The notes under the pieces are model-generated. The model made no database searches. It was not told the DNA's origin and saw only the letters and a list, made by a program, of their open reading frames with translations. Shown piece after piece: positions 1 through 45,675 of a DNA stretch of 45,675 nucleotides (within the stretch, counting starts at the first letter, position 1; every line of letters begins with the position of its first letter). The DNA comes from Chryseobacterium gleum (GTDB lineage Bacteria > Bacteroidota > Bacteroidia > Flavobacteriales_F > PHOS-HE28), in assembly GCA_945872795.1 (NCBI GenBank), contig CAMCAZ010000025.1:1-45675 (forward strand), written 5' to 3'. A program made the translations under genes and the position numbers.

Positions 1-72
1 GGGGCAGGGGCAGGAGCAGGGGCAGGAGCAGGGGCAGGGGCAGGAGCAGGGGCAGGGACAGGAGCAGGAGTA
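1..72. repeat. GGRGCA hexanucleotide tandem array
   Basis: About twelve consecutive 6-bp units, mostly GGGGCA or GGAGCA with single changes (GGGACA, GGAGTA) at the right end. The array runs off the left edge, so its full length is unknown. It ends just downstream of the four-helix-bundle gene, and a degenerate stretch of the same motif lies on the other side of that gene. Confidence 0.9.
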
Positions 73-87
73 GAATAGAGTACTGGC

Positions 88-465
88 TTACGCCTGTTTG
101 GCTACGCCATATTTTCCGGGGTTCTCGATCATGTCACCAAGCATGCGGCCTACCTCTTCAGAAAGCGAGATGATCGGTGCGATATCCTTTGGAGTGACGT
201 ATGCGCAAGCGACAGCATGGTCCAGCCATACCTGGGTCTCGGCGTTCTCTCCATCGCCGTCCGTCATCTTGGAGATGAAATGCAGCGGATATCGTTTCTT
301 CCTGTAGCCTTCAGCAAACTGCGCGGATACCGAACGGGATGACCTGCGGATCTGGTCGGTCAACGAATACCGTTCCTCAACGGGGAATCGCTTCGATAAG
401 AGAAACACCAAGTTGGCCATCTCGAAGGCCTTTTTGTACACGGTCATTTCCTTGAAGCCGCTCAT
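88..465 (-). CDS. four-helix bundle protein (S23 / 23S rRNA intervening-sequence protein family)
   Basis: 125 residues, the usual length for this family. The start (GFKEMTVYKKAFEMANLVF), the central LTDQIRRSSRSVSAQFAEGY block and the helical remainder match the S23-type four-helix-bundle family, whose members form small alpha-helical oligomers and are related in fold to the Avd accessory protein of diversity-generating retroelements. Its cellular role is not established. There is no 23S rRNA around it and no reverse transcriptase in the window, so neither the intervening-sequence nor the retroelement role is supported here. GGRGCA repeats lie on both sides, suggesting a self-contained cassette. 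A TATGTTTG -7 element lies 24 bases upstream of the start codon. Confidence 0.85.
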   Translation of the reverse strand: MSGFKEMTVYKKAFEMANLVFLLSKRFPVEERYSLTDQIRRSSRSVSAQFAEGYRKKRYPLHFISKMTDGDGENAETQVWLDHAVACAYVTPKDIAPIISLSEEVGRMLGDMIENPGKYGVAKQA

Positions 466-488
466 TGCCGATCAGGTTGAAGGGATGT

Positions 489-496
489 CAAACATA
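489..496 (-). promoter_or_regulatory. -7 promoter element (TAnnTTTG) of the four-helix-bundle gene
   Basis: On the minus strand this reads TATGTTTG, an exact match to the Bacteroidota -7 consensus, placed so that the leader would be about 20 bases. I see no convincing -33 TTG at the expected distance. Confidence 0.45.
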
Positions 497-518
497 CTGG
501 TACATCGATGATCGCTTG

Positions 519-548
519 CCTCCGCCCCTGTTCCTGCTCCTCCTCCTC
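519..548. repeat. degenerate GGRGCA repeat
   Basis: Read on the minus strand this is a run of GGAGCA/GGAACA/GGGGCG/GAGGCA-like hexamers, the same motif as the array at the left edge. Together the two stretches bracket the four-helix-bundle gene, and this one touches the end of rho. Confidence 0.6.
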
Positions 549-551
549 AGA

Positions 552-2585
<2,034 letters not shown>

Positions 2586-2794
2586 GGATACGAAGGGTGG
2601 GAAATGTTCGGTGGGATGGGTCCGCTGTGCGGAAGGCGAAAAGGCCTTGAGGGCTTTCTCCGGAACTGCCGTAAAGGGTTCAATTGGGCCGGCGGTGCAG
2701 GAATGTCGTCTCTTCGACGAGCGCACCGACCAGTGGGAATGCGCTGCAATGTTAAGACCTCCGGGGCAATGGCACGACACCCGGCCCCACTTTT

Positions 2795-2831
2795 TTTGGT
2801 CCGGGCCAAGGCGGATCCAGGCCTAATTTCG
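2795..2831 (+). promoter_or_regulatory. candidate promoter of the DUF4293 gene
   Basis: TTTG at the end of a T-run (2795-2798) and TAATTTCG (2824-2831) resemble the Bacteroidota -33 and -7 elements. The 25-base spacing is longer than the usual 18-21, so only the -7 element is persuasive. It would place the transcript start just before the ATG at 2851. Confidence 0.3.
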
Positions 2832-2850
2832 CCGCCGATCCCACGGACAG

Positions 2851-3324
2851 ATGCTCCAGCGCAAGCAATCCCTCTTCCTGGCCCTCGCGGCCTTGTTGGC
2901 GTTCTCCACCTGGCTGTTCCCCATTGCCAGCTACCAACGGGGAGAGACCACCTACGAACTACGCACCTCCGGACTGTTCACCAGCGAGGGGGTGGAAGTG
3001 GTGGATGTGGGCCTGAAGATGCCTTTCTCCATCGTCCTGACCCTGCTGGGTGTGGCGTTGCTCGCCACGGTGTTCCTCTACAAGGGTCGTCCGCGCCAGA
3101 TGCGCTTCGTGCGGGGCACCTATCTGCTGATGCTGGGCGTCATCGCCTACATGTTCATCACGGACCGCTCTGTGCACGGCTATCTGGAGGAGGGTGGGGC
3201 TGTCACCGCCAGCTATGGCCTGTCCTTCGTACTTCCCATCGTGGCCCTGGTGCTGTCCTTCATGGCCGAGCGCGCCATCAAGGCCGATGAGGAGCTGGTG
3301 CGCAGTGCGGACCGATTGCGCTGA
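2851..3324 (+). CDS. DUF4293 family integral membrane protein
   Basis: 157 residues with four predicted membrane helices (about 8-27, 52-73, 83-103 and 116-137) and a periplasmic loop after the first. The opening MLQRKQSLFLALAALL and the end AIKADEELVRSADRLR match the Bacteroidota DUF4293 family, which often sits beside rho. The function is unknown. The stop codon is immediately followed by the end of the convergent hydratase gene with no spacer. Confidence 0.85.
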   Translation: MLQRKQSLFLALAALLAFSTWLFPIASYQRGETTYELRTSGLFTSEGVEVVDVGLKMPFSIVLTLLGVALLATVFLYKGRPRQMRFVRGTYLLMLGVIAYMFITDRSVHGYLEEGGAVTASYGLSFVLPIVALVLSFMAERAIKADEELVRSADRLR

Positions 3325-4095
3325 TCAGCGTTTGGCCACTGCGTCCTTGAACGCAGCGATGGCGTTCCGCGTGAAATCGCTCAACACCAGGCGCCCGCTG
3401 ATCTTGGCGCGTTCGATCAGGAGTTCGTCCCAATCTTCGGTCCCCCGCCACATCACCTTCTTCAGTTCGGCCATGGCCTCGGGGCTGTAGGCTGAAAGTT
3501 CCCTGGCGTGCGCGTCGATGCACGCGTCCAAGGCTTCCACGGTCGGGAACACTTCGGCGTACATGCCATTGGTCTCGCACCATGCAGCGCTGCGGCGTTT
3601 GGCCGGTGTGGCGCTCAGGAGCCCGAACTGTCCGGTGCCCACCTTGCGTTCCACTGCCGGTCCCACCACGAAGGGGCCGATGCCGATGGCGAGTTCGCTG
3701 AGCCGTGCACTGGCGCTTTCATGGGCGTAGGCAATATCCACCGCGCAGGCTAGACCCACACCACCGCCCACGGCATGGCTGTGGATGCGGCCGATGACGA
3801 GGACCGGTGCCTTGCGGATGGCATTGATCACCAGGGCGAAACCGCTGAAGAACGCGAGCCCATGGGCCTCACTGTCAATGGCGACCAGCTCATCGAAACT
3901 GGCACCCGCACAGAAGGCCTTGTCGCCGTCGCTGCGCAGGATGATCACCCGCACGGACGGGTCTTTGCCGGCCGCTTCGATGGCCTGGGCCATGCTGCGC
4001 AGCACGTGGCCGGGCAGGCTGTTGCTCTTGGGATGGTGGAAGGTCACCGTGGCGATGCCTTCAGAGAGGGTGGTCCTTGCGTAACCGTTGTCCAT
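3325..4095 (-). CDS. enoyl-CoA hydratase/isomerase family protein (crotonase fold)
   Basis: 256 residues, standard crotonase length. The first oxyanion-hole segment (FCAGASFDEL, about 61-70) and the second (HAVGGGVGLACAVDIAYA, about 105-122) are intact, and LSELAIGIGP carries a glutamate in the position expected for a catalytic residue. Members hydrate or isomerise acyl-CoA thioesters in fatty acid, leucine or aromatic degradation. The exact substrate cannot be told from sequence; a methylglutaconyl-CoA hydratase-like role is one possibility. It is monocistronic here, about 100 bases downstream of the desaturase gene on the same strand. Confidence 0.85.
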   Translation of the reverse strand: MDNGYARTTLSEGIATVTFHHPKSNSLPGHVLRSMAQAIEAAGKDPSVRVIILRSDGDKAFCAGASFDELVAIDSEAHGLAFFSGFALVINAIRKAPVLVIGRIHSHAVGGGVGLACAVDIAYAHESASARLSELAIGIGPFVVGPAVERKVGTGQFGLLSATPAKRRSAAWCETNGMYAEVFPTVEALDACIDAHARELSAYSPEAMAELKKVMWRGTEDWDELLIERAKISGRLVLSDFTRNAIAAFKDAVAKR

Positions 4096-4200
4096 GGTGG
4101 AATGGAGGTTTCAGAGCGCAAAGGAACGGAACAGCAATTGCTCCGGATCCGTCAGAGGAGATCCACAAGGCCCATTACGTCACCCTTTTCTAAGCGTGGT

Positions 4201-5271
4201 TCAAGCCACAGCCGTCGTCAATACGTTGGTGCTGAACGGTATGGGTACCACCCGACTGCGCAGGAAGGCGATCACCTCCTCGTCGTTCTGGAAATTGTTG
4301 CCTACATCCACGAAACGCTCGGCCAGGAGGTCGTATCGGTCGCGCAGGAGAAGCACGAAGACATCCATATAGTTGAGCCCGTCGAACACCACAGCCTTGT
4401 TCCTGCCGAACTCGGCGAGGTGTTCCCGGAAATACCGCGGATGCTCCGTCCAATGAAGCATGGGCTCAAGGTGGTGGCTGATGTGGTAGCCATCGTTCCA
4501 GCACTTATGGTTGAACTTCACGTTGATGACCGTGATGCTGTTGCGGAACTCGTTGCCGGGCTGGTCCGGGCAGATGAAGGTGTGCTGTACCCAGTTGCCG
4601 GCCATGGCCACCAAGCGGAAGGCCATGAATGGCAGGATGAAGGCGACAAGCGTGGCCTGCCAGTTCACGAAGCTCATGGCTACACAGAAGAGGATGAAGA
4701 GCAGTTCGCCCCGGATGGTCTGCCACGCCAGCTTGTTCCGTCGCACCCCGAAGAGGTACCGGATCAGGGTGTAGATGCCGGTGAAGAGGAAGGTGAGGTA
4801 GTACTTCATGAAGTCCGTTCCTGAATCCCGCTGGTAGGGCATGGTGCTGCTCTCGTCGGGTTCCAGGTTGTTCTCCGCATGGTGCATGCCCACGTGATGT
4901 GCGCGGTAGGTCTCCGGCGATTGGCCGAAGAAGGGTGCCAGTACCCAAGGAAGGTAGTGGTTCAGGAATTCATACTCCTTCTTGAAGAAGCGGCGGTGTG
5001 TGGTGCAATGCAACATCAGTCCGAAGGGCCCCTTGTAGGTGATGTTGTTGATGAAGAGATAGACCACAGCGATCATCCACCAGAGCCAGGTGGGCACGAA
5101 GGGCATGTACAGCAGTACGGCCATCGGTATGAGCGTAAAGGTGACGCGCAGGCCGAGGTAGATGAAGGGCAGGTCCCGCGGGTCGTTCAGCAGGCTGACG
5201 AAGAAGCGGTCGAGGGAGGTGGTGACCGGACGGCTCGTCTCGGGGTCGGTCTGGGTGGTGAACTGGAGCAT
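4201..5271 (-). CDS. membrane fatty acid desaturase family protein
   Basis: About 356 residues. Three histidine clusters typical of the di-iron membrane desaturase/hydroxylase superfamily are present: HCTTH, HHVGMHH and HISHH. Hydrophobic segments lie before the first cluster and between the second and third. The reaction is probably O2-dependent desaturation or hydroxylation of a lipid acyl chain; the substrate is not predictable. I start at the ATG at 5271 (MLQFTTQTD); an ATG at 5316 in the same frame would add 15 residues unlike the rest. Lies head-to-head with the methyltransferase gene and near a second, unrelated-looking desaturase at 7344. Confidence 0.85.
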   Translation of the reverse strand: MLQFTTQTDPETSRPVTTSLDRFFVSLLNDPRDLPFIYLGLRVTFTLIPMAVLLYMPFVPTWLWWMIAVVYLFINNITYKGPFGLMLHCTTHRRFFKKEYEFLNHYLPWVLAPFFGQSPETYRAHHVGMHHAENNLEPDESSTMPYQRDSGTDFMKYYLTFLFTGIYTLIRYLFGVRRNKLAWQTIRGELLFILFCVAMSFVNWQATLVAFILPFMAFRLVAMAGNWVQHTFICPDQPGNEFRNSITVINVKFNHKCWNDGYHISHHLEPMLHWTEHPRYFREHLAEFGRNKAVVFDGLNYMDVFVLLLRDRYDLLAERFVDVGNNFQNDEEVIAFLRSRVVPIPFSTNVLTTAVA

Positions 5272-5487
5272 ACGGCCCCAAGGTGCGGTTAAGTTCCGGG
5301 CCGTGCAAACGAACATGTTGCGTATTGTGGTACCACGTGAGGCCCAGCACGGGTGAGCGGCGGCGGGCTGGCGCCCGGTTCATGGCGGTACAACGGGTGT
5401 GGTAGGCATCAAAGGTCCGGAAGTGCCACGAACACGTGTGCATCCGTTCATGCGGATCAGCTTGTTCATAAAGCGCCGTAGACCCAC

Positions 5488-5518
5488 TTGATCGGCGGGA
5501 TGCCGGGGGATAGTTTCG
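5488..5518 (+). promoter_or_regulatory. promoter of the C5 methyltransferase gene
   Basis: TTG at 5488-5490, a 20-base spacer, then TAGTTTCG at 5511-5518. The transcript would start within a few bases of the ATG at 5527, giving an almost leaderless message. This also argues against an upstream start at 5488, which would lie inside the promoter. Confidence 0.5.
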
Positions 5519-5526
5519 CGCCATCC

Positions 5527-6759
5527 ATGGAACCCCTGAAGGTCGTAGAGCTCTTTGCCGGCGTTGGTGGTTTCCGCATCGGTCTGGAACGGGCCAGCGA
5601 TCGGTTCAGCGTGGTGTGGAGCAACCAGTGGGAGCCGGGCATCAAGCGCCAGGCGGCATCTGCGGTCTACGTGGCCCGTTTCGGCCCTGATCACCATTCC
5701 AACGCGGACATCGCATCGGTCCCGGTGAAGCACATCCCCCGGCATGATCTGCTGGTGGGCGGTTTCCCCTGCCAGGATTATTCCGTGGCGCGCACCTTGA
5801 AGCAGGCCGAGGGATTGCAGGGAAAGAAGGGTGTGCTGTGGTGGGAGATCCATCGCATCCTCAAGGCCCACGCACCGGGCTACATCCTACTGGAGAACGT
5901 GGACCGCCTGCTGAAGTCTCCCACCGGTCAACGGGGGCGTGACTTTGCAGTGATGCTGGCCTCGCTCGCCGACCTGGGCTATGTGGTGGAGTGGCGCGTG
6001 ATCAACGCGGCGGACTATGGCATGCCACAGCGCCGGCGGCGGGTGTTCTTCCTCGGCTATCACAAGAGCACACCCATCGGTAAGGCACTGCTTAAGGAGA
6101 AGAACCCCGAGGGCTGGATCATGGACCATGGGATCTTCTCCGAGGCCTTTCCGGTGGCAGAAGGCAGGCAGGGCCTGAACAGTGTGGAACTGAAAGGTGA
6201 CCTGGCGGACATCAGCCGCAAGTTCAACGCAACGAAGAAAGGGGCGAAGACCCCGTTCGGGAGCGCTGGTGTGTTGGTGGGTCGAAAGGCCCACAGCTGT
6301 TCCGTGGTGCCGGACTACAGTGGACCACGCACCGTATTGGGCGATATCGTGCTGCCCAGCGCAGAGGTGCCCAAAAGTTACTTCGTGCCGGCCGCCCAGG
6401 TCAAGGCCTGGAGCTATTGCAAGGGAGGTAAGAGCGAGCAGCGGGTGGACCGCAGCAGCGGATACAGTTACAGCTACAGCGAGGGCGCCATGTCCTTTCC
6501 CGATGCCTTGGACAAGCCATCGCGTACCATCGTCACGGGTGAAGGCGGCATCTCACCCTCACGCTTCAAGCATGTCATCCGCACTCCGGAAGGCAAGCTC
6601 CGCCGCCTCACCCCGGTGGAACTAGAACGGCTGAACATGTTCCCCGACGGTCATACCGAGGGGGCGTCGGATACCAAGCGGGCCTTCTTCATGGGCAACG
6701 CACTGGTCACCGGTGTGATCGAACGATTGGGCAGGGTCCTGGTATCCCGGGTGAAGTGA
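5527..6759 (+). CDS. DNA (cytosine-5-)-methyltransferase, solitary
   Basis: 410 residues. C5-methyltransferase motifs appear in order: motif I LFAGVGG (9-15) for AdoMet binding, motif IV GGFPCQDYS with catalytic Cys82, motif VI ENV (123-125), motif VIII QRRRRVFFLG, then a target-recognition region of about 170 residues, and motif X FFMGNALV near the C-terminus. It transfers a methyl group to C5 of cytosine in a short recognition sequence that I cannot predict. No restriction endonuclease, Vsr nuclease or specificity gene is adjacent, so it looks like an orphan enzyme with regulatory or protective use, or a relic of a restriction system. Confidence 0.93.
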   Translation: MEPLKVVELFAGVGGFRIGLERASDRFSVVWSNQWEPGIKRQAASAVYVARFGPDHHSNADIASVPVKHIPRHDLLVGGFPCQDYSVARTLKQAEGLQGKKGVLWWEIHRILKAHAPGYILLENVDRLLKSPTGQRGRDFAVMLASLADLGYVVEWRVINAADYGMPQRRRRVFFLGYHKSTPIGKALLKEKNPEGWIMDHGIFSEAFPVAEGRQGLNSVELKGDLADISRKFNATKKGAKTPFGSAGVLVGRKAHSCSVVPDYSGPRTVLGDIVLPSAEVPKSYFVPAAQVKAWSYCKGGKSEQRVDRSSGYSYSYSEGAMSFPDALDKPSRTIVTGEGGISPSRFKHVIRTPEGKLRRLTPVELERLNMFPDGHTEGASDTKRAFFMGNALVTGVIERLGRVLVSRVK

Positions 6760-6768
6760 TCGGTAAGC

Positions 6769-7170
6769 ATGCGCTCCATGCTCCGCATCCCCTTTGCCAT
6801 TGCGGGACGCACGTTGCTGGTGTTGTTCGGTGCGGCGATGCTCTTTTAGCTGACCGTGCTGTTCGGGCTGGTCCCCACGGAGATGGTCTGGGGCGGTCGG
6901 CTGGACGATGCAGCGGAACGCACGGCGGTCGTCTCCATCGCGGTGCTGTTGGTCGCTGGTTGTTTTGTGTTGATCCGGATGAAGGTCATCGGAAAGGGCA
7001 TTCCAGCGGTGGGCCGTTGGGGGCTATGGACCCTGGTGCTGCTCTTCACGCTCAATACCGTGGGCAACCTCTTCGCATTGGACATGCGGGAGACCCTGAT
7101 CTTCACGCCGGTCACGTTGCTGGCCGCGGTGCTTTCCTGGCGACTGGCCTTGGGAGATGCTGCAAAGTGA
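6769..7170 (+). pseudogene. small membrane protein gene interrupted by an in-frame TAG
   Basis: From the ATG at 6769 the frame reads MRSMLRIPFAIAGRTLLVLF and continues until a TAG at 6847-6849, after which the same frame runs on for 107 codons as a four-helix membrane protein. The part after the stop lacks a complete first transmembrane segment and could begin at the GTG at 6856. The simplest reading is a nonsense mutation in one roughly 133-codon gene; alternatives are use of the GTG start or a sequencing error. Family unknown. It follows the methyltransferase by only 9 bases. Confidence 0.6.
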
Positions 7171-7343
7171 GCGACGAGCTGGTGGACCGATCGTGTCGGT
7201 GAGTTTACTGCCTATCCCGCATCTCCTGTCAGGTACTGAAAAGGGCCACCAGCGCGGAAACCTGTTGGTTGATGAATGGTCGAGGACGTAGGCATCATTG
7301 TTGACCATAGCTTCACGGTCCGAACACAGGGCTACCCCATTCA

Positions 7344-8453
7344 ATGCAGAACCTACGCTACATCGGTCCGGAGGCCTGGCAGAAGCAATTCTCCACCGCC
7401 GTAAGGAAGAACGTCAACGCTTACTTCAAGGAACATGGGCTCTCCACCAAAGGCGACCAGCGCATGGTGGTGAAGACCGTGGCCATGCTCGCTCTCTACA
7501 TCGTGCCCTTTGTGCTCCTGCTCACGCTGCCCATCTCAGGCTGGTGGGCGATGCCGGTGGTGGTGGTGATGGGCATCGGAATGGCGGGCATCGGCATGAG
7601 CGTGATGCACGACGCCGTGCACGGCTCGGCCAGCAGACACGTCTGGATCAACAAGCTCCTGGGCAGCAGCATCTATCTCCTCGGGAGCAATGTGTTCAAT
7701 TGGCGGATCCAGCACAACCTCATCCACCACACGCACACCAACGTGAACGATGTGGACCAGGACATCGCGTCGCGCGGACCACTGCGTTTCAGCGAGCACG
7801 CGCGCTTGAAGTGGGTGCATCGTTTCCAGCACATGCACGCCTTCTTCTTCTATGGCCTGATGACGATCTCCAAATTGGTGACCGACTTCTTCATGCTGGC
7901 CCGGTTCAACAAGGCCGGCATCACCCGCCAGCAGGGTGTGAGCCCCACGCGGGAGTTCATCACCCTGGGCCTCACCAAGGCCCTGCACATCGGCGTGCTC
8001 ATCGGCCTGCCCATCCTGCTCACCCCCTTGCTCTGGTGGCAGGTGGTCATCGGTTTCTTCCTGATGCACTTCATCACGGGCGTGATCCTGGGCAGCATCT
8101 TCCAACTGGCCCACGTGGTGGAAGGTGCAGAGCAGCCCATGCCCGATGAGAGGGGCGTGATCCATACGGACTGGGCGGTGCACGAGGTGCTCACCACGGC
8201 CAACTTCGCACGGAACAACCGCCTGCTGAACTGGTACATCGGCGGTCTGAACTTCCAGATCGAGCACCACCTGTTCCCGCACATCTGCCACATCCACTAC
8301 CGGAAGATCTCACCCATCGTGGAGCGAACGGCGAAGGAGTTCGGGATCCCGTACAACCTAAAGCCCTCCTTGCGGGCCGCATTGGCCTCCCACGTAAGGC
8401 GATTACGCGAGCTCGGTCGGCCGAAGCTGATCCCCATCCCGGTCAGGAAGTAG
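7344..8453 (+). CDS. acyl-lipid/acyl-CoA fatty acid desaturase (linoleoyl-CoA desaturase type)
   Basis: 369 residues with the full histidine-box set of front-end-like desaturases: HDAVHG (about 92-97), HNLIHHTHTN (about 127-136) and QIEHHLFPHICHIHY near 295-309. The Q in the third box is a hallmark of delta-5/6-type enzymes, but there is no fused cytochrome b5 domain, as is usual in bacterial members. Membrane helices occur at about 45-90 and 210-250. It inserts a double bond into membrane acyl chains using O2 and an external electron donor. It stands alone with a 173-base upstream gap. Confidence 0.92.
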   Translation: MQNLRYIGPEAWQKQFSTAVRKNVNAYFKEHGLSTKGDQRMVVKTVAMLALYIVPFVLLLTLPISGWWAMPVVVVMGIGMAGIGMSVMHDAVHGSASRHVWINKLLGSSIYLLGSNVFNWRIQHNLIHHTHTNVNDVDQDIASRGPLRFSEHARLKWVHRFQHMHAFFFYGLMTISKLVTDFFMLARFNKAGITRQQGVSPTREFITLGLTKALHIGVLIGLPILLTPLLWWQVVIGFFLMHFITGVILGSIFQLAHVVEGAEQPMPDERGVIHTDWAVHEVLTTANFARNNRLLNWYIGGLNFQIEHHLFPHICHIHYRKISPIVERTAKEFGIPYNLKPSLRAALASHVRRLRELGRPKLIPIPVRK

Positions 8454-8538
8454 TTCTGGTCCAAAAGGAAGGAGCCGGCATGGTTATGCCAAGACCTGCT
8501 CGTTCACCGCAGCATCGAGGATGATCGTCCTGCCCGTC

Positions 8539-9327
8539 TTACCTGTGCTCGCGCACCTTGGGGTAGTTGAACATCAGGGATGTAAGCACCGGCACGAAGA
8601 AAATAGCCACGGTCACCGCTGACGTGAGGTGGTCCGCTTCGTGGCTCATCAGGAAGCGGCTTAGACCGTGCTCCGGATGATAATGCTCCACGACGGAAAG
8701 CGTCAACTTGAGCCCCAGCACAAAGATCACCAGGAATGCTGAGGTCTCCAGGAACGGGAAGCGCTGCATCAGCTGCACGAAGCCTTGTGCCACATAGCGC
8801 ATGGCCAGTATCCCGATGAACACGCCGATCCAGATCAGGATCAGGTTCTCCGTGAAGGCTACCGCGGCGAACACGTTATCGATGGAGAAGGCAAGGTCCA
8901 TCAATTCAACCAGCACCACGGTAGACCAGAACGGGCCGATGCGACCCACCGTATGGCGATAGAACCAATGGCTGTTCTTGTTGAGCAGGTCGTCCTTCTT
9001 GGTCTTGGTCTGCTTGCCCTTCCACCAGTCCCATACGAGATAGAGAAGGTAAAGGCCGCCGAGAGGCTTCAGCCACCAGATCTGGATGAGGTAGGCGGCG
9101 AACAGCAGGCAAACGCCCCGGAAGAAATAGGCGCCGATGATACCGTACTTCAGGGCGCGTTTCCGCTGTTTCTCGGGCAGGTCCATGACCATCGTCGCCA
9201 ACACTGCCGCATTGTCCACCGAGAGCAGGCTCTCAATGATGATAAGGTTGGCCACGATGGCCAGACTGGGCAGTGGGTTGTCCAGGATCTGTTGGAAATA
9301 CTCCAGCATGGGGTTTGGTCGGGCCAT
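8539..9327 (-). CDS. TerC/Alx family membrane protein, probable Mn(II) exporter
   Basis: 262 residues, about seven membrane helices. The two diagnostic acidic membrane motifs are present: ESLLSVDNAAVLA (about 32-44) and ELMDLAFSIDNVFAAVAF (about 141-158). Family members such as E. coli Alx and Bacillus TerC homologues move manganese and help metallate exported proteins; tellurite resistance is a historical name. A second ATG at 9309 is also possible. Convergent with the desaturase; the 85-base gap holds a short GGCAT-GGTT-ATGCC hairpin without a T-tract. Confidence 0.88.
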   Translation of the reverse strand: MARPNPMLEYFQQILDNPLPSLAIVANLIIIESLLSVDNAAVLATMVMDLPEKQRKRALKYGIIGAYFFRGVCLLFAAYLIQIWWLKPLGGLYLLYLVWDWWKGKQTKTKKDDLLNKNSHWFYRHTVGRIGPFWSTVVLVELMDLAFSIDNVFAAVAFTENLILIWIGVFIGILAMRYVAQGFVQLMQRFPFLETSAFLVIFVLGLKLTLSVVEHYHPEHGLSRFLMSHEADHLTSAVTVAIFFVPVLTSLMFNYPKVREHR

Positions 9328-9523
9328 TATGGCCGCTCAGGCGACGAAGTTCGTGAATGGATCGCACGTTCGGACGGTGAGCGGTGAGCTTGGCTTGTCC
9401 GGCTGATGAGCATTCTGCGGATCGATCCCAATGGCTGCCGTCACGGGATGATCGCATGATGGCGTCAGTTCGTAATGGCCTCAGTAATTTGGTGGTGGGC
9501 TTTCAATCTGGTCCGTTTTCATC

Positions 9524-9554
9524 TTTCCGCGTTCTTGCAGCTACGTTACTTTTG
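9524..9554 (+). promoter_or_regulatory. candidate promoter of the CotH-family gene
   Basis: TACTTTTG at 9547-9554 is an exact -7 match; 19 bases upstream lies TTTC (9524-9527), one base off the TTTG -33 element. It would give a leader of roughly 65 bases before the ATG at 9625. Confidence 0.45.
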
Positions 9555-9624
9555 TAAAAAGCCTGTGTTAAGTCGTGGTGTCGATGCCTCCGGCATTGCG
9601 CCTCTCTCATTCCATCTGCTTCAT

Positions 9625-11946
9625 ATGTACCAAGGAATACGGCTGCTGCTGGCGCTGCTCGCATCAGGGATGGTGTTGGGGGCGAACGCCCAGTGTTGCG
9701 ATTACCTGCTGAACATGAGCGACAGCTACGGCGATGGCTGGAACGGCGGTCAGTTGACCGTGTCGGTGAACGGGTCGCTTGTGGGAACCTATGCGGCGGT
9801 GGGTGGTGGTTCCACGGCATCGTTCACCATTTGTAATGGCGACCAGTTGTCCCTGACCTACACATCGGGCGATTGGGAGAACGAGAACACCTACCAGATC
9901 TTCGGCCCTGCAGGCAACTTCGTGTTCGGCGATGGTCCCGATCCGGCCATCGGAACGGTGTTCACCGGGGTGGGTGATTGTGATCAGGTGCCTCCGCCAG
10001 GCGCTGTGCCTTGTGCTGCGCTTCCCATCGATACGGTCGATTGCCTGATCGTGGACAACAGTGGTCTGCTGGGTTCCGGCCTGAGCCCGGGTTGTGCAAA
10101 CTTCCAAGGTGGTGACATCTGGTTCACCATGCCCGTTCCGCCCTCGGGCAATGTGAGCGTTGCCACGGCTTCCACCAATGGATTGAACGATACCGGCATC
10201 GCCATGTGGACCGGGACCGACTGCACGGCATTGACCCTGCGCGGTTGTGATGATGACGGCGGTGATGACTATTTCTCCCTGCTATCGGCTTACGAATTGC
10301 CGCCAGGGGAGACCCTGTTCATCCAGGCCTTCGGCTATGGTGGTGGCACGGGCGCCTTCGAGCTTTGCGTCTCCGACCTTGGGACCGTGACGCTGGAAAG
10401 CTCCGAACTGCCGATCGTGATGATCAACACCTTAGATCAGGACATTCCTTTTGACGGCCGCATCGATGCGGTGATGGACATCAAGTACAACGGTCCGGGC
10501 AACCTTACCTCCGTCAGCGACCCTTCCAATGAGTACAGCGGTGCGGTGGGCATCGGGGTACGCGGAGCCACTTCCGCAGGCTATCCCCAACGCCCCTACA
10601 ACATTGAAACGCGCACGGATTCCGGGACCAACAACAACGTTCCGATCCTGGGTCTGCCAGCGGAGAACGATTGGTTCCTGTTGTCCAATTACAACGACCG
10701 TTCGCTGGTGCGCAATGCCTTGGCCTTCTCGCTGGCACGCCAGATGGGCGAGTACGCGCCCCGCACGCATCTCTGCGAAGTGCTGGTCGACAGCGTCTAC
10801 AAAGGCATCTACACCTTCGGCGAGAAGATCAAGCGTGATGCAGGTCGGGTGGCCATCGCCACACTGAACGTGGATGAGAACACCGGAGATGATGTCACCG
10901 GGGGGTATATCCTGCAACAGAACCTCCGAGATGCGAACAACAGTTTCCAGTCGAACTTTTCGCCCATCGACCACCCTGGGTTCGATGTCCACTTCCTGTA
11001 TGAGTATCCGGAACCCGAAGTGATCAGCCCGGAGCAGCGGAACTACATCGCCTCCTATGTGGACACCTTGGAGACCGCGCTATACAGTCCCAACTACGAC
11101 GATCCCGAGACCGGTTACCGCAGCTACCTCGATGTGCCTTCGTTCATCACCTATTTCCTGGTGAACGAGCTTGCGCGCAACAACGACGGCTTCAAGAAGA
11201 GCGTGTTCTTCCACAAGGACAAGAACTCGAACGGGGGGAGGCTCAAGGCTGGTCCGGTGTGGGACTTCGACTGGGCGTGGAAGACCCTCTACGGCTGTTC
11301 CATCTTCGAGAACAACGATGGCAGCGGCTGGGCGCACCTGATCAACGACTGCCCCACGGACAACTACTCCTGCGGCTGGTACGTGCGCCTTCTGCAGGAC
11401 AGCACCTTCAATGCCCAACTGCGCTGCACGTATGAGGACCATCGCAGTTCCATCCTGAGCAACGAGAGCATCTTCGCCTACATCGACAGTGTGGGTGCCC
11501 TGGTGCAGAACGCTCAGGCCCGGCATTTCCAGAAGTGGCCCATACTCGGTGTGAGCGGTCCGGCGCCCGAGGTGTTCCCTGTCGCCACCACCTACGCAGC
11601 GGAGCTCGATTCGTTGAAGGGCTGGATCGGCCGCAGGCTCATTTGGTTGGATGCCAACATCCCCGGTCTCTGCACCAATGTGGCGGTGCGGGAGATGGAG
11701 CGCGCTCCGGCTCTGGCGGTCTACCCGAACCCCAGCACAGGGCAGTTCCGTTTCCAGGGCGACCTGGCGGGCAGTGGGCCATGGACACTTTCGGTGGTCG
11801 ATGTGAGTGGTCGCGAGGTCCAGCGCGTTGTATTGGCACCCGGCGCTCAACTGTTCGATCACACGATCCCATGGCAGGGAGCGTACACCTATGTGGTGAG
11901 GCGCGGGAAGGATGCCGTGCAGCAGGGGCGTTTGATCGTGCTGTAG
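9625..11946 (+). CDS. secreted CotH-kinase family protein with T9SS sorting domain
   Basis: 773 residues from the ATG at 9625; this start begins a clean signal peptide (MYQGIRLLLALLASGMVLGA, cleaved near NAQ-CC), whereas the frame open to 9475 has no such feature. After the signal come two beta-rich modules (about 24-125 and 130-250), the first with the repeated GDGW-type motif seen in secreted Bacteroidota proteins, then a CotH-like atypical kinase domain (about 255-650) including YNDRSLVRNALAFSLARQMG, YKGIYTFGEKIKRD and GPVWDFDWAWK. The C-terminal 80 residues are a type A T9SS sorting domain (VYPNPSTGQFRFQG to GRLIVL). CotH proteins phosphorylate spore-coat proteins in Bacillus; the substrate of secreted Bacteroidota members is unknown. 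Monocistronic. Confidence 0.9.
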   Translation: MYQGIRLLLALLASGMVLGANAQCCDYLLNMSDSYGDGWNGGQLTVSVNGSLVGTYAAVGGGSTASFTICNGDQLSLTYTSGDWENENTYQIFGPAGNFVFGDGPDPAIGTVFTGVGDCDQVPPPGAVPCAALPIDTVDCLIVDNSGLLGSGLSPGCANFQGGDIWFTMPVPPSGNVSVATASTNGLNDTGIAMWTGTDCTALTLRGCDDDGGDDYFSLLSAYELPPGETLFIQAFGYGGGTGAFELCVSDLGTVTLESSELPIVMINTLDQDIPFDGRIDAVMDIKYNGPGNLTSVSDPSNEYSGAVGIGVRGATSAGYPQRPYNIETRTDSGTNNNVPILGLPAENDWFLLSNYNDRSLVRNALAFSLARQMGEYAPRTHLCEVLVDSVYKGIYTFGEKIKRDAGRVAIATLNVDENTGDDVTGGYILQQNLRDANNSFQSNFSPIDHPGFDVHFLYEYPEPEVISPEQRNYIASYVDTLETALYSPNYDDPETGYRSYLDVPSFITYFLVNELARNNDGFKKSVFFHKDKNSNGGRLKAGPVWDFDWAWKTLYGCSIFENNDGSGWAHLINDCPTDNYSCGWYVRLLQDSTFNAQLRCTYEDHRSSILSNESIFAYIDSVGALVQNAQARHFQKWPILGVSGPAPEVFPVATTYAAELDSLKGWIGRRLIWLDANIPGLCTNVAVREMERAPALAVYPNPSTGQFRFQGDLAGSGPWTLSVVDVSGREVQRVVLAPGAQLFDHTIPWQGAYTYVVRRGKDAVQQGRLIVL

Positions 11947-12140
11947 GGTTCCGCGAGGGCACGAATGATCAGTTGACGAGTGGGGCATTTCCATCCCATA
12001 GCTGGTCGTTGGCGGGTTTCACGGTGCTTCGGTGCATCCCTGCCATGATGGTCCGCCATCAAGGCTGATGCGGAATGACCATTGTCAGTGAATTCCGTGC
12101 AATGCGGTGCTAGCTTCATGGCATACCAACACCTTCCACC

Positions 12141-12620
12141 ATGGAAACGAGCGTTATGGAACACACGGTGAACATGATCACATGGCCGGGTCGTACCTAT
12201 ATGGTGCGGCGCGTGCATGTTCCCTTGAACAAGCTTCCTGACTTTTTTGCCGAGACCTATGCGGCCATGGTCCAGGCCCTTGCGGAGCGGGGTATCCGGC
12301 CTCAGGGTCTGCCCAGTGCCATCTATTACAGTGTGGATGAGGATGGGCGCGATACCGATGTCGCCGCCGCCATACCCGTGTCGCTGAACCTGCCGGACAT
12401 TCCCGGTTTCGATCAGGTGACCATCCCGAGTTCGAGAGCGCTGATGGTCGAATATGCCGGGCCCTATGAATACATGGGTGCGGCTTACGATGCCTTGGTG
12501 GATCGCCTACGTACGGACGGTCTGGAGCCAGGTTGGATGCTGGAGGAGTACCTCTCCGATCCCACTGCTGATCCGGACCCAGGGCACTGGCGCACCAACA
12601 TCATCTGGACGGTGCAGTGA
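12141..12620 (+). CDS. GyrI-like / AraC effector-binding domain protein
   Basis: 159 residues covering a single GyrI-like (SOUL/bacterial transcription effector-binding) fold, a barrel that binds small molecules or proteins. The ARG-like segment IPSSRALMVEYAGPYEYMGAAY and the acidic ending LEEYLSDPTADPDPGHWRTN are typical; WRTNI corresponds to the conserved terminal strand. There is no DNA-binding domain, so it acts as a free-standing ligand-binding protein; some family members hydrolyse cyclopropanone-type electrophiles. The ATG at 12141 is used; a second ATG at 12156 is possible. No operon partner. Confidence 0.85.
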   Translation: METSVMEHTVNMITWPGRTYMVRRVHVPLNKLPDFFAETYAAMVQALAERGIRPQGLPSAIYYSVDEDGRDTDVAAAIPVSLNLPDIPGFDQVTIPSSRALMVEYAGPYEYMGAAYDALVDRLRTDGLEPGWMLEEYLSDPTADPDPGHWRTNIIWTVQ

Positions 12621-12810
12621 ACTGATGGAGCGGGGGCGCTGTACCTGTCAACCACGGTGGGGGTCAAAGCCCAGCCTGGCTGTACGGTCGACCCATTCCT
12701 TGCTGCATGAAAAGGATCAGATGCTCAACTGAATAGTGACACCTGTTCCCTGGTGGAGTGGATGCCGGCAATTCCGGGACTTGGGAATGGGTGCGATTCC
12801 TGTCCGGTCC

Positions 12811-13098
12811 TCAGCGCAAATCGCTCATCACCCCTTCGATGGCATCCTTCAGTTTCTCGCAGCTGCGGATGGTGTCTGCGAAGCGCTCCGGTCCCATGCC
12901 CATGGCATTTTCCCGCACGGCATCCACGAGGTGGGGCAGGTGGGTGCAACGCGGCTCGGTTCCGATGCCATGTTCCAGCTGCTGGTCGACGTCGGCCACC
13001 AGCGCGTCATCCAGGTGACCCTGGCGCAGTTCGGTCTGCAGCATCAGCACCGTGCGGCGCAGTACACGTAGACGGCGGGCCAGGTCCAGGTCGTTCAT
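12811..13098 (-). CDS. hypothetical protein, helical, with a decayed paralogue at 23.1 kb
   Basis: 95 residues starting at MNDLDLARRLRVLRRTVLML; this ATG is preferred over one ten codons upstream because the broken paralogue at 23122-23407 also starts at NDL. The sequence is mostly charged helix with no recognised domain and no membrane segment. Colinear similarity to the translated remnant at 23 kb (NDL-RL-LRR-LMLxT, VDA-RE, L-DA-E-MS) shows that this is a real family rather than a chance frame. Function unknown. Confidence 0.65.
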   Translation of the reverse strand: MNDLDLARRLRVLRRTVLMLQTELRQGHLDDALVADVDQQLEHGIGTEPRCTHLPHLVDAVRENAMGMGPERFADTIRSCEKLKDAIEGVMSDLR

Positions 13099-13224
13099 CG
13101 GGTGCGAAGGTCGCGCACTCAACCTCATCGTCGAAAGGCGCGATGCACAAAGGTGGCGACAGTGGCCAGGTCTTCGGGTCGCGATCGTTGGCGCTCAGCG
13201 GTTAACAGGACTGGTGAGCCTGTG

Positions 13225-13419
13225 CTAGCACCGCTCCTCCAACTCCCGCTCGATCAGCCCCATCAGCGTCAGGATGCGCTTCTCGGTGGTGCCATAGATC
13301 CTCACCATATATCCGCAGATGAAGAGGTTGGGTCGCAGCGACCCGATGAACACACGATCGTCCATCAACGCTTCTGGGCCGTAGGGTTGGCCGCTGACCC
13401 ACAGGGTGTCCAGGTGCAC
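13225..13419 (-). CDS. possible small hypothetical ORF
   Basis: A 64-codon frame from a GTG at 13419, reading HLDTLWVSGQPYGPEALMDD and ending in ERELEERC. Its frame runs back unbroken to the stop codon of the T9SS gene upstream on the same strand, so it may be a small downstream cistron or the C-terminal remnant of a lost gene. The composition looks protein-like, but I recognise no family and there is no strong start signal. Confidence 0.3.
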   Translation of the reverse strand: MHLDTLWVSGQPYGPEALMDDRVFIGSLRPNLFICGYMVRIYGTTEKRILTLMGLIERELEERC

Positions 13420-13443
13420 CTTTTCATGGAGCTTCGAAAGGCC

Positions 13444-14322
13444 TCACTGGCGCAGCACCGTTCCGCGATAACGCTGGTGGTCGCCATTCACCTCCATCAG
13501 GTACGAGCCGCTGGGCAGGCCTCCCAAGTCCAAGGACAAGCGTTCAGCCCCGGTGGCCTTGTCAGTGTGCACGATGCGCCCATCGGCACTGCGCACGGTG
13601 ACCTGCCAGATCCCCCCTGGCTCAAGGCCGCTCACCGTCACCCGACCATCGGCGGTGGGGTTGGGGTGAAGGTTCATCGTGCTTGTGCTGATGGCGTCCA
13701 CGTCCATGATGAGCTCGCATTCGCCGGCATCAGGCACCAGCAGTGGGAATCGCAGGGTGTCCGCGTAGCTCATGCATTCCAGCTCGATCATGTAGTTCGA
13801 CACGTTGATCCAGGGTTCGGTGAGCAGGCCCCACGTGTTGCCGATGCCCTCGATCCAGGTAGCACCCTCCTGCAGGTAGATCGCCCGCCGGCCACCGAGA
13901 TCATCGCGGACCTCCGTGCTCGACACGGTCACTTCCTGGGTGAAACCAAGGGTCGGGTCGAGAGCCTGCTCGTAGTACACCTCCACGCTCTCGCCGGCCT
14001 GCAGGGTGAAGTCATAGATCAGGTGTTCATCGGATGTGCCGCCGGGGACGTAATACACCCGTCCGGCATCGTTCCGGAACGCTCCCTTGTAGCCTCCCAG
14101 GCAGAATTCGAGCTTGGTGTAGGTGGTGGTATTGATCGTGGTATCGTTGCCGAATGTGCACAGGTTCTGCACATCCAGTAGGGTGAATACCGCAGGCGGC
14201 GGAAAGGGTTCCACGCCATAGAGCGTGTTCACCCAGCGTGCACCCGTGGTGGGCAGGGGGAAGTTCTGACCGTGGGTCAGTGTGGCGGTAACCAGGAAAA
14301 GAAGGAGCGTAGCGTGTTTCAT
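13444..14322 (-). CDS. secreted protein with T9SS type A sorting domain
   Basis: 292 residues from the ATG at 14322, chosen because it opens a signal peptide (MKHATLLLFLVTATLTHG, cleaved before QNF); the longer frame to 14415 adds a polar tail. The middle (about 20-215) is beta-rich without a recognised domain and contains two cysteine pairs. The last 75 residues form a T9SS type A domain (LHPNPTADGRVTVSG, then LPSGSYLMEVNGD and a basic end). It should be exported through the outer membrane and anchored or released. Divergent from the hydrolase gene at 14433. Confidence 0.85.
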   Translation of the reverse strand: MKHATLLLFLVTATLTHGQNFPLPTTGARWVNTLYGVEPFPPPAVFTLLDVQNLCTFGNDTTINTTTYTKLEFCLGGYKGAFRNDAGRVYYVPGGTSDEHLIYDFTLQAGESVEVYYEQALDPTLGFTQEVTVSSTEVRDDLGGRRAIYLQEGATWIEGIGNTWGLLTEPWINVSNYMIELECMSYADTLRFPLLVPDAGECELIMDVDAISTSTMNLHPNPTADGRVTVSGLEPGGIWQVTVRSADGRIVHTDKATGAERLSLDLGGLPSGSYLMEVNGDHQRYRGTVLRQ

Positions 14323-14432
14323 GGGTGCGCTTTTCAGGAAGACAGTGGTCCATCGCCGATCGCTGCTTGAACAAAGGTCGGATAGGATGCGAGGATGACG
14401 TGCATGACCGCGCACCGCAGCACCTTTGCACC

Positions 14433-15521
14433 ATGCGTTCCCTGTTCCAACGGCTTCCGGTCGCCCTGCTCGCCATATCGCTCGCCTCTTGCAACGTGGT
14501 GCAACTGATGGAACGGAAGGCGGAACGGGCTTTCCGTAAGAGCGGACTGCAGGAGCACACCTACATCACGCCGGAAGGCCCCCGCCATGTCTGGGCCAGC
14601 GCGACTACCGGAAAACCCTGGCTGATGCTGGTCCATGGCGTCACCGGCAGCTGCGCCCAGTATGCCATCAATGTGAAGGAACTGGCCCGGCACCATGACC
14701 TGGTGGTGCCCGACCTCATCGGCCACGGCAAGAGCACCGATACTTGGACCGGGAACAGCGTGGATGAGCAGGTGCGGCACCTGCAGCTGTTGGTGGACAG
14801 CCTGGCGATCAACGAGACCATCTCGGTGGTGGGCAACTCTTACGGCGGCGCAATTGTGGCCAACTATGCCGAGCAGCATCCCCAGTACACACGCCTGCTG
14901 GTGATCTACGATGGACCGGCCAACGCCTACACCAAGGCCATCGCCGACAGCATGGCGCGCGTGATCGGTGCCACGGACATCCTGGACTTTTTTGCGACCG
15001 AAACGCCCGAAGAGCGCCTGCGGAACATCAACGCGGTGATGGCCAAGCCCCGATGGATACCCCGCTTTGCCATCCGTCAGATCCAGGAGGCCAGTGCCGC
15101 ACGCCAGCCCATCTACCAAGGCCTGCTGAAGGACTTGGTGCAACGTGATGCGCAGTACGTGACCAAGCGCTACATGTGGACCATGCCCACCTTCGTGCTC
15201 TGGGGTGCCAAGGACGGGCTGATCCCGCCGTTCGTGGGTGAGGGCATCGTACGCATCAACGACATCCCTGCCGAGCGCTACATCGTGTTCCCCGACGCCG
15301 GGCACGTGGCGAACATCGAGATCCCCAAAGCCTTCAACGAAACCCTGCTGAAGGTGCTGCGCACGGAACCCGGTCCCTGTCCCGAACCCACCCTGGTGAG
15401 CGATGGTCCCTGCACATTGGACTACGACCCCTACTGCGGGTGTGACGGACGAACCTATCCCAACAAATGCGCGGCCTGGCGGGCAGGTGTACGGGTGGTG
15501 GGCCGGGGAGAATGCCGGTGA
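14433..15521 (+). CDS. lipoprotein alpha/beta hydrolase with C-terminal Kazal-like domain
   Basis: 362 residues. A lipobox (LLAISLASC, lipidated Cys20) marks an anchored lipoprotein; the ATG at 14433 is chosen because it opens that signal. Residues about 45-310 are an alpha/beta hydrolase: oxyanion segment VHGVTG, nucleophile elbow GNSYGG with Ser136, acid Asp251 (WGAKDG) and His281 (PDAGH), so the triad is complete. After residue 310 comes a cysteine-rich module with YDPYCGCDGRTYPNKC, matching Kazal-type protease inhibitor domains, with six cysteines at 316, 327, 335, 337, 346 and 361. Substrate unknown. Kazal domains are common as small lipoproteins in Bacteroidota, but their attachment to a hydrolase is unusual. 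Confidence 0.88.
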   Translation: MRSLFQRLPVALLAISLASCNVVQLMERKAERAFRKSGLQEHTYITPEGPRHVWASATTGKPWLMLVHGVTGSCAQYAINVKELARHHDLVVPDLIGHGKSTDTWTGNSVDEQVRHLQLLVDSLAINETISVVGNSYGGAIVANYAEQHPQYTRLLVIYDGPANAYTKAIADSMARVIGATDILDFFATETPEERLRNINAVMAKPRWIPRFAIRQIQEASAARQPIYQGLLKDLVQRDAQYVTKRYMWTMPTFVLWGAKDGLIPPFVGEGIVRINDIPAERYIVFPDAGHVANIEIPKAFNETLLKVLRTEPGPCPEPTLVSDGPCTLDYDPYCGCDGRTYPNKCAAWRAGVRVVGRGECR

Positions 15522-15628
15522 TCATGGGACATGGCCAGGAACGCTGCGCGCACTCCCTGTGGCAGTAATATTCCGGATGATGGTGCCGGGACAAGGCCTG
15601 ATGGAGATCCCCTGAGTACGTTCGCGCC

Positions 15629-16861
15629 GTGCAGCTCATCCAGCGTGCTTTCCGCGGTTATGTCGCGTCCTTCACCGGCTTCAGCCGCGAGGTGTGGCTG
15701 CTCACGCTCGTCACCTTCATCAACCGGGCGGGGACCATGGTGGTGCCCTTCCTATCGCTCTACCTCACCAAGGACATGGGCCTCACGCTGGGCCAGGTGG
15801 GCTGGGTGATGAGCAGTTTCGGCGCGGGCTCCGTGGTGGGTTCCTGGCTCGGCGGCAAGCTCAGTGATAAGCTAGGCTTCTACGACGTAATGATCGGTGC
15901 CCTGCTCACCTCCGGCCTCGCTTTCATCATGCTGCAGTTCGTGCATGGTTTCGTGCCCTTCTGCATTGCCATCTTCTTCCTGCTGGTCCTCTCCGATGCC
16001 TACCGACCGGCGATGTTCGTCGCCGTGCGCAGCTACGCCCGGCCGGAGAACCGCACGCGTGCCGTCACCCTCATCCGCCTCGCCATCAACCTCGGGTTCA
16101 GCCTGGGACCTGCACTGGGCGGAGCTATCATCGCTTGGTTGGGCTACAGCGGTCTCTTTTGGATCGATGGCCTGACCTGCATCGGGGCCATGCTCATCAT
16201 GCTGGTGGGACTGCCGCGCAAACAGGCGCAGAAGGACAACGATGCCGCGCGCAGCAAAGCACAAGGTTCGCCTTGGTCCGACCGTCCCTACCTTTTCTTC
16301 CTCGCCACCGTCACGCTCATCTGCATCCCTTTCCTGCAGTACTTCAGCACGGTACCGCTCTTCTACAGCGAGGTACATCACCTCAGTGAGGAGTATATCG
16401 GCCTGCTGCTCGCCAGCAACGGCTTCTTCATCTTCCTGGTGGAGATGCCACTGGTGAAGTTCTGCGAGGACAAGGGCTACGGCCTGCACACCATCCTGCG
16501 TTTCAGTGTGGTCCTTTTCGCTCTCAGCTTCCTCGTGCTCAACCTCCTGCCCACGATCACCTTCCTCTGGGTGGGCATGTTCTTCATGACGGTGGGCGAG
16601 ATGCTCAACTTTCCCTTCATGAACCGCTTCGCCTACGACCGTGCCGACCGAGGCCAGCCGGGCTCGTACATGGCGCTGTTCACCATCTCCTGGAGCGTGG
16701 CGCACATCATCGGCCACACCCTCGGCCTCAACCTGGTGGAGCACTTCGGCTACGTCAGCACCTGGTATGTCTTTGCCGTGGTGCTGCTGTTGTGCCTAGT
16801 GATGCTCTACGGTCTGGAGCGCATGGTGAAGCGGGAATACCTCGGGAGCGGAACCACGTGA
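15629..16861 (+). CDS. MFS transporter (drug/metabolite efflux-like)
   Basis: 410 residues with about twelve transmembrane helices in two halves separated by a charged loop at about 190-215 (KQAQKDNDAARSKAQ). The motif A region between helices 2 and 3 (GGKLSDKLGFYDVM) and RAVTLIRLAINLGFSLGPALGG in helices 4-5 are typical of H+-coupled major-facilitator exporters. The substrate is unknown. Translation starts at a GTG; TACGTTCG, a relaxed -7 element, lies just upstream (15617-15624). It follows the hydrolase by 107 bases, so co-transcription is possible. Confidence 0.9.
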   Translation: MQLIQRAFRGYVASFTGFSREVWLLTLVTFINRAGTMVVPFLSLYLTKDMGLTLGQVGWVMSSFGAGSVVGSWLGGKLSDKLGFYDVMIGALLTSGLAFIMLQFVHGFVPFCIAIFFLLVLSDAYRPAMFVAVRSYARPENRTRAVTLIRLAINLGFSLGPALGGAIIAWLGYSGLFWIDGLTCIGAMLIMLVGLPRKQAQKDNDAARSKAQGSPWSDRPYLFFLATVTLICIPFLQYFSTVPLFYSEVHHLSEEYIGLLLASNGFFIFLVEMPLVKFCEDKGYGLHTILRFSVVLFALSFLVLNLLPTITFLWVGMFFMTVGEMLNFPFMNRFAYDRADRGQPGSYMALFTISWSVAHIIGHTLGLNLVEHFGYVSTWYVFAVVLLLCLVMLYGLERMVKREYLGSGTT

Positions 16862-16898
16862 TCAGGGCAACGATCCAGCTATTGTTCCACAGTGTGCC

Positions 16899-18080
16899 TC
16901 AGCGCACCTCCAACACCTGACCTTCCTCCACCCAGGTCTGTGCCCGCACGCCGAGTTCCCCGCCCGGCACATCGCTGACGATCTCCAGGGTACCGATGAT
17001 CGGCCGGCCGTATTCCATGATACGATAGACCAACGCACCGGTTGATGCCTTCGCATCGTACGCCCACCCCCAGCTGTTTTTCGGCATGACGACCGGTTGG
17101 AACAAGACCGGGACGAACACACGCTCACCATCGGCTGGGCCCCAAACGAACAAGTTCCCCGCCAGGCCATTCGCCAGTCGCTCCGGCGTAAGAGTCTGGC
17201 CATCGCGTAGTCGGAACGGCCCCAGCCCGCCCCAGCGCTCGCGGGTCATCAATAGCATGGTGCCTGGCAAGATTGATAGGCCACGCACAAATTGCCCCGG
17301 TTCCCCGGTCCCATGTGCATCTTCTACATGCCCTGTGATCACCAGGTCATCCACCTCGTCGCCGTTCAGGTTCACCCGCTCATCCGGCGGGATGCCCGGT
17401 GGCACCATCACCTGCGGCTCCACCGGTTCATGGCCGAAGTCGAAGGGCGGTTCCTGGTCATCGCGCTTTAGTACCATACGGTCGCCTTCCTCACCATAGC
17501 CGTTCGGTACACGCTCCACATGCTTCGTCCTGACCACCACCCGGCCATAGGGATAAGGCAGCTCGAACGCGAAGGCCGCGACGCTCGTGCCGAGGTGGTT
17601 CGCGCTACGCAGCACCAGCGTGTGCCCGTCGTGATGATCGCCCGCACCAAACCAACCGTCCTGGTCCTTCGTTATCGCCGGGCCGAACGGCCGCTCCAGC
17701 AGCCAGAACTCCGTGGGGTGGTCCTCATCGGTCCAGCTCAGTTGCTTGAAGTGGATGCGCGCAGCGAACAGGCCGGTGTCGAGCCGTGTGCTGTCCTCCA
17801 GCGTGTACCAGCGCTGGTTGCTGGGTGTGCTCCACATCAGGACCGCTGTACCGCTCAGCGTTCGCACGCCCAGTATGCACTTTCCCAAGTATCCGGGTTG
17901 CTCAGGGTCGGAGATGTGGATCGTTCTGCTGGTGATGAGCAGGTCCGCGATGCCATCGCCGGTCACGTCCACGTATTCATCGGGCGGAGGACCGGGGATG
18001 ATGCGGTCGGTCAAGGGTGTTACCTGCGCGACAGCGGGAAGTGCGCAAAGGAGTAGGAGGGCGAGAGCAGCGGGCCACAT
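16899..18080 (-). CDS. secreted hypothetical protein with two EF-hand-like D-x-D-G modules (operon gene 5)
   Basis: 393 residues from the ATG at 18080, which opens a signal peptide (MWPAALALLLLCALPAVAQV). Two modules share the pattern PPDE-x-V-x(3)-GD-x(2)-D-L-x-I-T, a long insert, then R-L-x-GT-x-LM: YVDVTGDGIADLLI at about 36-49 and VNLNGDEVDDLVI at about 245. These calcium-loop-like stretches recall EF-hand/dockerin or FG-GAP loops. A related module occurs in the gene at 18477. No T9SS domain is present. It starts 4 bases after the stop of the previous gene, so it is the last member of a five-gene operon. Function unknown. Confidence 0.75.
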   Translation of the reverse strand: MWPAALALLLLCALPAVAQVTPLTDRIIPGPPPDEYVDVTGDGIADLLITSRTIHISDPEQPGYLGKCILGVRTLSGTAVLMWSTPSNQRWYTLEDSTRLDTGLFAARIHFKQLSWTDEDHPTEFWLLERPFGPAITKDQDGWFGAGDHHDGHTLVLRSANHLGTSVAAFAFELPYPYGRVVVRTKHVERVPNGYGEEGDRMVLKRDDQEPPFDFGHEPVEPQVMVPPGIPPDERVNLNGDEVDDLVITGHVEDAHGTGEPGQFVRGLSILPGTMLLMTRERWGGLGPFRLRDGQTLTPERLANGLAGNLFVWGPADGERVFVPVLFQPVVMPKNSWGWAYDAKASTGALVYRIMEYGRPIIGTLEIVSDVPGGELGVRAQTWVEEGQVLEVR

Positions 18081-18084
18081 GCGA

Positions 18085-18480
18085 TCAGGGTACGAAGAGG
18101 TCGCGTCGCGAAACATGGCACGGCGGTGTGAAGGCGATCCGGTCAAGGCAGGCATGGTCTTCCCAGTTGGTACGGACGGTGATGCTGGTATCGCTGAACA
18201 GCCGCCGGACCACGAGGCTGCCGTAGCGCGCGTCATTGCATCGCTTGATCTCCACGCGACTGCCGCGGTCGCAGGTGATGCCACTGATACGCACTGCGTA
18301 CCAACCATGCTCGTCCGTCGTGATCACCTGTTCACCGATCATCAGCGTGGTGGTGCGCAGCACATCCTTGGTGGCTTGGTCGTACGCGTAGCCTTCCATT
18401 GTGTATGAAAAAGCCATGCCCTTGCCGAATGCCACCGGAGCCAGCAGCAGCAAAAGGAGCAGGACCGAGGTCCGTTTCAT
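18085..18480 (-). CDS. secreted hypothetical protein (operon gene 4)
   Basis: 131 residues: a signal peptide (MKRTSVLLLLLLLAPVAFG), then a compact beta-rich domain resembling a carboxypeptidase-regulatory/transthyretin-like fold (GYAYDQATKDVLRTTTLMIG followed by TTDEHGWYAVRI), the kind of segment that in Bacteroidota describes a modifiable surface module; this reading is tentative. Three cysteines (CDRG, RCND, HACLD) may form a disulfide. The start codon overlaps the stop of the preceding gene by four bases (ATGA), indicating translational coupling. Confidence 0.7.
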   Translation of the reverse strand: MKRTSVLLLLLLLAPVAFGKGMAFSYTMEGYAYDQATKDVLRTTTLMIGEQVITTDEHGWYAVRISGITCDRGSRVEIKRCNDARYGSLVVRRLFSDTSITVRTNWEDHACLDRIAFTPPCHVSRRDLFVP

Positions 18481-19043
18481 TGCACCACGAAGGTTTTATC
18501 CGCCGGCAAAAATGCGCCAACACGGATACTCACCTTGTCCATCCGGTCCGGTGGCGTGATGGAAAAGGAACCGTGCCAAGCCCTGTCATTGCTTATCGTC
18601 TGGAACACGTAGAACTGGTCCCCGAGGTTGGGTGTCACGGTGACCAATGTGGACTGATGCCCGTAGCCCCAGTGCGCCACTTGTACTTGACCATCCGTAT
18701 AGAGCACCTTCGGTATCTGGAAGTCATCCTGAGGTCGGGTGGACAGGGCAGGAATGCTATCTCCCTTCGCACACACCTTGGTTCGCCAATAGCCTTGGTC
18801 GTCGCGTGTGTTCAGGATGGTGGTGCCGGGCAGGTTCATCACGTACAGGCGGCATGTTCCCGAACTGCTCGGTTCATCATCCGTGCCGCTGCGGGCGCCC
18901 AGCACCACCAGGTCGGGGATGCCGTCGTGTGTGATATCGATGCTGTCGTTCGGCGCGAAGCCGCAGTAGTTGCGGTCGAAGTCGGGCTGGGCCACTGCGC
19001 CAAGGTGCAGCACACACATGTAAAGCAGGAGCAGGGCTTTCAT
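18477..19043 (-). CDS. secreted hypothetical protein with one EF-hand-like module (operon gene 3)
   Basis: 188 residues: signal peptide MKALLLLYMCVLHLGAVAQ, then IDITHDGIPDLVVLGA followed about 25 residues later by YVMNLPGTTIL, the same arrangement seen twice in the gene at 16899. This suggests a module family expanded within the operon. The rest (about 95-188) is beta-rich. No sorting domain or membrane anchor is evident, so the mature product is probably periplasmic. ATGA overlaps occur at both ends with the neighbouring genes. Confidence 0.7.
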   Translation of the reverse strand: MKALLLLYMCVLHLGAVAQPDFDRNYCGFAPNDSIDITHDGIPDLVVLGARSGTDDEPSSSGTCRLYVMNLPGTTILNTRDDQGYWRTKVCAKGDSIPALSTRPQDDFQIPKVLYTDGQVQVAHWGYGHQSTLVTVTPNLGDQFYVFQTISNDRAWHGSFSITPPDRMDKVSIRVGAFLPADKTFVVQ

Positions 19044-19564
19044 CGCGGATACAGGATGATGTCCACTGGAGCGAAGTTCGGTCTTCCTTCCATGGACGGG
19101 TAGACCTCTTCATCGAACCGACCGCACAAGGGGTAGCTGTCGAACGCTGCGAGGGGCGCCACCACCTGCTTGTAACGCACCGGCCAACGGTCCCGCCGCT
19201 TGTTCAACGGACCGGCATCGCGTTCGTCCTGCACCAGCACCTTCATCTTCGCCGTGCGGAAGCCGTTGGGAACCACCAGGATGTAATTGTCCTTCGCAAA
19301 GGGGAAGAAGTCAGCTACGTCGAAGTAGCCCCGGTTGCGATAGGGCAGGTGTTGTTCGATGTTACGGTGGAAGAGCTGCCACGGCTTGTCGTAGTGCACC
19401 ACCGGCACGTTGTTACTGTCCAGCAGGGTGAGGCGCAGGCCGTCGATCACTGCGCTGTCCCCTGCGGCATGCGGTCGCACAACGATCACGGATCGGAAGT
19501 CGTAGCTGCAGTGTTGTGCGACCCCGGACAGGGGCAGCAGCCAAACAAGGATCAGGGCTCTCAT
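19040..19564 (-). CDS. secreted hypothetical protein, paralogue of the next gene upstream (operon gene 2)
   Basis: 174 residues with signal peptide MRALILVWLLPLSGVAQHC. Shared with operon gene 1 are HC-YD, I-V-RPH-GDS-VI-GLR-TLLDSNNVP, an FPFA-DNY-LV block and PLCGRFDEEVY near the C-terminus. The DSNNVP segment recalls proteins in which a beta-sandwich describes a value and its modifier, but no known domain can be named. Cysteine in HC(S/G)Y is conserved. Overlaps both neighbours by ATGA. Likely periplasmic or surface-exposed; function unknown. Confidence 0.72.
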   Translation of the reverse strand: MRALILVWLLPLSGVAQHCSYDFRSVIVVRPHAAGDSAVIDGLRLTLLDSNNVPVVHYDKPWQLFHRNIEQHLPYRNRGYFDVADFFPFAKDNYILVVPNGFRTAKMKVLVQDERDAGPLNKRRDRWPVRYKQVVAPLAAFDSYPLCGRFDEEVYPSMEGRPNFAPVDIILYPR

Positions 19565-20076
19565 CGGTGAAATACCGTGATATCCACTGCGGCGTATGGC
19601 CGCTCTTCGGGATAGGTGTGATAGACGGTGTCGTCATACCGACCGCAGAGCGAATAGCCCTTCTCCATTCCCAGAGGCACCAGGATCTGGTGGTACACGG
19701 GTCTCTTGCCCCACGGTCGTTCATCCTGCACCAGAACAGAACAGCCGCGCAGGTCCTGGCCGCGACCGATGACCAGCACATAGTTGTCCTCCGCGAACGG
19801 AAAAAGGTGGTCCACCTCACGTCCCGGGCGGTGGTGTACACCCGGTGCATCCCACGCGCTGCGGTCGGTATTGCGGAAGAATGGCTCAATGGGCCGGCCG
19901 CTGTAGGTCAATGGTACGTTGTTGCTGTCCAACAGGGTGATGCGTAGACCGCCGATGACGGTGCTATCACCAACACCATGGGGGCGCAGTACGATAATGG
20001 CGCTGCCGTCATAGCCACAGTGCTGTGCGGCGAGCAGTTTCGGTAACAGCGCGAAGAGCAGGATCAGCTGTCTCAT
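19561..20076 (-). CDS. secreted hypothetical protein, first gene of the five-gene operon
   Basis: 171 residues. The ATG at 20076 gives MRQLILLFALLPKLLAAQHC, a typical signal peptide; an ATG five codons upstream is less natural. It is a tandem paralogue of operon gene 2, colinear over the full length (RPHGVGDSTVIGGLRITLLD, FPFAEDNYVLVIG, YSLCGRYDDTVY). The promoter must lie in the 50 bases separating it from the divergent gene at 20126, but I see no clear TAnnTTTG element there. Confidence 0.72.
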   Translation of the reverse strand: MRQLILLFALLPKLLAAQHCGYDGSAIIVLRPHGVGDSTVIGGLRITLLDSNNVPLTYSGRPIEPFFRNTDRSAWDAPGVHHRPGREVDHLFPFAEDNYVLVIGRGQDLRGCSVLVQDERPWGKRPVYHQILVPLGMEKGYSLCGRYDDTVYHTYPEERPYAAVDITVFHR

Positions 20077-20125
20077 GGCCTTCCCGTACACGCTAGGTCA
20101 GGAATGGTTCGAACTTCGTCCGGTG

Positions 20126-20677
20126 ATGCGTGTACCGAAGCCCATGCGAACGATCCAAGGTCGAATTGCGCGAACTGGCCGTGCGGTGTTGGTCGTCGTG
20201 CCCTTGCTGCTCGCCTTCAACACCTTCGCCCAAAATGCACAGCGCTTCCAACGCGCCCTCGCCTCCGGCAACGAACGCGCCTTGGACCGGTGGATGGAAC
20301 ACGAGATCCACCGCGTTCGCAAGGGACACCAAGTGACCACGCCGTCCAGCAGCTACACGGTGCACGATCCATCGCATGACAGCCTGGTCGCCTTCCTGCG
20401 CCGCCAACCCGATGTGGACGATGCCGCCTGGGACAAGTGCATCGGCAAGCTGGACATCTGGCCCGGCCACAGCACCATCGGTCTGCGTTGGCGTGTCGGC
20501 GAGGAACTTCACGAGCGCTGCTGGACCGTTCAGGAGGGCATCCCCGGCACCGTGAACTTCTTCGGTTGGCGACCGAAGGTGCGCAAGGCCCGGCAGCACT
20601 TGAAGTACAAGCTGGCCAGTACTTGTCCGGGCTTTGTGGAACAGCAGCGGAACTATTGCGCCGAACGAGGCCGATAA
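20126..20677 (+). CDS. secreted hypothetical protein divergent from the five-gene operon
   Basis: 183 residues from the ATG at 20126 (an ATG at 20144 is equally possible). After a basic stretch comes a signal peptide (RAVLVVVPLLLAFNTFAQ). The mature part is charged, with two predicted helices, a WDKC-x-WPGHSTIGLRWRVG core and three further cysteines (RCW, TCPG, NYC). No domain is recognised. It shares the short upstream region with the operon, so co-regulation is plausible. Confidence 0.7.
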   Translation: MRVPKPMRTIQGRIARTGRAVLVVVPLLLAFNTFAQNAQRFQRALASGNERALDRWMEHEIHRVRKGHQVTTPSSSYTVHDPSHDSLVAFLRRQPDVDDAAWDKCIGKLDIWPGHSTIGLRWRVGEELHERCWTVQEGIPGTVNFFGWRPKVRKARQHLKYKLASTCPGFVEQQRNYCAERGR

Positions 20678-20770
20678 GCGTCCGGGACCGGCACCGGATG
20701 AGCCCTTCCGGCCAATACCACGATCGCGGTATTTCACCGATCGCCATCAATGTGCACCTTCGCCGCCAAG

Positions 20771-21040
20771 ATGCAGGAGGAAGCAACGTTGACCATGGGC
20801 TTGGACGAGCTGCCGGAGGACTGCTGGGCCACGGTGAGCGATGTGACCGTGCCCGCCGACCCCACCGACCGTGGGTTGGTGCTGCGCCTGCTGGAACTGG
20901 GCTTTGTGCCCGGTGAGCGGGTGCGGGTGGTGCGGGAGGGGAAGCCGGGCCGCGAACCCCTGGCCATCCGCGTGGGCCACACCACCTTCGCCCTGCGCCG
21001 GCACGAGGCCGCATTCATCCGCGTCATCCCAGCCGCATAG
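20771..21040 (+). CDS. feoA: ferrous iron transport accessory protein FeoA
   Basis: 89 residues: one SH3-like FeoA domain (LRLLELGFVPGERVRVV, then PLAIRVGHTTFALRRHEAAFIRV). FeoA is a small cytosolic partner of FeoB in Fe(II) uptake. The ATG at 20771 (MQEEATLTMGL) is used; ATGs at 20750 and 20795 are possible. It is followed by feoB after one base, a standard feoAB operon. Confidence 0.9.
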   Translation: MQEEATLTMGLDELPEDCWATVSDVTVPADPTDRGLVLRLLELGFVPGERVRVVREGKPGREPLAIRVGHTTFALRRHEAAFIRVIPAA

Positions 21041-21041
21041 T

Positions 21042-22892
21042 ATGGAAGCGCCCCTTTCGGACAAGACTCTCCGCATCGCCCTGCTCGGCAATCCGAACTG
21101 CGGCAAGACGGCGCTCTTCAACCTGCTGACCGGCAGCAGGCAGAAAGTGGCCAACTACGCGGGCGTCACCGTGGAACGCAAGGAAGGCGTGTTCCGCACC
21201 ATGGCCGGGCGCCCCGTCAGCGTACTGGACCTGCCCGGTGCCTACAGCCTCAACGCGCTCTCCAACGACGAGGCCGTGACGCGCGACGTCATCACCGGCC
21301 ACAGCCAGGAAGCACTGCCCGACCTGCTGGTCTGCGTGGCTGATGCCACCAACCTCCGCCTGCACCTGCGATTGGTGCTGGAAGCACGTCGACTGGGACT
21401 GCCCCTGGTGGTGGCCCTGAACAAGATGGACCGTGCCCGCCAGTTGGGCATCCGCATCGACACGGAACGCCTGGCCCGCGAGCTCAACATGCCCGTGGTG
21501 GAGACCGTGAGCGTGCATGTGCATGGCGCCGACAGCCTCCGCGGGTTGCTGGACGAAGCCCTGCCCGTCAGTGGTCCCGCCACCTGGCACGCATCGGGCA
21601 TCGAGCAGGTCATCGCCACCCAGCACGATGTGCTCCGCATATTTCAGGCGGTGGTCAGCGAACCGGCCATCGACAAGGACCCCAGCGACCGCATCGACCG
21701 TTTCCTCATGCATCCCATCTGGGGCTTTGCGGTGCTGGCACTGGTGCTCTTCCTCACCTTCATGGCCGTGTTCTCCGGCGGCTCGATCCTCAGCGGCTTC
21801 ATCGAGCAGGGCTTCGGAGCCCTGGCCGGCCTGGTGGAGGCGCACATGGACGAAGGCCTATTGCGCGGGCTCGTGGTGGAAGGTGTCATCGGTGGGGTGG
21901 GGGGCGTGATCGTCTTCCTGCCGCAGATCCTCATCCTCTTCCTCTTCATCCTCGCGCTTGAAGCCTCCGGCTATCTCCCCCGCGCCGCCTTCCTGCTGGA
22001 CCGCCCCATGAGCGCCGCCGGCCTCTCGGGCCGTTCCTTCATCCCGCTGCTCTCCAGCTTCGCCTGTGCCATCCCGGGCATCATGGCGACGCGCACCATC
22101 AGCCACTGGCGCGACCGCCTCACCACCATCCTCATCGCCCCGCTGATGGCCTGCTCGGCACGGATCCCGGTTTACACCCTGCTGGTGGCCGCGCTCTTTC
22201 CCGATGATGCCGTGTCCGCCGCGCTGGTGATGGTGGGGCTCTATGTCCTGGGAATCGTGGCGGCCATGACCGTGGCCTGGGTCATCAAACGCACCGACAA
22301 GGACCATGCGCGCTCGCCCCTGATGATGGAACTGCCCGCCTACCAATGGCCCGACGTGCGCAGCCTGCTGATCGGTCTGTGGGAACGCGCCATGATCTTC
22401 CTGCGCCGTGTGGGTACCATCATCCTGGCGCTCACCATCGTCATGTGGGCGCTGTACACCATCCCCTCACCGCGCACCGTGGATGGTGCACCGGTGGAGC
22501 GCAGCCTCGCCGGTGAACTGGGCCATGCCCTGCACGTCGTCTTCGCGCCCATCGGCTTCAACGAGCAGATCTCCTTCGCCCTGGTGCCCGGCATGGCCGC
22601 CCGTGAGGTGGTGGTCAGCGCGCTGGGCACGGCCTACGCCATGGAAGGTGACGAGGGCGATGTGGATGCGCAGTTGCGCGAACGGATCACCAACGAATGG
22701 CCGCTCGCCACCAAGCTCTCCCTCTTGCTGTGGATGGTCTTCGCCCCCCAATGCCTCAGCACCTTCGCCGTGGTGAAACGCGAGACCGGCTCCTGGAAAC
22801 AGATGTGGATCATGGGCGGATACCTCTTCGGGCTGGCCTACCTTGCATCGCTGATCACCTACCAGCTCACCACCGTGCTCACCACACCGTGA
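21042..22892 (+). CDS. feoB: ferrous iron transporter FeoB
   Basis: 616 residues, somewhat short for FeoB (commonly 650-780). N-terminal GTPase with G1 GNPNCGKT (about 15-22), G3 DLPG, G4 NKMD (about 128-131), then a helical spacer and an integral membrane part with gate segments including FIPLLSSFACAIPGIMATR, where a Ser-Phe-Ala-Cys stretch is expected in the Fe(II) path, and VPGMAAREVVVSALG. It drives GTP-dependent Fe(II) import across the inner membrane. The start at 21042 directly follows the feoA stop. It ends by overlapping the Cys-rich peptide gene by one base (TGATG). Confidence 0.95.
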   Translation: MEAPLSDKTLRIALLGNPNCGKTALFNLLTGSRQKVANYAGVTVERKEGVFRTMAGRPVSVLDLPGAYSLNALSNDEAVTRDVITGHSQEALPDLLVCVADATNLRLHLRLVLEARRLGLPLVVALNKMDRARQLGIRIDTERLARELNMPVVETVSVHVHGADSLRGLLDEALPVSGPATWHASGIEQVIATQHDVLRIFQAVVSEPAIDKDPSDRIDRFLMHPIWGFAVLALVLFLTFMAVFSGGSILSGFIEQGFGALAGLVEAHMDEGLLRGLVVEGVIGGVGGVIVFLPQILILFLFILALEASGYLPRAAFLLDRPMSAAGLSGRSFIPLLSSFACAIPGIMATRTISHWRDRLTTILIAPLMACSARIPVYTLLVAALFPDDAVSAALVMVGLYVLGIVAAMTVAWVIKRTDKDHARSPLMMELPAYQWPDVRSLLIGLWERAMIFLRRVGTIILALTIVMWALYTIPSPRTVDGAPVERSLAGELGHALHVVFAPIGFNEQISFALVPGMAAREVVVSALGTAYAMEGDEGDVDAQLRERITNEWPLATKLSLLLWMVFAPQCLSTFAVVKRETGSWKQMWIMGGYLFGLAYLASLITYQLTTVLTTP

Positions 22893-23047
22893 TGCAGACC
22901 TTGCTCGCCACTCTGCTCGTCCTCCTGGCCCTGGCCTATCTGGCCTGGTCGTGGATCCCCCGTGGCCGTCGTGTGACCAGCGCAGTGAATGGCGGAAGCG
23001 CATCGGGCTGCAATACCTGCTCTGGCTGCAGTGGTTGCGGGCAGTGA
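22892..23047 (+). CDS. FeoB-associated Cys-rich membrane peptide
   Basis: 51 residues: a single transmembrane helix (about 2-21), a short basic linker (PRGRR) and a tail with four cysteines at 40, 43, 46 and 49 spaced C-x2-C-x2-C-x2-C. Small proteins with this plan follow feoB in many bacteria and are thought to take a FeoC-like place, perhaps binding iron or an Fe-S cluster. The ATG shares its A with the feoB stop, indicating coupling. Confidence 0.85.
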   Translation: MQTLLATLLVLLALAYLAWSWIPRGRRVTSAVNGGSASGCNTCSGCSGCGQ

Positions 23048-23121
23048 GATTGGTCGACGTTCGAGGGCATTACAAAGCGATGATACCGGTGCGGATCGGA
23101 CCATCGTTCCCGCAGACCCTT

Positions 23122-23407
23122 GCGTTCCTTGACCCCGCTCATCAACCGTTCTGTCGCGTCGCGTAGTTGCACATAGGCGCGCGCGTTATCCGTTTACCGT
23201 TCGCCGCGTGGGGTCAAGGTTCTTTCGCGCAGTGCATCCACGGGCTGGCTGAGCGTGGCATCGCACGGGTGGCTGGCTATACCGAACTCCCCTGGTTTCT
23301 TGATGTCGGTCAGCAAGCCCTGCGTCCAGCCACTCGCGGCGGAGTAAGGTCTCCAGCATCAGCAACGGTCGGCGCAGGGTCTTCAGGCGACAACCCAGGT
23401 CGTTCAC
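23122..23407 (-). pseudogene. decayed paralogue of the 12811-13098 gene
   Basis: A GTG at 23407 begins NDLGCRLKTLRRPLLMLETL, matching the 12.8 kb protein. Near codon 32 the similarity shifts frame: LTDIKKPGEFGIASHPC aligns with the intact VADVDQQLEHGIGTEP in a different frame. It then stays colinear through VDALRER, a TAA where the intact copy has Phe, and QLRDATERLMSGVK where the intact copy has KLKDAIEGVMSDLR. One frameshift and one nonsense codon make it non-functional. Confidence 0.75.
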
Positions 23408-23496
23408 GCGGTATGCTGCTGGATGCGGTCGAGGGTCTCCAGCAGGTAGCCCCAGTACTTCTGCACGCTGCTGATCTGCGCGCGTTCATCGGGCAT
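23404..23496 (-). other. remnant ORF coupled to the decayed paralogue
   Basis: A 30-codon frame (starting MPDERAQISSVQKYWGYLLE) whose TGA overlaps the GTG of the broken paralogue. The overlap suggests the two were once a coupled pair. An in-frame TAG nine codons upstream shows that the rest of this partner is gone. It has no recognised family and no counterpart beside the intact paralogue. Confidence 0.4.
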
Positions 23497-23531
23497 GTCC
23501 TCGCTCGGATACCCGATATGCTACTGCTGGC

Positions 23532-25061
23532 TCAGAGCTTCATCACTCGGGTATAGCCCACGGCGCCGTCCGTGAAGGTGACGCGCAGCAAGTACGGCCC
23601 GTAAGAAAGGCCGGAGAGGTCCATGTCCTTCTGCATCCTGTTCCCCCGCAGGAACTTCCCGCTCAGGTCGAACACGTCCAGCTGCTCTACGGCAACTTCG
23701 CTGCGCACCGTGATGTGGTCGCTTGCCGGGTTCGGGTGGACAGCAAGATCCACTGCACTCAGCGATGGCGTACCCGTCATGATGTCGGCTTCTTCGTACA
23801 TCCACACCTTCCCCTGACTACCGCCGAAGGGAGTAATAACGCCGCCCCGGCTGAGACCGACGCCCAGCACCACGCCATCATCGCTGAGGCCCACACTGTG
23901 GCCGCAGAACACGTTCACGCCATCGCCCAGGATGGGATCGCCGTTCTGCGCCCATGTAGTGCCGTTCCAGTCGAACACACGCACCTGGCCGCCACCGGTG
24001 ATCGCGATGTTGCTCGCCCGGTAGCCCACGGCGATGCGGTTGCCATCGCCGGAAAGGCTCACCGCGTAACCGCACTGGTCGAAGAAGTTGTCGCCTTGGA
24101 TGGCATTGCCACGCTGCACCCACTGGCTGCCGTCCCAATCGTAGATGGCGGTCTGGCCGATCTCGTAGGTGGTGTTGTTCGGGTTCTCGTCCCAGCCCTT
24201 GATGCCCACGGCGATGGTGTTGCCGTTGTTGTTGATGCTCACATCGAAGCCGAACTCATCGTAATTGTTCACGCCCTGCAGCGTTTGGCCGCGCTGTGTC
24301 CAGGTGTTGCCGCTGCGTTGGTACACGTACACCTCGCCCCTGTTGGTGTTGGCCTGGTAGGCCCCGATCACCATGTTGTTCCCGTTCTCATCCAGGTCCA
24401 AGGACCCACCGGCATAAGTGCCAGGCAATAGGATGGGAACTCCGGTGATCATTCCCATACCAGGGCCGGCGGAGATGTTGGCGACCCATACCTTCCTGGC
24501 CACTGGCGCACCCATGGCCACGATCTGCCCGTTACCGCTCAGGCTCACGGCGTGTCCCGCGCGTTGCGGGTTCTCACTCGTGTAGATGTTGAAGCCTTGG
24601 CCGCGCTCCACCCAATTGTTCTGGGTGTTGCGGTCGAACACGCGCGTCTTGTTCCGGTTGGGCGATCCCACCGCCACGGTGTTCCCGTTGGTGGTCACCG
24701 CCACACTGTAGCCCGCCTCTTCGTCCTGGTTGGTGCCGTCGATATCGGCGCCCACCTGGCCCCAGCTCCACGAGTTGAACTGGGCGTTGTAGGTGTTCTT
24801 GTACACCCGCGCATGACCGGCGGGCAGCGCACCAACAGCGGCGCCGTCGTTGTCGATGGCGCCGATGATCACCGTGTATCCATCACCCGATAGGTCCAAC
24901 GACCAACCGAAGAGGTCATTGCTGTTCTGGCCCACCAGCCCCTGGTCGAAGGCGAAGGTCTGCTGCGCCGAGACAGGCAGGATGCAGGCGGACATCAGGA
25001 GTGTTCCGAACATTCGGGCGAAGGTCCGTGCGGTGGGCTGGGCTGGGAAATGAACGGTCAT
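23532..25061 (-). CDS. secreted FG-GAP-like beta-propeller protein with T9SS sorting domain
   Basis: 509 residues. The signal peptide ends near ILPVSAQ; translation may start at 25061 or at the inner ATG at 25013. Residues about 35-420 hold about seven repeats of the form G-x(5)-SLSGDGN-x-IAVG or SVAVTTNGNTVAVG followed by a V-YxxxGxxW-xQ strand, typical of integrin/FG-GAP-like propellers. The last 75 residues are a type A T9SS domain (VHPNPASDHITVRSEV, then LSYGPYLLRVTFTDG). Predicted surface or secreted, calcium-loop rich, possibly adhesive. Surrounding sequence on both sides is decayed. Confidence 0.9.
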   Translation of the reverse strand: MTVHFPAQPTARTFARMFGTLLMSACILPVSAQQTFAFDQGLVGQNSNDLFGWSLDLSGDGYTVIIGAIDNDGAAVGALPAGHARVYKNTYNAQFNSWSWGQVGADIDGTNQDEEAGYSVAVTTNGNTVAVGSPNRNKTRVFDRNTQNNWVERGQGFNIYTSENPQRAGHAVSLSGNGQIVAMGAPVARKVWVANISAGPGMGMITGVPILLPGTYAGGSLDLDENGNNMVIGAYQANTNRGEVYVYQRSGNTWTQRGQTLQGVNNYDEFGFDVSINNNGNTIAVGIKGWDENPNNTTYEIGQTAIYDWDGSQWVQRGNAIQGDNFFDQCGYAVSLSGDGNRIAVGYRASNIAITGGGQVRVFDWNGTTWAQNGDPILGDGVNVFCGHSVGLSDDGVVLGVGLSRGGVITPFGGSQGKVWMYEEADIMTGTPSLSAVDLAVHPNPASDHITVRSEVAVEQLDVFDLSGKFLRGNRMQKDMDLSGLSYGPYLLRVTFTDGAVGYTRVMKL

Positions 25062-25175
25062 GGGTATGTGTTCGGGTTTCGGAAGGGTCGGGACGCGCTG
25101 TTGCTTGATCGCTGTGGATCCGTGTTGTGCGGCGGCCTGCCACCCCGGGGGGCGGTCCGGTCCAACAGGATCCTG

Positions 25176-25204
25176 CGAACGTAGGGTGGGATCGGCGAGG
25201 GCAA
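25176..25204 (-). promoter_or_regulatory. candidate promoter of the beta-propeller gene
   Basis: On the minus strand, TTG (25202-25204), an 18-base spacer and TACGTTCG (25176-25183). The leader would be about 115 bases. The same -7 variant precedes the MFS gene. Confidence 0.3.
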
Positions 25205-25264
25205 GCGGTGATGGGAGAAAGGTTGATCACGATCCAGTGTGGATGATCCGTTGCAGCGATCCGT

Positions 25265-25585
25265 TCACCTCCAGACCTCTTCCAACGTGGTCCGCAGCAA
25301 CCCGTCCAGCTTCTGCGTATCCGCGTCCGTTGCCGCCCGTGGCTCTGGTGGGTGCGCGGTATAATGCGCCAGACGACCATCGATCCGATCGTGCAAGGCT
25401 GCCACACGCGGGCCTCGACCCAGCTCACCGCCGCGCATCTTGTCACGCAGCAATTGGTCCACCGCTCCGCACTGGTCCGTTGGGCATCAGCCGGTCCAGC
25501 AGTTGGTGGAACTCCATCGGCGCCATCGTGCCCGTGGCTGCGAGCAAGGCGTGGCAGAGCAGCAAGGGGTAGAGGCGGCGCGTGG
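25265..25585 (-). pseudogene. C-terminal remnant of a PF10127-type nucleotidyltransferase
   Basis: Two frames joined near 25464 encode RRLYPLLLCHALLAATG, MEFHQLLDRLMP, then VDQLLRDKMRGGELGRGPRV and a terminal LDGLLRTTLEEVW. This order matches the C-terminal half of bacterial proteins of the YcgL/RlaP-like DNA polymerase beta superfamily as I remember them. The catalytic N-terminal half is absent, and a frameshift breaks the remainder. Assignment is from memory of the family, without a search. Confidence 0.5.
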
Positions 25586-25708
25586 GGCAGCGTTTTCAGA
25601 ATAACTCCGGTATACGCTTTAAATGACCTGTGGGGCGAAAGGTGAACCTTGGGGGGACGGGAGAATGCTGAACAAGCTTCTTCAACAATGTCAGGGCCGG
25701 AGCGCTAG

Positions 25709-25724
25709 CCTGCCAGTAGGCAGG
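25709..25724. repeat. small GC-rich hairpin
   Basis: CCTGCC, loop AGTA, GGCAGG: a perfect 6-bp stem. Resembles short dispersed palindromes of Bacteroidota; it lies just downstream of the small membrane gene and could act as a weak terminator, though no T-tract follows. Confidence 0.5.
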
Positions 25725-25737
25725 AGTGCCTCGATGG

Positions 25738-26022
25738 TCATGCGGGAGTGGATCGGTCTCCCGTGAAGGTCATGATCAGGCTAATGACATTGACAAGCCA
25801 ATGAACACCGAGTGCGAGCATCAGATAGAAGATCCAGACCAAGCCTGTTCCTCCGGTGCTCTGAAAATTCAAGCCGTATAATAGCGGAATGCTGTATGTG
25901 AGAAGCGTTGTCAGGTTGATCAGAGCGCACCGGCGGCGTGCTCGCGCTCGGTAGATCAACGCAGCCAGAGTCACTCCAACGATGAAGTAAGCGATCAAGA
26001 GGTAGATCGTATCCTCGCTCAT
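25738..26022 (-). CDS. small integral membrane protein, paralogue of the gene downstream of paaZ
   Basis: 94 residues with three hydrophobic helices (about 5-24, 33-52, 62-86) and the opening MSEDTIYLLIAYFIVG. It aligns over its length with the protein at 41223-41504 (SED, LLxYSxPLLYGL, WxFYLxLAxGxHxLV). Both genes lie immediately downstream of a paaZ 3' end, here a broken one, so the paaZ-membrane gene pair was duplicated as a unit. Function unknown. Confidence 0.7.
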   Translation of the reverse strand: MSEDTIYLLIAYFIVGVTLAALIYRARARRRCALINLTTLLTYSIPLLYGLNFQSTGGTGLVWIFYLMLALGVHWLVNVISLIMTFTGDRSTPA

Positions 26023-26040
26023 GTACTTGGCCTAGCTCGG

Positions 26041-26275
26041 TCAGTTCTTGTCCAGCTTCTTGAGCATCGTAAGGGTCGTTGCCAGCGTTACGGTCTACCC
26101 CGTCCCATCCACCACGTCCACCAGCCACTTCACACATCGGCTCTGCTCGGGACAGGCTTTCCCCGCGCTACAATTTTTCCTGCCACAGCGGTATCCGTTA
26201 CCTTCGGAGGATCCGCTGTCTTCGGCCGCTTTTTCCCACCTGCGCCCGGGCGAGTTCGGATTTCAAGGGCAGCAA
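26041..26275 (-). pseudogene. decayed 3' end of a paaZ gene
   Basis: In broken frames this encodes KKRPKTADPPK, then KWLVDVVDGTG, a TAG in place of Glu, and TVTLATTLTMLKKLDKN, aligning with the last roughly 60 residues of the intact PaaZ (EKRPKTDDSPKG, KWLVDVVDETG, LATILTMVKKLDQN). A TGA and a frameshift also occur before KWLVDV. It directly precedes the small membrane gene, as in the intact locus, and ends 27 bases from the stop of the giant gene. Confidence 0.8.
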
Positions 26276-26302
26276 GGCCGCTTGCCGTCGTTGTGGTTCG
26301 AC

Positions 26303-29300
26303 CTACGTGGGCTTTCGCGGGTGCATGCTGGCGATCGCAGGCCCGTGTTCGATGATCACGGCAGATGGGTCGATATCCTCGAGCCGCGGACAGCCCGCAA
26401 GACGCATCGCTGTCGTCAACTCCTCGCGCAGCGTCGCGAGCACGCGGGAAACACCCGCTTCGCCATCGGTCGCCAATCCCCACAGCACTGGCCGACCTAC
26501 GAGGACGGCGTCCGCGCCCAGCGCCAGCGCCTTGAAGACGTGCTCTCCTCGGCGCACTCCGCCGTCGATGAGCAGAGGTACCCGATAGCCTCCACGGTCC
26601 AGCTCTTTACGAACCGATGGGAGCACCTCCAAGGCGGAGGGCGCCGAGTCGAACTGTCGTCCTCCATGGTTTGACAGAACGATGCCAGAGACACCGAGGT
26701 CCAAGGCGCGCAGTGCATCGTCGGGTCGCATGACCCCCTTGAGCCAAACCGGGCAGCGGGAGATCTTCAGCAACCACACAAGGTCGTCCCAGGACAACGT
26801 GGGGTCCTTGGCGCGCTCGAAGGCGAGCAGGCGGGAGTTCGTGTCGCCCGCGATACCGTCAAGGTGCGGGAGGGTCACGCCGGCACCGATCGAGAACCCG
26901 TTTCGAATGTCGGCTTCGCGCCGACCAGACACCGGCGCGTCGACGGTGAGCACAAGCGCCTTGCAGCCGGCGGCAGCTGCCCTATGTACCAATCTCTCGG
27001 TCACTGCCCTGTCCTTTAGAACGTAAAGCTGGAGCAGCCCCGGCAGGTCTTCGCCTAGCTCCGCAGTCACCTCCTCCACCGGCCTCGTGGAGAGCGTGCT
27101 CAGGATCATCCCCACACCGAGTTTCCTGCACGCCCTTGCGACGGCGATCTCGCCGTCGGGGTGGGCGAGCTGGTGCATCGCCATGGGCGCGATGATCATC
27201 GGATAGCCGAGGCTCTTGCCCAAGATGTCTCGCTGCGTGGATATACGGCCGACGTCGAGCAGCACACGCGGCGGGTAAAGAACGCGATCGAACGAGACCA
27301 AGTTACGGCGTAGGGCGAGGTTGTCCCCGGATCCGCTGGCGTAGTAGTCGAAGACGGGCACGGGCAGTTTGGCGCGGGCTGCGTCCTCGAAATCCTTGAT
27401 ATTGACGAGCTGATGCGGGGCCGGGTCGGCGTCCGCACGTTGGCGGCGTGCGTGAACCGCCCGGTGTGGCGGGATGACGGTGCCGTCCGTGACAACGGCG
27501 CCAGCTTCGATGATGCTGAACGCGCCTAGCTCAGATGCCACCCCAGCCTTGCAGGTGCGAAAGATCAACGTATGGCGTTCGACCGAGTGACCGAAAAGCA
27601 GGGAGCGATGATTGAGCACGGAGCCTGCCTCGATGGATTTGAGATCGTATTCTGACCCCAGGCAAGAACTAAACAGCCACGTACTCGGCCCCACTGCGGC
27701 TCCGAGCGCACGGTAGAGCAGGGGCATCATTTTGGTGCCCCGAAGATGCAAGAGGGTCCGCTCGACATCCATCAGGAGCGCCTCCATCGCGATCCAGCGA
27801 ACCCACATCATGCCGTACGCGCGGTGCTCGCCCTCCTTGACACGCCCGAGCACCAGCCACTTGGCTGCTGGCAACAACAATACCTTCATCCCGCGCGGCA
27901 ATAGGAGCGCAACCGGGAGCAGTGCGGCGACGAGCCATCCTGGCTCTGTCGACAGTCCGCGCAGTGCGAGGCCGAGCAGGATGAAACCGGGGATCTGCAT
28001 GCCGACCACAAGTACGAGCTGCAGGATGATGAGCAGTCCCTGCAGACCCGCATAGGTGAACGGACCACATGTATCGGGCTCCAGGTTGGTCTCACCGACC
28101 ACGCGCGGTGGCCGTCCCACGAGGATGCCGGCGGGCGGTGACACATCGTCACCGCCGTATCGACTCAGGTCTCCCAGCAGGCTGCTTTCCGCGAGCCGGG
28201 CGCCGGGCATGAGGAGGCAAGAGTTCGCCACGATGGCTCGTTTCGACACCACCACCTCGCTCGTCGCTCCCGTCAAAGGGTCATGGGGGAACAGGCAAAC
28301 ATTGCCCGCCACCATGGCGCCATCCGCAAACGCCACCAGTTCCGGCTCTGCCGTGTATGGCGCGGCGATGAACGGCCGCGCCCCCACACGCGTGCCGAGG
28401 AGTTGGTACCACCACTTCATCGCGTGCGACATCACGTTCAGTCGCAGAAAAATCATGAAATGTGGTACGTCAATAAGGCGGGAGTAGACCCAGTGGGACG
28501 CTGTCGGTGTGGCGCCCGCCTCCAGGCGACCGAGCAGAAGCCGCTTCCAAGCGACGACGAGCAGGAAATATACCGCAGGAAGGACGGCCTGCGTGCCCAC
28601 GGCCAGCATGGCGAAAAAAGCGAGGTTCACGGCCGCGTCGCCTGTGCCGGCGAGCAGTGCCCAAAGGTCGGGCGCCGTAGCTACCCGAGTCAGCAGAAAT
28701 GCTGTCACACCGATCGCCCCCGTAACCGTGTAGGCGACCAGCAAGTACCCGAGCAGGCGCACGGCAAGAGGCGGTGAGAGTATCGGTGCTCCGGACGATG
28801 GTTCACCCGGACCTGTATCGAGGCCGAGGACTCGATGGTCGGCCTGCACGTCGGCCGGTCCGAAAACCGAAGCCTGCTGGCCGATCACGGCCCGCTCACC
28901 GATACGGATGGGACGCAGGACGAGCGCGTCTGTGGTCAGTAGGGCAGGCTGGAGGTTTGCGTCCCTGGCGACGTAGGCGTCCGCGCCAACCTCGACGAGG
29001 TCCAGGTCCTGCAGGTCGGCGGCGTAGATACGCGCGCCCTTGGCGATGCGCGCGCCGCAGAACCGGTAGAAGACGTTCAACGCGCCAGAGCCCCGGAGCA
29101 CGCCCAGCGTCGGCTCCAGGCTGCGGAACAGGTTGTTGATTGCGAGCCACCGGTGGTAGGCCAGTCCGCCGAGGGTGTAACGACCGGCGCGCTGTCGCCC
29201 CAGGATCGCCCACTTGAGGCAGAGTGCGCCGACCATCGTCAGGACCATTACCGCGGCGAGCATCAACGGTCCGAGGAGGAACAGCTCCAACGGCGACACG

Positions 29301-31774
29301 ACGCCTGCCAAATACTGGGCCGCCAAAAGGACGGGAATGGTACTGAACACGAAGAGGCCGGCCCGGATCAATAAGCTCAGCGCCTGCAAACCCATTGCGA
29401 CCGGCGCGGCGAGAGGTCGTCCTACCGTGGGCTCGGCATCGGGCGACGGTGACGCTTGGCTCGCACGGGCGCGTTCCTCGAGGGGACCCTCCGGTCGAGG
29501 CGCTCGCTCTCGGAATTGGGCCACAAGCCCCGCGATCGTGGGGTTCTCGTACAGCAAGGAGGCCGGGGTCTGGACGCCGAATCTCATCTGAAGCTGGTCG
29601 ATGAGGTCGAGTGCCCCGAGCGAATCGAGCCCGGCGTTGAAGAGTGAAGCGTCATCCCTGATCTCGGCTGCATTTACCCCGACGTTCTGCAGGATCTGCA
29701 GGATGACCTCTCTCGTGTCCTGTTTCGGCGAGATCGGCGAAGTTTGCTGCACCTCGTGCATCTGCTTCACCTTCATCGCGAGGAGCTGCTCTCGCAGTTC
29801 CGCTTTGCGGACCTTTCCCGTCGGGGTGAGCGGCAACTCGTTCAGGAGGTGAACGCGTCGTGGCACTTTGTAAGTGGCGAGGAGCTGCTTGCACCGGGCG
29901 ATCACTCGCTCGGCGGTAACGGACGGCGTGGAGCAGACGACCGCAAGTTCGACCACTTCACCGAGATCGGCGTGGGGCATCGAGAGCGCGGCACACTGCT
30001 TGACATCCTTAATGCCGGACACAACCAGCTCAACTTCGGAGGCGAAGACGTTCTCTCCACCAACGTTGATCATGTCTTTGCTGCGCCCCGAGATGTTCAG
30101 GGTCCCTTTGGCATCGAGGTAGCCGAGGTCTCCACTCAGAAAGAACCCGTCGTTCGTGAACCCCTGCTTGGGAGGCGGGACGATCTTGCCGTCCGCTAGC
30201 TGAGCCTGGAACACCGTCAAGCCGCGGACAGCCACTTCGCCGACGGTCCCGGCAGGGACCTCCGCATGGTCCTCGTCGACGATCTTCAGGGATAGGGTTG
30301 GGAGGACGACCATGCCCTCCTCGAGCGGGCGCTTCGTTTCGTTCTTGAATGACGCGTGGCAGGTGATCTCCGTCATACCATAGCCTTGGATGAAGTCGCA
30401 CCCAAAGACTTCCATCGTCTTGCGAACAAGGGTCGGATCCGGAGCAGCGCCGCCCGTGAGAATCCAGCGCAGGTGAGGGAAGGCCATACCCTTGGCGGTG
30501 CCGGACAACACCATCAGCTTGAGCATCGACGGAGAGATCTTGCACATGCTTACCTCGTCGTCGGCCATGGTGCGGATCACTTCCTTGAAGTCGAGCGGGT
30601 TCGCGCTGAATACATGACGCGCTCCGAGCATCATTCCGATCCAGACGAACGCCGCGTCGCCCACGTGGAACATCGGACCGAAGTGGCCCCAGCAGTGAAC
30701 GTCGTCGTCGCGGAGCGACAGCGCAGAAATGGTGGCGAGCGTGTGTGCAACGACGTTGACGTGCGAGTGCAGTATCACCTTGGGCGTTCCGGTCGTCCCC
30801 GATGTCCCGAAACACTGGAGGTACTCTTCAGGCGCCGGGTCGGGAGCAGAGATGGTCGGGAGGTGCTCCGACAGCAGCGTTTCCCAGAGCACGCTCTTGA
30901 ACCCCGGCAACCGATGGCTGTCGTCGTCGAGCCATACGATGGCCTGCACGGGAAGCTGTTCCGGGTCGATCTGGGCGAGGAGTGGCGCGAAGGCGCTCGA
31001 TGTGACCAGCACGCCCGCTCCCGAGGTCCGCAGGACGCCCTGTAGCTCCGCGGCGGAGAGGCGGTGATTGGTGGGGAAGACGATCGACCCGGACAGAGCG
31101 GATGCGAAGTACACCTCCATCAGTGGTTCACAGTTGGGCAGCAGCGTGGCGATAACGGCCTGTCCTTCGGTCGGCGGCTGCAAGGCGGCCAGGGAGCCGG
31201 CGAGGCGCTCGATGCGGGATCGCACCTGTGCGTAGGTGATCCACTCGCCGTCCACCCGGTAGGCGGGCCTTTGTGCGAATTTCTCGCAAGAGTCCCGGAA
31301 CAGCTGCGCCATCGTCATGCCCGTATCGACCCCTGCCCGTGCCGCGGCGGACTCCGTGGCCGCGTGCCTGCGGATCGTCGCCCGGACGCGGTTCGCGAGG
31401 TTCGAGCCGAGCGCTTGGTAAAAGCGCCCGGCGAATTGGGGCACGGACCGACACCTGTCGTCGAGGACAGTACGTGGAAGCACCAGGACTCGCGCTGTCG
31501 AGAGCGCCGTGACGGACATGACGGTCGTCCCGTAGTCGAGGTAGGCCAGTCCCCCGACGAGCGCTCCAGGGGTCGCCGTCTCGCCCGGGGGCGGCATGCC
31601 TGGCATTTGGATAGACAGCCTTCCCTCCACCAGCACGTAAACCGCCTCCGGTTTTACGCCCTTATCGAACAGCATCTCCCCTGCCGAGAGATCGCGAGTG
31701 TGACCGTGGGCCAGCAACCAGTCGATATCGGCGTCGTCAAACCACCCCAGAAACGAGTCGAGCTCTCTGTACAT
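26303..31774 (-). CDS. giant fusion enzyme: cNMP-like domain, adenylation, carrier, Pls-type membrane region, FMN alpha-hydroxy-acid dehydrogenase
   Basis: 1,823 residues. Order: cNMP-binding-like domain (about 10-135); AMP-forming ligase/adenylation domain (about 155-665) with GTSGTTGTPK (323-332), GYGMTE (464-469), SGDLGYLD (547-554) and Lys654 in PTGK; carrier protein (about 688-755) with phosphopantetheine Ser718 in GLDSLG; a roughly 630-residue membrane region (about 795-1430) with several helix groups and left-handed-helix hexapeptide stretches, resembling the terminal region of epsilon-poly-lysine synthetase Pls and PosA; an FMN-dependent hydroxy-acid dehydrogenase (about 1455-1815) with YYASG, LQLY, Lys1679, SNHGGR (His1703, Arg1706) and DGGVRRG. 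All key catalytic residues are present. The cyclic-nucleotide pocket has GG and T where GE and R normally contact phosphate, so it may not bind cAMP. The adenylation domain resembles acyl/aryl-CoA ligases more than amino-acid domains. Substrate unknown. Flanks are broken genes, suggesting acquisition. Confidence 0.88.
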   Translation of the reverse strand: MYRELDSFLGWFDDADIDWLLAHGHTRDLSAGEMLFDKGVKPEAVYVLVEGRLSIQMPGMPPPGETATPGALVGGLAYLDYGTTVMSVTALSTARVLVLPRTVLDDRCRSVPQFAGRFYQALGSNLANRVRATIRRHAATESAAARAGVDTGMTMAQLFRDSCEKFAQRPAYRVDGEWITYAQVRSRIERLAGSLAALQPPTEGQAVIATLLPNCEPLMEVYFASALSGSIVFPTNHRLSAAELQGVLRTSGAGVLVTSSAFAPLLAQIDPEQLPVQAIVWLDDDSHRLPGFKSVLWETLLSEHLPTISAPDPAPEEYLQCFGTSGTTGTPKVILHSHVNVVAHTLATISALSLRDDDVHCWGHFGPMFHVGDAAFVWIGMMLGARHVFSANPLDFKEVIRTMADDEVSMCKISPSMLKLMVLSGTAKGMAFPHLRWILTGGAAPDPTLVRKTMEVFGCDFIQGYGMTEITCHASFKNETKRPLEEGMVVLPTLSLKIVDEDHAEVPAGTVGEVAVRGLTVFQAQLADGKIVPPPKQGFTNDGFFLSGDLGYLDAKGTLNISGRSKDMINVGGENVFASEVELVVSGIKDVKQCAALSMPHADLGEVVELAVVCSTPSVTAERVIARCKQLLATYKVPRRVHLLNELPLTPTGKVRKAELREQLLAMKVKQMHEVQQTSPISPKQDTREVILQILQNVGVNAAEIRDDASLFNAGLDSLGALDLIDQLQMRFGVQTPASLLYENPTIAGLVAQFRERAPRPEGPLEERARASQASPSPDAEPTVGRPLAAPVAMGLQALSLLIRAGLFVFSTIPVLLAAQYLAGVVSPLELFLLGPLMLAAVMVLTMVGALCLKWAILGRQRAGRYTLGGLAYHRWLAINNLFRSLEPTLGVLRGSGALNVFYRFCGARIAKGARIYAADLQDLDLVEVGADAYVARDANLQPALLTTDALVLRPIRIGERAVIGQQASVFGPADVQADHRVLGLDTGPGEPSSGAPILSPPLAVRLLGYLLVAYTVTGAIGVTAFLLTRVATAPDLWALLAGTGDAAVNLAFFAMLAVGTQAVLPAVYFLLVVAWKRLLLGRLEAGATPTASHWVYSRLIDVPHFMIFLRLNVMSHAMKWWYQLLGTRVGARPFIAAPYTAEPELVAFADGAMVAGNVCLFPHDPLTGATSEVVVSKRAIVANSCLLMPGARLAESSLLGDLSRYGGDDVSPPAGILVGRPPRVVGETNLEPDTCGPFTYAGLQGLLIILQLVLVVGMQIPGFILLGLALRGLSTEPGWLVAALLPVALLLPRGMKVLLLPAAKWLVLGRVKEGEHRAYGMMWVRWIAMEALLMDVERTLLHLRGTKMMPLLYRALGAAVGPSTWLFSSCLGSEYDLKSIEAGSVLNHRSLLFGHSVERHTLIFRTCKAGVASELGAFSIIEAGAVVTDGTVIPPHRAVHARRQRADADPAPHQLVNIKDFEDAARAKLPVPVFDYYASGSGDNLALRRNLVSFDRVLYPPRVLLDVGRISTQRDILGKSLGYPMIIAPMAMHQLAHPDGEIAVARACRKLGVGMILSTLSTRPVEEVTAELGEDLPGLLQLYVLKDRAVTERLVHRAAAAGCKALVLTVDAPVSGRREADIRNGFSIGAGVTLPHLDGIAGDTNSRLLAFERAKDPTLSWDDLVWLLKISRCPVWLKGVMRPDDALRALDLGVSGIVLSNHGGRQFDSAPSALEVLPSVRKELDRGGYRVPLLIDGGVRRGEHVFKALALGADAVLVGRPVLWGLATDGEAGVSRVLATLREELTTAMRLAGCPRLEDIDPSAVIIEHGPAIASMHPRKPT

Positions 31775-31992
31775 CAGCGTGTCTTGTTGATGAAAAGTTG
31801 ATCACAGGCAATAGACCTGTCACAGGGCCGCAGAGTTATAAAAATAGTTGGGATCATGGGTGCCGCGGCGAGTCGGTATTGGATGTGGAGCGGGTAGCCA
31901 TGAACACCCAAGGCATAGTCTCCAACGGTCATTTGGTCGGCCTTATGGATTTTGAGCAACGCTACAAACTCGTAGAGGTCTTTGCTCAGCAT
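31774..31992 (-). pseudogene. truncated nucleotidyltransferase, N-terminal part
   Basis: From the ATG at 31992 the frame reads MLSKDLYEFVALLKIHKADQ, then VGDYALGVHGYP, matching the start of small MNT/AbiEii-like nucleotidyltransferases, which usually continue GYPR-x-T-x-DLDIWI. Here similarity stops after GYP; the metal-binding DLD is missing, and the frame runs as unrelated sequence to a TGA that overlaps the ATG of the giant gene (TGATG). The break appears to mark the insertion junction. Confidence 0.6.
31804..31820. promoter_or_regulatory. short inverted repeat upstream of the giant gene
   Basis: ACAGG, 7 bases, CCTGT, embedded in a longer imperfect TGTGA-containing stretch about 30-47 bases before the ATG at 31774. 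It could be an operator; the arms are short and the match may be chance. Confidence 0.2.
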
Positions 31993-32122
31993 GTTCGGGT
32001 CCCATGTGTTGTTGGCGAAGAAACTCAATGGCCGTCAGGCGCGCTTCCAACGGCTGCTGCCGCCAGTACTCCCGGTCGCTTTACAGCGACTTCAGGGACA
32101 CGATGCGTATGCTACGTTCCAT
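31943..32122 (-). pseudogene. small partner protein of the nucleotidyltransferase, with nonsense codon
   Basis: The ATG at 32122 opens MERSIRIVSLKSL, then a TAA at 32081-32083, then SDREYWRQQPLEARLTAIEF in the same frame. The D-x-EYW-x(5)-E-R-A-EFLRQQ pattern is that of small proteins encoded just before MNT-type nucleotidyltransferases. The ATG lies 4 bases after the stop of the gene at 32127, so three genes once formed a unit. Confidence 0.55.
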
Positions 32123-32126
32123 GCCA

Positions 32127-32324
32127 TCAAGATAATGGAAGCACGTCCTTCAGGGTCCGCTTCTTCAACTTGCCAGAACGCATGCGCGCCACATGGTCCA
32201 ACGCAGTGCTCAGCGAGGAACGCAACTTCAGCATCTGCTCGCAGTGGCGCAGCTTCTCCACTCGCGCGTTCCACTCCTCCACGGGAACCTGAACGGCCTG
32301 CACGGTGCCGTCGGCAATATTCAC
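32127..32324 (-). CDS. antitoxin-like small protein
   Basis: 65 residues from a GTG. Sequence VPVEEWNARVEKLRHCEQML followed by a helix and a basic KLKKRTLKDVL end resembles short helical proteins often annotated in Bacteroidota as antitoxins; several begin with a V-P-EEW motif. It is the first gene of the broken nucleotidyltransferase unit and the only intact one. Identification is moderate. Confidence 0.5.
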   Translation of the reverse strand: MNIADGTVQAVQVPVEEWNARVEKLRHCEQMLKLRSSLSTALDHVARMRSGKLKKRTLKDVLPLS

Positions 32325-32384
32325 CTAGCGCATCGGGACGTTCATCCCCCAAAGGTGCGCGCGCTTCCCCGCTATGACCAGCCT

Positions 32385-34430
32385 TCACCGCCCCCGCCTC
32401 CACACCACGAACGCCCCGCCCCCCGGCGCCAGATCCAACCGCAACGTGCGCGGCAGCGTACCAACGGCGTAACGTTCCGTCGTGTGCACGTACCGCTCCG
32501 GCGCCGTTTCCCAATGCGCGTCCGGTGCGTCGGTGATGCGGTCCACCTGCCAGTCCGCGGTGGGGTCCAGGAAGTCTAGCGGGAGATCCACGGTGAAGGG
32601 TTGATCGTTGGTGATGGCCCCCACGGCCCAGTCGCCGTTGGCCGAGCGGCGCGCCACCACCACATGGTCCCCCACGGCGGCGGAGAGCACGCGCGTCTCC
32701 ACCACGTCTGCGTCCCAGGACCCGAAGAGCGGCAACGCGGGGTGGCCCGCGTAGTTCGTGAACACATCGGCGGCCATCTGCAGCGGACTGTATAGCACCA
32801 CCCACAGCGCCAGCTGGTGCGCCACGGTGCTGTGCACGCGGCACACCGTGCCCGGCTTCTCCTGCCCGTTCCACGGCACGTGCGCGCCGCGCTTCGCGTA
32901 GGTCACGTCCACGATGCCGGGCGTGTAGTCCATGGGGCCGGCCAGCCCGCGCGTGAAGGGCAGCAGCGCCGTGTGCCCCGGCGGATTGCCATCGCTCCAC
33001 GCCTCCCACTCCTGGCCGCGCACGCCCTCGCCCGTCATCAGGTTCGGCCAGGTGCGGCACAGGCCCGTGGGCTTGATGCACTCGTGCACGTCGAGCATGA
33101 TCCCATGCTGCGCGGCCAGCTCCGTCACGCGCTGGAAGTGGCGCACCATGTACTGCCCGAAATGGTGCTCACCGGCCGGACGCACCGCCCCGGCATAGCC
33201 CGTCTTCACCACGCGGATGCCCAGCGCGCGGCACCGCGCGAAGGCCTGCGCCATCACCGCCTCGTAGTGCGGCACGTCGCCGCCGGTCTCGTGGTGACCG
33301 ATCAGCTGCACGCCGCGTTCGCGCGCATGGGCCGCCACGCGCTCCAGGTCCAGGTCGGGCGCGGGCGTCACCTGGTCGAAGCCGGCATCGGCGCCCCAGC
33401 GGTCCCAGCCCGTGTTCCAGCCTTCGAGCAGCACCGCGTCCACGCCGGCATCGGACGCGGCATCGATGCAGGCCAGCGCGCGTGCGGTGGTGGCGCCGTG
33501 GCGCTCACCGGGCGTCCACGTGTGCGTGCCCAGGTGCATCTCCCACCAGATGCCCATGTAGGTCATCGGGCGGATCCACGTGGTGTTGGCGATGCGGCAG
33601 GGTTCGTTCAGGTTGAGCAGGAGGTCCGAGGAGAGCAGGCCCGCCGCATCGGGGCCCACCAGCAGCACGCGCCACGGGGTGCGCAGCGCGCCCACGCACT
33701 TCACGCGCGTGCCATCGGCCCAGGGCACCAGGTCGGTGCGGTACACGCCGCGCGCGTCCTGCTTCAGCGTCATGGCGGGGTGGTCCACCAGCACGGCTTC
33801 GTGCACGGCCAGGTGGATGCCCTCGCGCGTGCGCATCGTCAGCGGTGTGTTCACCCAGGTGGCCTCGCGCAGGGGCGTGTGCTGGAAGCGCTGCTCCTGC
33901 GTGTCGTAGTCGGCCCAGGCCCACCACGCCTCGGCATCCAGGGGCAGGGCCAGCTCGCTCAGCTCCTCCAGCACCACCAGGCTGTCGCCGGGCGCACGTG
34001 CGGGCACCACGCAGCGGAAGGCCACACCCTCATCGCTCACGCGGAACTCCACCTGCATGCGACGCCGCTCGTCGTTGGCCTCGCGCACGTGCCAGCGCAG
34101 CCAGCGATGGTGGTCGCGTACGCGCCGCTGCGGCCCCCACACCGCTGTCCAGGTGCTATCGTACACGCCCAGCGCGCGGCGCTCCAGCACCAGCCCCTGT
34201 TGCAGCGTATCGCCGCCGCGGAACACGAACCCGAGGCGGGAAGGCGCCACCAGTTGAACCGGCTGTGCACCATGCGTGATCGTGTAGGTGGGCGCACCGT
34301 GTGCATCCAGCCACAGACGCAGGTGCAGGTCGCCGGAGGGCGATGCCAGGCTGTCTGCCACAACTACCTGGCCGATGGCGCTGGCATGCACCAGAAGTGC
34401 AGCAGCCAGGAGGGTGAACTTGCGGAGCAT
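32385..34430 (-). CDS. GH97 glycoside hydrolase, SusB-like inverting alpha-glucosidase
   Basis: 681 residues, signal peptide MLRKFTLLAAALLVHASAIG. The ATG at 34430 is used; the frame upstream is long but not signal-like. N-terminal beta-sandwich (about 25-290), a (beta/alpha)8 catalytic barrel (about 295-560) and a C-terminal beta domain. HECIKPTGLCR and GVRGQEW place two glutamates 24 residues apart, the spacing of base and acid in SusB. Upstream the barrel has VVKTGYAGAV, where retaining GH97 enzymes have an aspartate, so an inverting alpha-glucosidase acting on malto-oligosaccharides is likely. Periplasmic. No SusC/SusD neighbours. Broken copies of the same gene's 5' end lie at 39.8 and 40.9 kb. 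Confidence 0.9.
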   Translation of the reverse strand: MLRKFTLLAAALLVHASAIGQVVVADSLASPSGDLHLRLWLDAHGAPTYTITHGAQPVQLVAPSRLGFVFRGGDTLQQGLVLERRALGVYDSTWTAVWGPQRRVRDHHRWLRWHVREANDERRRMQVEFRVSDEGVAFRCVVPARAPGDSLVVLEELSELALPLDAEAWWAWADYDTQEQRFQHTPLREATWVNTPLTMRTREGIHLAVHEAVLVDHPAMTLKQDARGVYRTDLVPWADGTRVKCVGALRTPWRVLLVGPDAAGLLSSDLLLNLNEPCRIANTTWIRPMTYMGIWWEMHLGTHTWTPGERHGATTARALACIDAASDAGVDAVLLEGWNTGWDRWGADAGFDQVTPAPDLDLERVAAHARERGVQLIGHHETGGDVPHYEAVMAQAFARCRALGIRVVKTGYAGAVRPAGEHHFGQYMVRHFQRVTELAAQHGIMLDVHECIKPTGLCRTWPNLMTGEGVRGQEWEAWSDGNPPGHTALLPFTRGLAGPMDYTPGIVDVTYAKRGAHVPWNGQEKPGTVCRVHSTVAHQLALWVVLYSPLQMAADVFTNYAGHPALPLFGSWDADVVETRVLSAAVGDHVVVARRSANGDWAVGAITNDQPFTVDLPLDFLDPTADWQVDRITDAPDAHWETAPERYVHTTERYAVGTLPRTLRLDLAPGGGAFVVWRRGR

Positions 34431-34717
34431 GCACTGGCGAAGATCGGTGTGGAGGGGCGCATGGATCATCAGCACCGGGGACCGCCACCCGAAAGCAGGA
34501 ACCATGGAAAACCATGGGCCGAAGGCAATGTGAAGAAGCCGTTTGGGCAGCACTCCTGTTATGGGTTCTACCGCACAACCCACGCCCGGGCCGCCCCCAT
34601 GACCGATCGGTGCCTGCACCTTCCCGCACGTTGCTCGGTTGCGCACCCTTCGCACATGGCGCAGTGCCTCGCCGCAAGGCCAGTACGATATCGCCAGTCC
34701 CGTGTACGGTCCATGTA
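34431..34717. other. gap between GH97 gene and response regulator
   Basis: 287 bases with no convincing gene on either strand. It contains CCATGG-AAAA-CCATGG at 34502-34517, a small perfect palindrome. No clear promoter consensus or terminator was seen, although the GH97 promoter must lie here. Confidence 0.4.
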
Positions 34718-35119
34718 CTACAGGGCCATGGCCTCGCGCACCGTGCGCTCCAGGTCCGCCGGGTCCCATGGCTTGATCATGTAGCGGAACAGCTGGATCC
34801 GACGGATGGACTCCACCACGGCATTCATGTCCGCCTGTCCCGTGAGCATCACTTTTCGCGCATCCGGAAGGCGCTCGTTGAGCAATTCGAGGAGTTCGTC
34901 GCCCTTCATGGGGTGCATCTGGTAGTCCACGATCGTGAGGGCGATCTCACCCCCATGCGCAAGATGCTCATCCACCAGCTCGATCGCCTCGGCCCCTGAC
35001 GATGCACATAACAGGGACACCTCCACACCAAGCACATGGCGCAGATGGATGCGCAGCGTGGTAAGGATCAGGGGCTCATCGTCCACCAACAGTATGGCCT
35101 GCGCTGGTTCGTTCGTCAT
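34718..35119 (-). CDS. receiver-only response regulator
   Basis: 133 residues from the ATG at 35119 (MTNEPAQAILLVDDEPLILT); the receiver fold begins there. Acidic pair Asp13/Asp14, phospho-acceptor Asp65 (IVDYQM), Thr93 and Lys116 are all present, so it should be phosphorylatable. There is no output domain, as in CheY, so it acts by protein interaction or as a phosphate shuttle. The start overlaps the end of the histidine kinase gene by 44 bases, and with the H-NOX gene it forms one operon. Confidence 0.9.
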   Translation of the reverse strand: MTNEPAQAILLVDDEPLILTTLRIHLRHVLGVEVSLLCASSGAEAIELVDEHLAHGGEIALTIVDYQMHPMKGDELLELLNERLPDARKVMLTGQADMNAVVESIRRIQLFRYMIKPWDPADLERTVREAMAL

Positions 35120-38100
35120 GGATCGGTGATGGGTTGGTCGGGAGCGAGATGACAAAGATCGTTCGTTCGGTCGAGGAATCGCAGGTGATCGATCCCTGGT
35201 GGGATTCGACAAAGCCCTTCACGATGCTAAGGCCCAGACCGGTACCCTCCCCTTTCTTCTTGGTGGTGAACATAGGGTCGTACATCCGCGCCATGATATC
35301 CGCCGGAATGGGCGGGCCGTTGTTCACCACCGAGACCTGGAACCGGTCGTGCATCGCCAGAAGCTCCACCTCGATGTCCCCCTCATCACCAACAGCATGC
35401 AGGGCGTTGCTCAACAGGTTGGTCCATACCTGCGCCAGTTCATCTTCCACACCCCGGGCCATGCACACCTCGGGGGTCCGCTGGTGCAGTCGCACTCCCT
35501 TCCGGCCCGAGACCGAGAAGAGGGTGGCCACCATCCGCAGCTGCCGGGCCACATCGAATTCGGCGACATGCCGTTTCTCGTCACGATGCATGTAGCTGCG
35601 CAGGGCCTGCACCACCTTGGAGGCGCGCTCCGCAGCAAAATGCACGGTACGGAGCGACTCTCGCATGGAGGCGATGTTGACCACCGCTTCCATCAGTTGT
35701 TCACGCCGCGGATGTGTCACCAGCCGTTCCCATGACTGTCCCGGATCAGGGCTCCAGCCCACCTCCGCCATGCGGACAGGCCAATGCTTCCTGTTCAGCT
35801 CCGGGGCGATCGTAGCAAGCCGCTCGCGGAACAGGGTTGAACGCTGCATGATGACAGCCGGTGAAAGCGATGCGGGAAGCTCCGGCAAAAGCTCGGCAAG
35901 GAGAACCTGGTCCTCCGGGCGTATGCTCAACATGCTCTTGCCGACCAATTCACGGAGCAACAGGTCCAGGTTCTGGGCGGACCCTACCACGGCACCGAGG
36001 GGGCTGTTGATCTCATGGGCGATGCCCGCGGTGATCCGGCCGATGGCGGAAAGTCGCTCTTGGGAGACCAGCTCTTCCTGGGCTTCACGCAATCGCTGGA
36101 TGGCGGTTATATCCGTGCCATACACATTGATGAAATTGAACTCAGGAACGGGTGCGGTGGTCATCTCGAAGATGACATCGCCACAGGTGATGATCAAGGG
36201 GCCCGATGCCCCACGGAAACGGGCGAACAGGTCCGGGGGCAGGCGTTCACCTACATGCACGTTGAGCGCGGAAAGAACAGGTGCACTGGCCTGGTTGGCA
36301 TACCCCAGTAGGCCATCATGGGTTATCCGCAATACCGGGCTCGGGTTGCTGTCCGCGTACCGCGACATGGCCTCCAGCTCCCGCAGGCGGTCCGTACGTT
36401 CGTTCAAGGCCAATGCTAGTTCGTCATTCAGCCGTTCCTGCAGGACGGCCTTCTGCAGCAGCTCATCCTCCGAGCGCTGCTGCTGCTCCAGACGGATCAA
36501 CTGGGCGCTGAGCATGGCGGCCACCGTGGCCAATGTGCGCTCATGCTTGGGGCCGTAGAATGCCGGCCGGTCGTCTTCGGTATTGATGATGCCGAGCAGG
36601 CGCTCCCCGAACATCACCGGCACCACCAACTCCGACAGGCGATGTCGTTCATCCGGCACATAGCGCGGATCCTTTGATGTATCATCTATACGCTCCAGCC
36701 GGTGCGACAGCAGCACATCACCCACAATGCCGGCCCCTGGGTGCACGACCGGGCCATGGGTGATGAATTCCGTAGCAATGCGGCCATCCCGCCACGCTGC
36801 CTTCGGCAGGAGGCATCCACGCGTATCTTCAAGGCGGTAGACCACGCAGTGCTCCAGCCCGAATTCAGTGGCCATACGCACCACGAAATCCTCCAGCAAT
36901 GAGTCCTCCGTGGCATGCCCCAGCATGGATGCGGCCATTCGGCTGATCGCCTTCTCGACCTCCAGGTCCAGCTGGCGCTGTGCGTTGATGCAGTCCCGCT
37001 CCAAGGCCTCGGATACGGCCGCCGCGAAGGCCTCCAGTGCGGCCATCTGGGTATCGGGTGCCCAGAAGCCATCGCGCACGATGTCGATACAGATGAACCC
37101 CCACACGCCCTTGCGCGTGCGCAGGGGAATGGAAAGCAGGCGCTCCACCTGCTCCTGCTCCATGAAACCCCGCAGCTGCCCATGCGCCTCGGATACCCGG
37201 CGTGTGGTGTACGAACGCATTGCCAGGGTGGCCTCACCCACAGGACCCAGGGCGGCCATGGGAGCCCTCCAAGGCTCCGAAGGATCGAGCGTGTCGGGAG
37301 CGGACCATTTCAGCACCGGTCCGCAATCGAGCGACCCTGTGTCGGTGCCGTTCATGCGGAACAGCGTGACCCGATCCACTCCGAGCGAATTGCCCATGAG
37401 CTTCATGCCAACCCCGATGTTCTCCACCACATCTCCCTCCTCGAGCAATGCAGCAATGGCCGGGGCGAGCGCTTCGATCATGCGCTCGTTCAACTCGACA
37501 AGCTGCTGCACCTCGTGTTCCCTGCTTATATCAAAGAGGTTCCCCGTCAGCATCAGCCTGTCGGACTCGTGAAAGAACCGACCCACCTCACGCACCCAGA
37601 CCACACCGCTGTCGGGGCGCACGATGCGGTATTCCATGGTATAGTCCTCCTCGTGTGCGATCGCATGCTCCACCTGTTCGCGGACCTCGAGGGCATCCTG
37701 CGGATGAACGTTCTGGAGGCGTTGCACGGCACCACCCAGATACCACTCGGGCGGGTATCCGGTTATCGATGCCACGAAGCTGCTGATGAAGCGGACCGCG
37801 GGTTGCGGCCGCACCTCCTCCAGGAAAACGGCACCGGGGAGTTTCGACACCAGCGTCTGGAACCAGTTCCGGCTGCGCTCCAGCTCCCTGGCCATGTCAA
37901 TGCGGTCCGTGATGTCCAGGTGGATGCCGATGCTGCCCACCAGTTCACCCTGCGCATCAAAACGAGGAGCACCGCTGACCAGCAGGTGGCGCTGCCCGGT
38001 GTCCGGATGCCTGATGGACACCTCCCATGCCCCGGAAAGACCCTTGGAGCGCTCCTCCGCCGCCCTCCGCCGTGCACGATCGCCCTCCTGCGCATCCGTG

Positions 38101-39098
38101 AACTTCACCAGCTCCTGTACCTGGCGACCGATCATCTCGCCCTCGGTGCAACCCAGTATCCTGGCCATGGCGGCATTGGTGGATAGCACACGCTCTTCCA
38201 GGTCCACCACGAGCAAGCCCAGGTCCATGTTGGTGATCACGCTGCGGAAATACGCCTCGCGGTTGCGTATTTCGGCTTCCACCCGGAGGCGCTCCGTGAG
38301 GTCCAGGGCGTTGATCTGGAGGAAACGCCCACCTTGGTGGAACGAGGTCATCCGCACCTCCAATGTTACCCGCTGACCGTGCCGGTTGGTCAGCGACAAC
38401 TCGAACGGGCGGGCATCCGCGGGCCGTTGCGCATCTTGCGCCAGGCGTGCCAGGAAACGGTCCCATACCGCAGCGTATCGCGCGGGCAGGAAAAGGCCTC
38501 CAAGGGTCCTGCCCAGGGCATGGGCTTCCGGTATGCCATGGAAGGCCTCCGCAGTACGGTTCCATCGTGCCACACGGCCGCCCATGTCCACCACGATGAT
38601 CTGGTCGGTCGAACTGTCGATCACCGCACGCAACGCATCCTCCTGTTGCCGGGCTGTTTCAAGGGCCTGCCTTGCCTCCAGCAGGCTGGTGTCATAACTC
38701 TGCTGGAGGAAGACGTACTCCGCGATGCTGTCATGCGGGGGCAGGTCGCTGAAGGTGATCCCCAGCATGCCGATCGTTTGTTCGGCGTTGATAAGGGGGT
38801 TCGCCGCAAGCAGGTGGACGCCACCGTCGATATGCTTGACCGAGCCCTTGAACTTCAATGCACGTGAACGGTCCTGGAAAAATCGAAGACCCTTGGCCGG
38901 GCGAAGAAAGGTCTCCAGGTCGGTCGGGCGCGTGGCCTCGAAAACATCCTTGAAGTACGACCCTGCGCGGGCACCGGGCACCAGCCTGCTCATGGCAGGC
39001 CCTGCGTGCACGATCCGCCCCTCTTCATCCAGCACCAGGGAGAAGGGTGCCACGGCCTCGATCACCGCGGCGAGTGCTCCGGGGGTCAGTGATCCCAT
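35076..39098 (-). CDS. HNOBA/PAS/GAF histidine kinase partnered with H-NOX
   Basis: 1,340 residues, cytosolic (no membrane segment). The N-terminal ~150 residues match the HNOB-associated domain: APFSLVLDEEGRIVHAG, ALKFKGSVKHID, LGITFSDLPPHDSIAEY, then a coiled stretch. It continues with about four PAS domains (about 155-530 and 935-1025), two GAF domains (about 545-890), and a kinase core with His1028 in GIAHEINSPLG, N box WTNLLSNALHAV and G2 box GTGLGLSIVKGF. The G1 box reads NNGPPIP instead of D-x-G-x-G. An unusual ~100-residue helical segment separates the His helix from the rest of the dimerisation domain. Such kinases are inhibited by NO-bound H-NOX. It starts 4 bases after the H-NOX gene. 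Confidence 0.92.
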   Translation of the reverse strand: MGSLTPGALAAVIEAVAPFSLVLDEEGRIVHAGPAMSRLVPGARAGSYFKDVFEATRPTDLETFLRPAKGLRFFQDRSRALKFKGSVKHIDGGVHLLAANPLINAEQTIGMLGITFSDLPPHDSIAEYVFLQQSYDTSLLEARQALETARQQEDALRAVIDSSTDQIIVVDMGGRVARWNRTAEAFHGIPEAHALGRTLGGLFLPARYAAVWDRFLARLAQDAQRPADARPFELSLTNRHGQRVTLEVRMTSFHQGGRFLQINALDLTERLRVEAEIRNREAYFRSVITNMDLGLLVVDLEERVLSTNAAMARILGCTEGEMIGRQVQELVKFTDAQEGDRARRRAAEERSKGLSGAWEVSIRHPDTGQRHLLVSGAPRFDAQGELVGSIGIHLDITDRIDMARELERSRNWFQTLVSKLPGAVFLEEVRPQPAVRFISSFVASITGYPPEWYLGGAVQRLQNVHPQDALEVREQVEHAIAHEEDYTMEYRIVRPDSGVVWVREVGRFFHESDRLMLTGNLFDISREHEVQQLVELNERMIEALAPAIAALLEEGDVVENIGVGMKLMGNSLGVDRVTLFRMNGTDTGSLDCGPVLKWSAPDTLDPSEPWRAPMAALGPVGEATLAMRSYTTRRVSEAHGQLRGFMEQEQVERLLSIPLRTRKGVWGFICIDIVRDGFWAPDTQMAALEAFAAAVSEALERDCINAQRQLDLEVEKAISRMAASMLGHATEDSLLEDFVVRMATEFGLEHCVVYRLEDTRGCLLPKAAWRDGRIATEFITHGPVVHPGAGIVGDVLLSHRLERIDDTSKDPRYVPDERHRLSELVVPVMFGERLLGIINTEDDRPAFYGPKHERTLATVAAMLSAQLIRLEQQQRSEDELLQKAVLQERLNDELALALNERTDRLRELEAMSRYADSNPSPVLRITHDGLLGYANQASAPVLSALNVHVGERLPPDLFARFRGASGPLIITCGDVIFEMTTAPVPEFNFINVYGTDITAIQRLREAQEELVSQERLSAIGRITAGIAHEINSPLGAVVGSAQNLDLLLRELVGKSMLSIRPEDQVLLAELLPELPASLSPAVIMQRSTLFRERLATIAPELNRKHWPVRMAEVGWSPDPGQSWERLVTHPRREQLMEAVVNIASMRESLRTVHFAAERASKVVQALRSYMHRDEKRHVAEFDVARQLRMVATLFSVSGRKGVRLHQRTPEVCMARGVEDELAQVWTNLLSNALHAVGDEGDIEVELLAMHDRFQVSVVNNGPPIPADIMARMYDPMFTTKKKGEGTGLGLSIVKGFVESHQGSITCDSSTERTIFVISLPTNPSPIHDERTSAGHTVGGR

Positions 39099-39102
39099 GG
39101 GC

Positions 39103-39642
39103 TCAGGTCAAACGGAAGAGGTCATGCGCGCCGGTATCCTCCCTGCGCTCGAGATGTTCCACCTTCACCGTCCGGCCAAAGCGCTCGCCCAAGCCCTTCA
39201 TCATGCCCACCACCACCGGCGCCAGACCTGCACGGTGGCTTGTGTAGGTAAGCAGGATGGCCCCATCCTCCTCGATCCGGGAATGGAACTCCGGCGGCCG
39301 CAGGGCCGGCATGATATTGGCCACCCGGTCATGCAGCATGTCCAGGTTACCAAGGAACTCCTCCAGGGTATTGCCGGTCAAGGCCATCAGGTTGCCGTAT
39401 CCGGTGGTGGCGGTATGCGTCACCCAATACCTGCCGAAGCCTTCAAGGATGTCGTTCGCCGGCACACCCAGTTCCTGTGAGGCAGCCTCGACCAGCTGGT
39501 AGGTGAGTTCATCCGGATACGAATCCATGCCGATGAACTCGGCCCCGGGACAGCCTGCACGGTCCGCGATACGCTGCCACATCCCTTCGCCGTGCCCCCG
39601 CACGACCATCTCCTTGATGGCTCGATTGATCAGGCCGTACAT
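39103..39642 (-). CDS. H-NOX heme nitric oxide/oxygen-binding protein
   Basis: 179 residues, the size of a stand-alone H-NOX domain. Proximal heme ligand His104 (NLDMLHDRV) and the heme-propionate motif Y-x-S-x-R (Y133, S135, R137 in YTSHR) are intact. The distal region lacks an obvious tyrosine like that which stabilises O2 in oxygen-binding H-NOX, so a NO-selective sensor is expected. First gene of a three-gene operon with kinase and receiver. The AT-rich 39660-39690 region upstream is the probable promoter; no clear -33 element is seen. Confidence 0.93.
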   Translation of the reverse strand: MYGLINRAIKEMVVRGHGEGMWQRIADRAGCPGAEFIGMDSYPDELTYQLVEAASQELGVPANDILEGFGRYWVTHTATTGYGNLMALTGNTLEEFLGNLDMLHDRVANIMPALRPPEFHSRIEEDGAILLTYTSHRAGLAPVVVGMMKGLGERFGRTVKVEHLERREDTGAHDLFRLT

Positions 39643-39795
39643 GGTAGGAGTTCAGTTCATGCGAATATATAGCATATCTAAAGCGAACACGGATGAACGC
39701 CGAACAACCAAGCTCCGTCCGGGGCGCCGAAAAAGGCCCGGAGAAGCGCGTTCTGCATCAGGTGCATCTCAATGTGCTATTCGTGGAAGCTCGCC

Positions 39796-39927
39796 CTAGG
39801 CATCCAGCCCCAGCCGCAGGTGTAGTGCGCCGTTGGGGGCGGTGAGGGGTTCGGCCGGGAGGGGCTGGGCTAGGCCCGTGGCGTGGAGGAGGAGGAAGGA
39901 GAGGAGGAGGGAGAGGGGGCGGGGCAT
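39796..39927 (-). pseudogene. broken 5' end of a GH97 gene (copy A)
   Basis: An ATG at 39927 opens a 43-codon frame: signal peptide MPRPLSLLLSFLLLHATG, then LNGALHLRL-type sequence (APNGALHLRLGLDA) and a stop. The mature start aligns with SPSGDLHLRLWLDA of the intact GH97 enzyme at 34.4 kb. The rest of the gene is missing. Nearly identical to copy B. Confidence 0.7.
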
Positions 39928-40171
39928 GGGCAAGCGGGCCCCCGAAGATCGGTAGCATCAGATGGGTCGGAGGAGATCGGGATGGTTTGGGCGTGCCGGC
40001 GCTCAAATGCAGCGCCGTCGGGCTTTCCCCTCCAAGTCCTCGCCGGATTACCGGCTCCGGGCTTTCCGGTCCAATCCCTCACGCGGAACACCGGATCAAC
40101 CAACGTCAATGGAACGCGTTCACTGACACGAGTTGATCACTTGCCGATCGCATCGCGGTATGTCGCCGGAT

Positions 40172-40179
40172 TATCTTTG
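40172..40179 (+). promoter_or_regulatory. -7 element of the toxin-antitoxin operon
   Basis: TATCTTTG, an exact match, 7 bases before the ATG at 40187, so the message would be leaderless or nearly so. No well-placed -33 element was found. An ATG at 40133 would lie upstream of this promoter, which supports 40187. Confidence 0.5.
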
Positions 40180-40186
40180 GGACACC

Positions 40187-40564
40187 ATGGACATCCAGGC
40201 CCTCAAGGTCGAGATACAGCAAGTGCTGGCTTCCACCAGCGATCCTGATCTGCTGGGCAAGCTGAAGCGGCATTTGGAAATGCTGTCGGGAACCCGGTCC
40301 GAGCTGATCAATAGCGGATCGATCCTGAAAGAGCCCGAACCCATTCCCGTGTTGCGTGCCGAAGTGAAGCGCTTGGTGGATGAGGTGCGCGATACGCAGG
40401 TTCTGAGCAGCGTGCTTGCCTTCCTACGCGGCGATCAGGATGAACTGCTCTGGCGTTCGGTGCTGAGCGCGCGAGCGGAGCGGGCCGAGGCCGACTTCGC
40501 TGCTGGTCGTGTGTACACGCAGGAACAAGTAGAGGCCCATTTCAAGGCCAAGCGTGCACGGTGA
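40187..40564 (+). CDS. antitoxin of a RelE/ParE-type module
   Basis: 125 residues. N-terminal helices (MDIQALKVEIQQVLASTSDP) and a C-terminal basic tail (YTQEQVEAHFKAKRAR) that recalls toxin-wrapping antitoxin tails (T-x-E-E-V). The middle is helical. No DNA-binding fold is obvious. Overlaps the toxin gene by four bases (GTGA), the standard coupling. Confidence 0.75.
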   Translation: MDIQALKVEIQQVLASTSDPDLLGKLKRHLEMLSGTRSELINSGSILKEPEPIPVLRAEVKRLVDEVRDTQVLSSVLAFLRGDQDELLWRSVLSARAERAEADFAAGRVYTQEQVEAHFKAKRAR

Positions 40565-40860
40565 AGGTCGTCTGGTCAGCGTGGGCGCTGCGGCAGGTGG
40601 ACGAGATCCACGCGTGGTACAGCACGGAAGCATCACCCGAGGTGGCCGACCGCATCGTGGAGGACATCCTTGCTGTAACGCACCTGCTGGAACAATTCCC
40701 CTTCGGTGGCCAAGTGGAACCTTGGTTGGAGCACAAAGGGCTGGGGCATCGCCGCGTGATAGCTGGCAACTACAAGGTCGTTTACCGTGTGCGCCAGGAT
40801 GAGGCGCGCATCGTGGACGTCTTCGATAGCAGGCAGGACCCGGGGAAGATGACCGTGTAG
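40561..40860 (+). CDS. RelE/ParE-family toxin
   Basis: 99 residues, GTG start. RelE/ParE fold: VVWSAWALRQVDEIHAWY, a mid-protein LLEQFPFGG, then RRVIAGNYKVVYRV and VDVFDSRQDP. ParE-type toxins poison gyrase and RelE-type cleave mRNA on the ribosome; which applies is not clear. The final stop abuts the broken GH97 copy B on the opposite strand. Confidence 0.85.
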   Translation: MKVVWSAWALRQVDEIHAWYSTEASPEVADRIVEDILAVTHLLEQFPFGGQVEPWLEHKGLGHRRVIAGNYKVVYRVRQDEARIVDVFDSRQDPGKMTV

Positions 40861-40883
40861 GTGGGCACGCCCTTCGCGACCTG

Positions 40884-40899
40884 TCCCGCCTTAGCGGGA
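40884..40899. repeat. small hairpin TCCCGC-CTTA-GCGGGA
   Basis: A perfect 6-bp stem with a 4-base loop, inside copy B and absent from copy A at the aligned place. Looks like a short dispersed palindrome insertion. Confidence 0.5.
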
Positions 40900-41003
40900 T
40901 CCAGCCCCAGCCGCAGGTGTAGGGCGCCGTTGGGTGCATTGAGGGGTTCGGCCGGGAGGGGCTGGGCCATGCCCGTGGCGTGGAGGAAGAGGAAGGGGAG
41001 GAG

Positions 41004-41021
41004 GTCCGCAATTCTGCGGAC
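41004..41021. repeat. small hairpin GTCCGCA-ATTC-TGCGGAC
   Basis: A perfect 7-bp stem inserted in the signal-peptide coding part of GH97 copy B; copy A reads through without it. Confidence 0.6.
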
Positions 41022-41133
41022 GGAGAGGGGGCGGGGCATGGTTTGACCCACCGAGATTCCCTTCCATCAAAGTTGCCCCCCCACCCCCTTGAACTTCTCC
41101 ACGAAGGGATCAGCGCCGGAACGCCCCAACCCC

Positions 41134-41226
41134 TTAATTCTGATCCAACTTCTTCACCATCGTCAAGATCGTCGCCAGTGCCACGGTCTCTCCGGTTTCA
41201 TCCACCACGTCCACCAGCCACTTCAT
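41134..41226 (-). pseudogene. 3' fragment of a second paaZ (last 29 codons)
   Basis: An ATG at 41226, overlapping the stop of the small membrane gene (ATGA), opens a 30-codon frame whose peptide is identical to the PaaZ C-terminus from KWLVDVV to KKLDQN. The two DNA copies differ at about a dozen positions, all synonymous by my reading, plus the stop (TAA against TGA). It is too short to act as PaaZ. Confidence 0.8.
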
Positions 41227-41504
41227 GTCACTCTTGGTCTTGCGATGGTATTTCTGACCACCAGTAGGGTGATCACAAGAAAGTGAGCGCCAATGGCGAG
41301 CAACAAATAGAACCACCACACAAGCGCATCACCCTCCTTGGACAGGGCAAAGAGGCCGTACAGAAGTGGGGCACTGTATAGCAACAATAAGCTCATATGG
41401 CCCAAGAGGGTCTTCCACTTGTGCTTACTGCGCGCGGATAGTATGGCCACGGCCACTCCGAGGACCAAGTAGCCGCTTAGCATGATCAGGTTGTCCTCGC
41501 TCAC
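41223..41504 (-). CDS. small integral membrane protein downstream of paaZ
   Basis: 93 residues from a GTG at 41504, chosen because the paralogue at 25.7 kb starts MSED at the matching place; a TTG at 41516 would overlap the paaZ stop. Three hydrophobic helices (about 6-22, 33-54, 62-84). It lies 8 bases after paaZ and should be co-transcribed. A second paaZ 3' end follows it directly. Function unknown; perhaps unrelated to the pathway. Confidence 0.7.
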   Translation of the reverse strand: MSEDNLIMLSGYLVLGVAVAILSARSKHKWKTLLGHMSLLLLYSAPLLYGLFALSKEGDALVWWFYLLLAIGAHFLVITLLVVRNTIARPRVT

Positions 41505-41512
41505 GGGAATGG

Positions 41513-43579
41513 TCAATTCTGATCCAATTTCTTGACCATGGTGAGAATAGTCGCCAGCGCCACGGTCTCGCCGGTCTCATCCACGACGTCCACCAACCAC
41601 TTCACGATCCCCCGCGCCACATCCGCGCCCTTCGGTGAGTCATCGGTCTTCGGCCGCTTCTCCTGGTCCAGCTTCTCGCGGCAGGTGAACTTCACCTGGA
41701 TGGTGGAGCCGGGATACACCGGCTTCAGGAACCTGCACTCCTCGATGCCGTAGTTGAGCAGCACGGGGCCTTTCGGCGGGTCCACGAACAGGCCGGCGGC
41801 CCGGCTGAGGATGAAGTAACCGTGCGCCACGCGGCCGGTGAAAGGGGTGCCCTCGAGGCTGTTGGCGTCCATGTGCGCGTAGAAGCGGTCGCCGCTCAGC
41901 TCGGCGAAGTCCTCGATGTTCTGCAGCGTCACCAGGTGGGTCTCGCTGATCAGCGTGTCACCGATGTGGAGCTCCTCGAAGTGCAGGCGGAAGGGGTGCT
42001 TCTCGCTGATGTGGTAGCGCGCGCCCTGCTGGTATTGCTGGGTGAGGGCGGTGATCATGCTGGGGTGGCCCTGGATGGCGGTGCGCTGCAGGTAGTGCAT
42101 CACGCCGCGCTTGCCGCCCATCTCCTCGCCGCCGCCCGCGCGACCGGGGCCGCCGTGCACCAGCGTGGCCAGCGGGCTGCCGTGGCCGGTGTTCTCCTTG
42201 GCCATCTCGCGGTTGAGGATGAGCATGCGGCCGTGGTGGCTGGCGGCGCCCCACACGAACTGCTGCGCCACCTTTTCATCGTACGTGGCGATGCTGGCGC
42301 AGAGGCTGCCCTTGCCGAGCTTGGTGAGGGCCACGGCATCGTCGATGTCGGTATAGGGCATCAGCGTGCTCACCGGACCGAAGGCCTCCACGTTGTGGCT
42401 CTGCTGGTTCTTCCAGGGATCGCTGTTGAGCAGCAGGATGGGGCTCATGAAGGCGCCCTTCGCCGCATCGGCCCCGGTGAGGTTCACGCTGTCGGTGCTG
42501 CCGTACACGATCTGCGAGCCTTTGAGCAGCTCGTCCAGCGCGCGCTTCACCTCGTTGCGTTGCGCCTGTCCGGCCAGGGCGCCCATGCGCACGCCCTCGG
42601 CACGCGGGTCGCCGATCACGGTGCCGCCCAGGCGCTTGCCGATGGCGATCTGCACATCCTCCAGCACGCCGGCGGGCACCAGGATGCGGCGCGCGCCGGT
42701 GCAGCGTTGGCCGCACTTCAGCGTCATCTCCTTGCCCACTTCCTTGATGAAGAGGTCGAACTCCTCGGTGCCCGGCACGGCGTCGGGGCCGAGCACGATG
42801 GCGTTGAGGCTGTCGGCCTCCATGTTGAAGGGCACGCTCTCGTCCACGATGCGCGGATGGCGCTTGAGCATGCGGCCGGTGCTGGCGCTGCCGGTGAAGG
42901 TGACCACGTCCTGCTGCATCACGTGGTCCAGCAGGCCATCGGCGCTGCCGCAGATGAGCTGGATGGCGCCCTCGGGCACGATGCCGCTGGCCACGATGTC
43001 CTTCACCATGGCCTCGGTGAGGTAGCTGGTGACGGTGGCGGGCTTCACCACAGCGGGCACGCCGGCCATCCAGTTCACCGCCACCTTTTCCAGCATGCCC
43101 CAGATGGGGAAGTTGAAGGCGTTGATGTGCACGGCCACGCCCTCCTTGGGCACCATGATGTGGTGGCCGATGAAGCTGCCCTGCTTGCTGGTCTTGATGG
43201 CCTCGCCGTCCACGTAGAAAGGCATGTTGCCCAGCGTGCGGCGCAGGCTGGCGTTGGCGAAGAGGTTGCCGATGCCACCCTCGATGTCCACCCAGCTGTC
43301 GGCCTTGGTGGCGCCGGTCTTGTAGCTGATCTGGTAGTACGTGTCCTTGCGCTCCATCAGGTAGAGGGCGAGGGCCTTGAGCATGCGCCCGCGCTCGGGG
43401 AAGGTCATCTTGCGCAGCGGAGGGCCGCCGACGGTGCGGGCGTAGTGGAGCATGTGGGCGAAGTCGAGTCCGCCGGAGGAAGTGGTGGCTACGAGTTCAC
43501 CGTTACTGGCATCAAAGAGCTCGGCTTGTTTGCCGGTTCCTTTCACCCAGTTGCCAGCGATATAGTTCTCTAATTGCAT
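41513..43579 (-). CDS. paaZ: phenylacetic acid degradation bifunctional protein PaaZ
   Basis: 688 residues, full length. N-terminal aldehyde dehydrogenase domain (about 1-520) with catalytic Cys in LKCGQRCTGARRI and VTFTGSASTGR for NADP binding; C-terminal MaoC-like (R)-specific hydratase domain (about 535-688) with FAELSGDRFYAHMD and GRVAHGYFILSR. PaaZ hydrolytically opens oxepin-CoA and oxidises the resulting semialdehyde to 3-oxo-5,6-dehydrosuberyl-CoA in the aerobic phenylacetyl-CoA pathway. No other paa gene is here; the hydratase at 3.3 kb is too distant to count. Enclosed between 5' and 3' ends of another paaZ. Confidence 0.94.
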   Translation of the reverse strand: MQLENYIAGNWVKGTGKQAELFDASNGELVATTSSGGLDFAHMLHYARTVGGPPLRKMTFPERGRMLKALALYLMERKDTYYQISYKTGATKADSWVDIEGGIGNLFANASLRRTLGNMPFYVDGEAIKTSKQGSFIGHHIMVPKEGVAVHINAFNFPIWGMLEKVAVNWMAGVPAVVKPATVTSYLTEAMVKDIVASGIVPEGAIQLICGSADGLLDHVMQQDVVTFTGSASTGRMLKRHPRIVDESVPFNMEADSLNAIVLGPDAVPGTEEFDLFIKEVGKEMTLKCGQRCTGARRILVPAGVLEDVQIAIGKRLGGTVIGDPRAEGVRMGALAGQAQRNEVKRALDELLKGSQIVYGSTDSVNLTGADAAKGAFMSPILLLNSDPWKNQQSHNVEAFGPVSTLMPYTDIDDAVALTKLGKGSLCASIATYDEKVAQQFVWGAASHHGRMLILNREMAKENTGHGSPLATLVHGGPGRAGGGEEMGGKRGVMHYLQRTAIQGHPSMITALTQQYQQGARYHISEKHPFRLHFEELHIGDTLISETHLVTLQNIEDFAELSGDRFYAHMDANSLEGTPFTGRVAHGYFILSRAAGLFVDPPKGPVLLNYGIEECRFLKPVYPGSTIQVKFTCREKLDQEKRPKTDDSPKGADVARGIVKWLVDVVDETGETVALATILTMVKKLDQN

Positions 43580-43643
43580 GGAGCGAAGATCGGAAGGAAA
43601 TGACAGCCGCAGATGCGCCTGCGGCGCTGTGGGGGAATACGGG

Positions 43644-43670
43644 CGCAGATTCCGCAGATGACGCAGATTG
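43644..43670. repeat. three 9-bp tandem units upstream of paaZ
   Basis: Three successive units beginning CGCAGAT, differing only in the last two bases, with a fourth partial copy about 36 bases away towards paaZ. It lies between the divergent paaZ and T9SS genes and looks like a dispersed short repeat. Confidence 0.6.
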
Positions 43671-43806
43671 GGCTCACTACCGTTCGCGGTGGAGGGGGAA
43701 CATTTGCAGGACGTTTGGTTGACTCACGCTTCCAACTTCCTCCAGTACAGAAGGATCGCCCCAGCGGCGAGGTAAGGGGACGCTTGGGGTCGAACCATGA
43801 TGAGAC

Positions 43807-43836
43807 TTGTTACCCAAGGGCACAGACCTAACTTTG
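43807..43836 (+). promoter_or_regulatory. promoter of the T9SS protein gene
   Basis: TTG at 43807-43809, exactly 19 bases, then TAACTTTG at 43829-43836: the best full match to the Bacteroidota promoter in this window. The leader to the ATG at 43906 would be about 65 bases. Confidence 0.6.
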
Positions 43837-43905
43837 CCATGTTCGTTAAGGCACGATCTATCCATATTTTTGATCAGAATGTGTCGGCCTGCATCGCAAA
43901 AAATC

Positions 43906-45447
43906 ATGTTAGTATGTAGGAGTGTTCTTCTGCTAGCGGTAATGTCGTTATCCTTCAACAGCGCTCGGAGCCAGGTCAACTACCAACTGGAACCCTTCAA
44001 TTCCGGGCTTATCGTGCGCCCCTTCGACTTGGGTGATGGCAACACGCTCTATGGCTGCCAACGCAGGTTTGGCGGGGATTCCTCCTACGTTTCTTTGCTT
44101 AATGCCACCCCGGACCACGCAGTTGTCAATGCCATCACGATCCGCGGTAACGACCCGCTGACCTTTCTGTTGGATGTTGATGCGCTAGATGACGGCTACG
44201 TGTTCTGTGGAAGTCAGGTGAACGCTGGCCTCTACGCCTTCATCACCCGTGTAAGCGCCGATGGCGCGGTGGAATGGAGCCGCTCGTTCAACAACATCGA
44301 TGGAGCGGGTTTCGAGCAGAACCAGATCGCGTGCATCATCCCTTCTGGCAGTTCGTTCGTGGCTTACACCAGTCCCAATTTATACCAAGGTGCGGGAAGG
44401 TCGGGTTCGTACCGGATCGTAAGCGACGGAAGCGGTGGATCTTGGGAGGGGCAGTCGATAGCGTCACCTGGCAATGTGCGTTACAAAGTGGTTGGCGGGA
44501 TCGCAGCCAACATGGATGAGCACACTTTGTATGGCTCTGGCCAGCACCTGAGCAATACTTATGATCATCGGCTCATGGTCATGCGGACCACGTCGCAGGG
44601 TGCCACATGGATGAAATTCTACGACATGCGATCAAGTGCCTCACTGCAGCATGAGTTCGCATATACGCTGTCCCCCATCTCGGGAGAGAGGTTCCTTCTT
44701 ACTGGCCTTTTCACCACCGGCATGACGACCTTCGAAGGCTTCATTCTGGAACTGGATAACGACGGAGACCTGCTTTGGTGTCGCCGATATGCGGATTCGA
44801 GCGGTGGGCTTACGATACATTCCGTGGTCGAGCGTCCCGGAGGAGGGTTGCTTGCGGCCGCCGTCGATGGAGCTGGTCGGATCACGCTGCTCGAACTACT
44901 AGCCGACGGCGAACTGCTAGGTGCGTATCAGCATCAGGATGCGATCGGCACGGGTGGTTTTCGTCAGGTCTTCTTCACTAACGGTGCAGGTGAATTGATG
45001 TTGGTTGCTGCCGACAGAGTGATCAGCGTCAGGAGTGACGGTGCTTCTTGCGAGTTCGTTCCGGTCTCGTCTGTCACATCATCGTTGCACACACCGACAG
45101 TGACAACGCATAGCATGACCAATGCGCCCTTCGCGCCATCCGATACATCGTTGGACGCGTACTCACTTTCTAATGATCTAAGTTGGGCACAGACCTGCGT
45201 GCTCAATGGTATCGAAGAGCGGGGCAATGGTTCGTTCCCTTTGGCATACCCAGTGCCGACAGATGGTATGGTTCATTTCGGTGATGGTCTGGTGTCGAGG
45301 GAACGCGTGATCGTGCGTGACGTGCTCGGTGCTGTCCGCTACGATGGTCAATACGGAAGCGGGATCGATATGCGCTCACTGCCTCCGGGCACATACACCT
45401 GCGAAGTTCCCAGCAGGGGATGGGTGTTAAAGGTGGTACGTGAGTGA
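43906..45447 (+). CDS. secreted protein with T9SS-type C-terminal sorting domain
   Basis: 513 residues. The ATG at 43906 opens a signal peptide (MLVCRSVLLLAVMSLSFNSARSQ); an ATG at 43879 is possible. The body consists of several repeated beta units of the form DGY-x-FCGSQ, GLYAFITRVSADGAVEWSRS, and GFILELDNDGDLLWCRRYAD, recalling the propeller-like repeats of delta-60/WD-like Bacteroidota surface proteins. The end (AYPVPTDGMVHFGDG, LPPGTYTCEV, terminal basic residues) is a T9SS type A domain. GC is visibly lower than in paaZ. Sits between intact paaZ and the paaZ 5' fragment. Confidence 0.85.
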   Translation: MLVCRSVLLLAVMSLSFNSARSQVNYQLEPFNSGLIVRPFDLGDGNTLYGCQRRFGGDSSYVSLLNATPDHAVVNAITIRGNDPLTFLLDVDALDDGYVFCGSQVNAGLYAFITRVSADGAVEWSRSFNNIDGAGFEQNQIACIIPSGSSFVAYTSPNLYQGAGRSGSYRIVSDGSGGSWEGQSIASPGNVRYKVVGGIAANMDEHTLYGSGQHLSNTYDHRLMVMRTTSQGATWMKFYDMRSSASLQHEFAYTLSPISGERFLLTGLFTTGMTTFEGFILELDNDGDLLWCRRYADSSGGLTIHSVVERPGGGLLAAAVDGAGRITLLELLADGELLGAYQHQDAIGTGGFRQVFFTNGAGELMLVAADRVISVRSDGASCEFVPVSSVTSSLHTPTVTTHSMTNAPFAPSDTSLDAYSLSNDLSWAQTCVLNGIEERGNGSFPLAYPVPTDGMVHFGDGLVSRERVIVRDVLGAVRYDGQYGSGIDMRSLPPGTYTCEVPSRGWVLKVVRE

Positions 45448-45507
45448 ATGTTCCGATCCTTCGAGATCAGCCGCTTCTCAGGTCTAATTTGATTCCCAGG
45501 GAGGCAC

Positions 45508-45544
45508 TTGAACATTGAACGTTGATCATTGAGCGTTGAACATT
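45508..45544. repeat. five 7-bp tandem units (TTGANCR)
   Basis: TTGAACA, TTGAACG, TTGATCA, TTGAGCG, TTGAACA in direct succession. It begins exactly where similarity of the adjacent fragment to paaZ stops, so it marks the break point. Confidence 0.8.
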
Positions 45545-45649
45545 CCGCGCGGTGGTGGCGATCAATTCGCCGGTGGAGGCGTCGAGGAGCTCGGCCTGTT
45601 TACCTGAGCCAGCGACCCATGTGCCAGCGATGTAGTTTTCAAGTTGCAT
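45545..45649 (-). pseudogene. 5' fragment of a second paaZ
   Basis: The ATG at 45649 encodes MQLENYIAGTWVAGSGKQAE and on to ELIATTA, closely matching the intact PaaZ start. After about 35 codons similarity ends at the 7-bp tandem repeat. The upstream sequence CTTCGCACC-ATG also resembles that before intact paaZ (CTTCGCTCC-ATG). Confidence 0.8.
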
Positions 45650-45675
45650 GGTGCGAAGGTCGATTGTTCGTTGCT

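Follow-up and report, generated by a model that had tools for sequence, protein, structure and literature searches.

Genes of the S23 family are known from intervening sequences (IVSs) of 23S rRNA in Coxiella and Leptospira where, according to PMC4990558, the S23 frame sits in the loop of a stem with complementary ends, which is cut by RNase III. An old proposal has it that the ORF aids mobility, and S23 proteins are described as being without known function (PMC4990558). Heptamer repeats, GGGAATC in Xanthomonas and GGGGAYT in Nostoc, were described by Rehm 2015: a single degenerate, G-rich heptamer is arrayed mostly between genes, and in Xcc two convergent arrays lie close together in 70 cases (PMC4692102). 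TAACTGA heptamer arrays, intergenic and often ending at a start codon, were reported from Beggiatoaceae, Cyanobacteria and some Bacteroidetes (PMC4679880). The main text of PMC4692102 contains no match for xcc0516 or 'ribosomal protein', and that of PMC4679880 none for S23 or four helix. No title or abstract linking S23 genes to word arrays was present among the matches listed for the literature outside subscription journals and bioRxiv. No agent that produces bacterial heptamer arrays is known to us. REP sequences and REPINs with their RAYT transposases are inverted intergenic repeats, occurring in copies with and without the gene. PF05635 resembles Avd, the accessory protein of diversity-generating retroelements (DGRs), and a structural alignment suggests homology, according to PMC10053308.

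Here we describe an S23 gene with an array of short words on either side, at one end of a stretch of 45,675 nucleotides of DNA which was analysed as a whole and is referred to as the window. The features of the locus are as follows.

1..72, plus strand: GGRGCA array; viewed on the sense strand of S23 it is the 3' arm, with units reading TGCYCC.
88..465, minus strand: S23 / four-helix-bundle gene, 125 aa; PF05635, TIGR02436.
517..547, minus strand: 5' arm (AGGAGGAGGAGCAGGAACAGGGGCGGAGGCA), in which the array is repeated in inverted and degenerate form, given as the stretch aligning with the array.
552..2585, minus strand: rho, the upstream co-directional neighbour, named from its protein sequence; the start at 2585 is the first internal ATG, chosen by us.

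Tandem Repeats Finder reported a period of 6 with 11.3 copies (score 101) over 1-68, and also a period of 18 (score 115); since base 1 of the window is the contig end, the array at 1-72 is incomplete. GGRGCAGGRGCA was matched with at most one mismatch 19 times in the window, as against 2.13 matches expected and a maximum of 7 in 100 shuffles, and 11 of the 19 matches lie at 1-72 and two at 529-546. The protein scored 93.4 bits against PF05635 (cut-off 33.8) and 83.2 bits against TIGR02436 (cut-off 24), and a profile made from 14 S23 proteins, that of the window included, matched the solved structure 2gsc (XCC0516) with an E value of 8e-37, and also 2rld. The 5' arm starts 4 nt past the rho stop codon and holds degenerate inverted units at 523-546, the two arrays of the window being in mutually inverted orientation. 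When the 5' flank was scored against the reverse complement of the 3' flank, the locus obtained a score of 37, where a null of mismatched flank pairs has its 95th percentile at 22 and its 99th at 29. An earlier note, made from the letters of this DNA, had described a 125-codon S23 gene between a GGRGCA array and a degenerate upstream version of it, and repeat finding, profile matches and arm score confirmed this description. No Rfam match was found at the locus (window 1-1953), which places the S23 gene outside a 23S rRNA gene. The N-terminal part of rho (window 1756-1923 and 2233-2321) carries a long Arg/Gln/Asp repeat stretch and an acidic run, encoded by short tandem repeats, and an open frame on the plus strand at 5488-6759 matched PF00145, the C-5 cytosine-specific DNA methylase domain, with 208.9 bits.

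The locus is similar to a 23S rRNA IVS in that an S23 frame stands inside complementary ends able to form a stem and occurs in a scattered manner, but it lies between protein-coding genes, its ends are arrays of a lineage-specific word, and its excision by RNase III is a prediction. With its tandem array of degenerate 6-nt units in an intergenic position, it belongs with the intergenic short-word (heptamer) arrays, whose units measure about 7 nt. The heptamer arrays of Xanthomonas and Nostoc differ from it in being followed as one word type per genome, with no S23 link drawn in the passages describing them (PMC4692102), and the TAACTGA arrays, as described in PMC4679880, in being mostly direct. 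In contrast to REPINs and RAYTs, the gene between the arms is PF05635 and not a Y1 transposase, and the arms are word arrays and not one conserved palindrome. Unlike the Avd protein of a DGR, the window protein reached only 28.9 bits against the Avd equivalog NF033474 (cut-off 80), and its genome has no RVT_1 match; against the bAvd-like PF22296 it scored 37.2 bits, below the cut-off of 40.

Seven PF05635 matches at E <= 0.001 were found in the genome of the window (G000). Inverted short-word arrays adjoin all seven genes as read by eye, with differing words, namely GGRGCA, CTGGCTR, CAAGNNN (two genes), GATCAGAN (two genes) and a TGTGAGG-like word. The arm score exceeded 29 at six of them, and at the seventh (C42) both hairpin arms lie 3' of the gene. 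GGRGCA arrays in the same genome were also read as intergenic hairpins without S23 (C12, C27, C77 twice, and C2). The earlier note had tied GGRGCA to S23 and had named GGRGCA arrays without S23 genes, and S23 genes without such arrays, as evidence against its idea that gene and repeats form a cassette; both are found here. A cassette defined by GGRGCA alone was rejected, as other words stand at most S23 loci and GGRGCA itself is nothing special. The idea of a cassette nevertheless stands, because the repeat is a lineage-specific word and no single fixed motif.

Some GGRGCA arrays of G000 appear to be intragenic, encoding Ala/Pro-rich (C45:3372-3629, C11:31449-31490) or Gly/Ala stretches (C13:63880-63933, C50:15155-15178), and the word may therefore enter proteins too. 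Long open frames also span intergenic arrays in this GC-rich genome, so that frames alone are no proof of coding. One could hold that the arrays are low-complexity sequence, assembly noise or coding repeats without any link to the gene, in line with these coding-looking arrays and with the breaking of contigs within arrays (base 1 of the window; the starts of C3, C37 and C50 of G008). This explanation is already refuted by the inverted orientation of the arrays, by the null models and by the recurrence of the layout in other lineages, and we give it hardly any credence.

We extended the analysis to 151 S23 genes, 139 of them from the genus of the window and 12 from other families of the class, comprising the seven of G000, same-genus loci from a first set of matches listed (30 loci plus further ones fetched) and those of a second set down to about E 2e-7; one locus entered twice (G016:C23:284) was counted once. 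Inverted arms above 29 were found at 98 of the 151 genes and above 22 at 117, leaving 34 genes without arms above the 95th percentile. Matches of the two flanks in the same direction were fewer, with 33 above 29 and 49 above 22. Among the 12 genes from other families, four were above 29 and seven above 22, and 42 of 54 site clusters (see below) had at least one locus above 29. A clear period could be assigned at 77 of the 117 loci with arms, and was 7 at 56 of these 77; the unit of the window has 6 nt. Gene calling in 40 fixed stretches of 20 kb, taken from G000 and G010, supplied 580 control genes, of which 567 had full flanks and were scored. While 31 of the 567 were above 22, only one was above 29, and it was itself an S23 gene (G010:C1:2962839). 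The stretches of G010 were evenly spaced, whereas in G000 contigs known to carry S23 genes or GGRGCA arrays had been avoided; the G010 half, with 1 of 278 genes above 29, is therefore the fair control, G000 having 0 of 289. In the same two genomes, 4 of 4 S23 genes examined in G010 and the six of seven in G000 were above 29. A first-pass scan blind to S23 (score 34) found three tandem-word pairs in 400 kb of G000 and four in 400 kb of G010, one of the latter being an S23 locus; two of the seven pairs were doubtful (L138, L155), and the mirror control gave one pair per genome. Thus inverted word arrays stand around most S23 genes and are nearly absent around other genes. All 31 genomes of the genus with a completeness of 90% or more contain S23.

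The similarity of arms had a median of 35 for the two arms of one locus, 24 for orthologue arms, 19 for the same clade at another site and 16 for others. The arms of one locus are more alike than orthologue arms, which fits conversion within a hairpin. Such conversion is what would be expected of a passive hot spot, where arrays would arise and be evened out by replication slippage and template switching in hairpins with no part played by S23, S23 would land or be tolerated, and the match of clade and word would reflect co-inheritance; arrays and hairpins that exist without S23 agree with it. We regard a passive hot spot as an improbable explanation, as the sole strong-armed gene among the 567 controls is an S23 gene, and as the match of S23 clade and word at different sites, described next, needs joint movement.

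The word follows the S23 lineage. When each of 47 sites was represented by one locus, the word was shared by 49% of the different-site pairs whose protein similarity was at least 0.5, as against a mean of 3.6% and a maximum of 16.3% in 3000 permutations. Sharing between different sites rose with protein similarity, from 1.5% below 0.2 to 44% at 0.5-0.6, 61% at 0.6-0.8 and three of three pairs above 0.8. On an S23 tree of 110 rows (genus loci with arms above 22), word families required 17 changes, where the minimum possible is 13 and the shuffled mean 59; single linkage joined 39 loci from 21 sites into the largest of these families, which is a loose chain. Words are often conserved across species at one site, such as GATCAGA in 6 of 6 loci at site 7 and GGGTAC in 4 of 4 at site 12, and at site 2 they are not uniform, being of GTTGTCAG and GTTCGTAG type. 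The S23 protein of the window is closest to those at the HemW sites of G015 and G008 (81% and 77% identity), both with GGRGCA; its identity to the S23 of the rho site in G020, the site that it occupies itself, is lower, at 75%. The HemW site of G018 holds a different S23 clade. The match of S23 clade and word at different sites calls for joint movement of the gene and its arms. The link between word and lineage suggests that an S23 protein recognises its own word.

Comparison of 104 same-site pairs from 21 sites (50-97% identical, unsaturated) gave a median dN/dS of 0.11 and a largest value of 1.10; the S23 protein is under purifying selection. Such selection and the word-lineage link are both also consistent with S23 being a word-specific regulator that binds word arrays in RNA or DNA, its own arrays being autoregulatory and others its targets, with co-evolution taking place without any mobile cassette. 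In site clusters 0 and 1, several families share a site with S23, which likewise agrees with a regulator. However, the same clade and word occur at unrelated sites, and these sites are empty in other species of the genus, so that spread is needed too, and we consider regulation without a mobile cassette unlikely.

Based on neighbouring proteins, the 151 genes fell into the 54 site clusters, 28 of them with at least two loci. Sites occupied by the cassette include sdhA-sdhB, sufB-sufC, cysD-cysN, a position before a thiolase gene and others, all named from protein sequence. Both neighbours were co-directional with S23 at 97 of 139 genus loci, as compared to 51 of 143 small control genes; the strand caller, when checked on called genes, gave the correct strand for 392 and the wrong one for 18, and left 8 undecided. 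Filled and empty sites were read by eye in 20 of 27 rows for rho, 22 of 27 for sdhB and 22 of 29 for sufB. The C-terminal 60 residues of rho were found in 27 of 29 genomes, that of the window included. At the 20 rho loci read, S23 was present in two (G000 and G005) and neither S23 nor an array in 17, while G008 had an array hairpin of another word without S23; in G005 the S23 gene runs into a contig end; it was identified by eye alone and stands outside the 151. Between sdhA and sdhB, S23 with arms was present in five of 22 loci (G004, G006, G008, G010 and G013), where in several genomes the arms extend to a few nt from the stop and start codons; the gap measured only 8 nt in three loci, and contained a REP-like palindrome in five. 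CAACTGA-type 3' arms stand shortly before the start of the next gene at three loci (G004, G007, G009), a point of similarity to the TAACTGA arrays. The gene and its arms thus act as a unit at many sites that are empty in other species of the genus, and to this extent the cassette proposed in the earlier note is upheld; GGRGCA is not its constant part, nearly all other S23 genes examined having other words. The proposal that copying of cassettes explains the scatter of the family agrees with the many sites, and has to be complemented by inheritance at conserved sites, as 28 of the 54 clusters have at least two loci.

The REP-like palindrome, GTAGCGTCGACCCACCGGGTCGACC(TAC), was seen between sdhA and sdhB in G000, G002, G003, G009 and G011 and between sufB and sufC in G000, G009 and G016, in the very operon gaps where other species have S23 cassettes; we take it to resemble GTAG-tagged REPs. 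By eye, a gene resembling a minimal nucleotidyltransferase (MNT), with a small partner, was recognised between sdhA and sdhB at L205 (G025) and L210 (G028), two genomes of other families. That palindromes and MNT-like genes occupy the same operon gaps is a further point in keeping with a passive hot spot.

Exact pattern search in 31 genomes of the genus found GATCAGA arrays in 26, GAAAG arrays in 17 and GGRGCA arrays in 10. Arrays outside S23 loci were commoner in genomes with the matching S23 clade (one-sided p 0.004 for GATCAGA and 0.002 for GAAAG), in a comparison that ignores the kinship of the genomes. A greater number of such arrays would be expected if S23 were a regulator with targets elsewhere; many genomes, however, have arrays and no matching S23 among the matches listed. 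GATCAGA arrays, for instance, are common in several genomes without S23 of that clade among the matches listed, G013 having 21 matches. A strict rule, by which arrays of a clade occur only where its S23 is present, therefore fails, and what is seen is an enrichment. For GAAAG, the reversed-pattern control was invalid, as the array read backwards is nearly the same array. In G049:C2 (L376 1146-1640), the gene standing between inverted GATCAGA arrays has a TonB_C domain (PF03544) and is not S23; S23 is thus not the sole possible content of such arms, as a passive hot spot would also have it. Very long composite arrays of GAAAGCT- and GGAAGCT-type words were observed in G041 (C26, C90, C103, C18 and others; L380), where the GAAAG pattern has 93 matches as compared to 0-17 in the other 30 genomes.

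The earlier note had also given the S23 gene its own promoter. No sigma-70-like site was found in window 1-700. The sequence TATGTTTG, 31 nt upstream of the gene, presumably fits the Bacteroidetes -7 box. A -7-type box within 120 nt was present, however, in only 3 of 139 S23 genes of the genus as compared to 46 of 578 control genes, and a private promoter was therefore rejected as a trait of the family.

The architecture of the cassette and its spread are well supported. Our favoured reading, held with moderate confidence, is that the window contains one S23 cassette of a large class, in which a four-helix-bundle gene stands within inverted arrays of a lineage-specific word, and which is probably an IVS-type, word-recognising element outside rRNA. 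Such an element would be transcribed mainly by read-through; its arms could pair with each other and leave the S23 frame in the loop, in the manner of IVSs in 23S rRNA, and RNase III could excise it from the transcript. Recognition of its own word by the S23 protein would tie the gene to its arms, and would also let arms spread without the gene. We infer read-through and an IVS-like fold from the plan shared with rRNA IVSs, from positions likely to be read through and from the lack of a promoter box as a rule. Mismatches compatible with G.U pairing were not in excess over those of A.C type in 113 arm pairs (110 versus 99, p 0.49), thus giving no sign of selection for pairing of the RNA strand. 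The RNA duplex energy of the window flanks, -63, was unexceptional among 500 shuffled flanks (mean -51, best -67.8). These two negative tests make the IVS-like fold a weak step of the mechanism. RVT_1 had no match in 26 of the 31 genomes of the genus, G000 being without one, and Y1_Tnp none in 6 of the 31, all with S23. Neither enzyme is thus required in the same genome today, and a general dependence on a reverse transcriptase or Y1 transposase was rejected.

The layout is repeated, with different words, by S23 genes of cyanobacterial plasmids as well as by those of Gemmatirosa, of an elusimicrobial and of a Moraniibacteriota and a Scalindua genome; it recurs in cyanobacteria, Gemmatimonadota, Planctomycetes and Patescibacteria. 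Arm scores above 29 were obtained at 13 of 29 such loci (12 of 26 outside Bacteroidota), as against 2% of mismatched pairs, and 14 of the 29 were below their own 95th percentile. The set consisted of 19 of 20 plasmid loci fetched (of 23 records), with one near-duplicate Calothrix locus left out and three near-identical Trichormus/Scytonema loci kept, and of 10 of 13 further loci, three of the genus of the window being left out and three of the ten being Bacteroidota. In Azospirillum (L368), the S23 gene lies within a 23S rRNA gene (Rfam RF02541), the classical IVS position, with TCAGARGACGG-like units on both sides as read by eye; its arm score of 20 is under the threshold, and it is among the 14 low-scoring loci, so that it provides a suggestive bridge to rRNA only. 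On viral contigs, 4 of 11 S23 loci had strong arms and seven were not above 29, four of these apparently being one locus. On cyanobacterial plasmids, S23 with word arrays was seen within CRISPR-Cas operons, between cas6 and cas4 (L356, L365) or between cas10 and the Cmr3 gene (L359), the arrays on the two sides of L356 being in direct orientation. Proximity to cas genes need not, therefore, mean that an S23 gene acts in defence; in PMC10910872, the legend of a figure on CRISPR-linked genes gives the name of the family.

A wider proposal, which we advance tentatively and hold to be possible, is that the short-word arrays found across phyla may be the partners of S23 proteins, each lineage recognising and propagating its own word and carrying its gene within two inverted arrays, and gene-free arrays being its dependents. 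The rRNA IVSs, the heptamers of cyanobacteria and Xanthomonas, and the operon cassettes might then form one class, run by a small nucleic-acid-binding protein and not by a known transposase. If this is true, XCC0516 would be expected to lie between GGGAATC arrays, and S23 proteins to bind their own word. The tie between S23 genes and word arrays offers a candidate function for S23 and a candidate agent behind the arrays, and would account for the scatter of S23 genes away from rRNA.
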